In this document: positions 1-64,000 of the stretch, piece by piece | How the letters are laid out: each line of letters begins with the position of its first letter | How positions within the stretch are numbered: the stretch's first letter is position 1 | Assembly (NCBI GenBank): GCA_949289305.1 | Contig: CASENB010000016.1 | Coordinates: forward strand, 124,001-188,000 | DNA: 64,000 bases | Direction: 5' to 3' | Source of the DNA: an uncultured Spirochaetales bacterium | GTDB lineage: Bacteria; Spirochaetota; Spirochaetia; Sphaerochaetales; Sphaerochaetaceae | Made by a program: the position numbers and the translations under genes | Notes under the pieces: model-generated | Told to the model about the DNA's origin: nothing | The model's database searches: none | Seen by the model: only the letters and a program-made list of their open reading frames with translations

Positions 1-1
1 C

Positions 2-1315
2 CTTGTAAGAAATATCAGAGTCGGGCTTCTTCCTGGAAGCACTGAAAACGGCTTGATTATCGTATTTGAGATAGAAGAAGGAAATCAGATGGAGCTTCAG
101 TTTGGAGCGACATTCGGAGGAACGCTTGACGAGTTCCCTATTTCAGGATTCCTCTCATGGTCAGATACAAACCTATTCGGAACAGGAAGAGACTTATCAA
201 TCAGTACGACGCTCAGCCCTACGACACAGTCCGTATCAATTGGCTTAAGTGACGATTGGGTTGGAAATCAGAGATGGTCGAACGGAATATCTTTCTCCTT
301 TGAGAGAAGCAATAGACGCAACGTACTCCAGCGTGGTATCGGATCTGATTATTACGATGGATGGGATCAGTATAAGCAGACCTATCCGCTCGGATACGGT
401 TCTGCAGACGAATGGTATGCATCAGATGAAGATTATCCAAGCATCGGATACCTGATGGAATATGACTACTACCGTTTTGCTTTAGGTTATAACACAGGCT
501 ATACATTCCAATTTGATGCAGGAAACCTTACTGTCGGAGGTGGAATATCTCTTGGCTTGAACCATGCGGTCTATGATGAAAACAAATATGATCCGTATGA
601 AGAGCTTGTTACAAAATATCATGAAGGATGGAGGTTCTCAAATAGACTCTCATTCAATCTAACATGGGACGGAAGAGACCTTATTAGAAACACGACAAGA
701 GGATATGTGATCTCTCTCGGATACACATATGCGGGAGGAATTCTCGGAGGCCTTTCAAACTATAACAGACTTTCGCTTAGCGCAAGCGCATACCTCTCGC
801 TATTCCATGCAACCAACGATGAAGGAAGGGAGAGCCACTTGGTACTCTCTGGAACCAGCTCTGTAAGCGTAATGCTTCCTCAGTTCTGGAACAACAAGGA
901 CGATAAAACAGGATGGGATTGGTATGAAGCTGCAGAAGGTGCAACGACATACGAAATGCTTTATATTGATGGAATGAACATTGGACGTGGTTTTGATTCC
1001 GTAACGCACCTATCTTTCCTATGGAACAACCAGATCGAGCTAAGCTATCCTATCGTTCTGGATATCTTGAATGTTGAGGCATTTGCAAGCGCTACAGGAG
1101 TGACTGAGACTTTGGCAGAACTTGCAAGTTTTGATAACATTGACTGGTATTTTGCATTCGGAGCAGGAATAAGACTATCTATTCCAGGCTTCCCTCTAGG
1201 ATTATATATCGTAAAGAACGCAACGCTCATAGAACAGCAATGGCAATGGGATAACGATGGAATAATTCCTGGCGGTCTGAAATTGGTTCTTGCAATTTCT
1301 ACAAGTATTTACTAA
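2..1315 (+). CDS. bamA: BamA, outer membrane assembly factor (3' part)
   Basis: The reading frame is open from the first bases of the window, so this is the C-terminal part of a longer gene. The first residues (VRVGLL-type strand, then IIVFEIEEGN) look like the end of the last POTRA domain. The remaining ~400 residues are alternating aromatic and polar strands typical of an Omp85 beta-barrel, ending in an aromatic residue (SIY). BamA folds and inserts outer-membrane beta-barrel proteins. The TTG at 53 is internal and is not the start. mutS follows after 9 bases. In Treponema pallidum, as I recall it, a Skp/OmpH gene lies between the two; none is present here. Family call is firm; the N-terminal POTRA region is outside the window. 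Confidence 0.88.
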   Translation, partial: LVRNIRVGLLPGSTENGLIIVFEIEEGNQMELQFGATFGGTLDEFPISGFLSWSDTNLFGTGRDLSISTTLSPTTQSVSIGLSDDWVGNQRWSNGISFSFERSNRRNVLQRGIGSDYYDGWDQYKQTYPLGYGSADEWYASDEDYPSIGYLMEYDYYRFALGYNTGYTFQFDAGNLTVGGGISLGLNHAVYDENKYDPYEELVTKYHEGWRFSNRLSFNLTWDGRDLIRNTTRGYVISLGYTYAGGILGGLSNYNRLSLSASAYLSLFHATNDEGRESHLVLSGTSSVSVMLPQFWNNKDDKTGWDWYEAAEGATTYEMLYIDGMNIGRGFDSVTHLSFLWNNQIELSYPIVLDILNVEAFASATGVTETLAELASFDNIDWYFAFGAGIRLSIPGFPLGLYIVKNATLIEQQWQWDNDGIIPGGLKLVLAISTSIY

Positions 1316-1324
1316 AAGATTTAT

Positions 1325-3895
1325 ATGGCAAATAAGACAGAAGAACTGACTCCGATGATGAGGCAGTATCAGGAAATAAAGAGAGAGCACCAGGACAAGG
1401 TGCTCTTCTTCCGTTTAGGCGACTTCTATGAAATGTTCAATGAAGATGCAATCGAAGTGTCAAAGCTTTTAAACCTCACTCTGACACATAGGGGGGCAAC
1501 TCCCATGTGCGGCATTCCATACCATGCAGCGAAAAACTACATAGGGCGCCTGCTTGAAGAAGGAAAGAAGGTTGCCATATGCGAGCAGATAAATTTAAAT
1601 GAGAATTCACGCCAGATTGCTGAGAGAAAGGTAATACAGGTATATACCCCTGCGACGGTTGTCGAAGATGAATATTTAGAGAATGATGAAACGTCATTCA
1701 TCTTATCTCTTTCATTAAAGGCGAAAGAGATATATTTAAGTTATGCCGATATCACATCTGGAGCGTTTTACGTTCAAAAAGTGAAGCTAAGTCAGGATTA
1801 CAGCAACCTCTCTGATGCTTTATGCACTATCATGGCAAAAGAGATTCTTGTTTCAGACGATCTCTATTTCACTAATAAAGGCTTAAAAAGCGTTCTCGAT
1901 TCAAGCGGTGCCATTATAACGAAACTTCCCTCTTATTATTTTTCAGTTAAAAGCGGCAAAAAAGAAATTGAAAGGCAATTTGGAAAAATAGATTTAAGTG
2001 ATTTCAAAATTGGAGAGAAAGATCCTATTCTTGAACCAATTTCAGCGCTTCTTCTTTATCTGAATGAAATGGTAAAATCATCCCTTCCTCAGCTCAGGGT
2101 AATAGAGTGGAAGAGGGAAGAAGAATACCTTTATATGAATGCCGCGACAATTAGATCTCTTGAGCTTGTTGAGAGCATGAGGGATAAAAAAGGAAATTAC
2201 ACGCTTTATAAGGCTATTAACAGGTGTGTTACGGCATCTGGAGCAAGAAGGCTTAAAAGCGAAATACTGACGCCTAAGGCAAATATTGATGAGATAAACA
2301 AACGCCTAGACTGGGTGGAACATTTTTACAGCAATCCTGACGAATTGAAAGAAGTTAGATCATCTTTGAAAGAGGTTGCAGACTTAGAACGCCTTTCATC
2401 AAGAATGAGCCTTTTAAAGGCCCTTCCAAAGGATTTCACAGCATTAACGTTCAGCCTTGACATTATGTTTTCGCTGTTTGTGAAATACCAGCAGTACTTG
2501 GAACTAATAGATAATAACGAGGATATAGACTTTTCTGCTCTAATAGAGTTTTCTGAAAAAATTAAAAGTGCAATCAATCCTGAGTGTACGAATATTAACA
2601 ACGAAGGAACAATTATTTTAGACGGTTTTGATGATAAGCTCGACCATTATAGGAAAATTATCGCAGAAAGCTCAGAAATACTTTCTTCATACATTGAAAA
2701 AGAGAAGGAGAAAAGCGGGCTTACGATACTTAAGGCAGGGGAGAACAAGATAATTGGACACTATCTTGAAGTTCCTAAAGGACAGGTATCGAAAGTTCCT
2801 GACTATTTTATTAGAAAACAGACCCTAGTAACGGGTGAGCGTTACACGACAGAAGAACTTATAAAAATCGAAGAGGAAATTAGCGGAGCATCAGCAGAGG
2901 CAGCAATAAGGGAAAAAGAGATATACAGGCAGTTCTTAAAAGATGCATCTGCAATGGCAGAGAAAATCGAAAAAGTAGGACGGCTCTTAAGCCTTTTGGA
3001 TTTCTATTCAAGCGCCGCGCAGCTTGCAAAGGAGATGAACTACACAAGGCCCCATCTGAACGCTGAAAACAAACTTGTAATAAAGGACGGAAGGCACCCT
3101 GTCGTTGAAGCATATATGGGAAGAAACGAGTTCATATCTAACGATTTCTCATCGGAAAAAGGATGTTTTGCACTCGTAACAGGTCCGAATATGGCAGGTA
3201 AAAGCACATATTTAAGGCAGATTGCATTAATTGCAATTCTTTCCCATATGGGGTTCTTCGTACCGGCAAGGGAGGCAGAGATTCCTCTTCTTGACAAGCT
3301 TTTCTGCAGAGTCGGGGCTCAGGACAATCTCGCAAAAGGCGAGTCAACGTTCCTTGTCGAGATGAGTGAAGCTAGCCAGATTCTTAGGTCAGCTTCGAAA
3401 AACAGCCTGATAATCATGGATGAAATAGGTCGAGGCACTAGCACTGAAGACGGAATGAGCATAGCTTATGCGATAATAGAATATCTGAAGAACCTCGGAC
3501 CAATCACTCTGTTTTCAACTCATTACCACGAACTGACTCATTTCGATACCTACAAAATGCAGTTGATAACACTTAAAGTCGAAGAGAATAAGGATGGCAT
3601 CGTATTTTTGAGAAAAGCGACGGAAGGGGTCGCCACTAGCAGTTATGGAATACACGTTGCACGACTTGCAGGCCTGCCTAAAGAGGTGATAAAGAGTGCG
3701 ATAACATTTCAGAAGAAACACTTTGCCGACTATGATATGAAAAACAGAGATGCCGATTTGTTTATAGCGAACGACATCGAATTTTCTCTGGATAACGATT
3801 TGCTTGATGAAATACGTTCTTTCGATATAAACACATCTTCGCCGCTTGATGCGTTTAATTTGATACTAGATCTGAAAAAGAGGCTTGACAGCTGA
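1325..3895 (+). CDS. mutS: MutS, DNA mismatch recognition ATPase
   Basis: 856 residues, the usual length for MutS1. The N-terminal mismatch-binding motif is present (F34-Y35-E36 in GDFYEMF). The C-terminal ATPase has Walker A GPNMAGKS at residues 620-627, followed by the ST(F/Y)-E and DEIGRGTST Walker B/D-loop motifs and the STHYHEL switch. It binds mispairs and starts mismatch repair. It lies 9 bases after bamA and is probably co-transcribed with it; the ribosome binding site is weak. A hairpin terminator follows at 3940. No truncation or odd composition is seen. Confidence 0.97.
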   Translation: MANKTEELTPMMRQYQEIKREHQDKVLFFRLGDFYEMFNEDAIEVSKLLNLTLTHRGATPMCGIPYHAAKNYIGRLLEEGKKVAICEQINLNENSRQIAERKVIQVYTPATVVEDEYLENDETSFILSLSLKAKEIYLSYADITSGAFYVQKVKLSQDYSNLSDALCTIMAKEILVSDDLYFTNKGLKSVLDSSGAIITKLPSYYFSVKSGKKEIERQFGKIDLSDFKIGEKDPILEPISALLLYLNEMVKSSLPQLRVIEWKREEEYLYMNAATIRSLELVESMRDKKGNYTLYKAINRCVTASGARRLKSEILTPKANIDEINKRLDWVEHFYSNPDELKEVRSSLKEVADLERLSSRMSLLKALPKDFTALTFSLDIMFSLFVKYQQYLELIDNNEDIDFSALIEFSEKIKSAINPECTNINNEGTIILDGFDDKLDHYRKIIAESSEILSSYIEKEKEKSGLTILKAGENKIIGHYLEVPKGQVSKVPDYFIRKQTLVTGERYTTEELIKIEEEISGASAEAAIREKEIYRQFLKDASAMAEKIEKVGRLLSLLDFYSSAAQLAKEMNYTRPHLNAENKLVIKDGRHPVVEAYMGRNEFISNDFSSEKGCFALVTGPNMAGKSTYLRQIALIAILSHMGFFVPAREAEIPLLDKLFCRVGAQDNLAKGESTFLVEMSEASQILRSASKNSLIIMDEIGRGTSTEDGMSIAYAIIEYLKNLGPITLFSTHYHELTHFDTYKMQLITLKVEENKDGIVFLRKATEGVATSSYGIHVARLAGLPKEVIKSAITFQKKHFADYDMKNRDADLFIANDIEFSLDNDLLDEIRSFDINTSSPLDAFNLILDLKKRLDS

Positions 3896-3939
3896 GGCCA
3901 AGATCAATAAACTACAGTTAGTTTCATTAAAGTGATTTA

Positions 3940-3967
3940 AGGGACCAAGAATGGCTCCCTTTTTTTA
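3940..3967 (+). terminator. Intrinsic terminator after mutS
   Basis: AGGGACC and GGCTCCCT form a stem with one bulged C, followed by seven T residues. It ends the bamA-mutS transcript and sits only 13 bases before the rimP start, so read-through or a nearby promoter must feed rimP. Confidence 0.7.
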
Positions 3968-3979
3968 TGTCGGAGGATT

Positions 3980-4471
3980 ATGCTAACAAGCGACGCATCA
4001 AAGAGCATTCTGTTTTTAGACATCTCAAGCTTGATTGAGAATATCGGATACTCTCTTGTTGAAGTAAGTAAAAGCGAAGTAAAGAATAATGTTAAAATAA
4101 GGGTTCTTTGCCACAAGAGAGATGGATCAATAACAACGGACGATCTTGAGAAGATTTATAATTTGATCTATCCAAGACTTAGTCTTACTTATTCAAGATC
4201 TCTCGAGCTTGAAGTTTCATCTCCTGGAATCAGCAGAAATTTCAAGGACACGCTTGAGTTCAAGATCTTCAGAGGAGAGAGAGTAAGGGCGTATTCAAAT
4301 AAGTATTCATGCTACGTCACTGGAGATATAAAGGATGCGGATGATGAATCTGTAACGCTTTCTAACTACACTATCGAAGACAGAAAAGAAAGCGGAAATG
4401 AAATAAAACTGGAATATTCGGATATAGCAAAGGCTAAATTGGATGATAATACGGAGGCCAAAGAGAAATGA
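3980..4471 (+). CDS. rimP: RimP, 30S ribosome maturation factor
   Basis: 163 residues. The N-terminal half contains the RimP-type segment ending in SRSLELEVSSPGISR, matching the family signature (LEVSSPG followed by R). The C-terminal half is a small Sm-like beta domain. RimP assists late 16S/30S assembly. A strong GGAGG at 3972-3976 fixes the ATG at 3980. The stop overlaps the nusA start (ATGA), indicating translational coupling. First gene of the long rimP-nusA-infB-rbfA-truB operon, an order conserved across bacteria. Confidence 0.93.
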   Translation: MLTSDASKSILFLDISSLIENIGYSLVEVSKSEVKNNVKIRVLCHKRDGSITTDDLEKIYNLIYPRLSLTYSRSLELEVSSPGISRNFKDTLEFKIFRGERVRAYSNKYSCYVTGDIKDADDESVTLSNYTIEDRKESGNEIKLEYSDIAKAKLDDNTEAKEK

Positions 4472-5958
4472 GCTTGGATCTAACAAAGGAAATCAATGAG
4501 ATGATCTCCGGAAAAAGCATGAGCGAAGATCAGGTTATCTCGCTCATTGAGGATATGATAAGAAGCGCTTATAAAAAGAAGTTCGCAACTGATGAAAACT
4601 GCGTAATAGAATTTGACGACAGCAGAAGGAAGATGAGCGTTTATCAGATTAGGAGAGTCGTAAAAGAAGAGAACTGGTATTCCGAATTTACGGAAATTCC
4701 TCTAGAAGATGCTATTCAGCTGACAGGAGATGAGGATATTCAGGAAGGGGATGAAGTAAAGATTCCGCTAGATCCGAAAAGCTTCGAATCCGCATCTGTT
4801 CAGTCTGCAAAGCAGAGAGGCCAGCAAATTGTAAAAGAGTATTTCAACGACAAATTATATGCTGACAATAAGAGAAAAGAGGGCAAGCTCATCTATGGTG
4901 AGATTAAGAGAAAGAGAGAAAACGGAGATTATGCTGTAAATATCGGACTTGAGATTGAGGCTAATTTCCCTCTGCGCGCTCAAAGCCCAAGAGAGACATA
5001 CGCCATCCAGCAGAAATATAAATTTCTTGTAGAAAAAGTAGAAAAAGCAGATTCTCCAGAGAGAAGGGGAAGAAAGGATAAGGGAACTGAGCGCGGAGTA
5101 AGAATAACACTAACAAGAGCAAGCAAGGAATTCGTAAAAGCCTTGATTGAAAACGAAGTTCCTGAAATCGCTGCAGGAGATGTAGAGATTAAGAGTATTG
5201 CAAGACAGGCTGGCGTCAGAACAAAGATCGCAGTAACTTCCAGAAAGAGCGACGTTGATCCAGTTGGAGCAGTTGTCGGAGCAAAAGGTCTTAGAATTCA
5301 GACTGTTATGACAGAATGCGAAGGAGAGAAGATCGATATCATAAGATACTCTACAGATCCTCTTGCATTCGTTGCAAATGCATTAATTCCTGCACAGATT
5401 CAGCGCGTTGTCGTAATGGATCCTCAGAGTAAGCACATTGTTGCCATAGTTGATGACAATCAGCTTGGAATCGCAATCGGTCAGGCTGGAGTTAACGTAA
5501 AGCTTGCAAAAATGCTTTGCGACTGGAACATTGAGGTAAAGACTCCAAGCCAGTTTGCAGAGATGGAAGAGACTCAGAAGATATATCAGGATGTAGATGA
5601 TCTCTTTAAAGAAGATGAAGATGCAGAAACCGAGAATGAACAAGAGGAGCCTAAACTTACAAACGATCAGCTTGGAATTGCTCCAGATGACACTCCTATT
5701 AGCGAAGTAGGTCTGGACAAGGCTCTTGTTGAGAAACTACAGAAGAGGGATATCTGGTCAATCGAAGAATTCTTCGATTACACTGATCAGGATCTTAAAG
5801 ATCTTGGATTTACAGATGACGAGATCAGCGAGGTTAGAAGCGTCGTAGATATCGTAGAGGATGATGAGTACTCATTTGAGTGTCCAAGATGTCATAGCAT
5901 TCTTGCCGCTGGCACGACGGTATGTCCAAACTGCGGTGCAGAATTTGAGTTTGAGTAA
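4468..5958 (+). CDS. nusA: NusA with a C-terminal zinc ribbon
   Basis: 496 residues. N-terminal NusA domain (about 1-130), S1 domain (about 130-205), tandem KH domains (about 205-350, with GAVVGAKGLRIQ and AIGQAGVNVKLAK), an acidic linker, then a helix-hairpin-helix-like segment (LVEKLQKRDIWSIEEFF). The last 25 residues form a CPRC-x10-CPNC zinc ribbon (Cys472, 475, 486, 489), which the usual NusA lacks. NusA binds RNA polymerase and controls pausing, termination and antitermination. ATGA overlap with rimP. The zinc ribbon may be a spirochaete feature; its role is not known to me. Confidence 0.96.
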   Translation: MSLDLTKEINEMISGKSMSEDQVISLIEDMIRSAYKKKFATDENCVIEFDDSRRKMSVYQIRRVVKEENWYSEFTEIPLEDAIQLTGDEDIQEGDEVKIPLDPKSFESASVQSAKQRGQQIVKEYFNDKLYADNKRKEGKLIYGEIKRKRENGDYAVNIGLEIEANFPLRAQSPRETYAIQQKYKFLVEKVEKADSPERRGRKDKGTERGVRITLTRASKEFVKALIENEVPEIAAGDVEIKSIARQAGVRTKIAVTSRKSDVDPVGAVVGAKGLRIQTVMTECEGEKIDIIRYSTDPLAFVANALIPAQIQRVVVMDPQSKHIVAIVDDNQLGIAIGQAGVNVKLAKMLCDWNIEVKTPSQFAEMEETQKIYQDVDDLFKEDEDAETENEQEEPKLTNDQLGIAPDDTPISEVGLDKALVEKLQKRDIWSIEEFFDYTDQDLKDLGFTDDEISEVRSVVDIVEDDEYSFECPRCHSILAAGTTVCPNCGAEFEFE

Positions 5959-5976
5959 TAATTAACAAGGATAACA

Positions 5977-8652
5977 ATGCAAGAAGATAAAGTTGAAGAA
6001 ATGAAAGCTACAGTCATTAAGAGAACGCCCTCGGATACCTTTGAAACCAAGGAAAAAGAGGAAGTTAAGGAAGAGACTGTAAAAAGAAAAGTCGTCATTA
6101 AGAAAAAGCCTGTAGTAAAAGTAAAAATCAAAGAGGAAGCGCCTGCAGCCCCAGAAGAGATCGTAAAAGAGGAAGCGAAAGAAGAGCCTGTAAAAAAAGA
6201 GGAACAACCTCTGAAGGCCGATAATACTGCAGCTTCAGCATCTCAATCTGTTAATGCTGCTAAGGCGCCGGCAAAAGAAAAGGCTCCGTCCATTGATGCA
6301 AAGAAAAAGAATTACGGTACTGTCATTGGGCAGAACAAATTCGCTCCCCATCCTCATACGGAAAAGAGTCCTGGAAATAGGATTCAGTCTCCTCTGCATA
6401 ATGGACCTGTTATCATAAAAAGCACGAACCTTCCTCCTGTTCCTGGCCAGGTGGTTCCTGGAACGACTGTTGCAGATCCTTCTAGGCCAAGAGTTGCTGG
6501 AATTGTTGGAGGACGCCCTGTCGGAGCCAATGCCAGAAGAGATCAAAAAAGAGATTCTAGAGACGGACAGAATAGGGATTTCAAGAAGAAGGACGGCTAC
6601 CAGCTCAAGCCAGGACAGACTTATACTCCTAACAAGGACAATGCGAACAGAACGCTAAATAGGGATGGAAAGCCAGGCTTTAATAAGAATGGCGGATTTA
6701 ATAGAAACCAGTTCGGATCAAAGCCAAGCGTAGCACCTCAGGTTGAGATTAATCAAAAGGGCGGAAAACGCAGCAGCGCGCAGAACAGGCGCAAAGATTA
6801 TGATAAGAACACAAGAGAAGTTGCTGAAATCGATTTCCAACTTCAAAAGAAGAAAAAGGAAGAGGATAAGCTCGCATCAGTTCCATCCAAGATCGACATT
6901 ATGGAGAACATAACAGTTGCCGATCTTGCAAAGAAAATGAACCTTAAGGCAAGCGATATCATTCAGAAGCTTTTCAATATGGGTATGATGGTTACAATCA
7001 ACCAGAATATCGATTACGATACTGCATCTATCATTGCTAGCGAGTTTGGCTGCGAAGTGCATCTTGTATCTCTTTATGACGAGACAATTATCGAAAGCGA
7101 AGAAGATAAGCCTGAGGATATGGAGCCTAGGGCGCCAATTGTAACGATCATGGGCCATGTAGACCATGGTAAGACAAAACTCTTGGATGCAATCAGGTCA
7201 AGCGACGTAGCGTCCGGCGAGTTCGGAGGAATTACTCAGCACATCGGTGCTTACAAAGTATCGGTTCCTGGAAAAGGAAATATCGTATTCTTAGATACTC
7301 CGGGACACGCTGCATTCTCAATGATGAGAGCACGAGGAGCTCAGGTTACAGACATTGTAGTTCTCGTCGTTGCTGCAAACGACGGCGTAATGCCTCAGAC
7401 TAGGGAGGCTATCGACCATGCGAAGGCTGCAAACGTTCCTATTATTGTTGCAATCAACAAGTGCGATCTTCCAGAGGCAAATCCAGAGCGCGTAATGCAG
7501 CAGCTTTCTGAACTAGGCCTCATGCCTGAAGAGTGGGGTGGCCAGACTCTGTACTGCAAGATCTCAGCTTTAAAGAAAGAAGGTATTGATGATCTTCTCG
7601 ATACGATCCTATTGGAATCTGAGATGCTTGAACTAAAGGCAAATGGAAAATGCCGCGCCGTTGGAAAAATCCTTGAATCAAGAATCGATCAGGGAAGGGG
7701 AACGGTAGCAACGGTCATCATCGAAAAAGGAAGACTGAGACAGGGAGACTACTACGTTGCTGGAATATACCCAGGACGCGTAAGGGCGATGTTCGACGAC
7801 AAAGGTAAGAAGATCCTTGAGGCAGGCCCGTCAGATCCTGTTGAGATCATAGGACTAAGCAACATTCCATCTGCAGGAGATCCGTTCCAAGTAACAGAAG
7901 ATGAAAAGCAGGCAAGAATGGTTGGAGCTAAGAGACAGGAGCTTGAACGACTCGGAGAGGGAGCAGGTAGAAACAAGATCACTCTTGAAAACCTCAATGA
8001 AAAGATCAAGGAAGGAGAGGTAACGGACTTCAATGTCATCATTAAGGGTGACGTTCAGGGATCTGTTGAGGCGTTGCAGGGAACTCTTGAAAAACTAAGC
8101 ACATCAGAGATTAAGCTTCATGTTCTCAGAGCAAGCGCAGGTGCGATTATCGAAAGCGATATTACGCTTGCAAGCGCATCTAACGCTATCGTTATCGGAT
8201 TTAACGTCCGTCCTACTCCGAAGGCTCAAGCTCTTGCAGAAAAAGAGAAAGTCGAGATTAAAAAGTATAACATCATTTATGATGTTGTTGACGATATCAA
8301 GAGCGCTATGGAGGGAATGCTTTCACCTGAGATTAAGGAAGTCGATATCGGCAAAGTCGAAGTCAGAGAGCTCTTCAGAGTGCCTAAAGTCGGAGTCATT
8401 GCCGGATCTTACGTACTTGAAGGAAAAGTTAAGAGAAACAGCCTAGTCAGAGTCATCAGAGACTCGATCCAGCTAAATAAGGATCTTATAAAGCTTTCAA
8501 GCCTTAAGAGATTCAAAGACGATGCAAAAGAGGTCAGCGAAGGATATGAATGCGGTATCGGACTTGAGAACTGGCAGGATCTGCAGGTCGGCGACATCCT
8601 TGAGATCGTAGAGACAGAAGAAGTTAGAAGGACGCTAGAGAGCAATGAGTGA
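5977..8652 (+). CDS. infB: Translation initiation factor IF-2
   Basis: 891 residues. Residues 1 to about 300 are a lysine/glutamate- and then asparagine/glycine-rich low-complexity region, followed by the IF2 N-domain ([14 protein letters not shown]). The G domain starts with GHVDHGKT at 393-400, with DTPGHAAF and NKCD following. Domains II-IV complete the protein. IF-2 is the GTPase that brings initiator tRNA to the 30S subunit. It starts 18 bases after nusA and overlaps rbfA by 8 bases. It is relevant to the proposed leaderless mRNAs in this window, whose initiation usually leans on IF-2. Confidence 0.97.
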
Positions 8653-9010
8653 TTTTAGCCAAGAAAGACTAGAGAGCAGGATCGCTGAGATCATATCCAC
8701 ATTGATCATCAGCGGTCAGATTAAAAACCATAATCTGAGCACTCTTGTAAGCGTAAGCGAAGTGCGTCTTGCAGAAGATAATGCAAATGCAACCGTGTAT
8801 ATTTCGTCTTTTTTAAGCGACAACAGCCTCGAAAAATCAGTTAAGGCATTAAACGGAGCCTCTGCATTCATTCAAAGCAGGATCGCAAAGAACTTAAGGA
8901 CGAAGAACACGCCCGTTTTAGTCTTTAAGGCGGACAGAAGGGAAAAAGAGGCTCAGAGGATTAATACCATCATCGACGGCCTAATGAAAGAAATCGATGA
9001 AAAAGAATGA
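8645..9010 (+). CDS. rbfA: RbfA, 30S ribosome-binding factor
   Basis: 121 residues, normal length. It has the RbfA KH-like fold pattern: SERLESRIAEIIS-type helix, the VSEVRLAEDNANATVYIS strand, and the RIAKNLRTKNTPVLVFKAD segment that matches the family's L-R-x-P-x-L-x-F motif. It acts on the 5' helix of 16S rRNA during 30S maturation. It overlaps infB by 8 bases and truB by 14 bases, so translation of all three is likely coupled. Confidence 0.93.
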   Translation: MSDFSQERLESRIAEIISTLIISGQIKNHNLSTLVSVSEVRLAEDNANATVYISSFLSDNSLEKSVKALNGASAFIQSRIAKNLRTKNTPVLVFKADRREKEAQRINTIIDGLMKEIDEKE

Positions 9011-9851
9011 CATAATACTTTTCGATAAAGAGGAGGGCGTGACAAGCTTCTCCTCTTTGAACTCTATTAAAAGAAAGTATGAAAAAGGAACGAAGGTCGG
9101 ACACGCTGGAACGCTGGATAAGTTCGCATCCGGCCTCATGATCGCTTTAATCGGAAATGCGACTAAATTAAATCCCGTATTCTCATCTTTTGATAAATCA
9201 TATCTTGCAACAATTAAATTCGGAGAGGAAACTGATACTCTAGATCCTGAAGGCAAGGTCGTATATGAGGCGGCTCCTCCGACAATTGAGAAATTAAAAG
9301 AGTCCGTCCTATCTTTTGTAGGTGAGAGCATGCAGACACCACCTTTATACTCAGCGCTCCATATAAACGGGAAAAGGGCATATTTAGAAGCAAGAAAAGG
9401 AAATATTATTGATATGCCTGAGAGAAAGATAACAGTTTACAGCGCGGATCTCTTAAGCTATGAAAATAATATTGCTCTCTGCCGCTTTCACGTATCAAAA
9501 GGAACGTATATCAGATCTCTTGCAAGAGACATAGCATATAAGGCAAATAGCGCCGCACATTTAATAAATCTAAGAAGAGAGACTGTAGGCCCATACGATC
9601 TTGAAATGATTGGAAAGTATGATTACATAACCTTGTTAAAAATGACAGATATGTTTTCTGACGTAAGACTAAATAAAAAATATAAGAAACAGATAGACAA
9701 CGGCTATATTCCAAAAGAAGCAGTGATTGACGACAGCAATTGCGAAAAAGGTTTTAAATTCTTATATTTCGACTCTTCTTTATATGCGATATCTTCAATT
9801 ATTAATGGTAAAATGAAGATAATTTTTAGAGAAAGCGATGAAAGTTTATGA
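8997..9851 (+). CDS. truB: TruB, tRNA pseudouridine-55 synthase
   Basis: 284 residues. The catalytic loop reads GHAGTLDKFASG with Asp41 as the nucleophile; most TruB proteins have GHTGTLDPxASG, so the T and P are changed but the Asp is kept. Other TruB segments are visible (PPLYSALHINGKRAYLEAR, GTYIRSLARDIA). It makes pseudouridine 55 in the T-arm of tRNAs. The C-terminal PUA region is short. Overlaps rbfA by 14 bases and ribF by 14 bases. Confidence 0.95.
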   Translation: MKKNDIILFDKEEGVTSFSSLNSIKRKYEKGTKVGHAGTLDKFASGLMIALIGNATKLNPVFSSFDKSYLATIKFGEETDTLDPEGKVVYEAAPPTIEKLKESVLSFVGESMQTPPLYSALHINGKRAYLEARKGNIIDMPERKITVYSADLLSYENNIALCRFHVSKGTYIRSLARDIAYKANSAAHLINLRRETVGPYDLEMIGKYDYITLLKMTDMFSDVRLNKKYKKQIDNGYIPKEAVIDDSNCEKGFKFLYFDSSLYAISSIINGKMKIIFRESDESL

Positions 9852-10635
9852 TTTTAATACGCTCTTAGAGAGCAAGGAGAAAAAAGATACAAAAATGGCT
9901 ATTGCCATCGGAGTCTTCGATGGCGTTCATAAAGGTCACAAAAAAATATTTGAAACGCTGAAGGAAACTGGGGATGCCGATCCGTCTTTGGAGACTATGT
10001 GCATAACGTTCAGCACAAATCCGAAGAGCAAGAAAGCGCAGAATCTCGATACAATGCGTCTGAGAGAAGAATATGTATCTTCATTTTCAATTAATTCCTT
10101 TACTATTATTGACTTTTCAGAGAATTTCAGTAAAATTTCTGCATGTGGCTTTTTAGATAGCATCCGCTCTCTATGCAGGCCTAAAGTGTTAGTCCTCGGA
10201 AGTGATTTCAAATGCGGAAATCCAAGCCAGAGTGCAGATGGGGATGAGATGATCAGGATATTTTCCCAAATGGGGGAGGTTGTCCTATTAAAGAAAGTAG
10301 ACTTTGTGCTTTCAGAAAACGGAGAGAAGATATCTTCAACCCTTTTAAGAAAGCTCATAATAAATGGAGATCTTGAGTCTTACTCAAGATTATCCGGTGA
10401 TTCATACCGTTTGGATCTTATGACAGAACCTTCAAGAGAGAACGGGTGCATCACTTTCCGCCGAGAGCAGATTTCACAGATCCTACCGCCACCAGGAGAC
10501 TATGAAGGAGAGCTTCTTGATTTAAGTCTAGAGAAAGAAGATGTGCTAGTAAGCTTAGATTCTTCCGGACTTAGATTGTATTGCTCGGACAGCTCGAAGC
10601 AAATCGATTCACTATTTTTTACTAGGAGACGGTAG
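9838..10635 (+). CDS. ribF: RibF-like FAD synthetase with reduced kinase part
   Basis: 265 residues; bifunctional RibF is usually around 300 or more. The N-terminal nucleotidyltransferase domain is intact ([10 protein letters not shown], HxGH at 31-34; [23 protein letters not shown]). After it, about 80 residues remain ([14 protein letters not shown]..), resembling a remnant of the riboflavin kinase barrel. The kinase motif G-x-P-T-A-N and its following threonine/asparagine site are not visible. So FMN adenylylation to FAD looks possible, while riboflavin phosphorylation is doubtful. Operon member between truB and rpsO. Confidence 0.88.
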
Positions 10636-10639
10636 GAAA

Positions 10640-10906
10640 ATGATTACTAGCGAACAGAAGAAAGAAATCGTTGAGAAATTCGGATCAAACAGTGCGAACA
10701 CAGGAGATTGCAAAGTACAGATTGCACTTCTTACAGCACGTATTAATGACCTTCAGCAGCACTTCAAGGCAAATCCAAAGGATCATGCCTCAAGACGCGG
10801 ACTATTAAAGCTCGTAGGACAGAGAAGAAGACTTCTGAAGTACGTTAAGAACCGCGACATCAACGAATACAGAACTCTTATCGCAGAGCTCGGACTTAGA
10901 AAATAA
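10640..10906 (+). CDS. rpsO: Ribosomal protein S15
   Basis: 88 residues, the standard length. Contains the S15 core: [48 protein letters not shown]15 binds the central domain of 16S rRNA. It begins 5 bases after the ribF stop with a TAGGAAA ribosome binding site. It is followed by a strong hairpin terminator and then pnp, the same rpsO-pnp arrangement as in E. coli. Confidence 0.97.
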
Positions 10907-10916
10907 AGCAATAAAG

Positions 10917-10947
10917 TGCGGAAGGCCGATGGTCTTTCGCATTTTTA
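10917..10947 (+). terminator. Terminator between rpsO and pnp
   Basis: TGCGGAAGGCC pairs with GGTCTTTCGCA (11 pairs, two of them G-T) around a GAT loop, followed by five T residues. A TATATA hexamer at 10950-10955 just after it could be the -10 of a separate pnp promoter. In E. coli the equivalent gap holds both a terminator and the pnp leader hairpin. Confidence 0.8.
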
Positions 10948-10992
10948 TCTATATAAAGAACAAAAAAAGAACTTAAAGAAGGAATTTTGGTA

Positions 10993-13143
10993 ATGTTTGA
11001 AGTTAAAAAAGTTTCCGTTCCGCTTGGAGACGGAGAACTGGTTTTCGAAACCGGTAAAATTGCCAAGCAAGCAAATGGCGCTGTTTATGCGCATTACAAG
11101 GGATCTGCAGTTATTGCAACAGTATGTTGCGGTGAAGAACCATCAGAACCAATCGATTACGTACCTGTAAGCGTCGAATACAATGAGAAGTACTATGCGG
11201 CAGGAAAGATCCCTGGAGGATTCTTAAAAAGGGAAGGGAAACCAAAGGATAAGGAAATTCTAGTAAGCAGACTTATCGACCGCCCAATGAGACCGCTTTT
11301 CTATAAAGAGTTCGGAAGAGAGATTCAGATCGTACCAACGGTAGTATCTTCCGACATGATAAACACACCTGACATCATAGCAATCAACGCAGCTTCTTGC
11401 GCCGTAACTATTTCCGATATCCCATTCAACGGCCCAATCGCAGCTGTAAGGGTTGCTCTTATCAATGGCGAATATGTAATTAATCCGACATTCCAGCAGA
11501 TTCCGACTGCTGAACTCGATATCGTAGTAGCAGGAACGCACGATGGAATCACAATGGTTGAAGGCGGCGCGAAAGAGGTGAGCGAAGAGCAGATGCTTGG
11601 AGCAATCGCTGCCGCTCAGCCAGTAATTACAAAGATCTGTGAAGCTCAGAGCCAGATGAGAGAGCTATGCGGAAAAGAGAAGCTTCCTCTAATGCAGATT
11701 GAAGAGAAAGACACATCATATCTGAAAGAGATTGAAGAATATGCATATCCTCTTATTAAAGAGGCAAGCTTTGTAAAGGGAAAAGCAAACAGATATGCAG
11801 CTCTTGAAGAGGCACACAAGAATGTAAAAGAGAAGTTTGCAGACGTAATAAGCGCTGAAGAGGGAAGGGACGGAGAAGTTTCTAAGCTCTTTGAAGATAT
11901 GGAGTACAATATCCTAAGGCACTCTATCCTTTATGATGGAATCAGAACGGATGGAAGAAAGGTAACTGAAATAAGACCTATTACATGCGAGGTCGGACTT
12001 CTTCCTTCAACACATGGTTCTGCGCTATTTACAAGAGGAGAAACACAGTCTCTTGCAGTTACAACGCTTGGTACGGTGCAGGATGAGCAGCTCTTTGATA
12101 ACATCGACGGGGAAAAGACATATTCGAACTTCATGCTTCACTACAACTTCCCTCCATATAGCGTTGGCGAGTGCGGAAGGCTCACAACAGGAAGAAGAGA
12201 GATCGGACACGGCCATCTTGCTCAGAGGGCTCTAGAGGCTGTAGTTCCAAAGAAGGACAAGTTCCCATATACAATTCGCGTAGTATCTGAGATTATGGAA
12301 TCCAACGGATCTTCATCTATGGCGAGCGTTTGCGGCGGCTGTCTTTCCTTAATGGATGCCGGCGTACCTATTACAAAGCCTGTTGCAGGAATTGCTATGG
12401 GCCTTATCACAGAAGGCGCGAATTACGAGAAATACGTGGTTCTTTCTGACATCCTTGGAGAAGAAGACCATCTTGGAGACATGGATTTCAAAGTAGCAGG
12501 TACAAAAGACGGTATTACTGCATTTCAGATGGATATTAAGATTGCAGGAGTAACGCCTGAAATTATGAGCAAAGCTTTAAACCAGGCGAAAGAAGGAAGA
12601 ATGCACATTCTCTCAATCATGCAAGACACTCTTGCACGCCCAAGAGAGGACGTAAGCGAACTTGCTCCGAAGATCATCTCTTTCCATGTTGAAGATGATA
12701 AGATCGGTGCTGTCATCGGAACTGGCGGAAAGACTATCAAGGCAATCATCGCTCAAAGCGGTGCTGAAGTAAACATCAATGATGATGGCGAAGTCATGAT
12801 CTATGGAAGAAACAACGCATCCGCACAGGAAGCGAAAAAGCTTATCATGGCCATAATCGAAGAGCCTGAGGTTGGCAAGATCTACCATGGAACTGTAAAG
12901 AGAATAGTAGACTTCGGCGCATTCATCGAAATCCTCCCAGGAAAAGAAGGCCTATGCCACATATCAAAGCTTTCCAAAAAGAGAGTGAAGAATGTTGAGG
13001 ATGTTCTAAAGCAGGGACAGGAAGTAGATGTAAAGCTTATCGATATCGACAGGATGGGAAGGCTTAACCTCTCATATATCGACGCATTAATCGATAACGA
13101 CAAAGAAGAGAAAGAAGAAACAAAAGAAGAAGGAAATAACTAA
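10993..13143 (+). CDS. pnp: Polynucleotide phosphorylase
   Basis: 716 residues from the ATG at 10993. The ATG is preferred over the TTG two codons upstream because AAGGAA (10979-10984) lies 8 bases before it. Two RNase PH-like domains (first about 1-220, second about 310-540, with FPPYSVGECGR and GHGHLAQRAL), then a KH domain (GAVIGTGGKTIKAI) and an S1 domain (GTVKRIVDFGAFIEILPGKEG). It degrades RNA 3' to 5' by phosphorolysis. The dut TTG start follows the stop directly. Confidence 0.97.
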   Translation: MFEVKKVSVPLGDGELVFETGKIAKQANGAVYAHYKGSAVIATVCCGEEPSEPIDYVPVSVEYNEKYYAAGKIPGGFLKREGKPKDKEILVSRLIDRPMRPLFYKEFGREIQIVPTVVSSDMINTPDIIAINAASCAVTISDIPFNGPIAAVRVALINGEYVINPTFQQIPTAELDIVVAGTHDGITMVEGGAKEVSEEQMLGAIAAAQPVITKICEAQSQMRELCGKEKLPLMQIEEKDTSYLKEIEEYAYPLIKEASFVKGKANRYAALEEAHKNVKEKFADVISAEEGRDGEVSKLFEDMEYNILRHSILYDGIRTDGRKVTEIRPITCEVGLLPSTHGSALFTRGETQSLAVTTLGTVQDEQLFDNIDGEKTYSNFMLHYNFPPYSVGECGRLTTGRREIGHGHLAQRALEAVVPKKDKFPYTIRVVSEIMESNGSSSMASVCGGCLSLMDAGVPITKPVAGIAMGLITEGANYEKYVVLSDILGEEDHLGDMDFKVAGTKDGITAFQMDIKIAGVTPEIMSKALNQAKEGRMHILSIMQDTLARPREDVSELAPKIISFHVEDDKIGAVIGTGGKTIKAIIAQSGAEVNINDDGEVMIYGRNNASAQEAKKLIMAIIEEPEVGKIYHGTVKRIVDFGAFIEILPGKEGLCHISKLSKKRVKNVEDVLKQGQEVDVKLIDIDRMGRLNLSYIDALIDNDKEEKEETKEEGNN

Positions 13144-13578
13144 TTGGCACTTCTTTATGTGAAAAAAGACGAGGCTGTATCGCTGCCCGAATATCAGAGT
13201 TCGGGGGCAGCAGGCCTTGATGTAAAAGCATATATCACAGAAGATATAACGATTGAGCCTGGAAAGATTGAATTAATCCCTACCGGGCTCTATCTTGAAA
13301 TTCCAGAGGGCTATGAAGTTCAAGTAAGATCCCGTTCCGGCCTTGCGCTTAAAAACGGCATAATCGTACTGAACAGCCCTGGAACGATCGACAGCGATTA
13401 CAGAGGAGAGGTGAAGGTGATACTTATGAACCTCTCTGATAAGCCTTTTACGGTTAAAAACGGAGACAGGATAGCCCAGATTGTCCTGACAAAGTATGAG
13501 AAGGCCGTCTTTGTTGAGAAGAAGGAGCTTTCTAAAAGTTCAAGAGAGAGCGGAGGATTTGGCTCGACAGGGGTATGA
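13144..13578 (+). CDS. dut: dUTP diphosphatase
   Basis: 144 residues, TTG start immediately after the pnp stop, with an AAGAAGGA ribosome binding site inside the end of pnp. All dUTPase motifs are present in order: SGAAGLDVKA, VRSRSGLALK, NSPGTIDSDYRGE with the catalytic Asp, GDRIAQIV, and the C-terminal flexible arm ESGGFGSTG. It hydrolyses dUTP to dUMP, keeping uracil out of DNA and feeding dTMP synthesis. Confidence 0.96.
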   Translation: MALLYVKKDEAVSLPEYQSSGAAGLDVKAYITEDITIEPGKIELIPTGLYLEIPEGYEVQVRSRSGLALKNGIIVLNSPGTIDSDYRGEVKVILMNLSDKPFTVKNGDRIAQIVLTKYEKAVFVEKKELSKSSRESGGFGSTGV

Positions 13579-13579
13579 A

Positions 13580-14851
13580 GTGAGAAATAATAGATTTAAT
13601 TTTCTCCTGTACCGCTTCATATCAAAAGAATTTCTGGCCAATTTTCTGGTCTCTTTCACTTTCTTTTTCATGATCTTTTTTGTAAACAGCATCCTTTTGC
13701 TCGTGCAAAGGATACTGCTTAGAAATATAGATTTTCTTACGATGCTTGAAATGGTGCTCCTTTCAATGCCTCAGTTTCTAATTTACACATTCCCATTCGC
13801 GACTCTTTCAGGCTCTGCCATGGTGCTTGGAGATCTGAGTTCCAATAACGAACTGCTTGCACTAAAAAGCAGCGGAGTTAAGGAGAAAAAGGTCTTTTTA
13901 CCTCTTATAATCTGGTCGCTTGTCTTTTCTCTCTTAACATTTTTCGTATCTGATTTCCTTCTTCCATGGTCGAACACGGTCTATAGGGAACGGCTAACGC
14001 TCTTAATGCGCGATATGCCGACTTTTGAGATTGAACCAAATGCAACCAATACTATTGGCAATATCGTAATAGCAAACAGAAACGTTGAAGATAGGGACAT
14101 ATACGACATCGTGATGACTAATACCGACAGAAGCGATTTCAATCAAAGCGTCGTGAGCGAGAAAGGGACAGTAGAGATGGTTGATCCTTCCCTTTTCGTT
14201 TACCGTCTGGATTTAAGCGAACCAGAAATCCTCCTAACAGATAGTAGCGATATCAGTTCTAATTTAATTGCGAACGCAGAAAAGGCAACGTTCTATCTTG
14301 ACTTCTCCGATCAAGTGCCAAATCTTACAAGCACGAATCCTGTAAATCTTTCGTCTTCGGTGTTAAGAGAGAATATTGCCATGAGAGATCAAAGGCAAGA
14401 AGAAGAGAGAAATCGTTTTCATAATTCGCGAGAGGAGAGCAAACTGCTTATATCAAGCATCTTAAAAAGCAGAATGAGTGGAAATAATGTAGATAATCAG
14501 GCAGCAGATGAGGCAAACGCCTCTCTTTTAAGGCAAAGCAATCCTCCTCTTGACTTCTACGCTCAGTATTACAAGGCAGAGCTTGCAAAGAAATACTCGC
14601 TTTCTCTTGCCTGCTTCTTTTTAACGCTCATCTCCCTTCCTCTTGGAACGTTCAAGCTCAGATATGGAAAACTTACAGGTTTTGCGCTCTCTCTTATAAT
14701 TGCGGTTGCCTATTGGTACATGATGTTCTTCTCTCAGCTTGAAATATTCAGCATCCATAGCGACCCTTATTTTCTTATCTTCCTTCCGGATTTCACAGTA
14801 GCCGGACTAGCATTCATATTTATGAAAATGAGACGGAGGATGGATAGATGA
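13580..14851 (+). CDS. lptF: LptF/YjgP-type lipid exporter permease
   Basis: GTG start at 13580, one base after the dut stop, chosen because AGGGG lies 5 bases upstream and the protein then begins directly before the first membrane helix; the longer frame would run deep into dut. 423 residues. Three membrane helices at the N-terminus, a large soluble periplasmic-type region (about 110-330), and three helices at the C-terminus: the YjgP/YjgQ plan. LptF with LptG forms the ABC-transporter membrane part that extracts lipopolysaccharide or a similar lipid. F versus G assignment is a guess from gene order. Confidence 0.82.
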   Translation: MRNNRFNFLLYRFISKEFLANFLVSFTFFFMIFFVNSILLLVQRILLRNIDFLTMLEMVLLSMPQFLIYTFPFATLSGSAMVLGDLSSNNELLALKSSGVKEKKVFLPLIIWSLVFSLLTFFVSDFLLPWSNTVYRERLTLLMRDMPTFEIEPNATNTIGNIVIANRNVEDRDIYDIVMTNTDRSDFNQSVVSEKGTVEMVDPSLFVYRLDLSEPEILLTDSSDISSNLIANAEKATFYLDFSDQVPNLTSTNPVNLSSSVLRENIAMRDQRQEEERNRFHNSREESKLLISSILKSRMSGNNVDNQAADEANASLLRQSNPPLDFYAQYYKAELAKKYSLSLACFFLTLISLPLGTFKLRYGKLTGFALSLIIAVAYWYMMFFSQLEIFSIHSDPYFLIFLPDFTVAGLAFIFMKMRRRMDR

Positions 14852-15927
14852 GAATATTAATCCGTTTCAGCCTAAAAAGCGTGCTTGCAACATTCTTAAC
14901 AGCCCTTTTAATATTCTCCTTTCTAGTTATGGCGGTAGAGACATTCATGCATCTCGATTCTTTTATGACGTCGGAGTTGAATATTTTCGACATGGCAAGG
15001 TATTCGTTCTTAGCGCTTTCAAAGTATTTCATGATGCTGATATCCATCTCATTATTGTTTTCCATAACATACTTTCTCTCTTCTCTCAGCGCCAATAACG
15101 AACTTATAGCGCTATACAATGCAGGGCTTTCAAAGAAAAGGATATTGCTTCCTCTTTTCATTCTCTCATTGTTCTTTACCGCCTTCTTTTTCCTCTTTAA
15201 CGAAAGCGCAGGGTTGATATGGAAGACAAATGCAGAAATAGTAAGCCAGGAGTATTTCGGACTTTCAGGAACGCAGGATGCAAGAAAGGTGACCCTTAGT
15301 GATGAAAACAGCGGCTATCTCGTATATGCCGATAGGTATAGCGAGAGCTACCATAGGCTTTATAACCCTCTTATTATCAAGAGCAAAGGAAATGATATTT
15401 TAAAGCGGATAGAAGGGGAATATGCAGACTATAGCGATGGAAAATGGACTTTTTATAGAGTAAACGTAGTGGAAGTCGATGAAAGCAATAGAATAAGAAG
15501 CAGCAGTTACGACGAATATGCCGAAGAAGGCTTCAATTTTGAAGACGACCTATTCAGAAGCCAGAATCTTAGCATAGAGACGATGCAGAGAGCGACTGCA
15601 AAAGAGTATCTAAAAAGACTAAAAGGAGTAAATCAGATTGCATTTGAGGAGGCTGCTACCGACTACGTATCCCGCTTATCAGAACCGATAGGAATTCTTG
15701 TCCTTTCGATAATATCTATGATGATGAACTACAGCTACAAAAAGAACGTCCTTCTTTTTTCAATAGTGCAGTCATTGAGCATAGCAGTTGTCTACTATGT
15801 GGCGGAAATGGTATTCACAATCGCATCACGACAAGGCGCAATAAGCTATTACACCCTTATATATTTGCCAACACTGATTACAATAATCCTATCATATGTG
15901 GTATCATTGTTAGCTAAGAGAATATGA
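14848..15927 (+). CDS. lptG: LptG/YjgQ-type lipid exporter permease
   Basis: 359 residues with the same layout as the preceding gene: three N-terminal helices, a soluble middle, three C-terminal helices. Shared family text includes YFLSSLSANNELIALYNAGLSKKRILLPL, here split around the S-x-x-NNE-L-x-A motif also found in the upstream gene. ATGA overlap with lptF and with tgt. The pair implies a two-membrane envelope with a lipid to export; treponemes lack classical LPS, so the cargo is uncertain. Confidence 0.82.
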   Translation: MRILIRFSLKSVLATFLTALLIFSFLVMAVETFMHLDSFMTSELNIFDMARYSFLALSKYFMMLISISLLFSITYFLSSLSANNELIALYNAGLSKKRILLPLFILSLFFTAFFFLFNESAGLIWKTNAEIVSQEYFGLSGTQDARKVTLSDENSGYLVYADRYSESYHRLYNPLIIKSKGNDILKRIEGEYADYSDGKWTFYRVNVVEVDESNRIRSSSYDEYAEEGFNFEDDLFRSQNLSIETMQRATAKEYLKRLKGVNQIAFEEAATDYVSRLSEPIGILVLSIISMMMNYSYKKNVLLFSIVQSLSIAVVYYVAEMVFTIASRQGAISYYTLIYLPTLITIILSYVVSLLAKRI

Positions 15928-17048
15928 GTAATTTAAATTTTGAAGTAATTAAAAAAGACGAGAATAGTAAGGCGAGAAACGGCATACTGACGCTTCCTCA
16001 CGGCAAGGTTTTGACGCCGACATTCATGCCGGTGGGAACGAATGCGACAGTAAAAGCCATCTACCATGACAAGCTGAAAGAGATCGGATACAACCTAATT
16101 TTGGCAAACACATACCATCTCTATCTTCGCCCTGGAATGGAAGTGATGAAAGATTTCGACGGAATACATAGCTTCTCCTCATGGGATGGAAACGTATTAA
16201 CCGACAGCGGAGGATTTCAGGTGTTTTCCCTATCTGCTCTAAGAAAGATAGATGAAAAAGGCGTTTCCTTTCAAAGCCATATCGACGGATCAAGGCACAT
16301 ATTTACACCTGAAAAAGTCATACAGACGGAGCATTTAATCGGCAGCGACATCGCAATGTGCCTAGACGTATGCACGCCTCCTAAAATTGATTACAGAGCG
16401 GCAAAAGAAGCAATGAGAATCACGCATTCCTGGGCGAAGAGATCTCTTGAAGAACTAAGCAGAATAGATGATTTCAGAGGAAACGTTTTTGGAATAGTAC
16501 AGGGGAATTTCTACGAAGATCTAAGAAAAGAGAGCGCCTTAACGATATCGGAAATGGATTTTCCCGGCATTGCGATCGGTGGATTGTCCGTAGGGGAGGA
16601 AAAGAGCGTTTTCAGAGATTTTCTTGCCCATACGGCATCGTACGTAACACTCTCAAAACCAAGATACGTAATGGGAATTGGAAGTCCCGATTACATTTTT
16701 GAAGCAGTTGAAAATGGAATAGACCTCTTTGACTGCGTTCTTGCGACAAGAATGGCGAGAAACGGCACTGCATTCTCTGATGACGGACCTGTAGTGCTTA
16801 AAAAGGCAATCCATAAGTTTGATCACGGACCTCTTGATGAGAACTGCAACTGCAGCGCATGCAGAAAATACTCAAGAGCTTATCTGCACCATCTTGTAAA
16901 GTGCAATGAAATGCTTGGAGGAATGCTTATAACCGAACATAATCTCACATACCTTTTCAATCTCATGACGAGAATAAGGGAGAGCATCGACAAAGGTAAT
17001 TTCTTAGAATTCAAGAGGTCGTATATAGAACGCTACTATGGAAAATAA
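15924..17048 (+). CDS. tgt: Queuine/preQ1 tRNA-ribosyltransferase
   Basis: 374 residues, typical of bacterial Tgt. Visible: DSGGFQVFSLSAL substrate pocket, CLDVCTPP, FGIVQG, GGLSVGE, the DLFDCVLATRMARNGTAF nucleophile/RNA-binding region, and the zinc site CNCSAC followed by a later Cys and His (KCNEMLGG, ITEHN). It exchanges guanine 34 for preQ1 in tRNAs with GUN anticodons; tRNA-Tyr(GTA) in this window would be a substrate. ATGA overlap with lptG; overlaps murJ by 11 bases. Confidence 0.96.
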   Translation: MSNLNFEVIKKDENSKARNGILTLPHGKVLTPTFMPVGTNATVKAIYHDKLKEIGYNLILANTYHLYLRPGMEVMKDFDGIHSFSSWDGNVLTDSGGFQVFSLSALRKIDEKGVSFQSHIDGSRHIFTPEKVIQTEHLIGSDIAMCLDVCTPPKIDYRAAKEAMRITHSWAKRSLEELSRIDDFRGNVFGIVQGNFYEDLRKESALTISEMDFPGIAIGGLSVGEEKSVFRDFLAHTASYVTLSKPRYVMGIGSPDYIFEAVENGIDLFDCVLATRMARNGTAFSDDGPVVLKKAIHKFDHGPLDENCNCSACRKYSRAYLHHLVKCNEMLGGMLITEHNLTYLFNLMTRIRESIDKGNFLEFKRSYIERYYGK

Positions 17049-18453
17049 AAAAGATAAAATAGCTGCCAGTATTATTATTGCGCTATCACATCTTGCGGGG
17101 CTAATCAGAGTTAGCCTCGTATCTTTTATTTTCGGCTCGAGCGTCAGATCCGACATTCTATCATTCAATTTCAGCCTTATTAATCCTGCGAGAAAGAAGA
17201 TTGAGGACGGAACAGGAAATCTTACTCTTTTAAAAAGCGATGAAAAAAGATGCGAGAGCACGACGCTCTTCATAATTCTTTTCCATGCGATTCTTTTTTT
17301 ATTAGCCATATTTTTTTCCGACTTCATTTATTCTTTAATTTTTAAACTGACGTCTTTTTCTCAATATTATTACGAAGAGGGGATGATTTTCTTTAAAACA
17401 CTTCTTGTTTTTCTTGTTTTATTCTCCCTCTCATCAAATTTCAATTCATATCTCATAAAAAATAACAAAAAAGCTCTCTCTTCATTTCTTACGATATTGC
17501 CGTCTGTATTCTCTATTATTTTCCTAATTTTCTTCCATGAGGAAAAAGGTATTCTCGCTTTCTCTGAAGGGCTATTGGCAGGTGTTTTTTCCTATCTTTT
17601 CCTTTCCTTTATATTTGCAATCCGAGAGGGAATGCGAATTAGGATTAAAATGGCGGACGCTGCGTTTTTAAAAGCCTATTTTCTGTCTATTTTGCTGATT
17701 ATTCTCTCAATTGTTGAAAGCCTTCCGTTTTTTCTTTCATCTTCCAAGATTGAAAACGTAAGCCTATATTTTTCAAATTCATACACGATAGCAAACCTTC
17801 CATACGCATTTTTAATAGAGCTTTTCACGATTCTGCAGTTTAAGGATATGAAAAAGGGAAGGGGAGATGAAAGCCTGATGATTTTTACGTTCCTATCTCT
17901 TTCCATCTCATTGCTTCTATTCTCGTTTTCAGAGGAAATAGTCTCTTTTTTATTCCTTTCCAGCTCTTATAGAATTGACGACGTTATAAACACTGCAAGA
18001 ATCTTATCGCTGATAAGTCCGACAATATTTCTTCTCTCCGTTTTTTCACTCTTTCAAAGGATGATGTTCATAAGCTGCAATAACAAATCAATATTATTTA
18101 CTATCACGCTAAAAATAATATTCTCTTATGTTCTGCTGCTTTTCATGTCATCAGGTTTTTATAAAAGCTCGCTCATATTTCTTATTACCGCTGCTCTCTC
18201 TTTTTCAGCTGGATTTTTTTTCATCGAAAAATGGGATAGGAAAGTGGCGGCAGAGGCAATTTTAAAAGCCTTGATTTGCGCTCTTCCATTGATCATGCTT
18301 TCAATCTTCAAAGGATTTGTAAAATTCCGTTTCTCATATGATGAAAAGATAAAGCTGTTGCTATTATCTTTAGCCGTCGGGCTTTCCGTCCTTTTCCTTT
18401 CAATTCTTATCTTAATAAAAATGCATCCCAAACGGGATGCACGGCTTAAATAA
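17038..18453 (+). CDS. murJ: Divergent MurJ/MviN-type lipid II flippase
   Basis: 471 residues, almost entirely hydrophobic helices (roughly 12-14). The N-terminus keeps the MurJ layout SHLAGLIRVSLVSFIFGSS, then a segment LINPARKKIEDGTGNLTLL corresponding to the family's PN-x-x-R-x-x-x-EG-x-x pattern. It would flip lipid II across the inner membrane for peptidoglycan synthesis. Sequence is more diverged than its neighbours, so another MOP-superfamily flippase is possible. It converges with greA with an 8-base overlap, and the last codons encode the greA terminator on the other strand. Confidence 0.75.
   Translation: MENKKDKIAASIIIALSHLAGLIRVSLVSFIFGSSVRSDILSFNFSLINPARKKIEDGTGNLTLLKSDEKRCESTTLFIILFHAILFLLAIFFSDFIYSLIFKLTSFSQYYYEEGMIFFKTLLVFLVLFSLSSNFNSYLIKNNKKALSSFLTILPSVFSIIFLIFFHEEKGILAFSEGLLAGVFSYLFLSFIFAIREGMRIRIKMADAAFLKAYFLSILLIILSIVESLPFFLSSSKIENVSLYFSNSYTIANLPYAFLIELFTILQFKDMKKGRGDESLMIFTFLSLSISLLLFSFSEEIVSFLFLSSSYRIDDVINTARILSLISPTIFLLSVFSLFQRMMFISCNNKSILFTITLKIIFSYVLLLFMSSGFYKSSLIFLITAALSFSAGFFFIEKWDRKVAAEAILKALICALPLIMLSIFKGFVKFRFSYDEKIKLLLLSLAVGLSVLFLSILILIKMHPKRDARLK
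18416..18441 (-). terminator. greA terminator inside the murJ 3' end
   Basis: TGCATCCC and GGGATGCA form a perfect 8-bp stem with a 4-base loop. On the minus strand it is followed by TTTTTATT, a good U-tract, so it terminates greA. On the plus strand the same bases code for MHPKRDA near the end of murJ and lack a T-run. Confidence 0.85.
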
Positions 18454-21190
18454 TAACCTCGATTTTAAGTACGCTGTAATCGTACTTTTTTCCGTTTATC
18501 TCGAATTTAACTTCGTCTCCGACCTTATGGTTGACTAGGCTCTTTCCTAAAGGCGCGTTGATATCGATTATCCTCTCTTCCGGCTTGCTTTCCCAACGTC
18601 CTAAGAACGTATAAGAAAGCTCTTCGCCGCTATTATTATCTTTCAGATAGACCTTAGTGCCAAAGCCAATGAGATCGTCGAGAACGTCATCTCTCTTCAT
18701 GATTCGAACAGTTACAAGATCGTTAGAAAGTTCGCTAAGCCTTCTTTCTAGCTCTCTCTTATGCTCTTTTGCATACTGGTACTCGCTGTTCTCCCTGAGA
18801 TCTCCGAGTTCTCGGGCAGTATTTATCTCCTTAAGAATTTGAGGCATGTCGACAGTGTTGATCTGCTTAACTTCTGCCTGTTTTTTATTGTAGCTCTCTT
18901 CAAGGCACAAGAAGCCCGACTGTACACGTCTTACTTTTTCTGTCTCTCCGCCGCCTCTGTTAAAGAATGAGATATCAGGCCATTTGTCCTGCATCTTCTT
19001 CTCAAGCGCGATCTTCTCTTCTGTATCAAGGCCCTCGTTTTGAGTGATGAAAACCTTAAGATCGTCCTTATCCTCATCAAGAGCAAGACTTATAAGTTCA
19101 AAAAGACCCTTTTCTTCAATCAACACCTTTCTTAATGTCGTTCTGAACTTCTTCTGATCCTGTATGCTGTATGCTGAAGACGTAGAGACTGTTGAAAGTG
19201 CCTTTAATGCGGTCATAAGCAAATCTTTCCTCTTAAGGCCAATCTTCTTCAGCTCGTCATCTTTGACTTCCTGCAAAAGGAATACGAACGAAGACATGTT
19301 ATCTTTATAAAGGCCAATAACTTTCTCTAGATATTCGTAATAGTGTTTGCCCTTAGCATATTTTCTGAACTTCGTGATTATGTAGCTTGGATAGAGAGGG
19401 AAGATCTCCTCAATCAAATCCTCGACATTTCTGTCGATTGCAAATACCTTGTCTATAAAAGACTTCCTGATGCTTGTGTTCTTTATCTCTTCAAAAGCCC
19501 TAATTCTTTCTTTTAGATCGGCAGACTTATAGAGCTCGTCAAAAGACTTAACAAGCTGAATCGTAATTGTTCCGTTCTCGTTAGCTTCCTCAAGCGTCAG
19601 AATGGATGAAAGACGTCTTGAAAGATTCTCATCCTCTTTTGCAGAGATATCGCTAAAGAAGGAAACCATCTCCATGATTTCATCCGAATCCTTCTGGATA
19701 TCCTCATCGCTTAGCGACTCGAGAAATACCTTTACCTTGCCGTCAAAATCGTTTGTAGCCTTAAATAAGCTTAGCGCTTTCTCGCTTGGGCTTTGTGGAA
19801 AGCTCATAAGAATGTAATAATCAGTCGGTCCTGGAATAGTCTTCACATACTCGTTTGTCTTCAGTTCGGCTTTTATATCCTTGCTGATCCTCTGCCATTC
19901 CTCTTCGCTAAGAATCTGCGGGCATACTTCGCTCTTCATGTCTTTTAAGCTGATGCCGTTCTTATTCTCAGCAGAGTAGAGAAGGGTTCTGCAAAGCCAT
20001 GCGATTCCATTCTCTCCTAAGATCTTTGCTTTAATCTTGCTTGCAGGCACGCCTTTCTTTATCGCCTTGATATTCTGGTTCGTAAGAGGTACTAAAGCAT
20101 TGAAAGCGCTTTCAAGCATTATCTTCTGAGGTTCCTCGTTTCCTGAATATCTTACAATAACAAGATCATTTACAACATCTTCAATCTTACCAACCCTTCT
20201 TGTCGACTTCTGGTAAACGTATGTTCCCTTGGAATACGAAATGTCTTTTTCAAAGCTGTCAATCATGGCAGAGATGTCTTTGGCATTCTTAAATATGTAC
20301 TTCTTCAAGCATGCGCCGAGACGAGGGGATGAGGCATACTTTTCCTTAAACACATTTAAAAGCTCATCTCTCATTCCATCCTCAGATGCGTTAATTACGA
20401 GAATCTCCTTTAATACGGCAACAGTATCCTCACTGTTCTTTTTGATCTCGCTTGCCTTATTTGCTTCATCCGCCTTAAGTTCCTCTTTCCTGTCTTTTAA
20501 ATAATTCAAAAGCATTTTTAAAAGAGTTAGACAGAGTTCAGGATCTTTCTCTTTTACAGAGAGCGCATACTTAAACAAGAAGATGAACGGACTTCTCTTT
20601 AGTGCTAAAATTGATGAAAAGATCTTAACAACCTTTGAATTGTCATCGCCAGCCTTAAGTCTTAAGAGCCCTCTCTGGTAAAAAGCATTAGCTTCTTTTA
20701 CATCTCCTCTCTGAACGTAATGATCTGCCAAACGGAAAATAATGTCCTTATCATTATTATCAGATTTTACGAATTTCTCGTAATATTTCCACATCAGCTC
20801 GTCATCGCCGTCTTCGTGAGCAACATCTCCAAGAACACGGTATGCGATGCTGTTTGCGCCTTTAGAAATAATAAGGGATCCAAGGTGTTTTACAACTTCC
20901 CAGTTTCTTGCATCATAAAAGTTTAATAATGTATTGTTTAAATCCATATTAAACTCGTGAGGTCTCATCTCAAGTTTAATTCTTCCTGCAATATAATGCA
21001 GGCAGATAGAATAGTTCGACTCTTGGCTATAGAGTTCTACAGCCTCGCTTCTAAGCTCATCAAGAGTTTCAGGCGTGCTTTTCTTTGTGAAGATTTCTTT
21101 ATCTAAGGCAAGAAAATCCTCTTTCTTATATTGTGTTAATGGGTTTTTACCCATGTTTTTCTCGTTTTGTAAAACTGCTTTCAAATCCAT
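18446..21190 (-). CDS. greA: Giant GreA-type transcription elongation factor
   Basis: 914 residues from the ATG at 21190, chosen for the AGGAG at 21198-21202; a longer frame to 21250 has no ribosome binding site. The last ~150 residues are a GreA: antiparallel coiled coil with the acidic tip motif GDLRENSEY (796-804; Asp797, Glu800), then the FKBP-like domain (VNHKVGDEVKFEI). The preceding ~750 residues are helical and repeat-like, unlike E. coli GreA (158 residues). Similarly long GreA proteins are known in Borrelia and Treponema. It should rescue backtracked RNA polymerase. Has its own promoter and structured leader. Confidence 0.9.
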   Translation of the reverse strand: MDLKAVLQNEKNMGKNPLTQYKKEDFLALDKEIFTKKSTPETLDELRSEAVELYSQESNYSICLHYIAGRIKLEMRPHEFNMDLNNTLLNFYDARNWEVVKHLGSLIISKGANSIAYRVLGDVAHEDGDDELMWKYYEKFVKSDNNDKDIIFRLADHYVQRGDVKEANAFYQRGLLRLKAGDDNSKVVKIFSSILALKRSPFIFLFKYALSVKEKDPELCLTLLKMLLNYLKDRKEELKADEANKASEIKKNSEDTVAVLKEILVINASEDGMRDELLNVFKEKYASSPRLGACLKKYIFKNAKDISAMIDSFEKDISYSKGTYVYQKSTRRVGKIEDVVNDLVIVRYSGNEEPQKIMLESAFNALVPLTNQNIKAIKKGVPASKIKAKILGENGIAWLCRTLLYSAENKNGISLKDMKSEVCPQILSEEEWQRISKDIKAELKTNEYVKTIPGPTDYYILMSFPQSPSEKALSLFKATNDFDGKVKVFLESLSDEDIQKDSDEIMEMVSFFSDISAKEDENLSRRLSSILTLEEANENGTITIQLVKSFDELYKSADLKERIRAFEEIKNTSIRKSFIDKVFAIDRNVEDLIEEIFPLYPSYIITKFRKYAKGKHYYEYLEKVIGLYKDNMSSFVFLLQEVKDDELKKIGLKRKDLLMTALKALSTVSTSSAYSIQDQKKFRTTLRKVLIEEKGLFELISLALDEDKDDLKVFITQNEGLDTEEKIALEKKMQDKWPDISFFNRGGGETEKVRRVQSGFLCLEESYNKKQAEVKQINTVDMPQILKEINTARELGDLRENSEYQYAKEHKRELERRLSELSNDLVTVRIMKRDDVLDDLIGFGTKVYLKDNNSGEELSYTFLGRWESKPEERIIDINAPLGKSLVNHKVGDEVKFEINGKKYDYSVLKIEVII

Positions 21191-21220
21191 TTTGAAACTC
21201 CTAAAAAAAACGAAATATTG

Positions 21221-21260
21221 GAGAAAAAGAAAACCGGGCAGAAAGTTCATTTCTGCTCGG
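21221..21260 (-). promoter_or_regulatory. Terminator-like attenuator in the greA leader
   Basis: Bases 21234-21244 and 21250-21260 form an 11-bp stem (one G-T pair) with a 5-base loop. On the minus strand it is followed by TTTTCTTTTTC and lies between the promoter at 21284 and the greA ribosome binding site at 21202. It therefore looks like an intrinsic terminator in the 5' leader. E. coli greA also has a leader terminator that yields the GraL RNA; the sequences are not compared here. Confidence 0.7.
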
Positions 21261-21283
21261 GAAGTCTAAAATTCTCTTTTCTA

Positions 21284-21312
21284 AATATAGCACAAAGTAA
21301 AAACAAAAGCAA
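21284..21312 (-). promoter_or_regulatory. greA promoter
   Basis: On the minus strand TTGCTT (21307-21312), a 17-base spacer ending in TGTGC, then TATATT (21284-21289). The TGC before the hexamer makes an extended -10. Predicted start near 21277 gives a leader of about 87 bases that contains the attenuator hairpin. Confidence 0.6.
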
Positions 21313-21342
21313 AGAAATATTTAAGATGTTAGACGTTTATGC

Positions 21343-21355
21343 TATATTGAAGTTA
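21343..21355 (+). promoter_or_regulatory. rpe promoter, apparently leaderless
   Basis: TATGC followed by TATATT at 21343-21348, only 6 bases before the rpe ATG. With a usual spacing, transcription starts at or next to the A of ATG. No Shine-Dalgarno is present. The -35 region is poor. Confidence 0.55.
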
Positions 21356-22011
21356 TGAAAGATAGAAGCGTTTTGATTAGTCCGTCAATACTTGCAGCAG
21401 ATTTTTCCGAGCCTTGCCATGCGTTAGATTTAATTAGTTCGCTCGGATTAGATTACGTACACCTTGATGTTATGGACGGCTCTTTTGTTCCAAACATAAC
21501 TTTTGGTTTTAAATTCATAAAAGATTTGAGAAAGAGGAGCGATCTAGTTTTTGACGTGCATCTGATGATAGAAAGTCCCGAACGATACATTAAGAATTTT
21601 GCACAATCCGGTGCTGATATCATAACGGTGCATAAAGAAGCGACAAAACATCTCGACAGAGCCATTTCCATGATAAAAGAGGAGGGGAAGGAAGCCGGCG
21701 TTGCCATAAATCCAGCCACTAGCATATGCGAGATAGAGAACGTCTTATATCTTGTTGATTACGTGCTTGTAATGAGCGTAAACCCCGGATTCGGAGGTCA
21801 GAGTTTCATTCCAGAAAGCCTTAAAAAGATCAGAGAACTTAATGAAATAAGGAAAGAAGAAGGATATGAGTTTAGGATAATGGTCGACGGAGGCGTAAAC
21901 TTAAACAACCATAAGGCGATAAAAGATGCGGGAGCAGACATCCTTGTCACTGGCGAAGCATTCTTCAAAGCAGACGATCATGAATCTTTCATAGAGGAGA
22001 TAGAGTCTTGA
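21355..22011 (+). CDS. rpe: Ribulose-phosphate 3-epimerase
   Basis: 218 residues forming a TIM barrel. Signature segments are complete: SPSILAADF, HLDVMDGSFVPNITFG, VHLMIESPERYI, MSVNPGFGGQSFIP, and VDGGVN. It interconverts ribulose 5-phosphate and xylulose 5-phosphate in the pentose phosphate pathway. First gene of the + strand cluster, divergent from greA. Its stop overlaps the TTG start of dtd (TTGA). Confidence 0.97.
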   Translation: MKDRSVLISPSILAADFSEPCHALDLISSLGLDYVHLDVMDGSFVPNITFGFKFIKDLRKRSDLVFDVHLMIESPERYIKNFAQSGADIITVHKEATKHLDRAISMIKEEGKEAGVAINPATSICEIENVLYLVDYVLVMSVNPGFGGQSFIPESLKKIRELNEIRKEEGYEFRIMVDGGVNLNNHKAIKDAGADILVTGEAFFKADDHESFIEEIES

Positions 22012-22490
22012 AAGCCGTTATACAAAGAGCAAGAGAAGCCTCTGTCACTGTACAAGGAGATGTTATAGGAAAAATTAATATTGGAATGATCGTATATTTC
22101 AGCGTGGAGGCGAACGACACGCTTGATATGATTGCCCCATTTTTAGATAAACTTGTAAAATTAAGAATTTTCGAAGATGAAAATAAGAAAATGAATCTGA
22201 GCATAGATAAACTCGGCTCTGAAATTCTTTTCATCTCGCAGTTTACAATCGCAAGCAATCTAGACCGTGGAAACAGGCCTGACTTCGCCACATGTAAGGC
22301 TGCACATGAAGCTGAAGAGTTCTATCAAGAAGCGATAAGGATCTTAAAAGAGTGGGGATATAAGGTTGAGTGCGGAAAATTCGGAGCTGAGATGATCGTA
22401 AAATATATAAACGACGGCCCTGCAACGTTCGTCTTAGATTCAGATAAACTTGCAAGATTTAGAAAAAAAAAAAATTATGAAATATGTTAA
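22008..22490 (+). CDS. dtd: D-aminoacyl-tRNA deacylase
   Basis: 160 residues, TTG start overlapping the rpe stop. It matches Dtd from end to end: MKAVIQRAREASVTVQGDVIGKI, the SQFTIASNLDRGNRPDF active-site segment (usually SQFTL..G.RPsF), and the C-terminal FGAEM-x-NDGPATF (Gly-cisPro type motif NxGPxT). It removes D-amino acids from tRNA. About 15 residues extend past the normal end and are coded by a run of 12 A residues and a KKKN tail. Confidence 0.93.
   Translation: MKAVIQRAREASVTVQGDVIGKINIGMIVYFSVEANDTLDMIAPFLDKLVKLRIFEDENKKMNLSIDKLGSEILFISQFTIASNLDRGNRPDFATCKAAHEAEEFYQEAIRILKEWGYKVECGKFGAEMIVKYINDGPATFVLDSDKLARFRKKKNYEIC
22463..22474 (+). repeat. A12 homopolymer in the dtd 3' end
   Basis: Twelve consecutive A residues code for the lysines close to the C-terminus of Dtd, after the last conserved motif. 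A slip here would only change the tail. Confidence 0.95.
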
Positions 22491-22538
22491 ACAATATGCT
22501 ATTTTTTTGCATTAAGATAACAAGAGGTTATTAATTTT

Positions 22539-23591
22539 ATGGCAAAAACAACAGAACAGACAACAGAAAACAAATCGAAACTAGATGCGCTTGAGGCCGC
22601 AAGGCTTCAGATAGACAAGCAATTCGGAAAAGGTTCTCTGATGAAACTCGGAGACAGCAGAGGCAAACTCGACATAGAGGTAATCCCTTCAGGATCACTG
22701 CTTCTTGATGAGGCGCTAGGCGTTGGCGGATATCCTAAAGGAAGGATAATTGAAATTTACGGCCCTGAAAGCTCAGGAAAGACGACACTGGCTCTGCATG
22801 CGATCGCAGAGGCTCAGAAGATGGGCGGAATCGCAGCTTTTATAGATGCAGAACATGCTCTAGATCCAAGCTATGCAAAGAACCTCGGCGTTAATATCGA
22901 TGAGCTTTGGATAAGCCAGCCGGATAATGGAGAGCAGGCTCTTGAAATTACGGAAAGCCTTGTAAGAAGCGGTGCTGTTGATATTATCGTAGTAGACTCT
23001 GTTGCAGCCCTTACTCCTCAAGCAGAAATCGAAGGGGATATGGGTGACAGCCACATGGGACTTCAGGCAAGACTTATGAGCCAGGCGCTTAGAAAGCTTA
23101 CAGGCATTCTATCAAAATCGAATACGACTATAATCTTTATTAACCAGATTAGAATGAAGATCGGAGTCCTCTTTGGAAACCCTGAAACAACGACAGGCGG
23201 AAATGCTCTAAAATTCTATGCGTCTGTCAGAATGGACGTAAGAAAGAGCGAATCAATCGGAAAAAACAGCGATGAGGTAAGTGGAAACAGAGTAAAGGTC
23301 AAGATAGTAAAGAACAAAGTCGCACCTCCATTTAAAAAATGCGAACTCGATCTGATGTTCGGAACCGGCATCAGTTATGTAGGCTCTGTGTTAGATGCCG
23401 CGCTTAAATACAACCTTATCGAGAAGGCTGGAGCCTGGTACAGCATGAATGGGGAAAAGATCGGGCAGGGTAGAGATAAGACTGTAGAATATCTTGAAAG
23501 CAATCCTGAACTAGTCAAAGAACTTGATCAGAAGCTAAGGGCGATCATGTTCCCTAAAGTTGAAGCCGACGAAAAAGAGAATAGCAAATAA
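22539..23591 (+). CDS. recA: RecA recombinase
   Basis: 350 residues, normal length. Walker A GPESSGKT at 75-82, Walker [13 protein letters not shown], the L2 loop region ([20 protein letters not shown]), and a C-terminal acidic tail. It drives homologous recombination and repair. AAGAGGT about 10 bases upstream is the ribosome binding site; TATGCTATTTTT at about 22495-22506 could be an extended -10. I see no LexA-type operator before it, so SOS control is not supported. Confidence 0.98.
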
Positions 23592-23604
23592 ATCGTGTTT
23601 TTAT

Positions 23605-23619
23605 TATAATCGTTTTTTA
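23605..23619 (+). promoter_or_regulatory. scpA promoter, apparently leaderless
   Basis: Perfect TATAAT at 23605-23610, followed by CGTTTTTT and then the scpA ATG. The expected start site falls at or within two bases of the ATG. No ribosome binding site is present. Confidence 0.55.
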
Positions 23620-24560
23620 TGCAGGAAGAAGAGAAGTCGAAGAAAGAGAAGTGTGAGTTCACGACTGAAAAGTTTTCAGGGCCGATTGAACTGCTTCTCT
23701 ATCTCATTCAAGAGAACAAAGTAGATATATATGACATTCCTATTGCCGAGATAACGGAACAGTTTCTTGCATATATTGAAGCTCATAAGGCCGAAATAGA
23801 CGAAATTGCTGATTTCTACCACTTCGGTGCGGATTTGCTATATATAAAAAGCAAGACCCTTCTTCCTTATGAAGTCGAATTCGACGAGGAGTATGAGGAT
23901 CCAAGACAGGAACTCGTCGAAAGACTTCTAGAATATCAGAAATATAAGAAATACACAGATCTTCTTACTGGAAAGGCTGCGCCCGATAAATTTTATATTC
24001 CAAGAAAAGAGAACCCTTTCCTGCTTCCATATGAGGATGAAGATCTTTTTAAGGATGTGACGCTTGAAAAGCTATTCATCACATTCAGGACTCTTTTGGA
24101 AAAGGCGGTACCAAGCAAAGTATTCAACATATATGAAGCGGTAACCGTAAGTGAGAAAATCGCATATATGAACGAGCTCTTAGAAGATCACGACATGATA
24201 ACAATTGAAGACATCATCGTTCACCCTGAGATTGCAGAGCACGTAATCTGTTCTTTTATGGCAATTCTTGAAGCGACAAAATGGAAGATGATATTCATAA
24301 GCCAGGCAGAGCCATTCGGACAGATATATATTTATAAGCGTCCTGAAGATTGGGATCCTGATATGGTAGACGAGTACGATAAGCAATCAGATGCAGAAAT
24401 TGAACGTATTGAAAGGGAGAAGGAAATAGAAGAAGAGAAGGGCGAGGCCATGTACTATGAGGACGACGATGACGAAGAGGATGAGGAAAATGAAGACGTT
24501 TTCATAGGAGATGAGGAAGAAATAGACCTTGACGACGATGGGGAGGACGAAGATGGCTAA
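23619..24560 (+). CDS. scpA: ScpA, SMC-associated kleisin
   Basis: 313 residues. The N-terminal half is ScpA: FSGPIELLLYLIQENKVDIYDIPIAEITEQFLAYIE, written here only as the family signature (FxGPxxLLLxLI..kvDI.dIpi..It.Qyl). The C-terminal winged-helix region follows (FMAILEATKWKMIFISQ). The last ~60 residues are extremely acidic with repeated D/E runs, longer than in most ScpA proteins. It bridges the SMC heads in the condensin complex; smc and scpB are both in this window. Confidence 0.94.
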   Translation: MQEEEKSKKEKCEFTTEKFSGPIELLLYLIQENKVDIYDIPIAEITEQFLAYIEAHKAEIDEIADFYHFGADLLYIKSKTLLPYEVEFDEEYEDPRQELVERLLEYQKYKKYTDLLTGKAAPDKFYIPRKENPFLLPYEDEDLFKDVTLEKLFITFRTLLEKAVPSKVFNIYEAVTVSEKIAYMNELLEDHDMITIEDIIVHPEIAEHVICSFMAILEATKWKMIFISQAEPFGQIYIYKRPEDWDPDMVDEYDKQSDAEIERIEREKEIEEEKGEAMYYEDDDDEEDEENEDVFIGDEEEIDLDDDGEDEDG

Positions 24561-25131
24561 GATTACAAGTTTAAGCGAGAATGCTCGCATTGTCGAAGTA
24601 ATACTTTATGTTGAAAACGAGGCTGTTCCCCTTGAAAAAATCGCGGAGCTGTCAGGGCTTGATAAGACAGAAGTCAAGGCTGCTTTGAAAGAACTTGGCG
24701 AGCTGTCCAAAAACCTTAACAGGGGATTAGTATTGACAGAGGAAGACAACCAGTATTTTTTCACCCCGTCTTCCGATCTCTATGATACATTAAAAAAGAG
24801 TTATGGCAGAAAAGTTGACAGAAGGCTCAGCAGGGCAGCATTGGAGACGCTTTCAATCGTCGCATACGCCCAGCCGATAACAAGGAAAAAGATAGATAAA
24901 ATAAGGGGAGTAAGTTCTGATACGATCGTAAGGATATTAAGAGAAAGGGAATATATAAAGGTTTCAGGACGCGATGATTCCCCAGGACATCCGTGTCTTT
25001 ATTCGACAACAAAGAAATTTTTATATGAATTTAATTTAAAACATATTACAGACCTTCCAAAACTCAATGAAATAGATAGAATCAGATTTGAGGAAGAAGA
25101 TAACAGTAGCGAGGAAAAAGAAAATGAATGA
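24553..25131 (+). CDS. scpB: ScpB, SMC complex accessory protein
   Basis: 192 residues from the ATG at 24553; GGGGAGGA at 24540-24547 selects it over an upstream in-frame ATG. Two winged helices; the ScpB signature is clear (ARIVEVILYVENEAVP, RLSRAALETLSIVAYAQPITR, IRGVSSDTIVRILRER). It dimerises on ScpA to regulate the SMC complex. Overlaps scpA by 8 bases and the following gene by 8 bases. Confidence 0.94.
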   Translation: MAKITSLSENARIVEVILYVENEAVPLEKIAELSGLDKTEVKAALKELGELSKNLNRGLVLTEEDNQYFFTPSSDLYDTLKKSYGRKVDRRLSRAALETLSIVAYAQPITRKKIDKIRGVSSDTIVRILREREYIKVSGRDDSPGHPCLYSTTKKFLYEFNLKHITDLPKLNEIDRIRFEEEDNSSEEKENE

Positions 25132-25906
25132 TTTCCCAATGAGGCTTCAGGCCTACATTTCAAAATGCGGTGTTGCATCACGTCGTGCAGCTGAAGAACT
25201 GATAAAAGCCGGCAGGGTAATGGTAAACAATAAGAAAGTCACGGAGATGGGCTTTAAAGTCAATGAAAATGATATCGTTCAAGTCGATACTGAGACGATC
25301 GAGATAAGCGAAAAACTCTACTACATAGCACTCAACAAACCAAAAGGATACGTATGTTCGAACTACGATCCAAAAGAGGACAGATTTGCAAGAGACTTGA
25401 TCAACATGAAAGACAAGGATCTTCTATTTAACGTAGGGCGCCTCGACAAGGAATCATCGGGACTTCTTCTATTTACCAATGACGGTAAGTTTGCAAACTC
25501 GATGATGCATCCGCGTTATGAAGTTGAGAAGGAATACATAGTAAAACTTGATAGGAACATTGAGATAGAAGATCTTAACAAAGCTCTTGACGGACTTTAT
25601 ATCGACATGCCCAAGCCATACAGAATAAAAAGATACGACTTTATTCCGCGCACAAAGCAGTTTATAAGGGTGACACTCACAGAAGGAAAGAACAGGGAGA
25701 TAAGGAAGATCTTTTCATTCCTAGGTTATGATGTAAAAAGTCTCGTTAGAATCAGAATAGGTTGCGTAGAACTTGATGACATGGAAGTTGGAGAGTGGAG
25801 AAACCTTAAAAAAGAGGAAATCGACGGCCTATTAAAAGGAAAACAGAGTTTGAAGCAAAATTTAAAGGAGAAAAAAGTTAGGAGGAAGGATGGTAATCGC
25901 AATTGA
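25124..25906 (+). CDS. rluB: RluB/RsuA-type rRNA pseudouridine synthase
   Basis: 260 residues from the ATG at 25124, which overlaps the scpB stop. S4 RNA-binding domain at about 5-65 (MRLQAYISKCGVASRRAAEELI), then the RsuA/RluB catalytic domain with NVGRLDKESSGLLLFTNDG carrying the catalytic Asp, and the EGKNREIRKIF motif. It makes a pseudouridine in 23S or 16S rRNA. The exact target cannot be read from the sequence; scpA-scpB-rluB order favours RluB. Confidence 0.9.
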   Translation: MNDFPMRLQAYISKCGVASRRAAEELIKAGRVMVNNKKVTEMGFKVNENDIVQVDTETIEISEKLYYIALNKPKGYVCSNYDPKEDRFARDLINMKDKDLLFNVGRLDKESSGLLLFTNDGKFANSMMHPRYEVEKEYIVKLDRNIEIEDLNKALDGLYIDMPKPYRIKRYDFIPRTKQFIRVTLTEGKNREIRKIFSFLGYDVKSLVRIRIGCVELDDMEVGEWRNLKKEEIDGLLKGKQSLKQNLKEKKVRRKDGNRN

Positions 25907-26522
25907 CGGACCTGCAGGAAGCGGTAAGAGCACAATAGCCAGAGAAATAGCAAAAAATCTTGGATATTATTTCCTTAATACAGGATCTTTTTACAGGGCT
26001 TACACACTTGCTCAGCTCGATAGAAACTTAGATCCTCTTGATAAGGACAGCGTACTCGCAACGGCAAAAAGCATCAAGATCACAGTTGAAGATGGCGATA
26101 TATGCATTGACGGAAAAGATGTGGAGAATGAATTGCACACGCCAAGGGTCGACGAGTTCTGTTCTCCCGTTTCAGTAGATCCGAGACTTAGAGAATACGT
26201 AAACCTCCAAGTAAGGGAGATTGCAAAGGGGATGAATATCGTAACGGAAGGAAGAGACACTACGACTGTAATCTTTCCTGATGCGGACTTTAAATTCTAC
26301 TTCGACGCATCTGCCGAAGTCAGGGCGAAAAGGCGAAGAGATGAGCACCCAGACGGCCCAAGTTATGAGAAAGTGCTATCGGAAATTATTAAAAGAGATG
26401 AGCGGGATAAAAATAAAGCGGTAGGCGCGCTTAAAATAGCTGAAGATGCCATATATATTGATACAACTTACTTGACGATAAAACAAGTTTGTGAGAAAGT
26501 GTTAAAGGCTATTGCTAAATAG
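25890..26522 (+). CDS. cmk: Cytidylate kinase
   Basis: 210 residues. P-loop GPAGSGKST at residues 7-15, the LNTGSFYRAYT segment (usually D-TGAMYRA), VTEGRDTTTVIFPDA (GRDIGTVVFPDA in the family), and the RRDEHPDGPSYEKVLSEIIKRDERD lid region. It phosphorylates CMP/dCMP. TAGGAGGAAGG just before the ATG is a strong ribosome binding site inside rluB. It is followed by rpsA, a common bacterial pairing. Confidence 0.95.
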   Translation: MVIAIDGPAGSGKSTIAREIAKNLGYYFLNTGSFYRAYTLAQLDRNLDPLDKDSVLATAKSIKITVEDGDICIDGKDVENELHTPRVDEFCSPVSVDPRLREYVNLQVREIAKGMNIVTEGRDTTTVIFPDADFKFYFDASAEVRAKRRRDEHPDGPSYEKVLSEIIKRDERDKNKAVGALKIAEDAIYIDTTYLTIKQVCEKVLKAIAK

Positions 26523-26549
26523 TTTATTTATATATTTTAGGAGCAATCA

Positions 26550-28223
26550 ATGGAAAATGAAACTCAGATGACGCAGTACCTCAAGTCATTTGCTGGAATT
26601 GAAGACGGTCAGATCGTAACCGGAACTGTTGTACAGTTAAATAACGACTATGTACTTGTTGATGTTGGCTATAAGAGCGAAGGAAGAATTCCAGTTAATG
26701 AATTTATGGAACTTCCGCAAATTGGGGACAAGGTCAACGTAACTATCATCAAGAAAGAAGGAATCGGCGGTCAGGTCGTCGTATCTAAGAAAAGGGCAGA
26801 AGCAAAAGAGAAGGCAGAAACCCTTAAGAAGGCAGCAGAGGAAAAGACCCCTGTTCTTGGTAAATTTGTAAAAGTCATCAAAGGCGGCTACGAAGTCGAT
26901 CTTGGTGCTGACTATAAAGGATTCTGCCCACTATCAAAGGCAGATGTCAGTCGTGTAGAGGATCCTGAGACTCTAATCGGCAAGACAGATTATTTCATTA
27001 TTGATAAGTTCCATGCTTCTTCAAAAATGAAGAGCGTAGTATCCAGAAAGGAATACCTTGAGAAGAAAATTCAGGAGAATAAGGAAAAATTCTTCCAGAC
27101 GGTACAGATTGGAGATGTTGTAGAAGGAGAAGTTAAGAGCTTCACAAGTTTCGGTGCGTTCATCGACCTCGGTGGATTTGACGGGCTTCTTCACATCAAC
27201 GACATGAGCTGGGGACATGTAACAAGGCCAAAGGATTATGTAAAGAAAGGTCAGGTTATTCAGCTAAGACTTATCAACATCGATCCTGAGAACCAGAAGA
27301 TCAATCTCTCACTAAAGCATATGGAAGCTGATCCTTGGACGACTTTCGAGCAGAGATATCAGGTAGGTGAAGTAATCACAAAGCCAATTACAAAGATCAC
27401 AGCTTTTGGTGTATTTATTGAAATCGAACCTGGAATTGAAGGTCTTGCACATGTATCAGAACTTTCATGGACAAGAAGAGTAACAAATCCAAGAGAGATC
27501 TATAACATCGGAGATGTAGTAAGCGCACAGATCCTTGGCTATGATCTTGATAAGAAGAGAGTAAGCCTTGGCATCAAGCAGCTTCTTGCTAATCCTTGGG
27601 ATACGATCGAAGAAGATTTCCCTGTAGGAAAAGTATTCACAGGAAAGGTTGCAAAGCTTGTTAATGCTGGTGCATACGTTGAGCTTGGAAACGGAATTGA
27701 TGGATTCTTACATATCGATGACGTTGCATGGAACAAGAAATTTAACCACATGAATCAATTCTGCAAGGCAGGAGACATGATTGATGTAATGGTTAAGAGC
27801 GTAGATCCTGAAGCAAGAAGAGTACGCTTAAGCGTAAAAGACATTACTGGAAATCCTTGGGAGAATTTCAAGAAGAGCTATCCAAGAAATTCAACAGTAA
27901 CAGGAACAATCTCCAACGTTACTGACTTCGGAGTATTTGTAAAACTTCCAGGAGATGTCGAAGGACTTGTTGGCAAGAGCCAGCTCGGATCTCCAGATGA
28001 AGATTATTCAGATCGCATTGTTGATTCCTATAAAGATAGAATTGGTGAACCGTTAACTGTTACTGTTCTCGATGTAAATCCTGTTTCTCAGAAGATCTCT
28101 CTATCTGAAAAAGAATGCATCAGAAGAAAGCAGCAGTCTGACTATGCTCAGTATATGGAGAGTAAGGAAGAGGATATCGACACTTACAATCCGTTTGCTG
28201 AAATCCTAAAGGAAAAAAACTAA
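26550..28223 (+). CDS. rpsA: Ribosomal protein S1
   Basis: 557 residues with six S1 domains. The first two are degenerate (GIEDGQIVTGTVVQLNNDYV; GKFVKVIKGGYEVDLG). Domains 3-6 are canonical, each with G-x-V-x-x-(I/V)-x-x-FG-x-(F/Y)V and a closing D-P-x-x-x-(R/K)-(I/V)-x-LS. S1 binds mRNA on the 30S subunit. The start has TTTTAGGAGC upstream. A hairpin follows at 28235. Confidence 0.97.
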   Translation: MENETQMTQYLKSFAGIEDGQIVTGTVVQLNNDYVLVDVGYKSEGRIPVNEFMELPQIGDKVNVTIIKKEGIGGQVVVSKKRAEAKEKAETLKKAAEEKTPVLGKFVKVIKGGYEVDLGADYKGFCPLSKADVSRVEDPETLIGKTDYFIIDKFHASSKMKSVVSRKEYLEKKIQENKEKFFQTVQIGDVVEGEVKSFTSFGAFIDLGGFDGLLHINDMSWGHVTRPKDYVKKGQVIQLRLINIDPENQKINLSLKHMEADPWTTFEQRYQVGEVITKPITKITAFGVFIEIEPGIEGLAHVSELSWTRRVTNPREIYNIGDVVSAQILGYDLDKKRVSLGIKQLLANPWDTIEEDFPVGKVFTGKVAKLVNAGAYVELGNGIDGFLHIDDVAWNKKFNHMNQFCKAGDMIDVMVKSVDPEARRVRLSVKDITGNPWENFKKSYPRNSTVTGTISNVTDFGVFVKLPGDVEGLVGKSQLGSPDEDYSDRIVDSYKDRIGEPLTVTVLDVNPVSQKISLSEKECIRRKQQSDYAQYMESKEEDIDTYNPFAEILKEKN

Positions 28224-28234
28224 TAAATCTTAAT

Positions 28235-28260
28235 AAAGGGAAGGGACAGCTCTTCCCTTT
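28235..28260 (+). terminator. Hairpin after rpsA, likely terminator
   Basis: AAAGGGAAG and CTTCCCTTT form a perfect 9-bp stem with an 8-base loop. The T-run is short (TTT then AT), so termination may be partial, letting some transcription reach the TPR gene 20 bases on. Confidence 0.5.
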
Positions 28261-28279
28261 ATGATAAATTGGAAAAACA

Positions 28280-28963
28280 ATGAAGGATAAGAAAGAAAAA
28301 TCAACTGCCGAGCGCCTTGCAGAGAGAACTGAAGGTTTTCTCGGATCAAATAGAAAATTATTAATCATCATTCTTATTGTAATTCTTCTTGCCGTTGCTG
28401 GAGTGGCAATTGGAGTCAATCTTCATGGAAGACAGGTAAGCGACAACTATGAAGAATTATATAATCTTGAAGAGAGCTATAACTCACTAATGCTTTTAGA
28501 TGAGACAACTGAAGAGTTCACTACAAGCCTTAGCGAATTTGAAGGCAATGTCGATGTATTTGTAGCAGATCATGATATTTCTACATATCTTGGAGCAAGA
28601 GCGACAATGCTTCTTGCAGAGGTTAGATTCATGCAGGAGGACTGGGAATCTGCTTATCAGTTGTATTTAGCCGTTGCAGAAGCGCATAGAAACGATTATC
28701 TAGGACCACTTGGATATACAAATGCGGCAGTAGCAGCAGAAAACAACGCAAATAAAGATGAAGCACTCAGACTCTACACATTAATCTGGGATAATTACGG
28801 AAATACATGTGCAGAGGCTCCGCAGGCTCTATTTAACCAGGCTAGACTTGAGTATGAGAATGGAAACGAAGATATAGCAAGATCTATTTTTGAGCAGCTG
28901 ACAACTGAGTTCCCAAATTCTTACTATACTTCAATTGCTAGAACTTGGCTTTTAACATACTAA
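28280..28963 (+). CDS. Membrane-anchored TPR protein
   Basis: 227 residues. A charged N-terminus of about 30 residues, one membrane helix (LLIIILIVILLAVAGVAIGV, about 31-50), then a soluble region with TPR-like helix pairs (YLGPLGYTNAAVAAENN, LFNQARLEYENGNEDIARSIFEQLTTEFP). The plan resembles YfgM/TPR proteins on the outer face of the inner membrane. No enzyme motifs. It follows rpsA and precedes a lipoprotein with a 32-base gap. Exact function unknown. Confidence 0.85.
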   Translation: MKDKKEKSTAERLAERTEGFLGSNRKLLIIILIVILLAVAGVAIGVNLHGRQVSDNYEELYNLEESYNSLMLLDETTEEFTTSLSEFEGNVDVFVADHDISTYLGARATMLLAEVRFMQEDWESAYQLYLAVAEAHRNDYLGPLGYTNAAVAAENNANKDEALRLYTLIWDNYGNTCAEAPQALFNQARLEYENGNEDIARSIFEQLTTEFPNSYYTSIARTWLLTY

Positions 28964-28995
28964 ATTTATTTTCCATATTAAATAAGGAGGGAAAG

Positions 28996-29766
28996 ATGAA
29001 GAATAGGGTAGTACTATCTTTATTTCTTTCCCTTTTTTTGTTAACAGGGTGTGGAATTCCTACTTGGTTCTACATTTCCACTTCCAATGCACGCTTAAAT
29101 AATAACACGACAAGTTTTTCAACAAATATACGAGTCGATACGGAGTTTCCTGTAGAAGCTAAATTCATGCTTTTATATACAATACATAACGCAAGTACGG
29201 GAACAACGCCTACGATATCCTCCATACAGTCAAGCCTTATTAGCAACTTCAGATCCCGCTACAGACTAAGCGATGCAAACTCAAACAGATTTGCAAACGA
29301 TGGCAATCCTGTTGCCACGTATACTAACTCTACAAGCCAAACAACATTTTATTTATATCCGTTTAGAGTATCGGAATCTTCTGACGGCTCAAGCCTGCCT
29401 TCAAACGGCGTCGGTGGCGATATGGATTATTTATTCCGTTTCGATAATACAAACGGAACGATAGATGAGACTGTAACATACAGCGTAACAAATAATCCAG
29501 ACAGCACTGTCACGATTACGGCCACTATAAACGAAGGGGAATCAGATCAGCTTACATATACGTTGGCTCGTTACGACAGAACAGCATTTTTAAATAGCAG
29601 CAGCTATAGTTCGGACACAAAAAACGACCATTCGAGTGTTGAAAGCGGCAGTTACTCGATATATATATTCCCTGTAATGTATATCAGTTCTGATGACTAC
29701 AATGGAATGCACTTTAGCAATACAATGCTTGTTCTATCATCAGGATTCTTATCACATCAATTATAA
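28996..29766 (+). CDS. Lipoprotein of unknown function
   Basis: 256 residues from the ATG at 28996, chosen for AAGGAGGGA 5-8 bases upstream. Signal peptide with lipobox LLTGC (Cys at about 19). The mature part is rich in Ser, Thr and Asn with alternating beta-type strands (TVTYSVTNNPDSTVTITATIN), suggesting an extracytoplasmic beta domain. No family recognised. Last gene before the AT-rich accessory stretch. Confidence 0.85.
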   Translation: MKNRVVLSLFLSLFLLTGCGIPTWFYISTSNARLNNNTTSFSTNIRVDTEFPVEAKFMLLYTIHNASTGTTPTISSIQSSLISNFRSRYRLSDANSNRFANDGNPVATYTNSTSQTTFYLYPFRVSESSDGSSLPSNGVGGDMDYLFRFDNTNGTIDETVTYSVTNNPDSTVTITATINEGESDQLTYTLARYDRTAFLNSSSYSSDTKNDHSSVESGSYSIYIFPVMYISSDDYNGMHFSNTMLVLSSGFLSHQL

Positions 29767-30039
29767 TTGCTTGAGAAGGCAATAAATCGCATTATAAACG
29801 ATTTAACGTATGTATTATTCAAATGTATCTCAAAATTTGTTTAAAGCCTTTTAAAACATATTTAAACATAAGCAAACTAAAGAAAACCAGTATACAAAAA
29901 TTGCAACTCTTAAATTATTAAAAAAAATATTGCAAAAGGAAACTTTCAACATAAAATGCTTGCAATAAACAATATTCAATTTATATTCAAAAAAAGAAAA
30001 GCTGCATAATACATTTCAACCTTTGACGATAGGATTGCA
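29767..30039. other. Intergenic, no gene seen
   Basis: About 270 AT-rich bases. Two short hairpins just after the lipoprotein stop (ATTGC/GCAAT at about 29766-29784 and AAATCG/CGATTT at about 29786-29806) could end its transcript, but neither has a good T-run. Nothing else is recognisable. Confidence 0.6.
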
Positions 30040-30200
30040 ATATGAAAAATATGAGATTGAAGTTGCCGTTACAGGGCAACTAAGGAGAGAGAAGAGCGAG
30101 GGCCTCTATCGGTGCGAAGAGGGAAATCGAAATAAGTAGCACGCACATATGGCTAGCCTGTAAACTTAGAAGCTATGGCATCTGATCAAAGACTATAAAT
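30040..30200 (+). ncRNA. Possible structured RNA, unknown class
   Basis: A patch much richer in G and C than the bases on either side. AGTTGCC and GGCAACT (about 30060-30080) make a perfect 7-bp stem, and CCTCT/AGAGG (about 30102-30121) a second. No long frame, ribosome binding site plus ORF, or known riboswitch core was found. Strand and ends are guesses. It could also be a remnant of older coding DNA. Confidence 0.35.
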
Positions 30201-30266
30201 ACGGAGAAGAAATAAGGCATAATAAATCAAATATAGCTCATAGAAAATAAATCTTAAAAAATTCTC

Positions 30267-30295
30267 TTGACATCTGATACAAAGTGAATTAACAA
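30267..30295 (+). promoter_or_regulatory. Possible promoter for a small RNA
   Basis: Perfect TTGACA at 30267-30272, a 17-base spacer, then TAACAA at 30290-30295. The -10 is weak. It is the only perfect -35 hexamer seen in this gap and points at the hairpin-rich stretch ending in a terminator at 30449. Confidence 0.45.
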
Positions 30296-30301
30296 TTAGT
30301 T

Positions 30302-30449
30302 ATGGATAAAGAGGTGCTTAATACATTCCTCTTTAGGAAGGCACTTCAGTCCGTGCTCTCAAGCGAATATTAAATTCGCTCATATCTAACCCAATAAATG
30401 GGTACATTGCCTTAATGCGAGAGGAGTTAAAGCTCCTCTCTATTTCTTT
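30302..30449 (+). ncRNA. Candidate small RNA with serial hairpins
   Basis: About 150 bases with no frame, between a TTGACA promoter and an intrinsic terminator. In order: AAAGAGG/CCTCTTT (about 30308-30334), GCAC/GTGC (30341-30356), AGCGAAT/ATTCGCT (30362-30380), CCCA/TGGG (30390-30402), and the terminator stem. Such a chain of short hairpins is typical of a standalone RNA. It does not match tmRNA, RNase P (found elsewhere) or an SRP RNA core that I can recognise; 6S RNA is possible. Confidence 0.5.
30419..30449 (+). terminator. Terminator of the candidate small RNA
   Basis: GAGAGGAG (30419-30426) and CTCCTCTC (30433-30440) pair perfectly around TTAAAG, followed by TATTTCTTT. Confidence 0.65.
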
Positions 30450-30934
30450 GATAATCTGTTTCTAAATACAAGATCAGTTTAATGTAAAGCAATATTAAAA
30501 TTCATTAAGAGTCGCATATAAAATCACTTAAAAATTTTTTGAGTAGGGTAGGTTATAGAAAGTCTCCAACGGTATTGCTTAGCATTATTAATAAAAGAAA
30601 ATAAACTCTAGTTTTTTTAATTAAAATTTATCTCGAACTTATTTTTAGTGTATTATCTATTATATTTTGTATTAAATTAATTTATGTACTAAATATTAAA
30701 TTGAATTATATTTTATCTCAAATAATTTTTTATTTCATTTTATTTACTATCTTACTTTAATTATTATATTAATACTATTTTTATATTAGATTATTTATTA
30801 ATATGGTTTAATAATTATACTACATTAATAAATATCGTTAATTTTGAATATAAAATTACTTAGGAATACGAACTATAAAAATTGTATATAATAAATATTC
30901 TGTCAACTTTAATATAATTTTAGGAATCTTTTCT
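30450..30934. other. Very AT-rich intergenic DNA
   Basis: About 480 bases of mostly A and T with stops in all frames. No gene, tRNA or clear hairpin seen except AGGAATCT/AGATTCCT (30922-30944), which overlaps the end of the phosphatase gene and may terminate it weakly. Confidence 0.7.
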
Positions 30935-31366
30935 TTAGATTCCTAATTTATCATGCAATCCTTCGACTATATCATCGAAGCATGAATCAAAGTCATCTGT
31001 ATACCAAGGATCGGAAATATCTCGGTCAATAAGCAGACGTTCGAATTTCTCATCAAAAAGACCTCTAAACATCCGTTTAAGATTGTTCTCATTATTTCTA
31101 TCCATATAGTAGATCTTATCGAATGCATCAATATCATTTTTTGTTATTTGACGTGCTCTATGCTTTACAACTGGAATATTTTCTTTGTTTAGCTTGCGTA
31201 CAGCCGGTGGATACATCGTATTTCCAATCTCTTCTGTGCTTGTAGCAGCGCTATCAAAATAGAATTCATCTTCTTTTCCAGCTTTTTTAGCTAAATAAAA
31301 GGCAATAGACTGTGCCATTTGCGATCTGCATATGTTTCCATGGCAGACAAATAGTATTTTCTCCAT
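30935..31366 (-). CDS. Low-molecular-weight protein-tyrosine phosphatase
   Basis: 143 residues. The N-terminal P-loop CHGNICRS gives the C-x5-R-S signature with Cys8 as nucleophile and Arg14. The general-acid motif DP is at Asp119-Pro120 (DISDPWYT). It hydrolyses phosphotyrosine or related monoesters; arginine phosphatase activity is an alternative in this family. AGAGGAAA lies 5 bases before the ATG. It stands alone in an AT-rich accessory stretch, divergent from the broken ATPase. Confidence 0.93.
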   Translation of the reverse strand: MEKILFVCHGNICRSQMAQSIAFYLAKKAGKEDEFYFDSAATSTEEIGNTMYPPAVRKLNKENIPVVKHRARQITKNDIDAFDKIYYMDRNNENNLKRMFRGLFDEKFERLLIDRDISDPWYTDDFDSCFDDIVEGLHDKLGI

Positions 31367-31452
31367 AATTTCCTCTTACGCTCTTATATTCTATAAATAA
31401 AGAATAATCAAGTTTTATTAGAAAAACCCCTCCCCTACTAAAATTTATTTAA

Positions 31453-31483
31453 TGTACACGATTCTGTCCTTTTATATAGAAAC
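31453..31483 (+). repeat. 31-bp direct repeat, left copy
   Basis: Begins TGTACACGATTCT and ends CCTTTTATATAGAAAC. The same 31 bases recur at 33089-33119 with one mismatch (G here, A there at position 14). The two copies bracket the ATPase pseudogene. Confidence 0.9.
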
Positions 31484-31662
31484 GCAGAAATATTGCTATC
31501 TTATTCACTATGTAATGTAAGTTTTTATTTTTGAACCGTTTTAAATTTTAACTCTAAAAAAGAAAATTGAATGATCATCACAGAATTATTAATAATAATG
31601 TGATATTAATGTATTAAATATTTATAATTTCGTGATTACTTTCAAATTTTTCTTAAAATATA

Positions 31663-31708
31663 ATAAAAGTGTGATTTTAATACACAAAATTCTGTATAAA
31701 AGTGTGAT
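31663..31708 (+). promoter_or_regulatory. Tandem 13-bp repeats at the ATPase promoter
   Basis: ATAAAAGTGTGAT occurs at 31663-31675 and again at 31696-31708, exactly 33 bases apart (about three helix turns). The second copy begins inside the TGTATAAA -10-like box and ends 2 bases before the ATG at 31711. This looks like a tandem operator. There is no ribosome binding site. Confidence 0.45.
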
Positions 31709-31710
31709 AA

Positions 31711-33066
31711 ATGGTGGTATATGGAAAGATTGCTATTGCGAAACTATATAAATGGAAGAATTCGCCCTATCGAAAACCACTGATTTTAAAAGGTGTACGT
31801 CAGGTTGGTAAGACTTGGATTCTAAAGGAATTTGGCAAACGTTATTATGAAAACATTGCGTATTTCAACTTTGATGAGAATATAGAATATAAGCATTTTT
31901 TTGAGACTACTAAAGATACTAATCGCATCTTACAAAATCTAATGTTAGCAAGCGGTCAAAAAATTCTTCCAGAAAAAACTCTAATTTTTTTTGATGAGAT
32001 TCAAGACTGTCCTAATGTAATAAACTCTCTTAAGTATTTCTGTGAGAATGCACCAGAATATCATATTGCATGTGCAGGATCTCTTTTAGGTGTTGCATTA
32101 GCTAATCCATCTTCCTTCCCAGTTGGCAAGGTTAGTTTTATGCAGATCGACCCTATGTCATTTACAGAGTTTCTTATTGCCAATGGCGATGAAAAACTAG
32201 CAAAGTATCTTGAAACAGTAAATACTATTGAACCTATTCCAGATGCTTTTTTCAATCCTCTCTATGAAAAACTTAAGATGTACTATGTAACTGGCGGTAT
32301 GCCAGAACCCGTTAAAATATGGACAGAAGCACGAGACGTGGAAGCCATGCAGGAATCATTATCAGCAATAATAGAAGCTTATGAAAGAGACTTTGCAAAA
32401 CATCCTAATGTTAGCGAATTTCCTAAAATTTCAATGATTTGGAAATCCATACCATCGCAACTTGCAAGAGAGAATAAAAAGTTTATTTACAAAGTGGTCA
32501 AAGAAGGTGCAAAAGCTCGTGAATATTAGGATGCATTACAGTGGCTAGTGGATGCAAGACTAGTACATAAGATCTATCGAAGCGCTACCCCCAACCTCCC
32601 TATTGCAGCATATGATGACATCTCTGCATTTAAGATTTATCTAGTAGATGTTGGACTACTACGACGACTAGCTCAACTATCTCCTACCGCTTTTGACGAA
32701 GGCAATCGTCTATTCACAGAATTTTAAGGAGCATTGACAGAGAACTTTGTGCTTCAAACTTTATCGACTCAATTTGAAGTTGTCCCACGATACTGGTCTC
32801 AGACAAATCCACCTTATGAAGTTGATTTCCTTATACAAAGAGAAAATGATATTTTTCCTGTTGAGGTCAAATCTGAAACAAACACAAAAAGTAAAAGCCT
32901 TAAGAAATTTAAAGAACTGTTTCCTAATCAGGTCAAACTTCGCATCAGATTTTCACTGGATAATCTAAAACTAGATGATGATATGTTAAATATTCCACTA
33001 TTTATGGCAGATCAAAGCGATCGTTTAATAGGATTAGCAGTAGAACAGAGAAAAGTACTGGAATAA
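31711..33066 (+). pseudogene. DUF4143-type AAA ATPase with two in-frame stops
   Basis: One continuous frame of 451 sense codons broken by TAG at 32527-32529 and TAA at 32725-32727; no frameshift is needed. The N-terminal AAA domain is intact: Walker A GVRQVGKT, Walker B LIFFDEIQDCPN. After the first stop the frame continues ALQWLVDARLVHKIYR, and after the second GALTENFVLQTL, then the C-terminal nuclease-like part with EVDFLI and PVEVKSE (a D-ExK-type pattern). Family proteins read through both positions. Role of the family is poorly known. Flanked by 31-bp direct repeats. Likely decayed; stop readthrough cannot be excluded. Confidence 0.88.
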
Positions 33067-33088
33067 TTATTGGATAACATATTCTATG

Positions 33089-33119
33089 TGTACACGATTC
33101 TATCCTTTTATATAGAAAC
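33089..33119 (+). repeat. 31-bp direct repeat, right copy
   Basis: Second copy of the repeat at 31453-31483, same orientation, one mismatch. It starts 22 bases after the ATPase stop. Confidence 0.9.
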
Positions 33120-33186
33120 ATACTAAATTTCAAATATTCATTATATTTACATTTTTATTTAAGTCTTTTGATGTATTATTATGATT

Positions 33187-33597
33187 ATGAAGAAAATCAA
33201 AAGACTTATTTTCTTATTACTATTGCCAATCTTTTTTCTACTGACTTCTTGTTATATAAGTTTTGGAGACACAGGAAATACTGAAGTACCTTCTTATCTT
33301 CATGGAGATTGGAATGTACATAGCCGTATAGGTATTACAGATGATACTCTTCAATCCATTTCAATAGATCAATATTCAATTACATTAAATTATGTTTCAA
33401 TTTCTATTAATGTCTATGAAGAATATTTAAATTCAGGTGGCCGAGTCTATGATGATATGGATAACAAAAGATTCTTTTTATTTTATACAGATATCAACTC
33501 ATACGATGCGAAAATGTTTGAGATTGAAAATGGGGATTTAATTTATTATCCCAATTCTGACGATCAAACAAATTATTATGTACTTAAAGAAGAATAG
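33187..33597 (+). CDS. Small lipoprotein, unknown function
   Basis: 136 residues from the ATG at 33187; an ATG two codons earlier (33181) is possible, but neither has a ribosome binding site. TGTATTAT (hexamer 33174-33179) lies 7 bases before 33187, so a leaderless start there fits the pattern seen elsewhere in this window. Signal peptide with lipobox LLTSC. The mature part (SYLHGDWNVHSRIGITDDTLQSISID) resembles small lipocalin-like 'threshold' domains in exported proteins, but no family is assigned. Sits at the right edge of the accessory stretch. Confidence 0.75.
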   Translation: MKKIKRLIFLLLLPIFFLLTSCYISFGDTGNTEVPSYLHGDWNVHSRIGITDDTLQSISIDQYSITLNYVSISINVYEEYLNSGGRVYDDMDNKRFFLFYTDINSYDAKMFEIENGDLIYYPNSDDQTNYYVLKEE

Positions 33598-33626
33598 TCT
33601 TAATTGATGCAAATAGGCTTTAGTGC

Positions 33627-33639
33627 TATCTTCAAGACA
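33627..33639 (+). promoter_or_regulatory. mazG promoter, apparently leaderless
   Basis: TGC then TATCTT at 33627-33632, an extended -10, with 6 bases (CAAGAC) before the mazG ATG. No Shine-Dalgarno. Confidence 0.5.
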
Positions 33640-34472
33640 TGATTAAATACGAATTAAAGAAGGCTGAAAATTTAGAACAGGGATGCAGGAATCTCTATGA
33701 GATCGTAACACTATTAAGAAGTGAAGAAGGCTGTCCTTGGGACAGAAAGCAGACTAATAAGAGTGCGACAGAAAGCCTTATAGATGAGGCATATGAATAT
33801 CTTGATGGCGCTATAAAAAATGACAAGGCTTCTATGAGGGAAGAAATTGGCGATATCATGATCAACCTCTTTTTAAACCTTTATATCAATGAGGAAAATG
33901 GCGATTTCAAGCCAGAGGAGGCTTTAAACGAGGTTTGCGAGAAACTCTTAAGAAGGCATCCTCATGTCTTTGGAGAGAAGAAGGTTGAAAACGATAAGGA
34001 AGCTTTAAGCCTCTGGAACAGCGTAAAAGAGAATGTCGAGGGTAAAAAAGATAAGAGCGATGATTTCTTCTCACATATTCCATCGTCAATTCCACCTTTA
34101 GAAGAATCATACGAAATACAGAAGAAGCTTAGAAAAGTCGGCTTTGACTGGCCTGATATCACAGGGGTCATAGATAAGGTTAAAGAAGAACTTAGTGAAG
34201 TTGAAGAGGCAATAAGGGAAAATGACATAGATCACACGGAAGAAGAGATTGGCGATCTTCTTTTTTCCATCGTTAATCTTGCTCGCTATTTGAAAATAAG
34301 ACCTAATACAGCTATGCATAGAGCAAACGATAAGGTTAAATCAAGATTCCAGAAGCTATTTAATATCTGTGCGGAAAAAGGTATTCCACTTGATAAAGAC
34401 CATATAAAAGAGATGAACGATGTATGGGATGAAATTAAGAAGGAAGAAAAACTAGAGAGCTCTGAGTCTTAA
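33639..34472 (+). CDS. mazG: MazG nucleoside triphosphate pyrophosphohydrolase
   Basis: 277 residues with two MazG domains. The first has CPWDRKQTNKSATESLIDEAYEYLD and the metal-binding E-x-x-D pattern MREEIGDIMINL; the second has a matching EEIGDLLFSIVNLARYL. It hydrolyses NTPs to NMPs, which removes damaged nucleotides and lowers ppGpp in E. coli. Convergent with the following lipoprotein gene, overlapping it by 21 bases. Confidence 0.94.
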   Translation: MIKYELKKAENLEQGCRNLYEIVTLLRSEEGCPWDRKQTNKSATESLIDEAYEYLDGAIKNDKASMREEIGDIMINLFLNLYINEENGDFKPEEALNEVCEKLLRRHPHVFGEKKVENDKEALSLWNSVKENVEGKKDKSDDFFSHIPSSIPPLEESYEIQKKLRKVGFDWPDITGVIDKVKEELSEVEEAIRENDIDHTEEEIGDLLFSIVNLARYLKIRPNTAMHRANDKVKSRFQKLFNICAEKGIPLDKDHIKEMNDVWDEIKKEEKLESSES

Positions 34473-35228
34473 TCTTGTCTCTCTAGGATAGCTTTCCTGA
34501 GCCCTTAACCAATAGGTTGCCGCATCCTCAATTCTTCCTAAATTAAACATCAAATCACCTATGGAGATCATGTAGGATGCGTCATCTCCATCTCCATAGC
34601 TTACAAGATTTAATAGCATCTGAGAGTCGCCTCTTCTATTAAAAAGCCTTATCGCATCTTTCATAGAAGAGATAAAGCGTTCGCTAAGGCCATCAGAGGA
34701 GTAAAGAGTTTCAAGGGCTGAGACTATCATATCGGAAGGTGCTGACGAGTTAATATTAATAAGGACCTTCTCGTAATCCGTGAGGGCTTTTTCAATCTGG
34801 AAATAGAAATCTCTAGCCTCTTCATGCAGGCCGTTCGCATATAAGGCTCTGTAATAGTTCAAGTAATCTATTCTGCTTAAATATCCTGAATCATAAAGAA
34901 TGCCACCGGCAAAAAGCAAAAGATCGTTATTATCGGTGCTTCTAATGAGCGTAGTGGCTGCATCAAAATAAAATTCATTATTACTATCGCTCAAAAGGAT
35001 GAAAAGATATGACGCCTTTTCCGCCTCTTCAAAGTTAAGCATTCTGTAGTATGACTGCCCTTTGTAAAATAATGCGTTAAAATCTAAACTATCATTAAGA
35101 TTTTTGTCAGCAATCTCAATCGTTTTCTCATAGTTTCCATCATCAAACAATTCTTTTAGCTCTGTCTGAGTATTGTTTGAACATGAAAAGAATAAAAAAA
35201 GGAGGAATATGATTAAAAAATGCTTCAT
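34452..35228 (-). CDS. TPR-like lipoprotein
   Basis: 258 residues. Signal peptide with lipobox LFFSC (Cys at about 16). The mature protein has TPR-type helix pairs (LFDDGNYEKTIEIADKNL, ALFYKGQSYYRMLNFEEAEKAS, MISIGDLMFNLGRIEDAATYWLRAQESYP). It may be an outer-membrane assembly or peptidoglycan-associated adaptor, but no specific function can be assigned. AAGGAGGA precedes the ATG. It lies 26 bases after the RNase P RNA, with a TATAAT at about 35246-35251 that may be its own -10. Confidence 0.85.
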   Translation of the reverse strand: MKHFLIIFLLFLFFSCSNNTQTELKELFDDGNYEKTIEIADKNLNDSLDFNALFYKGQSYYRMLNFEEAEKASYLFILLSDSNNEFYFDAATTLIRSTDNNDLLLFAGGILYDSGYLSRIDYLNYYRALYANGLHEEARDFYFQIEKALTDYEKVLININSSAPSDMIVSALETLYSSDGLSERFISSMKDAIRLFNRRGDSQMLLNLVSYGDGDDASYMISIGDLMFNLGRIEDAATYWLRAQESYPRETRLRLRAL

Positions 35229-35254
35229 ATCTTCCTCCTTAAAAATATTATAAA

Positions 35255-35576
35255 CCAGGCCCTCGATAAGCCGAGTTCTGTTTATGTAATCATCTATCTC
35301 GGAATATGGTTACCCATATCCTCTAGCAGCCTACCCGCAACTATAGGCGGACAACCCAGTTGCTGCTTGGCCTTGCACCTGACGAGGTTTGCCGTGCCGC
35401 CTCTGTCACCAGAGACGCGGTGGTCTCTTACACCACCCTTTCACCCTTGCCATTAAATGGCGGTCTGCTCTCTGTTGCACTTTCTGTAGCATTACTGCTC
35501 CTGGACGTTATCCAGCGTCATGTCCTATGGTGCCCGGACTTTCCTCTACATTGTAGCGATTACTTCAAGAACCTGG
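35255..35576 (-). ncRNA. rnpB: RNase P RNA (bacterial class A)
   Basis: On the minus strand the diagnostic segments are in order: GAGGAAAGTCCGGGC near the 5' end, AGAGAGCAGACCGCC, AAGGGTGAAA, GGCAAACC, GTTGTCCGCC and near the 3' end ACAGAACTCGGCTTA. The ends CCAGG and CCTGG pair as helix P1, setting the limits at 35576 and 35255 (322 bases). It is the catalytic RNA that trims tRNA 5' leaders. It starts 7 bases after the stop of the zinc-ribbon gene, so its promoter lies inside that gene or it is cut from a shared transcript. Confidence 0.95.
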
Positions 35577-35581
35577 AAAAA

Positions 35582-35587
35582 ATTAGA
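35582..35587 (-). promoter_or_regulatory. Possible -10 box of rnpB
   Basis: Minus-strand TCTAAT, matching TATAAT at five of six bases and ending 5 bases before the predicted 5' end of the RNA at 35576. It overlaps the TAA stop of the upstream gene. No good -35 is seen. Confidence 0.4.
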
Positions 35588-36455
35588 AATCTTCGAACTC
35601 GTCATCCATTCCCATGGACTCGTCGTAGCTCTCGTTCTCGCCCTGGGCGCTCTCATCCTGAACCTGAGCCTTTCCTTCGTTCTTGCTGCTTTCAAGCTGC
35701 TCGAAAGTATAAGATCTCTCAACATCCTCATCAAGAGTCTCCTTATATATAATTCTTGAGCAGTATGGGCAGTATTCTATCTCGCCGCTTTCAGTCTTCA
35801 ATTCAAGATCGATTACGAACTGAACAGGGAGAATAAGATCGCAGCCTGTACATACCTGACCGTATACGGGAACGATTCCAAAACCGTCCTTCTTCTTTAC
35901 GATGTTAGAAAACTTCTCGTAAAGATCTTCAGATATGATTCCGTCTTTAATTGAATTACATTCAGCATCAAGAGTGTTGATCTCATCTGTAATTTCTGAA
36001 ATCTGAGAATCTACTTTGCTCTTTTCCGCCCCAACCTTCTCTTCAAGAGCATCAAGTTTCACTCTTTTCTCATCAAGTTCGGCCTTTACTTTCTCAAGCT
36101 CTTCAGTCTTGCTGTTTCTCATCTTCAAGAAGGATTGCTCACTGATGCGCGCCTCTTCAAGCTGCTTTGTAAGAGCTTCAAACTCCCTCTGGGTGTTTAT
36201 AAACTCCATCTGCTTCTCATACTCGTTCTTCTTTGTGAACGCATCATCATATTTGATGGCAAGGCTCTTCTGTTCGCTTTGAAGATTCTCATAGAATTCT
36301 ACAAGCTTGTTATACTCGTCTCTTGCGCTGAGCAATTCGGCTTCCTCAGCCTTCAAATCTGCAGGAATCGCCTGAATCTTATCTTCTAAGACAAACTTCT
36401 TCTGCAGAATAACCTGCAATTTCTTCAAACAATCAAGCTTTTCGTTTCTTGACAT
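35583..36455 (-). CDS. Coiled-coil C4 zinc-ribbon protein
   Basis: 290 residues. Residues about 10-180 are a long heptad-rich coiled-coil hairpin. A C4 zinc ribbon follows (VCTGCDLILP and EYCPYCSRIIY), then an acidic tail. This is the layout of the CT398/zf-RING_7 family, reported in Chlamydia to bind the sigma54 system and export apparatus; its role here is open. It sits between rpoD and rnpB on the same strand, as I recall for Treponema pallidum after rpoD. Confidence 0.88.
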   Translation of the reverse strand: MSRNEKLDCLKKLQVILQKKFVLEDKIQAIPADLKAEEAELLSARDEYNKLVEFYENLQSEQKSLAIKYDDAFTKKNEYEKQMEFINTQREFEALTKQLEEARISEQSFLKMRNSKTEELEKVKAELDEKRVKLDALEEKVGAEKSKVDSQISEITDEINTLDAECNSIKDGIISEDLYEKFSNIVKKKDGFGIVPVYGQVCTGCDLILPVQFVIDLELKTESGEIEYCPYCSRIIYKETLDEDVERSYTFEQLESSKNEGKAQVQDESAQGENESYDESMGMDDEFEDF

Positions 36456-36518
36456 AAACTACCAATTCTCCTTCTTGGAAATCAACTTATATAATATACA
36501 GACTTTAGAGAAATTTTT

Positions 36519-38933
36519 CTACTCATTCCAATCCTTAAGCTTTTTGCTTCTTGTTGGAAATCTTAGCCTTCTTAGAGCCTTAGCCTCAATCTGCCTAATG
36601 CGCTCCCTTGTTACGTCGAAATACAATCCGACCTCTTCAAGGGTTAAAGCATAGCCATCGTCAAGACCAAAGCGCATTCTAAGAACTTCCTGCTCTCTTT
36701 CTGGAAGTTCGCTAAGAAGCTCCTTGATCTTATCCTGAAGGAGAACGAAAGCAGTCTGGTTTGCAGGATTTTCAGCATCCTTGTCCTCTATGAAATCGGA
36801 TAGAACGCTATCTTCTTCTTCTCCAACCGGAGTCTCCAAGCTGATTGGCTCACGTGCAACGCTCTTTACGTTCTTAACTTTGCTTTCCGGCCAGTTAAGA
36901 TGATCTGCAATCTCCTTGTCTGTCGGCTCTCTTCCATATAGCTGCATAAGAACTCTTGATTCTCTTACGACTTTGTTTATCTGTTCGATCATATGGACAG
37001 GAACTCTGATCGTTCTTGCCTGATCGCTTATGCTCCTCGTAATCGCCTGTCTGATCCACCATGTTGCATAAGTACTGAACTTATAGCCTTTCTTGTACTC
37101 AAACTTTTCTACAGCTTTAATAAGTCCGATATTTCCCTCTTGAACGAGATCAAAGAACTGAAGACCTCTGTTTGTGTACTTCTTTGCAATCGAAACTACT
37201 AGACGTAAATTAGCCTTTATAAGCCTGTCTTTCGCACTCTTTAAAATGCGCTGTCCGTATTCTATATGTTCTACGCAGGCCAATATGTCGTTTGTACTGC
37301 ACTCAAAGTCATTCTCAATGTTCTTAAGCTCTTTTTCTGTAAGCTGAAGCTCTTTTATCTCCTCTTTTATCTGATCAGATGTCAATCCAAGTTCAGCTTC
37401 AATAATACTAGCCTTACTTCTTGTTGCAAGATCACGTCCAAGCTGCCTGAGCTCCTTAGTGTTTGAAATCTTTAATCTTCTTGCACTCTCAGCTCGCTTC
37501 ATATTACAAGTATTGATCTTATTCTTTGCTTCAATAAATATGTTAGTAAGATCATCAATCTCTTCTTGCTGCAAAACGACATTGGTAACCCAGTCTTCAA
37601 CTGGAATGTATATGCCGCTCTTAAGATTTTCAAGATCCTTATTTGCATCATGGAATCTCTTTGCAAGAGACTGCTCTTTTTGAGCATATTCGTCTTTGAT
37701 TCTCTTATGAAGCTTTTGAATCTCCTTCTCCTGATCGGCTTTCTTCATGTCCTTATGTTCAGCTATGAATTGATTCTCAAGAGTTTCAACTTCGCTCTTA
37801 ATCTGGGCGTTTAATTCGTCCTCTTCCTTTCTCAGCTTCTTAATCTGATTCTCAAGATTGCTCTTCAAGCTGCTTCGCGTCTTTTCTCTGCAATAAGAAA
37901 TCCAAGCTTCGCGGCTTTGGAAATTCTCCCTCTTCTTTCCTTTGAAGACCTTTGAGTTCTCATCAGGATGTCCTCCAAGCTTGTCAAGAAGGCTCTCTCG
38001 AAGCGACATGAGTTCAGTATTCTGAACGCTATCTTCACCAGCAAGAATGCTCTTTGCCTTAAGTTCGTTATAGTCTTTAAGCTGCTTTGCAGTCTCTTTT
38101 GAAAGGATGTCCTTATAGTTTGCGTTATATCTCTTCTGAACGGATAGGAACTCTTTTAGATCTTCTGTCGACAGCGTATCCTCTCCGTCTTCCTCAATCT
38201 TAGTCTGCATATGCTTAAGAACTTTAGTAAAGAATGAGATAAGGATACCGCTCTCCCTTATTACGGAGTTAACGATGTTAGCACCTCTCTCCATCTGCAT
38301 TGCAAGCTCTACTTCCTGCTCTCCAGAGAGAAGGCTCTCGTTGCCGATCTCTTTCAGATAGAGCCTTATAGGATCATCAATCGTAGCCTCAATCTTGCTA
38401 GAACTATGGCTCTTATGCTCCACACCTTGCTCTGAGAAGTTCGAGATGTCGATAAATCGTTCACCAACGCTGTCAGACTCATCGTCGGTTCCTTTCCATT
38501 CATTTATACCTGGCTCCTCGCTCTCTTCATCGCTAAGATCCTCTTCATCCTCATCTTCTTCGGAATCCTCTTTCTCTTCATCCTCATCGTCATCATCTTC
38601 GTCTTCAGACAGCATATCCTCTTCTTCGCTGTCACTTGAGATAAAATCATCAGAATCCTGATCAAGGTCGTCCGTTATAGCATCATCATCAGAGAAAGCG
38701 TCAGCCTCGATCTCGTCTGGACTTGGGATGTCAAAGTTATCATCGCTTTCGTCTTCGCTATACTGAACGCCATCGTCCACTAAAGCATTAATAACCTCAT
38801 CAAGATCGCTTACAGGCGCCTTATAAGTCTTGATTGCCGCAACGATATCCTCAAACGTTACGATGCCGTTCTCTGAATTAAGTTGTATTAATGATTGATA
38901 AAATGGTTGATTCTTAAAATCTTCCTGTCCCAT
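36519..38933 (-). CDS. rpoD: Primary sigma factor RpoD with large insertion
   Basis: 804 residues, longer than E. coli RpoD (613). Region 1.1 at the start, then about 100 extremely acidic residues (runs of D and E around 60-160), region 1.2 ([12 protein letters not shown]), a helical non-conserved region of about 300 residues, regions 2.1-2.4 ([32 protein letters not shown]), region 3.0 with PVHMIE, and region 4 ([21 protein letters not shown]). The His and Glu of region 3.0 that contact the extended -10 TG are kept, matching the TGn-type promoters seen here. TAATG overlap with dnaG. Confidence 0.96.
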
Positions 38934-40765
38934 TAAAACTTGTTGTCCTCGCTACTATATAACCGGTTTTTTAATAAGGAAATATCCTTATCTAAGTCTT
39001 TCTTCTTCTCTAAAAGGGATAGCAAATCCTCTTTGTCAATCTCCGAAGAAAGAAGTTTGATCTGTGAATTAAGCCTACTTCTCTTTTCCTGAAGACTTCT
39101 CAGCTCGATCCTGTCCACAATTTCGTCCAATAATACGATGTTTTCCTCTTTTGAAAATTCATCAAGCTCGTAGGAAACAGATACGTAATTTCTAAGTCGA
39201 TCGTCGCTGATAAGCGGTAAAAAAAGTTCTTTCTGCTCAATACCGTCCCTAAGCGCATTCTCCAAAGCCGTATACAGAATCTCAGCGTCCCTATCCTTTA
39301 AATCTGCAAAATTAATACGGAATCTATACATCTTGAAAAGATTCATATTATTTGCAAATATTAACATCGCATAAAGCTCTGGTGAGATTGCAGCCGTATT
39401 AAGGCCTTTGTCGATTTGCTTACTTTGCTCTATACTCTCCTCATATCTTCTCTTGCCATAAGGCTGATCCAAGCTTTTAAGATCCGTCTTGATATTCTCT
39501 TCGCTAACAGATAAAGTAACTGCCAGGTTTTGAATATAAGTCTCTTTTTCTATCTCGCTCTTAACCGAATCAAGAAATGGAGAAATGGACTGTAAAAAGT
39601 CAGACTTACCTCTAGGCGTTCTAATATTATACTTCTTTAAATTCTTTTCTACAAGATAGTCATAAGACGATAAAAAAGGCAAGAACTCATCTTTTAATGC
39701 TTCGCCTCCTCTCTTTTCTAGGCATTCGCTTGCGTCCTTGCTTGTTTTAAGCTCGTGTATTCTTGCACTTAATCCGTTATTGTTTAAGATTATTATCGCC
39801 TTATCGGTGCTCTCCTGCCCTGCCCTGTCGCTATCGAACATCAGATCAACTGTTTCTGTATAACGCGCAATCAATCTCGCCTGCTCTGCTGTAAATGACG
39901 TGCCAAGGCTTGCCATCGCACTTGACAGCCCCGCCTGATGCATGCTGATGACATCGAAATTTCCTTCGCAGAGAATTGCTGTAGAATCTTTCTTCTTCAG
40001 ACTCTCAAGGCTTTCATACAGGCCGAAGAGATTCATCTTCTTTGAGTAGATTAAAGTATCTGGACTGTTTATATACTTTGGCGCATTCTCCCGTCCGGAA
40101 AGATCCCTGCCAGAGAATGCAATAACTTGTCCTCTATAGTTTCTCACAGGGAAAATAAGACGATCTCTGAAAAGTGGATAAGGATATTTATTCTGACTGA
40201 AAAGGCCGCTCTTTTTAAGAATGTCGTCGCTGTATCCTTTCTTCTTTAAAAAGTCATAGAGGAAATTACCTTCTTTAGGCGCATAGCCAAGGAGAAAACG
40301 CTCCCTCATCTCCTCACTTATTCCGCGCCTGTTTATATAGGACAGCGCCTCTTCTCCCCTTTTATCGCTTAAAAGCAGATGCTGGAAAGTCTTTGAAAGC
40401 CTGTCGTAAAGATCGTAAAGGATTGAACTCTCATCCTTGATCTTTTCCTCTCTTGCACTCGTCTCACGTAAGACAACGCCAGCTTTCTTTGCAAGGTATT
40501 CGACAGACTCATAGAAGTCCATTCTCTCCATCTTCTGAACGAATGTGAATATAGTGCCGCTTTCATGGCAGCCAAAGCAGTAATAAAGACCCTTCTGATC
40601 GTCTATCTTAAAAGAAGCCGTACGCTCTGCCCCGTTTGAATGGAAAGGACATTTAGCCCAAAAAGAATTCCCTTTCCTTTCAACCTTGGCGTACTCTGAA
40701 ACCAAATCAGATAGTCTTATTTTACTTTTAATCTCCTCAATAGAGCTGTTTGAAAAGCGTGCCAA
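38933..40765 (-). CDS. dnaG: DNA primase
   Basis: 610 residues from the TTG at 40765, selected by GGAGG 7 bases upstream; the protein then starts [19 protein letters not shown]2 zinc finger with Cys39, His42, Cys63, Cys66; a catalytic core with the EGNFDVI TOPRIM acidic motif and D-x-D (MFDSDRAG); and a C-terminal DnaB-interaction region. It makes RNA primers for replication. A TGCTATATT extended -10 lies at 40785-40793 on the minus strand. dnaG-rpoD is the classic macromolecular-synthesis pairing. Confidence 0.96.
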
Positions 40766-40813
40766 TAAAAAGCCTCCAGTAATCAATATAGCATGCGAAA
40801 AAGGTAAGTTGAA

Positions 40814-41233
40814 TTACTTTTTTAAAATAATGTAACTCTCGCTTCTTAGCTTCATGATTTCGTCAGCCTCTTTTGCGCTGTACTTTTTCCCCTTGCCGAT
40901 TCCCGGGCAGCTCTTTGCTTCCTCATTCCATGCCTCTACGCTGTCTGCAATACCCTTCCAGAATGGATAAGTCCTACACTGAAGCGGTCTTGCGCTATAA
41001 ACAGAACATCCATCCTTAGTAAGGAATACGCAATCGTAATTATCCCTCTCTTTTAAAGAAACCATGTAATACATGCCGTAATCGATCTTACGACAGTAAA
41101 TCTCAATGAATGAATCGAAATCAAGACCAGTGTAATTTGAAAGCTCTATTATCTCATCTTTAGATAAAAATACGTAGCCAGGAGATCCTGAACAGCAAAA
41201 GTGGCAATTTTGACAAGAAAACTTATAATCCAT
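40814..41233 (-). CDS. YkgJ-type cysteine cluster protein
   Basis: 139 residues. Conserved cysteines in the family pattern: C-x2-C-x3-CC at the start (CQNCHFCC), a middle DGCSVY-x-ARPLQCRTYPFW motif, and a late Cys (KSCPG). These are thought to bind a metal or Fe-S cluster; function of the family is poorly known. The ATG lies right after the T-run of the tRNA-Tyr terminator and has no clear ribosome binding site, so it may depend on read-through or a start at the T-run. Confidence 0.88.
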   Translation of the reverse strand: MDYKFSCQNCHFCCSGSPGYVFLSKDEIIELSNYTGLDFDSFIEIYCRKIDYGMYYMVSLKERDNYDCVFLTKDGCSVYSARPLQCRTYPFWKGIADSVEAWNEEAKSCPGIGKGKKYSAKEADEIMKLRSESYIILKK

Positions 41234-41239
41234 AGTTAA

Positions 41240-41268
41240 TAAAAAATCCTTCCAAAACTTGGAAGGAT
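41240..41268 (-). terminator. Terminator after tRNA-Tyr
   Basis: ATCCTTCCAA and TTGGAAGGAT form a perfect 10-bp stem with a 3-base loop, followed on the minus strand by six T residues. It ends 2 bases after the tRNA and a few bases before the next ATG. Confidence 0.9.
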
Positions 41269-41270
41269 AG

Positions 41271-41352
41271 TGGAGAGAGAAGGATTCGAACCTTCGAAGG
41301 CAGAGCCGTCAGATTTACAGTCTGATCCCTTTGGCCGCTCGGGAACCTCTCC
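41271..41352 (-). tRNA. tRNA-Tyr (GTA)
   Basis: 82 bases. Anticodon loop CTGTAAA gives GTA. Long variable arm, as expected for tRNA-Tyr; acceptor GGAGAGG pairs with TCTCTCC (one G-T). T-arm has GGTTCGAATCC. CCA is not encoded. A GTA anticodon is a Tgt substrate. Confidence 0.96.
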
Positions 41353-41418
41353 GTTTGACCTCTGTATTTTTACAGAAATTTTAAACTTTAATCAATACTA
41401 TTTTGAAAAAAATTTAAT

Positions 41419-41910
41419 TTATTTACTCTTGTTCGGGTATTTTTCCTCCAGATACTTCAAAACAGGCTCAGGAACCATCTTTGAAATGTTAGCACCAAAT
41501 GCAACCATCTCCTTGATTTGTGATGATCTTAGAATTATGTAGTTCTGATCGGTCGGAAGGAATATCACCTCAAGCGACGGATAAAGGAGCTTGTTCGTCA
41601 TTGCAATTTCAAACTCATATGAAAAGTCATGCTCGCTTCTGACGCCTCTTATCATTACGGAGCATCCGCGCTCTTTCGCATAATCAACTGAAAGTCCTGT
41701 ATAGCTTTCAACGATTACGTTATCTAAATGACGTACAGATTCTCTCATCATCTCAACCCTTTCTTCTGGGGTAAAAAGACATGACTTGTTGATATTATGC
41801 GCGACTACCACATATAGCTTGTCAAACATCGCAGCAGAACGCTCAATTACGTTAATGTGGCCTAATGTCGGAGGATCGAACGTGCCAGGGAAAAATGCTA
41901 TCTTATTCAT
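41419..41910 (-). CDS. coaD: Phosphopantetheine adenylyltransferase
   Basis: 163 residues. GTFDPPTLGH nucleotide-binding motif at about 9-18, the RGVRSEHDFSYEFEIAMTN substrate pocket, and LRSSQIKEMVAFG near the end (usually SSS-x-x-[KR]E). It makes dephospho-CoA in CoA biosynthesis; coaX for the first CoA step is also in this window. It overlaps the upstream small zinc protein by 4 bases. Confidence 0.96.
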   Translation of the reverse strand: MNKIAFFPGTFDPPTLGHINVIERSAAMFDKLYVVVAHNINKSCLFTPEERVEMMRESVRHLDNVIVESYTGLSVDYAKERGCSVMIRGVRSEHDFSYEFEIAMTNKLLYPSLEVIFLPTDQNYIILRSSQIKEMVAFGANISKMVPEPVLKYLEEKYPNKSK

Positions 41911-42371
41911 ACTTTCAAACTCTCTACATACTCTTTTGCTGCGTTATAGCTCTTCTCATCTTCTACGTTAATGGTTTTATTGATATGGTATTTTCCTTCT
42001 TCATCCTTTTCAACCACTGCGAAGTTTCCCCTGCCTATGTAGCTGATGCTCTCTCCCTCTTTAAGGTTTTCAGAACTTTTAATCCTATTTAGCATGCAGT
42101 CGAAGTGCACATACTCTCCGCTTGCTGTTAAAAACGATTCAGCTATGGACTGAATCCTTTCTCCGCAGTCTGGGCATGTTAAAAGAGGTTCTTTAACAGT
42201 CTTTGTAGCGGCAACAGGAATTGAAGAATGAAAACTGTGGCTCTTCGGCTGTCCAGTGACCTGTGCGATCGTATTAAGACCAGAGTATTTGTCGCTGTCT
42301 TTTCCCTTCTTTTTGTCCTTTTTCTCTTTATCTTTGAAACGTATGTCTTTTTTCTTATTAGGTTTTCTCAT
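41907..42371 (-). CDS. Small zinc-ribbon-like protein, unknown
   Basis: 154 residues from the ATG at 42371; a GTG two codons upstream is possible. Minus-strand TATTCT (42379-42384) lies 7 bases before the ATG with no Shine-Dalgarno, so a leaderless start is likely. The N-terminus is very basic (MRKPNKKKDIRFKDKEKKDKKK). The middle has CPDC and, 20 residues on, HFDC, a likely metal site. The end (ISYIGRGNFAVVEKD..YHINKTINVED) may be a small beta domain. Not recognised as a family; conserved position next to coaD suggests a real gene. Confidence 0.75.
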   Translation of the reverse strand: MRKPNKKKDIRFKDKEKKDKKKGKDSDKYSGLNTIAQVTGQPKSHSFHSSIPVAATKTVKEPLLTCPDCGERIQSIAESFLTASGEYVHFDCMLNRIKSSENLKEGESISYIGRGNFAVVEKDEEGKYHINKTINVEDEKSYNAAKEYVESLKV

Positions 42372-42409
42372 GTTCACTAGAATAATTGCTTTAGGAATCT
42401 AAATCAATA

Positions 42410-42432
42410 AAAAAGGCCTGCATAAGCAGGCT
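42410..42432 (-). terminator. Terminator after rplS
   Basis: GCCTGC and GCAGGC form a perfect 6-bp stem around a 4-base loop, followed on the minus strand by C then six T residues. It ends the ffh-rpsP-khpA-rimM-trmD-rplS operon. Confidence 0.9.
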
Positions 42433-42437
42433 CAAAT

Positions 42438-42794
42438 TTAAGCATTCTTCTTCTGGATAAGCTCTTTAACTTTAGCAGCTTTACCAACGCGGCTTCTAAG
42501 ATAGTAGAGCTTAGCTCTTCTAACTTTACCTCTTCTAACAACCTCGATTTTCTCGATGCGCGGGCTGTGAAGCGGGAAGATTCTCTCAACACCTACGCCG
42601 TAGCTGATCTTGCGGCATGTGAAAGTTCTTCTAATTCCGCTATTATTCTTTGCGATAACAATGCCCTCGAAAACCTGGACTCTTTCTGTTGTTCCCTCAA
42701 CAATCTTGAAGTAAACTTTTACTGTATCACCAACGTTGAAATTTTCAGCGCCTTCCTTGATCTGTTTTGCTTCAATAGCTCTAATAATATCCAT
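42438..42794 (-). CDS. rplS: Ribosomal protein L19
   Basis: 118 residues from the ATG at 42794, with TGAGGA upstream inside the end of trmD; the longer frame would add seven residues not found in L19. Family text: [58 protein letters not shown], in the normal order and spacing. L19 sits at the 30S-50S interface. The trmD stop is one base away. Confidence 0.97.
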
Positions 42795-42795
42795 T

Positions 42796-43533
42796 TTACA
42801 AATCCTCAATTCCAATTTGTTCTATTACTTTTATAAGTGTCTTTCGCTTACTAGGGCTGAGAGAGGCCTTAGAGAGCATATCAGGTCTGCTATGCATCGT
42901 CTTAGCAATCCTGTTAAAATCACGCCATGAGCAGATTAAGGCATGATTGCCTGATAATAATACACTAGGCACATTTAAATTGCAATACCTTTGCGGCCTT
43001 GTATATTGATCATATTCCAAAAGCGGAGTGCTGAAACTTTCGTCTTCCAGACTTTCAGAACTTATGACTCCGTCAAGCAGCCTGAAGACGGCATCTATTA
43101 TTACTAGCGATGACGTTTCGCCACCTGTTAAGACGTAATCCCCTATGGAGATCTCATCATCGACGTAGCTGTCTATAACACGCTGATCAAGCCCCTCATA
43201 GTGTCCGCAGATAAACGTAAGATGATCTTTTTTACTAAGCTCCTTCGCCTTATCTTCGTTAAATAGAGTTCCCCTTGCACTAGGATAGACTATATGGGAT
43301 TTTTCAAGATCATTCGCCTTTATTGCCTTCTCAAGCGGTTCGGGCATTAAAAGCATTCCAGCCCCTCCTCCATAAACAAGATCGTCCACCCTGTTGTAAT
43401 TTGAGTCGGAGTAGGTACGGAAATTGATTATCTCATATTCGACAGCTTTGCTGCTTACAGCCCTTTTCATTATGGAAGAATTGAAAAAAGGCTCAACCAT
43501 CTCAGGAAAAAGCGTGAGAATCGTAATTTTCAA
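42796..43533 (-). CDS. trmD: tRNA (guanine37-N1)-methyltransferase
   Basis: 245 residues, the usual length. Begins [12 protein letters not shown]; the SAM-binding trefoil knot is seen as [11 protein letters not shown] and [12 protein letters not shown], and the GGGAGMLL motif is typical. It places m1G37 in tRNAs to prevent frameshifts. It overlaps rimM by 4 bases. The rpsP-rimM-trmD-rplS order is conserved across bacteria, with the KH gene inserted as in many Gram-positives and spirochaetes. Confidence 0.97.
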
Positions 43534-44042
43534 GAAAGGACGTCTCCCGTTTCCAAATAGATCCTGCCATCGTCTAAACTAACGCGGGATACAAACGGCT
43601 TCATGTTAGGTATTAAGACAATCTTGCTATCCTTCTTTTTCGCATGAAGCAACAATGCCTGAGCGCCTTCGGATGTATCAACAACCTCTGCAACCTCAGA
43701 TCCGTCATAATAGATTTTCATGCCGTACAAGTCGGCTATATAATACTCGCCTTCCTCTAAAGGAGGGCATTTTTCCCTTGCAATATACATTACAGCGCCG
43801 GAAAGCGTCTTGGCTTTTTCTCTCGTCTCATAATTATAAAAACGCATCAGGAGCTCATCCTGATGCATCTTTATGTCCTTGACGGTAACAAAGACCTCTT
43901 CTTTTGACTTTAAGACTAGCTTAGCTTCATCTAAAGTCAGCAAGTGATCTATTTCTCCGCTGAGAGAGTAAATCTTTAGAAAGCCATCGACTCCATGGAC
44001 TCTTCCGACAGTTGCCGTTGCAAGAACAGTCTTCTTCTCCAT
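43530..44042 (-). CDS. rimM: RimM, 16S rRNA processing protein
   Basis: 170 residues. The N-terminal RimM domain (VGRVHGVDGFLKIYSL, usually G..GLRGEv.V) is followed by a PRC-barrel domain (GEYYIADLYGMKIYYDGSEVAEV and the closing IVLIPNMKPFVSRVSLDDGRI). It binds S19 and aids 30S head assembly. TGATG overlap with the KH gene and ATGA overlap with trmD. Confidence 0.93.
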   Translation of the reverse strand: MEKKTVLATATVGRVHGVDGFLKIYSLSGEIDHLLTLDEAKLVLKSKEEVFVTVKDIKMHQDELLMRFYNYETREKAKTLSGAVMYIAREKCPPLEEGEYYIADLYGMKIYYDGSEVAEVVDTSEGAQALLLHAKKKDSKIVLIPNMKPFVSRVSLDDGRIYLETGDVLS

Positions 44043-44275
44043 CAGTCAAGTATCTCCAAGCTTGCCCTTCTTCCGTCTTTTGTCGCACTTGCGCTTAAAA
44101 CGGTTCTGATAGCCTTAGCAATTCTTCCCTGTTTTCCAATAACCTTACCGACATCATCTTTAGCGACGTGAAGTTCAAGAACAATCGACTTCTCACCTTC
44201 TACGACGTTTAGGCTGACCTCTTCAGGCTTATCTACAAGGCTCTTGACCATGAATTCAACGAGTTCCTTCTCCAT
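44042..44275 (-). CDS. khpA: KhpA/YlqC-type KH RNA-binding protein
   Basis: 77 residues from the ATG at 44275, with AGGAGG 5 bases upstream. A single KH domain: the end of LVEFMVKSLVDKPEEV, and the GKVIGKQGRIAKAIRTVL GxxG loop. In Gram-positive bacteria KhpA binds RNA with KhpB and affects cell size; the gene is commonly between rpsP and rimM, as here. Confidence 0.92.
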   Translation of the reverse strand: MEKELVEFMVKSLVDKPEEVSLNVVEGEKSIVLELHVAKDDVGKVIGKQGRIAKAIRTVLSASATKDGRRASLEILD

Positions 44276-44292
44276 CAAAGCCTCCTAAAGAA

Positions 44293-44553
44293 TTAGTCTT
44301 CTTTGCGGCTAAGTGTGATACCCTTTGAATTGAGAAGATTCTTAACTGTTGGGCTTACTACTACGCCCTTCTTGATCCAGTCCTTAACTTTCTCTTCATT
44401 CAAACTTACCTGGTTCTCTGCGTTTAGAGGCTGGTAAGTTCCAACTTCGTCAATCGTAATACTAGTGCTGGCTCTTCTGTTGTCCATCACGACTACTCTG
44501 TAATACGGTCTTTTCTTAGATCCGAATCTCTTGAGTCTCATTGTTGTGCTCAC
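44293..44553 (-). CDS. rpsP: Ribosomal protein S16
   Basis: 86 residues, GTG start with AAGGAG 8 bases upstream. Family signature: MRLKRFGSKKRPYYRVVVMD, then DEVGTYQPL and VKDWIKKGVVVSPTVKNLL. S16 binds the 5' domain of 16S rRNA. It lies between ffh and khpA. Confidence 0.97.
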   Translation of the reverse strand: MSTTMRLKRFGSKKRPYYRVVVMDNRRASTSITIDEVGTYQPLNAENQVSLNEEKVKDWIKKGVVVSPTVKNLLNSKGITLSRKED

Positions 44554-44581
44554 GGTTACTACTCCTTATCTACATGATAGG

Positions 44582-45916
44582 TCACATGCCTAAGTTCTTA
44601 AGCAATGCGGCCTGGTATTTTTTATTTCCTGCAAGCTTCTTCAACAGTAGCTTGCTCTTTTCAAATTTCTTTAGAAGACGGTTTACCTCGGCAACGCTCG
44701 TACCGCTTCCCCTTGCAATTCTCTTCCTTCTGCTAGGTCCGATGATTCTGTAATTTGCACGCTCGAACTTTGTCATAGACCTTATAATAGCCTTCTCAAC
44801 TTCAAGCTCCTTTAAATCGATATCATCTTCGCTGATATTACCTTTGGCTCCCGGTATCATCTCAATCAGCTTGTCAACAGATCCCATCTTATTCATCTTT
44901 TCAAGCTGCTCTAGATAATCCTGAAGATCGAAGGTATTCTTCTCCATCTTCTTTTGAAGCTTCTCAGCCTCCTCTTGATCATACTGCTCTTGGGCCTTCT
45001 CAACAAGGGATACTATGTCCCCCATGCCCAAAATTCTTGATGCAATACGATCCGGATGGAATGTCTCAAGATCCTCTGCCTTTTCACCCGTTCCAATAAA
45101 CTTGATGGGCTTACCGACGACGCTTCTAAGGCTTAATGCGGCACCGCCTCTAGTATCGGAATCGAATTTTGTAAGCATTACGCCTGTAATACCGACCTTT
45201 TCTTCAAATTCCTTTGCGATCTCTACGGCCTGCTGACCTGTCATCGCATCAGCTACGAAAAGCTTTTCATCAGGACGAACTGCATCGCTTATGTCCTTAA
45301 TCTCTTTCATTAAGGTCTCATCGAGGTGCATTCTTCCTGAAGTATCGATAATGACAGTGTCTATTAAATCATGACGAGCCTTGCTTACTGCGGCCTGGGC
45401 TACCTTTACAGGGTTCTTCTCACCTTCAATCTTAAATACGGGTACGTCAACCTTCTCTCCAAGAAGCTCAAGCTGTGTGACAGCTGCAGGACGCACAAGG
45501 TCAGCTGCAACGAGCATCACCTTTCGGCCTTCTTTCTTCAGCTTATAGGCAAGCTTGTGTGATGCCGTAGTCTTACCAGAACCCTGTAGACCCATCATTA
45601 AGATAATGCTTGTAGTATCTTTGCCTTTTAAATTTAATTCGTTTCCACTTTCACTTGTTAAAAGGGCGACCATCTTGTCATAGACGATCTTGGTAAACAT
45701 TTGCCCAGGGTTAACGGACTTTAAGACCTTTTCCCCCATCGCCTCTTCCATTGTGGAATTGACAAAGCGTCTTACAACACGCAAATTGACGTCAGCGTCA
45801 AGAAGGGCATCCTTGATCTCTTCTACCGCCTCGCTAATGTTCTTCTCGCTTATCTTACCCTTGCCTGAAAGAGTACGTAAAGCAGATGATATTTTTCCTG
45901 AAATACTATCAAACAT
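44582..45916 (-). CDS. ffh: Signal recognition particle protein Ffh
   Basis: 444 residues from the ATG at 45916, with GGGAAAA upstream; the longer frame adds eight residues not in Ffh. N domain helices, G domain with GLQGSGKTT (P-loop), DTSGRMH and TKFDSDTRGGA, and the methionine-rich M domain with the RNA-binding motif MTKFERANYRIIGPSRRKRIARGSG. It targets nascent membrane and exported proteins. I did not find an SRP RNA in this window with confidence. Confidence 0.96.
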   Translation of the reverse strand: MFDSISGKISSALRTLSGKGKISEKNISEAVEEIKDALLDADVNLRVVRRFVNSTMEEAMGEKVLKSVNPGQMFTKIVYDKMVALLTSESGNELNLKGKDTTSIILMMGLQGSGKTTASHKLAYKLKKEGRKVMLVAADLVRPAAVTQLELLGEKVDVPVFKIEGEKNPVKVAQAAVSKARHDLIDTVIIDTSGRMHLDETLMKEIKDISDAVRPDEKLFVADAMTGQQAVEIAKEFEEKVGITGVMLTKFDSDTRGGAALSLRSVVGKPIKFIGTGEKAEDLETFHPDRIASRILGMGDIVSLVEKAQEQYDQEEAEKLQKKMEKNTFDLQDYLEQLEKMNKMGSVDKLIEMIPGAKGNISEDDIDLKELEVEKAIIRSMTKFERANYRIIGPSRRKRIARGSGTSVAEVNRLLKKFEKSKLLLKKLAGNKKYQAALLKNLGM

Positions 45917-46053
45917 AATTTTCCCATGCCATAAAGGCAACGTCTAATTTTATACAAAATAAATGGCTAAGCTGTCAATAAAATTTAACAAACTGCAACT
46001 TTTACTATATCTATTTTCACATTACTCGGCTATCTTAATTCCAAGGAGTCAAT

Positions 46054-46323
46054 ATGAGTAAGGAAAACCTAACGACACAAGAAGAAATTTATGATTTCAT
46101 CGGAGAGCTTGCAATCGCGCTCTATTCGAAGAAAATCCAGATCACCCTGGGATCTCTTAGGGCGATTCTCTTAGACCACGGCAAGGATTACAACAACAAC
46201 CGTGGCATGGCAACGGGAGTATCGGCTGCATACAGAAGATGGAAGGACAAAGATCCTGTAGTCTATCATGCAATCGCATACACCTATACGGATAAAGATG
46301 GAAATCTTGCCTGGGACAAGTAA
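46054..46323 (+). CDS. Small protein, unknown function
   Basis: 89 residues, with CCAAGGAG 6 bases before the ATG and a strong terminator just after the stop, so it is an expressed single-gene unit between ffh and smc. Predicted compact alpha/beta protein (TQEEIYDFIGELAIALYS, SLRAILLDHGKDY, VSAAYRRWKDKDPVVYHAIAYTY). No cysteines, signal peptide or known motif. GGCTATCTT at about 46027-46035 may be its -10. Not recognised. Confidence 0.8.
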   Translation: MSKENLTTQEEIYDFIGELAIALYSKKIQITLGSLRAILLDHGKDYNNNRGMATGVSAAYRRWKDKDPVVYHAIAYTYTDKDGNLAWDK

Positions 46324-46330
46324 GATTGAG

Positions 46331-46352
46331 CCTCTCGAAAGAGAGGTTTTTT
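46331..46352 (+). terminator. Terminator after the 89-residue gene
   Basis: CCTCTC and GAGAGG pair around a GAAA tetraloop, followed by six T residues. The T-run reaches the smc stop on the other strand. Confidence 0.92.
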
Positions 46353-49161
46353 AATCTATATCCCCTATCTCGTTATCATCTTCGTCGGTAATTACAGGCT
46401 TGCCCTCAATAGACTTGATCTTATAGCTTACTGTCATTGAAACTCCTGCCTCCTGCTGTGTAACGCCCAGCATCGTATCTCCTGCAGTTACCGTATGCTT
46501 ATTGTGAGTGATGATGATAAACTGGCTTTCTTTTCCAAAATCCTCTAGAACAGAGATGAAATAACCGATGTTCCTATCGTCAAGAGCTGCATCGATCTCG
46601 TCAAGGATACAGAAAGGACTCGGCTTAACCTTGTAAGTTGCAAACAAAAGCGCAACAGCTGTCATACTTCTCTCTCCACCTGAGAGCAAAGACATGCTCG
46701 TAAGCTTCTTTCCAGGCGGCTGTGCAAAGATATCTATACCGGTAGTAAGAACTTCTTCCTCATTTTGAAGGCTTACTTTCGCCATACCGCCTCCAAACAG
46801 ACGATTAAACATTATCTGGAAGTTTTGAGATATCTCCTTATAAGTCTTTAAAAATAGATCTTTACTAGTGTCTTCTATCTCATGAAGAACTTTTTCTAGA
46901 TCGCTTTTCGCCTTATATAAATCGTCAAGCTGTTTCGTATAGAAATCCAAAGACGCCTTCGCATCGTTAAACTCGTCCTCAGCAAGATAGTTGATGTTGC
47001 CGGCGCTCTCTTTCGCCTTATTTACTTCGCGCAGTTCGTTTTCAATAAGAGTCAGTTCGAGATCCATGTTGAAATAATCGCTGAATTCATTCAAGTTTCT
47101 ATTGAACGTTCTAAAGAAAGTTTCGTAAACATCTTTTATTGAATCATTTGCATTGTTTATATAGAGTTCTTCCCTGATCACGTCCTGCTTGTTACTATCG
47201 ATCTTAGCGCTGATCTCGTCTTTTTCATTCCTCATGCTCTGAATCTTCGCACTCTGCTCGCTCAAAGTCGATGATAGTTCATCAGCCCTTCTGTTTACAT
47301 CACGAAGTTCATCTTCTGCCTTCTTTTTATTGAAATCAGCCTCTTTAAGCTCATCGTTCGCACTCTCTATATTCTTTCGAACAAGCTCAGCCTGTTCTAT
47401 ATTGTCGTTGACCTCGTACTCTCTTTCATTGATATTCTTATATATCGAGTCCTTCATCTCCTCATGTCTTGAGATGTCGGCCTCTATCTGCGCTTTTTGA
47501 ACGTTGAAGTCTGATAGCGTATCGCGCATTGACGAGAAATCTGATCTCAATCTCTCTATCTTTTCTTTTGCAGCAGATATAAAAAGCCTGTTTTCCTCGC
47601 TTTTTTTCCTGCTTGTCTTCTCTTTTTCCTCAATCTCCCTCTTTTTGGCCATAAGGCCTTCAGGGGACAAAAGAAGATCAACAAGAGGAGGAATTGAGTC
47701 TTTAAAAGAGTCGAAGGAAGAACGTATCCTCTCAAGGTCTTTTAAAATTCTGCTATAATCCTCTTCCTCTTTTGCCTTTGGAACGCTGTCGGCTTTTATG
47801 TTTTTAAGGCTATCAAGCCTCATTTTTATAAATGCGACTAGAGAGTCGATATTCTCTTTGAGTTCTTTTTCGCTCTTATCGCTTCTCTCTTTGGAATACT
47901 GTGAGCTTGAATTCTCATCAACCTGCTTGATAAGCTCTTCAATAACGCTTTTAAGCTCATCCGAAAGAAGAAGCATCTCTTCGCTTAGACGATTGTTTTC
48001 GTCCTCTCTTCTCTCTATTTCAGCACTGTTTTCTTCAATAGAACGGTTTATTCCTTCGATCATTGAATTGGCTTTATCTATCTGGCCTTTAATTTCATCT
48101 AGACGCTCGTTTGCATCGTCTATTTTCATATCAAGGCTTTCGAACTGCTCTTTCATTATCTTGAGATTTGCTTTTAAACTCTCGCTTCGTTCTCTGAAGC
48201 TGCGCTCTCTAATAGAGTAATCGCTGATTCGCTCTGAGAGAAATTCTATTTTCGTCGAGTAATTGTTTATCTCTCCTGAAAGTTCTGTAGACTTGATTCT
48301 GAGTTTTCCAATCTCCTCGTTCTTGCCTCTGAAACTCTCCATTTCAACTTTGATTTCGTCATCAAAAGTCTCAAGACGCTTTTCGATCTCCTCAGTCTCT
48401 TTTTTCATCTTCTCGATATTTTGTCTTCTCATTTCCTGAACAGAGCGGAAAGTTTTTATCTTGGCAACACTTAACTCGACTTCAAGTTCGAAGCCCCTCT
48501 TATTAAGCTCTCTGTATTTTCTTGCCTTTTCAGCCTGGTCCTTAGTCCTGTTGTAAGTCCTTCTTACCTGAGAAACCGTATTCTCTACGATTGTTATATT
48601 CTCCTCAGTCTTTAATATCTTGTTGTTCGCCTCGGTGCACTGCTGCTTGTATTTCGATATTCCTGCTGCTTCTTCAAATATGTACCTTCTCTCCTCAGGG
48701 CTCATAGAGATTATCTGGTCGATCTTTCCCTGTTCAAGCACGCTATATGCGCTCTTTCCAACTCCGGTATCTAGAAGAAGGTTCTTAATGTCCTTTCTTA
48801 AGCACCTCTCCTTATTAAGGTAATACTCGTTTTCTCCAGTTGCGCGGAATATTCTTCTTTTGATTTCTATCTCGCTTGCAGGATGATCCAATAATCCGTT
48901 TGAGTTGTCGATTGTAAGGGCGACTTCGGCAAAAGGCATCGGCTTTCTTTTTTCGTTTCCATTAAAGATTACGTCGTCCCTTTTAGTTGCGCGGAGCGTT
49001 TTCGTACCTTGCTCTCCTAAAACCCATTTTATAGAGTCTACGATATTGCTTTTTCCGCAGCCATTAGGGCCGAGGAGGGTCGTAATTCCATCTGCAAAGT
49101 CAATATGGGTTTTATCGGCAAAAGATTTAAAGCCGTAGATGTCGAGACATTTTAAGAACAA
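46351..49161 (-). CDS. smc: SMC chromosome-segregation ATPase, short, no clear hinge
   Basis: 936 residues, TTG start with AAGGAG 8 bases upstream; most bacterial SMCs are about 1150-1190. N-terminal head with P-loop GPNGCGKS (31-38) and the Q-loop region; C-terminal head with LSGGER (from 826), the Walker B ILDEIDAALDD and the THNKHT switch. Between them are coiled coils of about 170-430 and 560-790. The middle (SIPPLVDLLLSPEGLMAKK region, about 480-510) is too short for the ~120-residue hinge and lacks its glycine motifs. Borrelia P115/SMC is also short. Works with ScpA and ScpB. Confidence 0.94.
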   Translation of the reverse strand: MFLKCLDIYGFKSFADKTHIDFADGITTLLGPNGCGKSNIVDSIKWVLGEQGTKTLRATKRDDVIFNGNEKRKPMPFAEVALTIDNSNGLLDHPASEIEIKRRIFRATGENEYYLNKERCLRKDIKNLLLDTGVGKSAYSVLEQGKIDQIISMSPEERRYIFEEAAGISKYKQQCTEANNKILKTEENITIVENTVSQVRRTYNRTKDQAEKARKYRELNKRGFELEVELSVAKIKTFRSVQEMRRQNIEKMKKETEEIEKRLETFDDEIKVEMESFRGKNEEIGKLRIKSTELSGEINNYSTKIEFLSERISDYSIRERSFRERSESLKANLKIMKEQFESLDMKIDDANERLDEIKGQIDKANSMIEGINRSIEENSAEIERREDENNRLSEEMLLLSDELKSVIEELIKQVDENSSSQYSKERSDKSEKELKENIDSLVAFIKMRLDSLKNIKADSVPKAKEEEDYSRILKDLERIRSSFDSFKDSIPPLVDLLLSPEGLMAKKREIEEKEKTSRKKSEENRLFISAAKEKIERLRSDFSSMRDTLSDFNVQKAQIEADISRHEEMKDSIYKNINEREYEVNDNIEQAELVRKNIESANDELKEADFNKKKAEDELRDVNRRADELSSTLSEQSAKIQSMRNEKDEISAKIDSNKQDVIREELYINNANDSIKDVYETFFRTFNRNLNEFSDYFNMDLELTLIENELREVNKAKESAGNINYLAEDEFNDAKASLDFYTKQLDDLYKAKSDLEKVLHEIEDTSKDLFLKTYKEISQNFQIMFNRLFGGGMAKVSLQNEEEVLTTGIDIFAQPPGKKLTSMSLLSGGERSMTAVALLFATYKVKPSPFCILDEIDAALDDRNIGYFISVLEDFGKESQFIIITHNKHTVTAGDTMLGVTQQEAGVSMTVSYKIKSIEGKPVITDEDDNEIGDID

Positions 49162-49216
49162 GATCTATTCTCCTTGATAAAAAACTATGAAATAATATAA
49201 AGAAAAAGAGAGAAAA

Positions 49217-49840
49217 ATGCTAGCTGAGCTTTTTAGTGAAGACGAACTTATAGACGATAGAATTATTGCTGGAACTGACGAGGCGGGACGCGGTCCGCTT
49301 TCCGGCCCCGTAGTCGCTGCAGCAGTCGTGCTTGCAAAAGACTTCCCGTTAGGTATTTTAAACGACTCAAAGAAAATGACTCAAAAAGAGCGAGAAGCTG
49401 CAGAACATGTAATAAAAGAAAAAGCGTTAGCCTATTCTGTCGTTGCGCTGTCTAATGAAATAATCGATGAGATGAACATTTTAAACGCATCCCTTTATGC
49501 CATGCGCCTTGCAACTCTCAGGGTAATGAGGAAAGTAAAGATTGATCTGCTTCTCGTGGACGGCAATAAGTGTCCATCCGTTCCAGTTGAAGTAAAGGCT
49601 GTAGTAAAGGGGGATTCAAAGATTCCTGAAATAATGGCAGCAAGCATCCTTGCTAAAAACGAACGCGACAGGATAATGGATTTAGCCGATGAGATATGGC
49701 CGGAATACAACTATAAAAAACACAAGGGCTATCCGACGAAAGAACACCGTGAACTGATAAAAAAATACGGGCAGAACTTAATCTCCCGTAAATCATTTCA
49801 CACCAAAGATGAAAATACTACTCTTCCTCTTTTTGAGTGA
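49217..49840 (+). CDS. rnhB: Ribonuclease HII
   Basis: 207 residues. Catalytic motif GTDEAGRGPLSGPVVAAAVVL at about 18, the VDGN segment (LLLVDGNKCP), the SILAKNERDRIM helix and HKGYPTKEHRELIKKYG near the end. It removes ribonucleotides and RNA primers from RNA-DNA hybrids. It is divergent from smc and convergent with the PUR-alpha gene (23-base overlap). Confidence 0.96.
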   Translation: MLAELFSEDELIDDRIIAGTDEAGRGPLSGPVVAAAVVLAKDFPLGILNDSKKMTQKEREAAEHVIKEKALAYSVVALSNEIIDEMNILNASLYAMRLATLRVMRKVKIDLLLVDGNKCPSVPVEVKAVVKGDSKIPEIMAASILAKNERDRIMDLADEIWPEYNYKKHKGYPTKEHRELIKKYGQNLISRKSFHTKDENTTLPLFE

Positions 49841-50105
49841 CTTCCCTTCTTTTAAATCTTGGCTCTCTCTTAGTGCCGTTAATTTTAATGTAATCAAGCG
49901 CCTTCTGCATCTCTTTCAGAAAATCGCCCATGTCTTCCTGATAAACCAAAATTGACTGTCTTAAAAATCTTCCTTCAGTATCAGTCGGCCTGCTTTCAAC
50001 GATGTTAAGATATAAATCACCGTATACGTTCTCTTTAACATTGAAAAAATATGTCCTGTCATCCTTATTCAATCTCGATGAAAAGACTTCTCCACGCTCT
50101 CCCAT
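49818..50105 (-). CDS. PUR-alpha/BpuR-type nucleic-acid-binding protein
   Basis: 95 residues. MGERGEVFSSRL, RTYFFNVKENVYGDLYLNIVES and GRFLRQSILVYQEDM match the single PUR domain of DUF3276 proteins, including BpuR of Borrelia, a DNA- and RNA-binding regulator. The placement next to rnhB and smc repeats the Borrelia order (P115/smc, rnhB, bpuR). GGAGG precedes the ATG. Targets here are unknown. Confidence 0.9.
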   Translation of the reverse strand: MGERGEVFSSRLNKDDRTYFFNVKENVYGDLYLNIVESRPTDTEGRFLRQSILVYQEDMGDFLKEMQKALDYIKINGTKREPRFKRREVTQKEEE

Positions 50106-50126
50106 AATGGGCCTCCACGAAAATGT

Positions 50127-50154
50127 AATAAAAAACTCCCTTAAAATAGGGAGT
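50127..50154 (-). terminator. Terminator after tRNA-Gly
   Basis: ACTCCCT and AGGGAGT form a 7-bp stem, followed on the minus strand by six T residues. Confidence 0.88.
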
Positions 50155-50160
50155 ATCTAG

Positions 50161-50232
<72 letters not shown>

Positions 50233-50347
50233 ATTAAGCTAACGCAAAAGATAATACGAAATTCATGCATATAAGGTCAAGTGCTTTTTAAAAATTTTTT
50301 ATTATTTTTATCTTTTGGCACTTAACACATTACAATGCAATAATTTA

Positions 50348-52018
50348 TTAAAACAAACCTGTAATTTTCCCACTATCTGAAATATCTATATTATTAGCAC
50401 TTGGTACTTTTGCAAGTCCTGGCATCGTCATAATATCTCCGGCATACGCAACGACGAACCCAGCTCCTGCAGATACCTTTATACCTCTGATTTTTATTTT
50501 AAAATCTGTTGGAGATCCAATCTTCTTTGCATCATCAGAGAATGAATACTGAGTCTTTGCAATACACACAGGAAAATCGCGCGCCCCCTCTTCTTCTGCC
50601 CTCTTTATTTCTTTTAGAACACCCGGGGCGAAATCAACTCCGGAAGCACCATATATCTTAGTTGCAACGCTGATTATCTTATCTTTTATAGAAATATTAT
50701 CAGGATAGGTGAAACTTGCAAGACTCATGTCGCTTTTCTCTATTTCATTTACAACCATATCTGCAAGCTCTAGGCCTCCTTCTCCTCCCTTCTCCCAGAC
50801 CTTTGTAAGAGTTACAGGAACAGAGATGTTCAAACAGAATTCTTTTATTGTTCTTATCTCATCTTCCGTATCGCTTGAGAACTCGTTAATAGCAATGACA
50901 GGCCTTAAATGCCAAACATCACGGACATTGCTAATATGTTTTTTGAGATTTGAAAGTCCTTTTATAAGAGCTTGGACATTCTCTATTGCAAGGTCCTCTT
51001 TCTTTACGCCTCCGTGGCTTTTTAAGGCCCTGATGGATGCAACGATAACTACTGCTGACGGCATCATGGATGAAAGGCGGCATTTGATATCTATAAACTT
51101 CTCTGCACCTAAATCTGCGCCGAATCCTGCTTCCGTTACTACGATATCCGCACATTTGAGGGCGCACCGCGTCGCAATCACGCTATTGCAGCCATGCGCT
51201 ATGTTCGCAAACGGACCGCCATGCACGAATGCAGGAGTACCGTAGAGCGTCTGAACGAGATTAGGCTTGATAGCGTCTTTTAAAAGAGAACATACTGCTC
51301 CTGTAGCATTTAAGTCTCCAACCCTCACAAGCTTATCATCAAAAGTCCTTGCCACGATAATTCTAGAAACCCTATTTTTTAAGTCTGTAAGATTTCTTGC
51401 AAGACAAAGAGTTGCCATCACCTCCGATGCGCTCGTTATGTCAAATCCTTCTTCCCTCGGCATTCCGTTTGCCTTTCCTCCAAGGCCTGAGACTATGAAC
51501 CTCAGCTGTCTGTCATTCATATCGAGACATCTCCTAAACGTTATTTTCCTTGGATCTATGTTAAGAGGATTGCCTTGAGCAATTGAGTTGTCAAGAAGAG
51601 CGGCAATGAGGTTGTTTGCGCTCGTTATCGCATGAAAATCCCCCGTGAAATGTAAATTTATATCCTCCATAGGGGCAATCTGCGAGTATCCACCGCCTGT
51701 TGCCCCTCCCTTAATTCCAAAGACAGGACCCATTGAAGGCTCTCTTAAGGCAAGAGCAACGTTCTTTCCCCTCATCTTCAATGCATCTGCTAGCCCTATG
51801 GAAACTGTCGTTTTCCCTTCTCCTGCAGGAGTCGGATTAATTGCAGTTACGAGAATTAGCTTTCCCATTTTCGCCCTGTTTTCAAGCTGCATATAATCTA
51901 CTTTCGCCTTATATCTTCCATAATGTTCAAGCAGGTCGTCTGCAATTCCAATGCTGTTTGCTATTTCATCAATATTTTTTAACTTAAATTGATTCTGTAT
52001 TTCCAAGTCCGTAAACAT
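50348..52018 (-). CDS. fhs: Formate-tetrahydrofolate ligase
   Basis: 556 residues. TPAGEGKTTVSIGLADAL is the ATP-binding loop; DMNDRQLR, EGFDITSASEVMA, FANIAHGCNS and VTEAGFGADLGAEKF follow in the family order. It makes 10-formyl-THF from formate, THF and ATP for one-carbon metabolism. GAGGTGC lies before the ATG. The downstream 115 bases to tRNA-Gly hold no gene. Confidence 0.97.
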   Translation of the reverse strand: MFTDLEIQNQFKLKNIDEIANSIGIADDLLEHYGRYKAKVDYMQLENRAKMGKLILVTAINPTPAGEGKTTVSIGLADALKMRGKNVALALREPSMGPVFGIKGGATGGGYSQIAPMEDINLHFTGDFHAITSANNLIAALLDNSIAQGNPLNIDPRKITFRRCLDMNDRQLRFIVSGLGGKANGMPREEGFDITSASEVMATLCLARNLTDLKNRVSRIIVARTFDDKLVRVGDLNATGAVCSLLKDAIKPNLVQTLYGTPAFVHGGPFANIAHGCNSVIATRCALKCADIVVTEAGFGADLGAEKFIDIKCRLSSMMPSAVVIVASIRALKSHGGVKKEDLAIENVQALIKGLSNLKKHISNVRDVWHLRPVIAINEFSSDTEDEIRTIKEFCLNISVPVTLTKVWEKGGEGGLELADMVVNEIEKSDMSLASFTYPDNISIKDKIISVATKIYGASGVDFAPGVLKEIKRAEEEGARDFPVCIAKTQYSFSDDAKKIGSPTDFKIKIRGIKVSAGAGFVVAYAGDIMTMPGLAKVPSANNIDISDSGKITGLF

Positions 52019-52071
52019 ATATGCACCTCAAGATATGAAAACCTTAGAAAAAAGAGTTGCGTTAGTCAACA

Positions 52072-53121
52072 TTACTTATAGCGCACAGCGAAATTTAAAT
52101 TTAGGTAATACTTGCCGTTTTCTTCAAAGATAAATCCATAGTCATGTTTTTTTCTACTTCCTCTTTCAAGTCTTGTAGAATTAAAAAGTGCATTTTCAAC
52201 ATTGTTTCTATTGAAGAAATGTACAACACTTAAATTGCCATCTGCTAACACATTTATAAACCCTCCATTCGCATCTTCCTTACCGTTCCAAAGAGATCCG
52301 AAGTTAAATCCTAAAGCAGCGGTTATTAAGAGCTTTTTCACTTTTAATTCATAGTATCCAGGCTTCATTTCAAGAGGATTCTTTTCATCTAGTATTTGAC
52401 ATAGTTCTTTTAAATCTTGAGTATGTTCTTTAAAACTATACCACAGAAGAAGGGATATTATTTTTTCATACATTTTGTCGAGAACTAAGATATTGTACTT
52501 CGAAGTAATATTATCTGGTCCAAGCATCTTAAATTCTTTAATATGCTTGAAAATATAATCCATTCTATCCTGTTGAGAATATATATTATTTGCCTCTTTT
52601 AAATCATTTTCGCTTAACCCTAATAGTTCAAATTTAAAATTTGTTGGTTTGCTTGAATTAATTAGTGTTGGATTTGAGCCAAGAAACGACTTTATAGAAA
52701 ATCCTGTCTTATAAGTAAAATTACTCTTAGGATCTCTAACAAGCAAAAGTATATCTGTCTTATCTTTACTAGGTGCTTTAAGACGATCGACTTTTACATC
52801 TAGCAAAAACTGTTCCACATCAGAGATTGAAAAACTTCTTGCTTTTGTATCCATAATGGTGTGATAGATAATTTTACTATAATTAGCTAAATCAACAGAA
52901 CTTATCTCTTTTTTATCTTGTTTTGAAGAAACAAAAACTTTTTCATTTTCTATAGAGTATGTATATTCTTCGTTGTCAATTCCTACTCTATAAACAGCCA
53001 AGACATCTAAAAAATATTCTCCATAGGTCAATTCATCATCATATGAATAAATTCTTTTGTCGTTTAAAATCTTTAAAAATGCATAGATTTCACTCCATTC
53101 TCCCTTATTTCCTGTCATCAT
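52072..53121 (-). CDS. HpaII-like type II restriction endonuclease
   Basis: 349 residues. The N-terminus MTGNKGEWSEIYAFLKIL matches the start of the HpaII family (GNKGEWSE), and the central D-x-LLLVRDPKS and TGFSIKSFLG parts look like a PD-(D/E)xK-type core. It overlaps the methyltransferase gene by 17 bases on the same strand, the usual R-M layout. It would cut unmethylated sites, possibly CCGG as for HpaII; the target is inferred from family only. Composition is more AT-rich than the neighbours, suggesting transfer. Confidence 0.78.
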   Translation of the reverse strand: MMTGNKGEWSEIYAFLKILNDKRIYSYDDELTYGEYFLDVLAVYRVGIDNEEYTYSIENEKVFVSSKQDKKEISSVDLANYSKIIYHTIMDTKARSFSISDVEQFLLDVKVDRLKAPSKDKTDILLLVRDPKSNFTYKTGFSIKSFLGSNPTLINSSKPTNFKFELLGLSENDLKEANNIYSQQDRMDYIFKHIKEFKMLGPDNITSKYNILVLDKMYEKIISLLLWYSFKEHTQDLKELCQILDEKNPLEMKPGYYELKVKKLLITAALGFNFGSLWNGKEDANGGFINVLADGNLSVVHFFNRNNVENALFNSTRLERGSRKKHDYGFIFEENGKYYLNLNFAVRYK

Positions 53122-54130
53122 TTTCTATTAAAACCTCTTTTATTTTTTTTGCAATTTCTTCTATCACATTAACAGTTACGGAATTTCCAAACTGCTTATA
53201 AGATTGAGTATCGGAAACGACAATCTTAAAATCATCCCCAAATCCCTGAAGCCTAGCCCATTCTCGTGGCGTCATTTTTCTTATTCCTTCTTTATTTATC
53301 TCTCCTTTTATATTTGTAACAGGCACTAAAGAATGCTCTCTTTCATCTATTATGAGATTTCTCTCTCTTCCCATTCCACCACATACAATAGCTCCTGCTA
53401 TTGAATTTAACGATCTAATTTCATATCCAAAACCATGGCCCTTTTCCTGATGCCTTTTTTTATGCTCTATCAATGTTTTTAAATATATATCGCTTAAATA
53501 ATATTTTGAAGAAATTGGAGCATCCTCAAGAATGTCTTTTATAGTTTTAGTTGAATCTGTAGGATCTGGAAATTTAAATGACGTAATTTTCAAATCATTC
53601 CTAAAAGCAACAATATAGATTCTCTCCCTATTTTGCGGCACTCCATAATCTTTGCTATTTAGAACTTTGTAATAAACATCGTATCCAATCTCGATAAAAG
53701 AAGATAATATGACTTTCAAAGTTCTTCCCTTATCATGGATTATAAGACCTTTAACATTTTCACAAAAAATAATTTTTGGTTTGGCATATTCACAAATTCT
53801 AACAACATCTAAAAAAAGAGTGCCTCGGCATAGTCCTTTATAGTTGTCATAAAAACCTTCTCTTCTTCCCGCCGTTGAAAATGCTTGGCAGGGAAAGCCT
53901 GCAAGACAGATATCAAAAGGCGGAATGTCTTTTTCATCTATTTTAGTAATATCCCCATCAATATATTCAGGAGTATTAAAATTCGCTTTATAAGTTTTTT
54001 TTGCAGCTTCATCGATTTCGCTTGCAAAAACGGTATCGATTTCATCATTAAAAGCTTTTTCAAAACCTAGCCGAATACCGCCAATTCCTGCAAATAAATC
54101 AATGCTTTTATACTTTCTCATATTTGTCAT
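53105..54130 (-). CDS. DNA (cytosine-5) methyltransferase
   Basis: 341 residues from the ATG at 54130, with CGGAAA upstream; longer frames run through the promoter TGCTATATA (about 54149-54157). Motif I DLFAGIGG, IV GFPCQAFS with the catalytic Cys, VI ENVKGL, VIII QNRERIYIVAF, IX TPREWARLQGF, and X QFGNSVTVNV are all present. The target-recognition segment is about 190-270. It protects host DNA against the linked endonuclease. The methyltransferase comes first in the transcript, which protects before the nuclease is made. Confidence 0.95.
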   Translation of the reverse strand: MTNMRKYKSIDLFAGIGGIRLGFEKAFNDEIDTVFASEIDEAAKKTYKANFNTPEYIDGDITKIDEKDIPPFDICLAGFPCQAFSTAGRREGFYDNYKGLCRGTLFLDVVRICEYAKPKIIFCENVKGLIIHDKGRTLKVILSSFIEIGYDVYYKVLNSKDYGVPQNRERIYIVAFRNDLKITSFKFPDPTDSTKTIKDILEDAPISSKYYLSDIYLKTLIEHKKRHQEKGHGFGYEIRSLNSIAGAIVCGGMGRERNLIIDEREHSLVPVTNIKGEINKEGIRKMTPREWARLQGFGDDFKIVVSDTQSYKQFGNSVTVNVIEEIAKKIKEVLIENDDRK

Positions 54131-54264
54131 TGTTTCCGTATTTCTTTTCTTATATAGCACAAATTCAATTAAATCTACTATATTTAAGCGAAAGACAAAT
54201 TACTAATATGATTAGAAAGAAAAATATTTCATACTCTAATATTTTCTAAAAAACGTCATCTTTG

Positions 54265-54278
54265 TATACTCTCTCTCA
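54265..54278 (+). promoter_or_regulatory. Promoter of the M29-like gene, apparently leaderless
   Basis: TTTG then TATACT at 54265-54270, followed by CTCTCTC and the ATG. Seven bases between hexamer and start, no ribosome binding site. Confidence 0.5.
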
Positions 54279-55432
54279 TGGATTACTTTTATACATTATA
54301 TGCTAAATACATCCTCCGCAGGGCAATCGAACTTAACGAGGATGACGTTCTTTCCATAAATACGGAAGAAAAATATATTCCATTTGCTCGTCTATTAGCA
54401 GAAGAAGCGAAAGAGATAAGCGGAAACGGCTCATATCTGGTTATATTAGAGAATAACAAGACAAAAGAATCGATTGAAATCTTCAGCGATTATCTAATTG
54501 AAAAAAGTCCAACTGTTTTCATTCATCTTCAAAGCAGGGAAAAAGAGCCAGAATTCATCAATGAGAAACTTTACAGCGCAAGGGAAGCGCAGTTGTTTTC
54601 ACATCTGTCCGATCCTCTTTTTCTTCCAAAAGCCGAAGTCTCTTTCATAACGGTTCCAATGCCGAATGAGACCTGGGCTGAAAAATTTGAGGACAAAAAC
54701 GAAAAGAATCTTTTTGCGTTAATTTCTGACTTTCTGGGACTGAGCAGTGCAGAAAGCATTCCAAAACTAAAAGATGCCGTAAGCGTCGTAGAATATGATT
54801 TAAGTAATTTAAACTCTCATAAAGGGCTAAAAGCACATCTGTACTCGGATGATGGATTAACCGATTTGACATTCTCATTCATAAAGGACAGCAAATTTAA
54901 GTCGCTTCTTTTTGAAACTAAAAATAATAGGAAATTCATTCCTCACCTCTTCCCCTTCTCATACTTCAGGGCAATAGACCGCTATAGCGCGAATGGCCAC
55001 ATATCAACTAATATTCCTTTTTTCGTATTCGGACACCTTGTAACATCTGCTTCATTTAGATTTGAAGAGGGTAAGGTCATTGAATTCAGCTCAGATGAAG
55101 ACAGCGCAGAGAGGATCAGCACGTATTTAATGCAGGATGAGGACTCAGCAAGGTGTGCTCAGCTCTCCCTTACAGAGACGTTCAGCGAAATCTCAGACAT
55201 ACCGTATTTTTCATACAACGAATGGGACATGCTGAGGGGAATAACACTCTCTCTTGGATCGCAGAGAAGCGAGAGCGTTGAAGCTGAAAACGAAGACGAA
55301 GCCATAAGCAAAGGATATGCAAACAGCCTCTTCAACCTTGGCATACCTCTTGGTCCTGACCTATATCTGGAGATTGAAGATGATGATGAGAGTCTTGTAT
55401 ATTCAGAGGGAATAATCGAGGACTATCAGTAA
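54278..55432 (+). CDS. M29 aminopeptidase-like protein, metal site doubtful
   Basis: 384 residues. The overall layout resembles M29 aminopeptidases: an N-terminal alpha/beta half, then IPFFVFGHLVTSASFRFEEGKVIEF, the FxGkVv-type strand, and a late NEWDMLRGITLSLG followed by an N-S-x-x-N-L-G-I end. The expected metal ligands are not clear: the GE after the dega-type loop reads CAQLSL, and the His of the usual cHlAlG reads RGITLSLG. So it may be an inactive homologue, or another family. Convergent with coaX (7-base overlap). Confidence 0.5.
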   Translation: MDYFYTLYAKYILRRAIELNEDDVLSINTEEKYIPFARLLAEEAKEISGNGSYLVILENNKTKESIEIFSDYLIEKSPTVFIHLQSREKEPEFINEKLYSAREAQLFSHLSDPLFLPKAEVSFITVPMPNETWAEKFEDKNEKNLFALISDFLGLSSAESIPKLKDAVSVVEYDLSNLNSHKGLKAHLYSDDGLTDLTFSFIKDSKFKSLLFETKNNRKFIPHLFPFSYFRAIDRYSANGHISTNIPFFVFGHLVTSASFRFEEGKVIEFSSDEDSAERISTYLMQDEDSARCAQLSLTETFSEISDIPYFSYNEWDMLRGITLSLGSQRSESVEAENEDEAISKGYANSLFNLGIPLGPDLYLEIEDDDESLVYSEGIIEDYQ

Positions 55433-56196
55433 CCCTGATTCAATTTCGATATTAAAGATAGCCCTTTAAGAGTATGAAGCCCGTCTATAGAGTCGAACCT
55501 GTCGATTAAAGGGCTTATCGCCTTGCTTAGCCCTCCTGTTGCGATAACTACGAGCTTATCCCCTATCTCTTTTTCTGTACGTTCTATCATCTCTTTACAT
55601 AGTCCTGAGTAACCTATCATTATTCCAGCTCTTATTGAATCCATGCTGTTTTTACCAAGGGCTGAGGATGGAACCTTAAGCTCGACCTGAGGAAGCTGTG
55701 CAGTAGAAGAGAAAAGCGAGTTTACAGCCGTTACAAGCCCGGGGGCTATCGCAACGCCTAAGACAAATCCCTCCTTATTAACAGTTGAAAAAGTCAGAGC
55801 CGTTCCAAAATCTATCGTCATCACATCACTATCAGGATGTAAATGATGGGCGTATGCGAGATTACAAAGCAAATCAGATCCAAGTTCCTCTGGGATGCTG
55901 GATCTGACTAGATTAGTTTTGGCGTCATGGCTTACCATGAACGCCTTAATATTGAATAATTTATAAACAATCTTCTCAAAAGACCTAGTCAGGTTAGGCA
56001 CTACAGATGAAATTATCGCCTTATTAACCTGGCTTTTATCGATATTAGCCTCACGAAGGAGCGTCTCTAGAATGACTCTGTATTCGTCGCTCGTTCTTTT
56101 TTCATCACTGTAAATTCTGAACGTCTCTATAAACTCATCGTCCTTGTTAAGGGCAATTACAATGTTCGTGTTTCCGATATCGATAGCTATAAGCAT
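55426..56196 (-). CDS. coaX: Type III pantothenate kinase
   Basis: 256 residues. DIGNTNIVIAL phosphate-binding loop at the start, ISSVVPNLT, DFGTALTFSTVN with the catalytic Asp, GVAIAPGL and SIRAGIMIGY. It is the first step of CoA synthesis from pantothenate and uses no acetyl-CoA feedback. The start overlaps the ABC-F stop by one base. Confidence 0.95.
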   Translation of the reverse strand: MLIAIDIGNTNIVIALNKDDEFIETFRIYSDEKRTSDEYRVILETLLREANIDKSQVNKAIISSVVPNLTRSFEKIVYKLFNIKAFMVSHDAKTNLVRSSIPEELGSDLLCNLAYAHHLHPDSDVMTIDFGTALTFSTVNKEGFVLGVAIAPGLVTAVNSLFSSTAQLPQVELKVPSSALGKNSMDSIRAGIMIGYSGLCKEMIERTEKEIGDKLVVIATGGLSKAISPLIDRFDSIDGLHTLKGLSLISKLNQGY

Positions 56197-57833
56197 TATA
56201 GAAGCACTACCCCCTTAATGCCTTTGTAAGCCTTGTCCCTTACGCTCTTGACATCCTCACTGGCTATATAGCTTTCAAAATCGGTCATTCTGTCTATTAC
56301 TCCGTTTGGAGTGAATTCTATTATTCTGTTAGCAATAGATGATACGAACTGATGGTCGTGGCTGTTAAAAAGGATTACCCCTTTAAAGTCGATTAATGCA
56401 TTGTTTAAAGACTGAATAGCTTCAAGATCAAGGTGGCTTGTCGGCTCATCGAAGATTAGACAGTTAGCGCCTTCAAGCATCATCTTTGCAAGCACTACCC
56501 TAACCCTTTCTCCTCCTGAGAGGACCTTACAGTTCTTAAGAGCCTCATCGCCAGAGAACAACATTCTTCCAAGGAAAGATCTTACATAAGTATCATCATC
56601 TTCTTTACTGAACTGCTGAAGATAATCCGTAATGCTCTCATCATCCTTGAACATCTTGCTGTTATCTTTAGGGAAATAGGAAAGGCTTGTCGTAACACCC
56701 CATGTGAACTCCCCTTCATCCGGCTCCATCTCTCCAGCAAGAATCTGAAACAGAACAGTCTTAGCGTTATGGTTAGGTCCGACGAACGCAACCTTATCAG
56801 TCGGATTGATTACAAGGTTAAGATTATCTAAGACCTTTTCCCCTTCAATCGTCTTGCTTAGCCCCTTGATCTCAAGCGCCATCTTGCCGATTTCCCTGTT
56901 TGGTTTGAAAGCAACATATGGGAATCGCCTAGAACTTGGCTTGATATCATCGATCGTAAGCTTATCAATGAGTTTCTTTCTGCTCGTAGCCTGTTTTGCT
57001 TTCGCAACGTTAGAACTAAAGCGCTGAATAAACTCTTTCAGCTCTGCAATCTTCTCATCCCTTCTCTTCTTCTCATCCTTCATCTGCTTTAGAGCAAGCT
57101 GACTGGACATATACCAGAAGTCATAGTTGCCAACATAAAGCTGAATCTTGCCAAAGTCGATATCGCAGATATGAGTACATACAGTATTTAGGAAGTGCCT
57201 GTCGTGGCTTACAACGATGACAGTATTGTTAAAATCTTCCAAATACTCTTCAAGCCAGTGAATTGACTCTAGATCCAAGTGGTTCGTAGGCTCGTCTAGT
57301 AGAAGAATATCTGGATTTCCAAATAGAGCCTGTGCAAGAAGAACTCTAACTTTCAGATTATCCTCAATCTCATCCATTTTCTTTTCATGCATGCTCTGAG
57401 GAATTCCAAGACCGTCAAGCATCTGTCCTGCATCGCTTTCAGCCTCCCAGCCTCCAAGTTCTGCAAATTCGCCTTCAAGCTCTGCAGCCTTTATCCCGTC
57501 TTCTTCAGTGAACTCCGCTTTTGAATAGATCTCATCGCGTTCTTTCATTACATCATAAAGCCTCTTATAGCCCATGATGACAGTATCTATTACCCTATAA
57601 TCGTTAAAAGCGAAGTGATCCTGCCTAAGCGTTGCAAGACGTTCTCCCGGAGTTACAACGACCTCTCCTGTATCAGGCTCGATTTCGCCTGAAAGAATTT
57701 TTAAGAATGTAGACTTTCCTGCACCGTTAGCTCCGATGATTCCATAACAGTTTCCCGGAGTGAATTTAATATTTACGTCTTTGAATAATACTTGAGTTCC
57801 ATAAGAAAGACTGATGTTCTGCGCTGTGATCAT
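56196..57833 (-). CDS. ybiT: ABC-F ATPase, YbiT type
   Basis: 545 residues, two ABC domains, no membrane helix. First P-loop GANGAGKS; its signature is degenerate (EIEDNLKVRVLLAQALF), as in E. coli YbiT. The second P-loop reads GPNHNAKT, with Ala in place of the second Gly; the second signature LSGGERVR is intact. Both have DEPT-x-HLD Walker B. The linker has FSSNVAKAKQATSRK. ABC-F proteins bind the ribosome E site; exact role of YbiT is unsettled. Starts from AGGTGAGTT-ATG. Confidence 0.92.
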   Translation of the reverse strand: MITAQNISLSYGTQVLFKDVNIKFTPGNCYGIIGANGAGKSTFLKILSGEIEPDTGEVVVTPGERLATLRQDHFAFNDYRVIDTVIMGYKRLYDVMKERDEIYSKAEFTEEDGIKAAELEGEFAELGGWEAESDAGQMLDGLGIPQSMHEKKMDEIEDNLKVRVLLAQALFGNPDILLLDEPTNHLDLESIHWLEEYLEDFNNTVIVVSHDRHFLNTVCTHICDIDFGKIQLYVGNYDFWYMSSQLALKQMKDEKKRRDEKIAELKEFIQRFSSNVAKAKQATSRKKLIDKLTIDDIKPSSRRFPYVAFKPNREIGKMALEIKGLSKTIEGEKVLDNLNLVINPTDKVAFVGPNHNAKTVLFQILAGEMEPDEGEFTWGVTTSLSYFPKDNSKMFKDDESITDYLQQFSKEDDDTYVRSFLGRMLFSGDEALKNCKVLSGGERVRVVLAKMMLEGANCLIFDEPTSHLDLEAIQSLNNALIDFKGVILFNSHDHQFVSSIANRIIEFTPNGVIDRMTDFESYIASEDVKSVRDKAYKGIKGVVLL

Positions 57834-57905
57834 AACTCACCTACTAAAATTTATATTTTGCCTTAATAAGGCTAGCAAAATTAGCATTCTTTGTCATTAA
57901 GGCAG

Positions 57906-57932
57906 AAAAAAGGCTTCCAAATCTGGAAGCCC
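57906..57932 (-). terminator. Terminator after tRNA-Glu
   Basis: GGCTTCCA and TGGAAGCC form a perfect 8-bp stem, followed on the minus strand by TTTTTTCT. Confidence 0.9.
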
Positions 57933-57935
57933 TTT

Positions 57936-58007
57936 TAGTTCCTAGGGGAATCGAACCCCTATTTAGAGACTGAGAATCTCCTGTCCTAACCATTAGACGA
58001 AGGAACC
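57936..58007 (-). tRNA. tRNA-Glu (CTC)
   Basis: 72 bases. Anticodon loop TTCTCAG gives CTC. Acceptor GGTTCCT pairs with AGGAACT (one G-T at the end); T-arm GGGTTCGATTCCC. CCA is not encoded. It forms a two-tRNA unit with tRNA-Gln 13 bases upstream. Confidence 0.93.
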
Positions 58008-58020
58008 AAACATGTTAAAG

Positions 58021-58091
58021 CTGGGATGGAGGGATTCGAACCCCCAAAGGCAGAACCAGAATCTGCAGTGTTACCATTACACTACATCCCA
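58021..58091 (-). tRNA. tRNA-Gln (CTG)
   Basis: 71 bases. Anticodon loop TTCTGGT gives CTG. Acceptor TGGGATG pairs with CATCCCA; T-arm GGGTTCGAATCCC. CCA is not encoded. The U1-A72 acceptor pair is typical of tRNA-Gln. Confidence 0.94.
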
Positions 58092-58140
58092 ATGCACTCA
58101 GGTATACTAAAGAAAAAGTTATAACCTGTCAATACTACTT

Positions 58141-59154
58141 TTAAAATTTTTTAAATGCACTTACTCTCGCACTTGCGGAAACTCTTATATCGTCACTTTT
58201 TCCATCCTTCAAATAGTTGTAAGCAAGGCCTGCAACCATTGCACCGTTGTCGGTACAAAGCTTTAAAGAAGGGAATGTGACAGTATATCCGTTCTTCTCA
58301 AGATCTTTAAGCTCAGCTCGTAAAAGCGAATTAGCAGCAACGCCGCCTCCTGCGCTCACCCTTTTTAATCCTGTATCGTTTAATGCCTTTTTCACCATCT
58401 TCATGATGATATTAACTGCCTGGCGCTGGAATGATGCCGCAATGTTTTCTTTGGTGTCTTCATGACCGGGAAGAAGGAATCTGTCTTTCTGATTGATTAC
58501 AGCTGTCTTCAAACCAGAATAACTCATATCATATGGGTGTTTTTCCCTATCCATGCTAGGTCCAGGAAAGGCAAATGCATTTGCGTCTCCTGTCTTGCTC
58601 ATTCTGTCTATGACAACTCCTCCCGGATAGCCTAAGTCATAGAATTTTGCAACTTTATCAAAAGCCTCGCCAATTGCATCGTCAATCGTCGTTCCAAGAA
58701 CATCTACGCTGTCATAGCTGTTCACTCGGCATATTACGGTATGCCCACCGGATACGAGAACACCTAGATACGGATACTCTAAAGGATTTTCAATCTGTGA
58801 TGCATATAAATGCGCTCTTATATGGTCAATTCCAATGAATGGAATGCCTAATGTGTATGCAAAACATTTTGCAAAGTTAACACCGACAAGAAGAGAGCCA
58901 AGAAGACCAGGTCGGTTTGTGAATGCAACCGCATCCAAATCCTCTTTTTCAACGTTCGCTTTCTTCAGCGCTGCATCAACTACCTGCTCTATCCATTCTG
59001 TATGCAATCTAGATGCGAGTTCAGGCACTACCCCTTGATAAGGTTTATGAAGTTCGATCTGCGTAGCTATAACGTTGCTTAAAACCTCTCTTGCGTCTTT
59101 TACAACAGCAGCAGAGCATTCATCGCAACTTGTTTCAATTCCTAAAATAACCAT
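58141..59154 (-). CDS. tsaD: TsaD, tRNA t6A synthase subunit
   Basis: 337 residues. ILGIETSCDECSAAVV at the start, the metal motif HIRAH (GIDHIRAHLYA), GVLVSGGHT, DDAIGEAFDKVAK, GYPGGVVID and the C-terminal CTDNGAMVAGLAY. It transfers threonylcarbamoyl to A37 of ANN-decoding tRNAs such as the tRNA-Thr in this window. It overlaps the upstream 87-residue gene by one base. Confidence 0.97.
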   Translation of the reverse strand: MVILGIETSCDECSAAVVKDAREVLSNVIATQIELHKPYQGVVPELASRLHTEWIEQVVDAALKKANVEKEDLDAVAFTNRPGLLGSLLVGVNFAKCFAYTLGIPFIGIDHIRAHLYASQIENPLEYPYLGVLVSGGHTVICRVNSYDSVDVLGTTIDDAIGEAFDKVAKFYDLGYPGGVVIDRMSKTGDANAFAFPGPSMDREKHPYDMSYSGLKTAVINQKDRFLLPGHEDTKENIAASFQRQAVNIIMKMVKKALNDTGLKRVSAGGGVAANSLLRAELKDLEKNGYTVTFPSLKLCTDNGAMVAGLAYNYLKDGKSDDIRVSASARVSAFKKF

Positions 59155-59417
59155 CAGTTGAAAAAATTCCTTTTGAAATATTCATTTAAATACTTCTCTG
59201 TAGAAGCCATAAAACTATCTTCCAAGAATTTTCCGATTCTGGAAGAATCCATATTAGCCTGCATATAGTCGAAAACCTCTTTTGACCATGAAGTTCCAAC
59301 CATAGGCTCATTGCTTACCGCCATCTCTCTTTGCGTATCTATAGAGAGAACGATTCCGCTTTCATATTGTTGATCATATTCAAAGCTGTCCGATGTATCA
59401 CCAAAATAGTAATCCAT
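59154..59417 (-). CDS. Small protein upstream of tsaD, unknown
   Basis: 87 residues, GGAGGAGATGA before the ATG, and a one-base overlap with tsaD, so it is a real, coupled gene. Acidic, Tyr/Phe-rich N-terminus (MDYYFGDTSDSFEYDQQYESG), then a helical part ending FLEDSFMASTEKYLNEYFKRNFFN. No cysteine or signal peptide. Not recognised; coupling suggests a function tied to TsaD or a rod-like adaptor. Confidence 0.8.
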   Translation of the reverse strand: MDYYFGDTSDSFEYDQQYESGIVLSIDTQREMAVSNEPMVGTSWSKEVFDYMQANMDSSRIGKFLEDSFMASTEKYLNEYFKRNFFN

Positions 59418-59656
59418 TCATCTCCTCCTCTCCATCTTTAAGTATATTATCATTAATCCCGAAATTTTAGAAGAAAAGGGATATCATATGCAATACTAAA
59501 GAAATAATTAAATCCAATCGATAAAATAACACAAAAAAGATAATAAGAAACATAGAAAAAAGAAAATGTATTCTCTTTCATAAAATTACGTTAATAAAGT
59601 AATAATATTTTAGTATTTTCTTGCGTTTTAAATAAAAAGTGCTAATATATTGATAT
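59418..59656. promoter_or_regulatory. Divergent control region for the HipBA-like genes
   Basis: 239 AT-rich bases between the tsaD operon and hipB. TTGCGT (59621-59626), 16 bases, then TAATAT (59643-59648) is a plausible promoter. ATATAT-TG-ATATAT (about 59645-59658) is a palindrome over the start and could be an autoregulatory operator. No gene seen. Confidence 0.4.
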
Positions 59657-59941
59657 ATGATTAATCTTGATGAATTCGGCATGATGCCGATAGAAATACA
59701 AAAAGCGATAGCAAGAAAGGAAAAAGTGAGACGGAAGCAGAAAGGCATAACGCAAGAGGAGCTGGCACGACGTGCAGGCCTTTCACTTTCTTCTCTTAGG
59801 CGCTTTGAACAGACAGGTGAGATTTCCTTTTCATCTCTTGTAAGGATTGCAAGCGTCCTTGATGATGAGAAGGCCTTTCTTGCCCTCTTTTCACCACAAG
59901 AATACAAATCAATGAAGGAGTTGCTAAATGCAAAATGTTAA
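59657..59941 (+). CDS. HipB-like HTH antitoxin
   Basis: 94 residues, with an XRE-type helix-turn-helix: KQKGITQEELARRAGLSLSSLRRFEQTGEISFSSLVRIASVL covers the five helices, shown here as family-typical text. It has no ribosome binding site; the nearest -10-like hexamers end 5-8 bases before the ATG, so the mRNA may be leaderless. It overlaps the HipA-like gene by 14 bases. Antitoxins of this class bind their own operator and hold the kinase inactive. Confidence 0.88.
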   Translation: MINLDEFGMMPIEIQKAIARKEKVRRKQKGITQEELARRAGLSLSSLRRFEQTGEISFSSLVRIASVLDDEKAFLALFSPQEYKSMKELLNAKC

Positions 59942-61037
59942 AAAAGCTGATGTAATGGCTTCGGACAGGCTTGTAGGAACTCTTGCTATCGCAGAACGCG
60001 GACTTACTGCGTTTGAATATTCACCATACTGGATTGAGTCAGGCTTCTCGATCAGCCCATTCTCCCTACCTCTAAAACAAGAACTCTATACATCAACCAA
60101 TAGTGCTTTTGAGTATATAGCTGGAGTTTTTGATGACTGTCTTCCTGATGGATGGGGGCGTCTTCTAACAGACAGATACCTAGCGAGTATCGGGATTGAT
60201 TACAAACAGACCAGCATAATTACACGATTATGTATGCTAGGCGACACTTCTTCAGGTTTACTTGAGTTTGTCCCTAGACTGGAAGAAAGCAAACAAACCG
60301 ACAGGATAGATCTTGATGCCTCTTTTAGCGCATCTAGGCTCATTTTAGCCGACAAGGATATCTCAAAGTATGCCATAGATGATCTTTTCCATAATGGGGG
60401 ATCATCAGGTGGTGCAAGGCCAAAGATCAATGTAAAGATAGATGGGGATCTCTGGATTGTGAAATTTCCTTCATCAATGGACGGAGAAAATGCAGGTGTA
60501 AAGGAATACGATTGCAACATGAGGGCTAGAGATGCTGGACTCGATATCGCTGATTTTCAACTGCTTGACTCTAAGCTGACAAAAGGTTTCTTTGCATGTA
60601 AACGATTTGACAGACAAAAAGAAAAAAGAATTCACATGATCAGCCTGTCAGGTCTTCTCGAGTCTTCCCATAGATACCCTGCTTTAGATTACAGACACCT
60701 CCTTAAGGCGACCCGCATCCTTACAAAAGATGAGGGCCAAGCGTATGAGGCATTCAGAAGGGCTGTATTCAATGTAAAAATCGGCAATCAGGATGACCAT
60801 GGCAAGAATTTCGCCTTTCTATACGATGAAGAATTAGGCAAATGGCATCTTTCACCTGCATATGACCTTACTGTTAGCACAACATATTATGGAGAACACT
60901 CCACATCAGTATGTGGCAAAGGGAAAGACATTACAGATGATGATTTGAGAAGACTGGCTGATGAAGCAGGACTTGCAAGAGGAAGAATAGAGGAAATTCT
61001 GAAAGATGTCAGCGCAGTATGTAGGACACCCTTGTAA
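59928..61037 (+). CDS. HipA-like Ser/Thr kinase toxin
   Basis: 369 residues, shorter than E. coli HipA (440). N-terminal HipA_N part (VGTLAIAERGLTAFEYSPYW, PFSLPLK), then the kinase: GGSSGGARPKINV phosphate loop, VKFP lysine, the catalytic GNQDDHGKNFAFLYD (Asp289-Asp290-His291), and LSPAYDLT metal motif. In E. coli HipA phosphorylates glutamyl-tRNA synthetase; the target here is not known. Pairs with the upstream HTH gene as a toxin-antitoxin unit. Confidence 0.9.
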   Translation: MQNVKKADVMASDRLVGTLAIAERGLTAFEYSPYWIESGFSISPFSLPLKQELYTSTNSAFEYIAGVFDDCLPDGWGRLLTDRYLASIGIDYKQTSIITRLCMLGDTSSGLLEFVPRLEESKQTDRIDLDASFSASRLILADKDISKYAIDDLFHNGGSSGGARPKINVKIDGDLWIVKFPSSMDGENAGVKEYDCNMRARDAGLDIADFQLLDSKLTKGFFACKRFDRQKEKRIHMISLSGLLESSHRYPALDYRHLLKATRILTKDEGQAYEAFRRAVFNVKIGNQDDHGKNFAFLYDEELGKWHLSPAYDLTVSTTYYGEHSTSVCGKGKDITDDDLRRLADEAGLARGRIEEILKDVSAVCRTPL

Positions 61038-61093
61038 TATTACGAGACAGTGACATATCACTTCTACTCTATCAATAAGCTTTGAAAAATAAT

Positions 61094-62035
61094 CTATTGA
61101 AAATCAAACGTATCGCTTTTACTTAATTCAAGAATACCGCTCTTGTTATATTGGTAGATATCAATTACGAGTTTTCCGCTATCAATGTTTAATGTGCAGT
61201 CATATAGGCTTCCTGGAGTTGTAGATGGGTTCACAGTATGTGCGCATGATACGTTGTATTCAGTAACTTTATCGCTATGACGCGTTATTATCGTATCCTT
61301 ATGAAAATGTCCGTTAAAAAGCATATTAACGCCATTATCGCTCATTAACGAATATATTTTATTTCTTTCCTGTATGTCTGCTGTTCCAAAAAACATCAAT
61401 GACAGATCGACAGTAGATCCAGAGAACGTATTTACATGTGTTAAAAAGAACTTATATTTACTGCTGTCATTTTTTAATGCCTCTTCTAGATAATTTATCT
61501 GATCACGGCCATAAATTCTTTTTGTAGAATCAAGCGCATAGAGCGTTAAATCATCTGTGAACGAAAATGAGCCAAGGGTTCCATATATTCCGTAACTTTC
61601 ATAAAGATCTGACCAATCTTTTCTTGTTTTAAATTCTTGTATGTCATGATTGCCTAAAACAGCAATCATTTTTATTTCATTATCTTGTATGAAACTAAGA
61701 AACTCCAAAAGTTCAGGAGCATCAATATCGCCAGTGTCTTCAATATCACCAAGACTTACAATAAAGTCATAGGGGTTATCGCTAGCCTTGTTCTCTTTTA
61801 GATGATTCATCAGTTCTTCTGTTCTTTCCTTTGCAAAAAAATCTTCATTCTCACGATTTATATGCAAATCAGAAAAGAGAAGAAAGTGAATCTCCTCTTC
61901 ACTGAAATTTTCACTTATCTCTACTTTCGGCATAAAAGGATTGCTTGCAATTCCTTCCAATATGTTCGATGCAGTATCGAATCTGCATGATGATAGAGTT
62001 ATGAAAGCTAAAATTAAAAGTAGAATCTTTTTCAT
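61094..62035 (-). CDS. Lipoprotein calcineurin-like phosphoesterase
   Basis: 313 residues. Signal peptide with lipobox LSSC (Cys at about 17). Metallophosphoesterase motifs in order: FSDLHIN (D-x-H), SLGDIED (GD-x-x-D), GNHD, FLTHVN (H) and NGHFHKD (GH-x-H). A dinuclear metal enzyme acting outside the cytoplasm on an unknown phosphodiester or monoester. It overlaps the upstream outer-membrane-type gene by 4 bases (ATGA), forming a two-gene operon. Confidence 0.9.
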   Translation of the reverse strand: MKKILLLILAFITLSSCRFDTASNILEGIASNPFMPKVEISENFSEEEIHFLLFSDLHINRENEDFFAKERTEELMNHLKENKASDNPYDFIVSLGDIEDTGDIDAPELLEFLSFIQDNEIKMIAVLGNHDIQEFKTRKDWSDLYESYGIYGTLGSFSFTDDLTLYALDSTKRIYGRDQINYLEEALKNDSSKYKFFLTHVNTFSGSTVDLSLMFFGTADIQERNKIYSLMSDNGVNMLFNGHFHKDTIITRHSDKVTEYNVSCAHTVNPSTTPGSLYDCTLNIDSGKLVIDIYQYNKSGILELSKSDTFDFQ

Positions 62036-62697
62036 ACGCCGCCCCTATAAATAAATCCGACTTTTCCTCCGTATGCTGAGATAACAAGATAGTTATGCAT
62101 GAAAAGTTCTGCTATTTCAAAATATGCAGATGCATATAGAGAGAAGTTATCTGTTATGTCGAATTCTGCAACTGCGCCGATCTGAGGAACCGTTTTCCAA
62201 CTCCTTTCCTCTTTTAAATAGGTCGTAAGAAATAAGTCGAAAGAGAAAAAAGAACCATCAAAGCCTAAGAGGAGTTCTCCCATAGGAGAAATTGAATAAG
62301 CTAGCTTTGTACTATCAGGCGACCATGCAATGCCCCCTTGCACCCCAATGGCATATTTTAAACGAAAGAAATCCCATTTGAAATTTTGTGAAAATATATA
62401 TGAAAGGGTCTGAAAGCCTCCAAGTCCTGGTGTTAGTTGTGTTGAAGCGTTTATTTCATGATTAAGCGTCTTTCCTTGTTTAATATCGTAAGAGAGAACA
62501 ATATCGTATTCTTTACCTAAATCGGTTTGAAAATATAGATCAAAATTCTCAATCTCCGCATCAAGGGATAAAAATACAGGAGTATAGATGTAAGAACTGT
62601 TTCTATGCCCGATTGCAGTTCCAATAGAAAATGGAATTGAAAACAAAGGTAAAGATATAGTTAAGCAAACTATTAACAGAACAAGCTTTTTCTTCAT
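62032..62697 (-). CDS. Exported beta-barrel-type outer membrane protein
   Basis: 221 residues from the ATG at 62697; a longer frame runs through the tRNA and terminator and is not used. Signal peptide ending near LPLFS. The mature part is a chain of amphipathic strands with aromatic girdles (FDLYFQTDLGKEYDIVLSYDIKQ, FKWDFFRLKYAIGVQGGIAW, FSLYASAYFEIA), suggesting an eight- to ten-strand barrel. No family recognised. TGCTATAAT (hexamer 62705-62710) lies 7 bases before the ATG with no ribosome binding site. Confidence 0.78.
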   Translation of the reverse strand: MKKKLVLLIVCLTISLPLFSIPFSIGTAIGHRNSSYIYTPVFLSLDAEIENFDLYFQTDLGKEYDIVLSYDIKQGKTLNHEINASTQLTPGLGGFQTLSYIFSQNFKWDFFRLKYAIGVQGGIAWSPDSTKLAYSISPMGELLLGFDGSFFSFDLFLTTYLKEERSWKTVPQIGAVAEFDITDNFSLYASAYFEIAELFMHNYLVISAYGGKVGFIYRGGV

Positions 62698-62710
62698 AAG
62701 AAGAATTATA
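62698..62710 (-). promoter_or_regulatory. Promoter of the barrel gene, apparently leaderless
   Basis: Minus-strand TATGC then TATAAT at 62705-62710, the best extended -10 in the window, followed by TCTTCTT and the ATG. It lies directly after the tRNA-Thr terminator, so the operon has its own start. Confidence 0.65.
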
Positions 62711-62719
62711 GCATAGAAA

Positions 62720-62747
62720 ATATAAAACCTCTCTATTTCTAGAGAGG
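62720..62747 (-). terminator. Terminator after tRNA-Thr
   Basis: CCTCTCTA and TAGAGAGG form a perfect 8-bp stem around a 4-base loop, followed on the minus strand by TTTTATATTTT. Confidence 0.88.
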
Positions 62748-62754
62748 TATGTAC

Positions 62755-62826
62755 AGCCAAAGATGGGAATTGAACCCGCGACCTGCTCATTACGAGTGAG
62801 CTGCTCTACCACTGAGCTACTTTGGC
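62755..62826 (-). tRNA. tRNA-Thr (CGT)
   Basis: 72 bases. Anticodon loop CTCGTAA gives CGT. Acceptor GCCAAAG pairs with CTTTGGC; T-arm GGGTTCAATTCCC. CCA is not encoded. Confidence 0.95.
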
Positions 62827-62839
62827 ATATTAATCTCAC

Positions 62840-63514
62840 ACTTTAAGTGAGCCATTTTTACACGATTTTTACTTATAAAATAAAAGGAACTATTTGTAAA
62901 TAGTTTTTAAGGAAATTCTCTAAATTTTCCTTTTTACATAAGAAGATGTATAAAACATTCCAAAAACAAGGTATGTTTAAAATTTAATGCATAGCATTTT
63001 TAAATAATTCCAATTTAGACAATTTGTTGGATCATACTATTCCCTACCATTGATATTTAATTTAGAAAATACCACATATTGAAATAAATTATTCCAAGTA
63101 TTCTTTTAACTCTTCAGAGGAATAATCAAATATTTTAAGATTTAAAAACAAAAAATCTATTAATACTAAAAATGTTTAGTAATGACCTAAAATTGGCTTT
63201 ATTTCTAAAAGATTTTGATAAGCGATATTATTATAAAATCATACATTCTCTGATTTAAACAACTTTATTTGTCGTACACTTAAAAAAGCACATCTATGAC
63301 CTTCAATGCGCCGGTACAAAACTATAATTTATCTTCTCTAATCAAAGATTTCTTGCAATGAAATTATCTGCTTAAACCTCATAGATTTCCTACTTAGTTG
63401 ATAAGGCTATTATCACAATTCATACTAAATACAAATACTATTAAATATTTAAACACTCTTTCTCTTTAGATTATTTTATATCAAAATAACAATTTTTGAT
63501 AGGAGAGAAACATT
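62840..63514. other. AT-rich gap with a possible gene remnant
   Basis: About 675 bases without a complete gene. AAGGAAA/TTTCCTT near 62909-62936 with a T-run is a weak hairpin. A coding-like scrap is noted separately at 63089-63175. The rest shows stops in all frames and no tRNA or repeat I can recognise. Confidence 0.6.
63089..63175 (-). pseudogene. Possible 3' scrap of a decayed gene
   Basis: A 28-codon open stretch on the minus strand ends in KIFDYSSEELKEYLE followed by TAA; the charged amphipathic end looks like a real C-terminus, preceded by a hydrophobic run. It has no start, promoter or ribosome binding site and is stopped upstream. It may be chance in AT-rich DNA. Confidence 0.2.
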
Positions 63515-63919
63515 TTGAAAAAGAGAGCTTTAGCATTATTATTGGCACTTGCATTAGTTCCTGTTTCAGTATTCGCAGCAGATCTTAGCGAAGGAGAAAA
63601 TCTTTATCTTGTTCTTGAGAACATCTCAAATGAAGAAGGACTTGCATGGCTTGTTGAAGATGTAAGCGGAGCCCAGATTATTTTCCGCTATATTGGAGAA
63701 GAAGAGATTGAAAATGCAAATATTATTGCAAAAGGCTCTGTCCTTGCAATCAAAGACAATGGAATCTCAACAAGAAGCCTACCTCCTCAGATGCAGGCAT
63801 TAACGGTTAGAGACTTAACAAATGCATACTATAACGGAGAACTTGGAGATGTAAATTTTACTAATGCCCCTGCAGAAAATCCTTATACGAATTTATCTGT
63901 AATGCCTGTGACTGAATAA
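63515..63919 (+). CDS. Small exported protein, unknown function
   Basis: 134 residues, TTG start with GATAGGAGAG 8 bases upstream; this is the proper start because the signal peptide MKKRALALLLALALVPVSVFA begins there, with cleavage after A-D-L at about 21. No lipobox. The mature part is acidic, with no cysteines (LVLENISNEEGLAWLVEDV, DNGISTRSLPPQMQALTVRDLTNAYYNGELGD). Not recognised. A single-gene unit ending in a strong terminator. Confidence 0.85.
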   Translation: MKKRALALLLALALVPVSVFAADLSEGENLYLVLENISNEEGLAWLVEDVSGAQIIFRYIGEEEIENANIIAKGSVLAIKDNGISTRSLPPQMQALTVRDLTNAYYNGELGDVNFTNAPAENPYTNLSVMPVTE

Positions 63920-63945
63920 ATATTTTTAATTGAATTTGTTTATAA

Positions 63946-63974
63946 AATGCCTCCTTTTTTTGGGAGGCATTTAT
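63946..63974 (+). terminator. Terminator after the exported protein
   Basis: AATGCCTCC and GGAGGCATT form a 9-bp stem around a T-rich loop, followed by TTATG. The T-run after the stem is short, but the stem is strong and placed 27 bases after the stop. Confidence 0.75.
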
Positions 63975-64000
63975 GTTTAGTTTAATTCTTTGCTTTCGCC

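Follow-up and report, generated by a model that had tools for sequence, protein, structure and literature searches.

A predicted standalone RNA gene conserved beside a dif-like site in one clade of a spirochaete genus

The unit at positions 30267-30449 of the window (the whole analysed stretch of 64,000 nt, G000:C16:124001-188000, taken from a 2.27-Mb draft genome that is 86% complete) comprises, as read from the sequence, a TTGACA box, some 145 nt of structured sequence and an intrinsic terminator (Table 1). Comparison with related genomes gives good support to the view that this is a conserved RNA gene. With roughly even confidence, we read it as a monocistronic, noncoding gene for an RNA of about 145 nt, inherited within one clade, whose product would most likely be a trans-acting regulatory RNA working without Hfq. 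The original prediction had proposed a candidate standalone small RNA at this place, and both the conservation and the predicted structure in relatives speak for that reading. We infer that the host is a gut spirochaete.

Table 1. Predicted parts of the RNA gene (window coordinates; copies counted include that of the window).
Feature	Position	Strand	Basis
-35 box TTGACA	30267..30272	+	sequence; TTGACA in 3 of 4 copies, TTGACT in 1 of 4
Putative -10, TAACAA(T)	30290..30296	+	17-nt spacer; weak relative to TATAAT
Predicted RNA	30303..30449	+	82-92% conservation; fold z -5.7 for 30300-30449
P1 (30301-30307 with 30349-30355), closes the 5' domain	30301..30355	+	fold
P2 (30311-30318 with 30340-30347)	30311..30347	+	7 pairs counted, 100% formed
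P2b hairpin UUCCU-CUUU-AGGAA, holds anti-Shine-Dalgarno-like UUCCUCUUU	30326..30339	+	invariant in 4 of 4
Alternative pairing of UAAAGAGG (30307-30314) with CCUCUUUA (30328-30335)	30307..30335	+	excludes P2/P2b
P3 hairpin	30362..30380	+	one pair changed on both sides, U-A vs G-C
P4 hairpin	30389..30403	+	one A-U to G-U change
Linker with ACAUUGCCUUAA (30404-30415)	30404..30418	+	weak pairing in the window's own copy
Intrinsic terminator, stem GAGAGGAG/CTCCTCTC and T-rich tail	30419..30449	+	predicted; kept in 4 of 4

Transcription would run rightwards from the TTGACA promoter and stop at the intrinsic terminator. The hexamer, described beforehand as perfect, is indeed exact at 30267-30272, and a promoter scanner assigns it a second hexamer that is weak. 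By itself the box says little, because promoter-like sites in this AT-rich region (29000-32000) occur at chance level (19 found vs 17.4 expected). The positions of both boxes are kept in all four copies, the -10 element (TAACAAT, TATCAAT, TAACAAT and TAAGAAT) being poor by consensus. The RNA start at 30303 was placed from the promoter and may lie 1-4 nt further upstream. The terminator, which had been called a good one, was recovered by a scan at 30419-30440, and its stem and a T-rich tail are present in each of the four copies. Three terminator-like sites were found in 29000-32000 (0.9 expected), two of them representing one hairpin read on both strands and the third being that of the RNA.

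The RNA, together with the same surroundings (lipoprotein-like gene, RNA, convergent phosphatase gene), was detected in four of the 48 genomes of the genus, i.e. G000, G016, G063 and G067. BLASTN searches of 60 genomes, including its own, revealed one strong match beyond the own copy, in G016 (78% identity, E 3.8e-35); the remaining matches were many but short, with E values of 0.01 and worse. The copies in G063 and G067 were added by local searches of phosphatase and other loci (the phosphatase gene was found in 41 of the 48 genomes, with 30 loci examined). A covariance model of the core retrieved the same four from the 48 genus genomes (E 1.8e-27 or better). These scores follow by construction, because the model was built from those four sequences, and the independent evidence for relatives is therefore the BLASTN match. 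The next match of the model in the genus had an E value of 0.38, and no homologue appeared in the other 44 genomes at E under 0.37, with filters that may lose weak matches. When the gap beside the phosphatase gene was read by eye in G034, G003, G031, G023, G019, G020 and G013, no such RNA was seen; the dif-like site described below is present in all seven gaps.

Extending the covariance search to 394 genomes of the class returned the same four and three further matches (E 0.017, 0.028 and 0.088 per genome), which are no more than chance over 394 genomes; the best of them falls within a protein gene. Nine named spirochaete contigs gave a single match (E 0.99), and G000 itself was matched once only at E 0.001, i.e. 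without a second copy. A phosphatase tree with 33 rows, 30 from genus loci and three others, places the four carriers in one group (support 92/87; 93% of bootstrap trees), and vertical inheritance within one clade of the genus is the simplest reading. A mobile element was rejected, as phage and plasmid records were without a match; two exact patterns, which detect near-identical copies only, also gave nothing in viral contigs.

Judged from the aligned copies, the RNA is under strong purifying selection, since it is 82-92% identical over six genome pairs, as against 19-36% at the fourfold-degenerate sites of mazG (37-47 sites per pair). Third positions of mazG are 46-47% identical, and the force-aligned 300-nt flanks 34-59%. 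For five of the six pairs, conservation of the RNA even exceeds that of the first and second codon positions of mazG, and for the sixth the two are equal, which suggests that the RNA does something important to these bacteria. The conserved stretch starts at the -35 box or a few bases before it and mostly stops at the terminator; CTGTTTCTAAATAC, directly behind the terminator, is also present in G016, in part in G067 and not in G063. Both paired and unpaired parts of the RNA are near-invariant, and all 12 bases of ACAUUGCCUUAA are identical in the four sequences.

The row of four short hairpins that had been noticed took the form, on folding, of a bipartite 5' hairpin, two simple hairpins and a weak one, followed by the terminator. 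The segment 30300-30449 has a predicted fold of -49.4 kcal/mol (z = -5.7), and none of 200 shuffles was as stable. For the full RNA, z was -5.1 in G000, -3.3 in G016, -5.3 in G063 and -4.8 in G067; with the terminator removed, the values were -3.4, -1.8, -4.3 and -3.3, respectively, and the fold of G016 was then not significant (15 of 300 shuffles). The RNAalifold consensus, terminator included, scored -41.2 vs -16.6 (sd 3.0) for column shuffles, with none of 200 reaching it. Conservation of structure in relatives had been set beforehand as the test of the prediction, and it was observed: BLASTN found the copy in G016, and the 22 pairs of the 124-column core all form in the four sequences (88 of 88 pair cells). 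Slid versions pair only 35-51%, a comparison that favours the structure, because the latter was derived from folds of these same sequences. Two of the 22 core pairs are changed on both sides, and P2 contains one pair so altered. With four sequences only, the covariation score was reached by 25 of 500 shuffles, and the covariation is modest and thin.

Two mutually exclusive folds are predicted for the 5' domain. The main fold (P1, P2, P2b) has a probability of 0.99 in G000 and G016, 1.00 in G063 and 0.45 in G067, and the alternative hairpin one of 0.007, 0.007, 0.000 and 0.55 in the same order. P1 belongs to the favoured fold of G000, G016 and G063 and takes a shorter form in G067. If the first four bases are omitted, the alternative becomes the minimum fold in G016 and G067. 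On these models, two-state switching of the 5' domain is possible.

Upstream of the RNA lie, in this order, a gene which we take, from our reading of the protein, to be rpsA, a gene for a TPR protein and one for a lipoprotein-like protein without a Pfam match. Beyond the RNA there is a convergent gene for a low-molecular-weight phosphotyrosine phosphatase (PF01451), then an apparently broken AAA_14/DUF4143 gene, a small lipoprotein-like gene and mazG. The gap had been thought to hold nothing else that is conserved, which proved incorrect: a conserved dif-like site, TGTATATAATAAATATTCTGTCAACT, occupies 30883-30908, and the RNA ends 434 nt from it. Its sequence pattern (compared with E. coli dif), its conservation and the skew are the grounds for calling it dif-like. 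Cumulative GC skew along the window changes direction between about 28 and 36 kb, and the RNA would be located in the replication terminus, because the dif-like site adjoins it at this turn.

Several further observations concern this region. The dif-like site occurs, within phosphatase loci, in 12 genomes (own included) of the 30 genus genomes scanned. In two genomes a replication gene adjoins it in the phosphatase-side gap: a Rep_OBD (PF01719) replication-protein gene in G023 (L019:1959-2645), and a gene for a phrog_942 replication initiation protein with PF23343 in G020 (L016:2681-3412). These look like small mobile elements or phages integrated at dif. The spacer between the lipoprotein-like gene and the -35 box is 500 nt in the window (29767-30266) and about 22 nt in G016; its more G+C-rich part spans about 30020-30250, and a search of G000 at E 0.001 found the segment 29960-30250 only once. 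The AAA_14/DUF4143 ATPase gene (31711-33066) is apparently split into three frames, only the first of which was matched to Pfam, and this frame had no tblastn match in the examined stretches of G016, G063 and G067 around the locus.

RNAs that are conserved and structured, carry a terminator and have no gene downstream are usually trans-acting. Between the terminator and 31123 no plus-strand ORF of at least 40 codons begins; the 40-codon frame at 31123 itself is internal to the phosphatase gene. Since the next likely plus-strand gene begins only at 31711, past a convergent gene, the RNA has no evident gene to regulate in cis. The RNA would therefore be expected, on our favoured reading, to act in trans on mRNA leaders, base-pairing with them through its invariant segments. 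The foremost seed would be UUCCUCUUU, the complement of the Shine-Dalgarno-like AAAGAGGAA; it is kept within the P2b hairpin and could pair with an AAAGAGG inside the RNA. Among all segments AUUCCUCUUUAGG stands out most; its UUCCUCUUUAGG, likewise complementary to AAAGAGGAA, is invariant, and the AUU of the window copy is UUU in G063. In the favoured fold, most of the seed is base-paired. Hfq gave no match at E 0.01 in the eight genus genomes searched, several of them incomplete (5 of 14 control genomes were positive), so pairing would proceed unaided or via another chaperone.

Possible targets were probed in the four genomes with the complements of two invariant 13-mers, allowing at most one mismatch. 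The sites numbered 36 and 14, vs 37 and 14 for the reversed controls, counts that include the RNA gene itself; in G000 alone there was an excess for the first 13-mer (13 vs 4 in the control). Of the 50 sites listed, 36 were compared by their flanks, after eight in the RNA gene itself and six without a locus had been dropped; one of the 36 (L165) was 345 bases off the usual locus centre. No two of these sites proved to be orthologous: all 36 matched themselves, and the best cross-genome match (E 0.004) was short and at unlike positions. Since this limited target search found no conserved site, base pairing is put forward as an inferred mechanism.

Near-invariance in both paired and unpaired parts also speaks for a structured RNA that binds a protein or a small molecule instead of base-pairing (6S-like, a CsrB-like sponge or an orphan aptamer), its two 5' folds being two states. 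The two conserved alternative folds, the lack of an Hfq match in the genus genomes searched and the failure to find a conserved target point in the same direction. However, Rfam offered no match above chance and there is no downstream gene for cis control; furthermore, the GGA motifs lie in stems of the predicted fold and not in loops, and the alternative fold stays under 1% in three of the four sequences. We regard a binding RNA as possible, but rather unlikely. There is a slim chance that the gene represents a new RNA family that is a standalone two-state switch at a fixed place beside the dif-like site, in which P1/P2/P2b would alternate with UAAAGAGG:CCUCUUUA, hiding or presenting the anti-Shine-Dalgarno segment on some signal.

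In G016 the -35 box begins about 22 nt past the stop codon of the lipoprotein-like gene, because of which the terminator of the RNA may also serve the lipoprotein transcript. This spacing would suit a 3'UTR element, or a mere terminator, of the rpsA-TPR-lipoprotein transcript, i.e. a readthrough RNA with no trans role. Such an origin is improbable, given that in the window the box is 500 nt downstream of the stop codon, and yet promoter and RNA are kept, and that the conserved part comprises the box and about 115 nt ahead of the terminator. The unit had also been said to contain no reading frame. The window copy does contain a nominal 23-codon ATG frame, and ATG plus NTFLFRKAL are common to the window and G016 copies in one frame, as a short coding gene or leader peptide might have it; but G067 lacks the start codon, G063 enters the frame from another start and the stops differ. 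A coding gene was rejected, no frame being common to the four copies, and we see very little likelihood of one. Hardly credible is a tracrRNA, or natural single-guide RNA, parted from its Cas9. Cas9 was found in G016, G063 and G067, and the covariance model weakly matched an apparent tracrRNA beside cas9 in G129 (24.4 bits, E 0.028, one genome of 394). On the other hand, 32 comparisons revealed no clear complementarity of the RNA to the CRISPR repeats of G016, G063, G067 and G129 (at best, ranks 5 and 6 among 100 shuffles), and in the Cas9 loci the model matched nothing in G016 and G067 and, in G063, gave only matches of E 1.6 and 3.5. Moreover, G000 (86% complete) yielded no Cas9, and the Cas9 proteins and repeats of the carriers vary, whereas the RNA does not.

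Regarding the CRISPR systems themselves, Cas9 scored above the family cut-off in 15 of the 48 genus genomes and takes at least two forms there; the ORFs encode 1369 aa in G016 and G063 and 1170 aa in G067, and CRISPR repeats differ within the RNA-carrying clade. In G129, the apparent tracrRNA (L129:1501-1628) is accompanied by cas9, recognized by eye, at 1698-3128, and the CRISPR array is at L146:12649-13017; the repeat matches the tracr region at L146:7871-7897.

At gathering scores, Rfam identified RNase P RNA (bacterial class A; 35251-35576, minus strand, 292.5 bits) and five tRNAs in the window, and nothing at the RNA gene. Relaxed scans of the gene gave weak matches only, none above chance, in agreement with the earlier impression that the unit fits none of the RNA classes checked by eye. 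The best of these, STnc290 (RF01403), spans the 3' hairpins and the terminator, and was rejected at 17.8 bits vs a gathering score of 60 bits. The RNA is not reported in the accessible parts of the literature searched, including PMC11109978, PMC8632094 and PMC7062461; the second of these surveyed intergenic regions in bacteria and lists Spirochaetes as one of its phyla (PMC8632094).

With 6S RNA (RF00013) the predicted RNA shares the size range and a standalone gene. In 6S RNA a stem closes the molecule from end to end and holds a large central bubble, whereas here separate hairpins stand in a row and the gene is confined to four of 48 genus genomes; 6S was rejected on this shape, the patchy distribution and the lack of a model match at the locus. 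RF00013 found nothing anywhere in eight of eight genus genomes at E 0.001 (5 of 14 controls were found), and another 6S RNA missed by this model may exist elsewhere in these genomes. The row of hairpins with a terminator at its end recalls type II tracrRNAs, as does the single weak match of the model, at chance level, to an apparent tracrRNA in a genome of another family. In contrast to tracrRNAs, no anti-repeat was found in the RNA, and the window has neither cas genes nor a CRISPR array; this class was rejected, as no anti-repeat to the repeats of G016, G063 and G067 was seen. A riboswitch or attenuator was likewise rejected, there being no nearby downstream gene on the same strand (the next is at 31711, beyond the convergent gene).

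The gene most resembles those of standalone trans-acting sRNAs, with which it shares promoter-like boxes, stable hairpins, an intrinsic terminator, the lack of a common reading frame and the lack of a downstream gene on its own strand. It differs from them in that it has no model relation to Rfam sRNAs, its host gave no Hfq match and the RNA is predicted only. It would be a starting point for work on RNA regulation in a group of gut spirochaetes where neither Hfq nor 6S RNA was found (family models, eight genomes), and the covariance model of the core can be used to find further members. Compared with these known systems, it is probably a new RNA family of an ordinary kind, that of the regulatory small RNAs.
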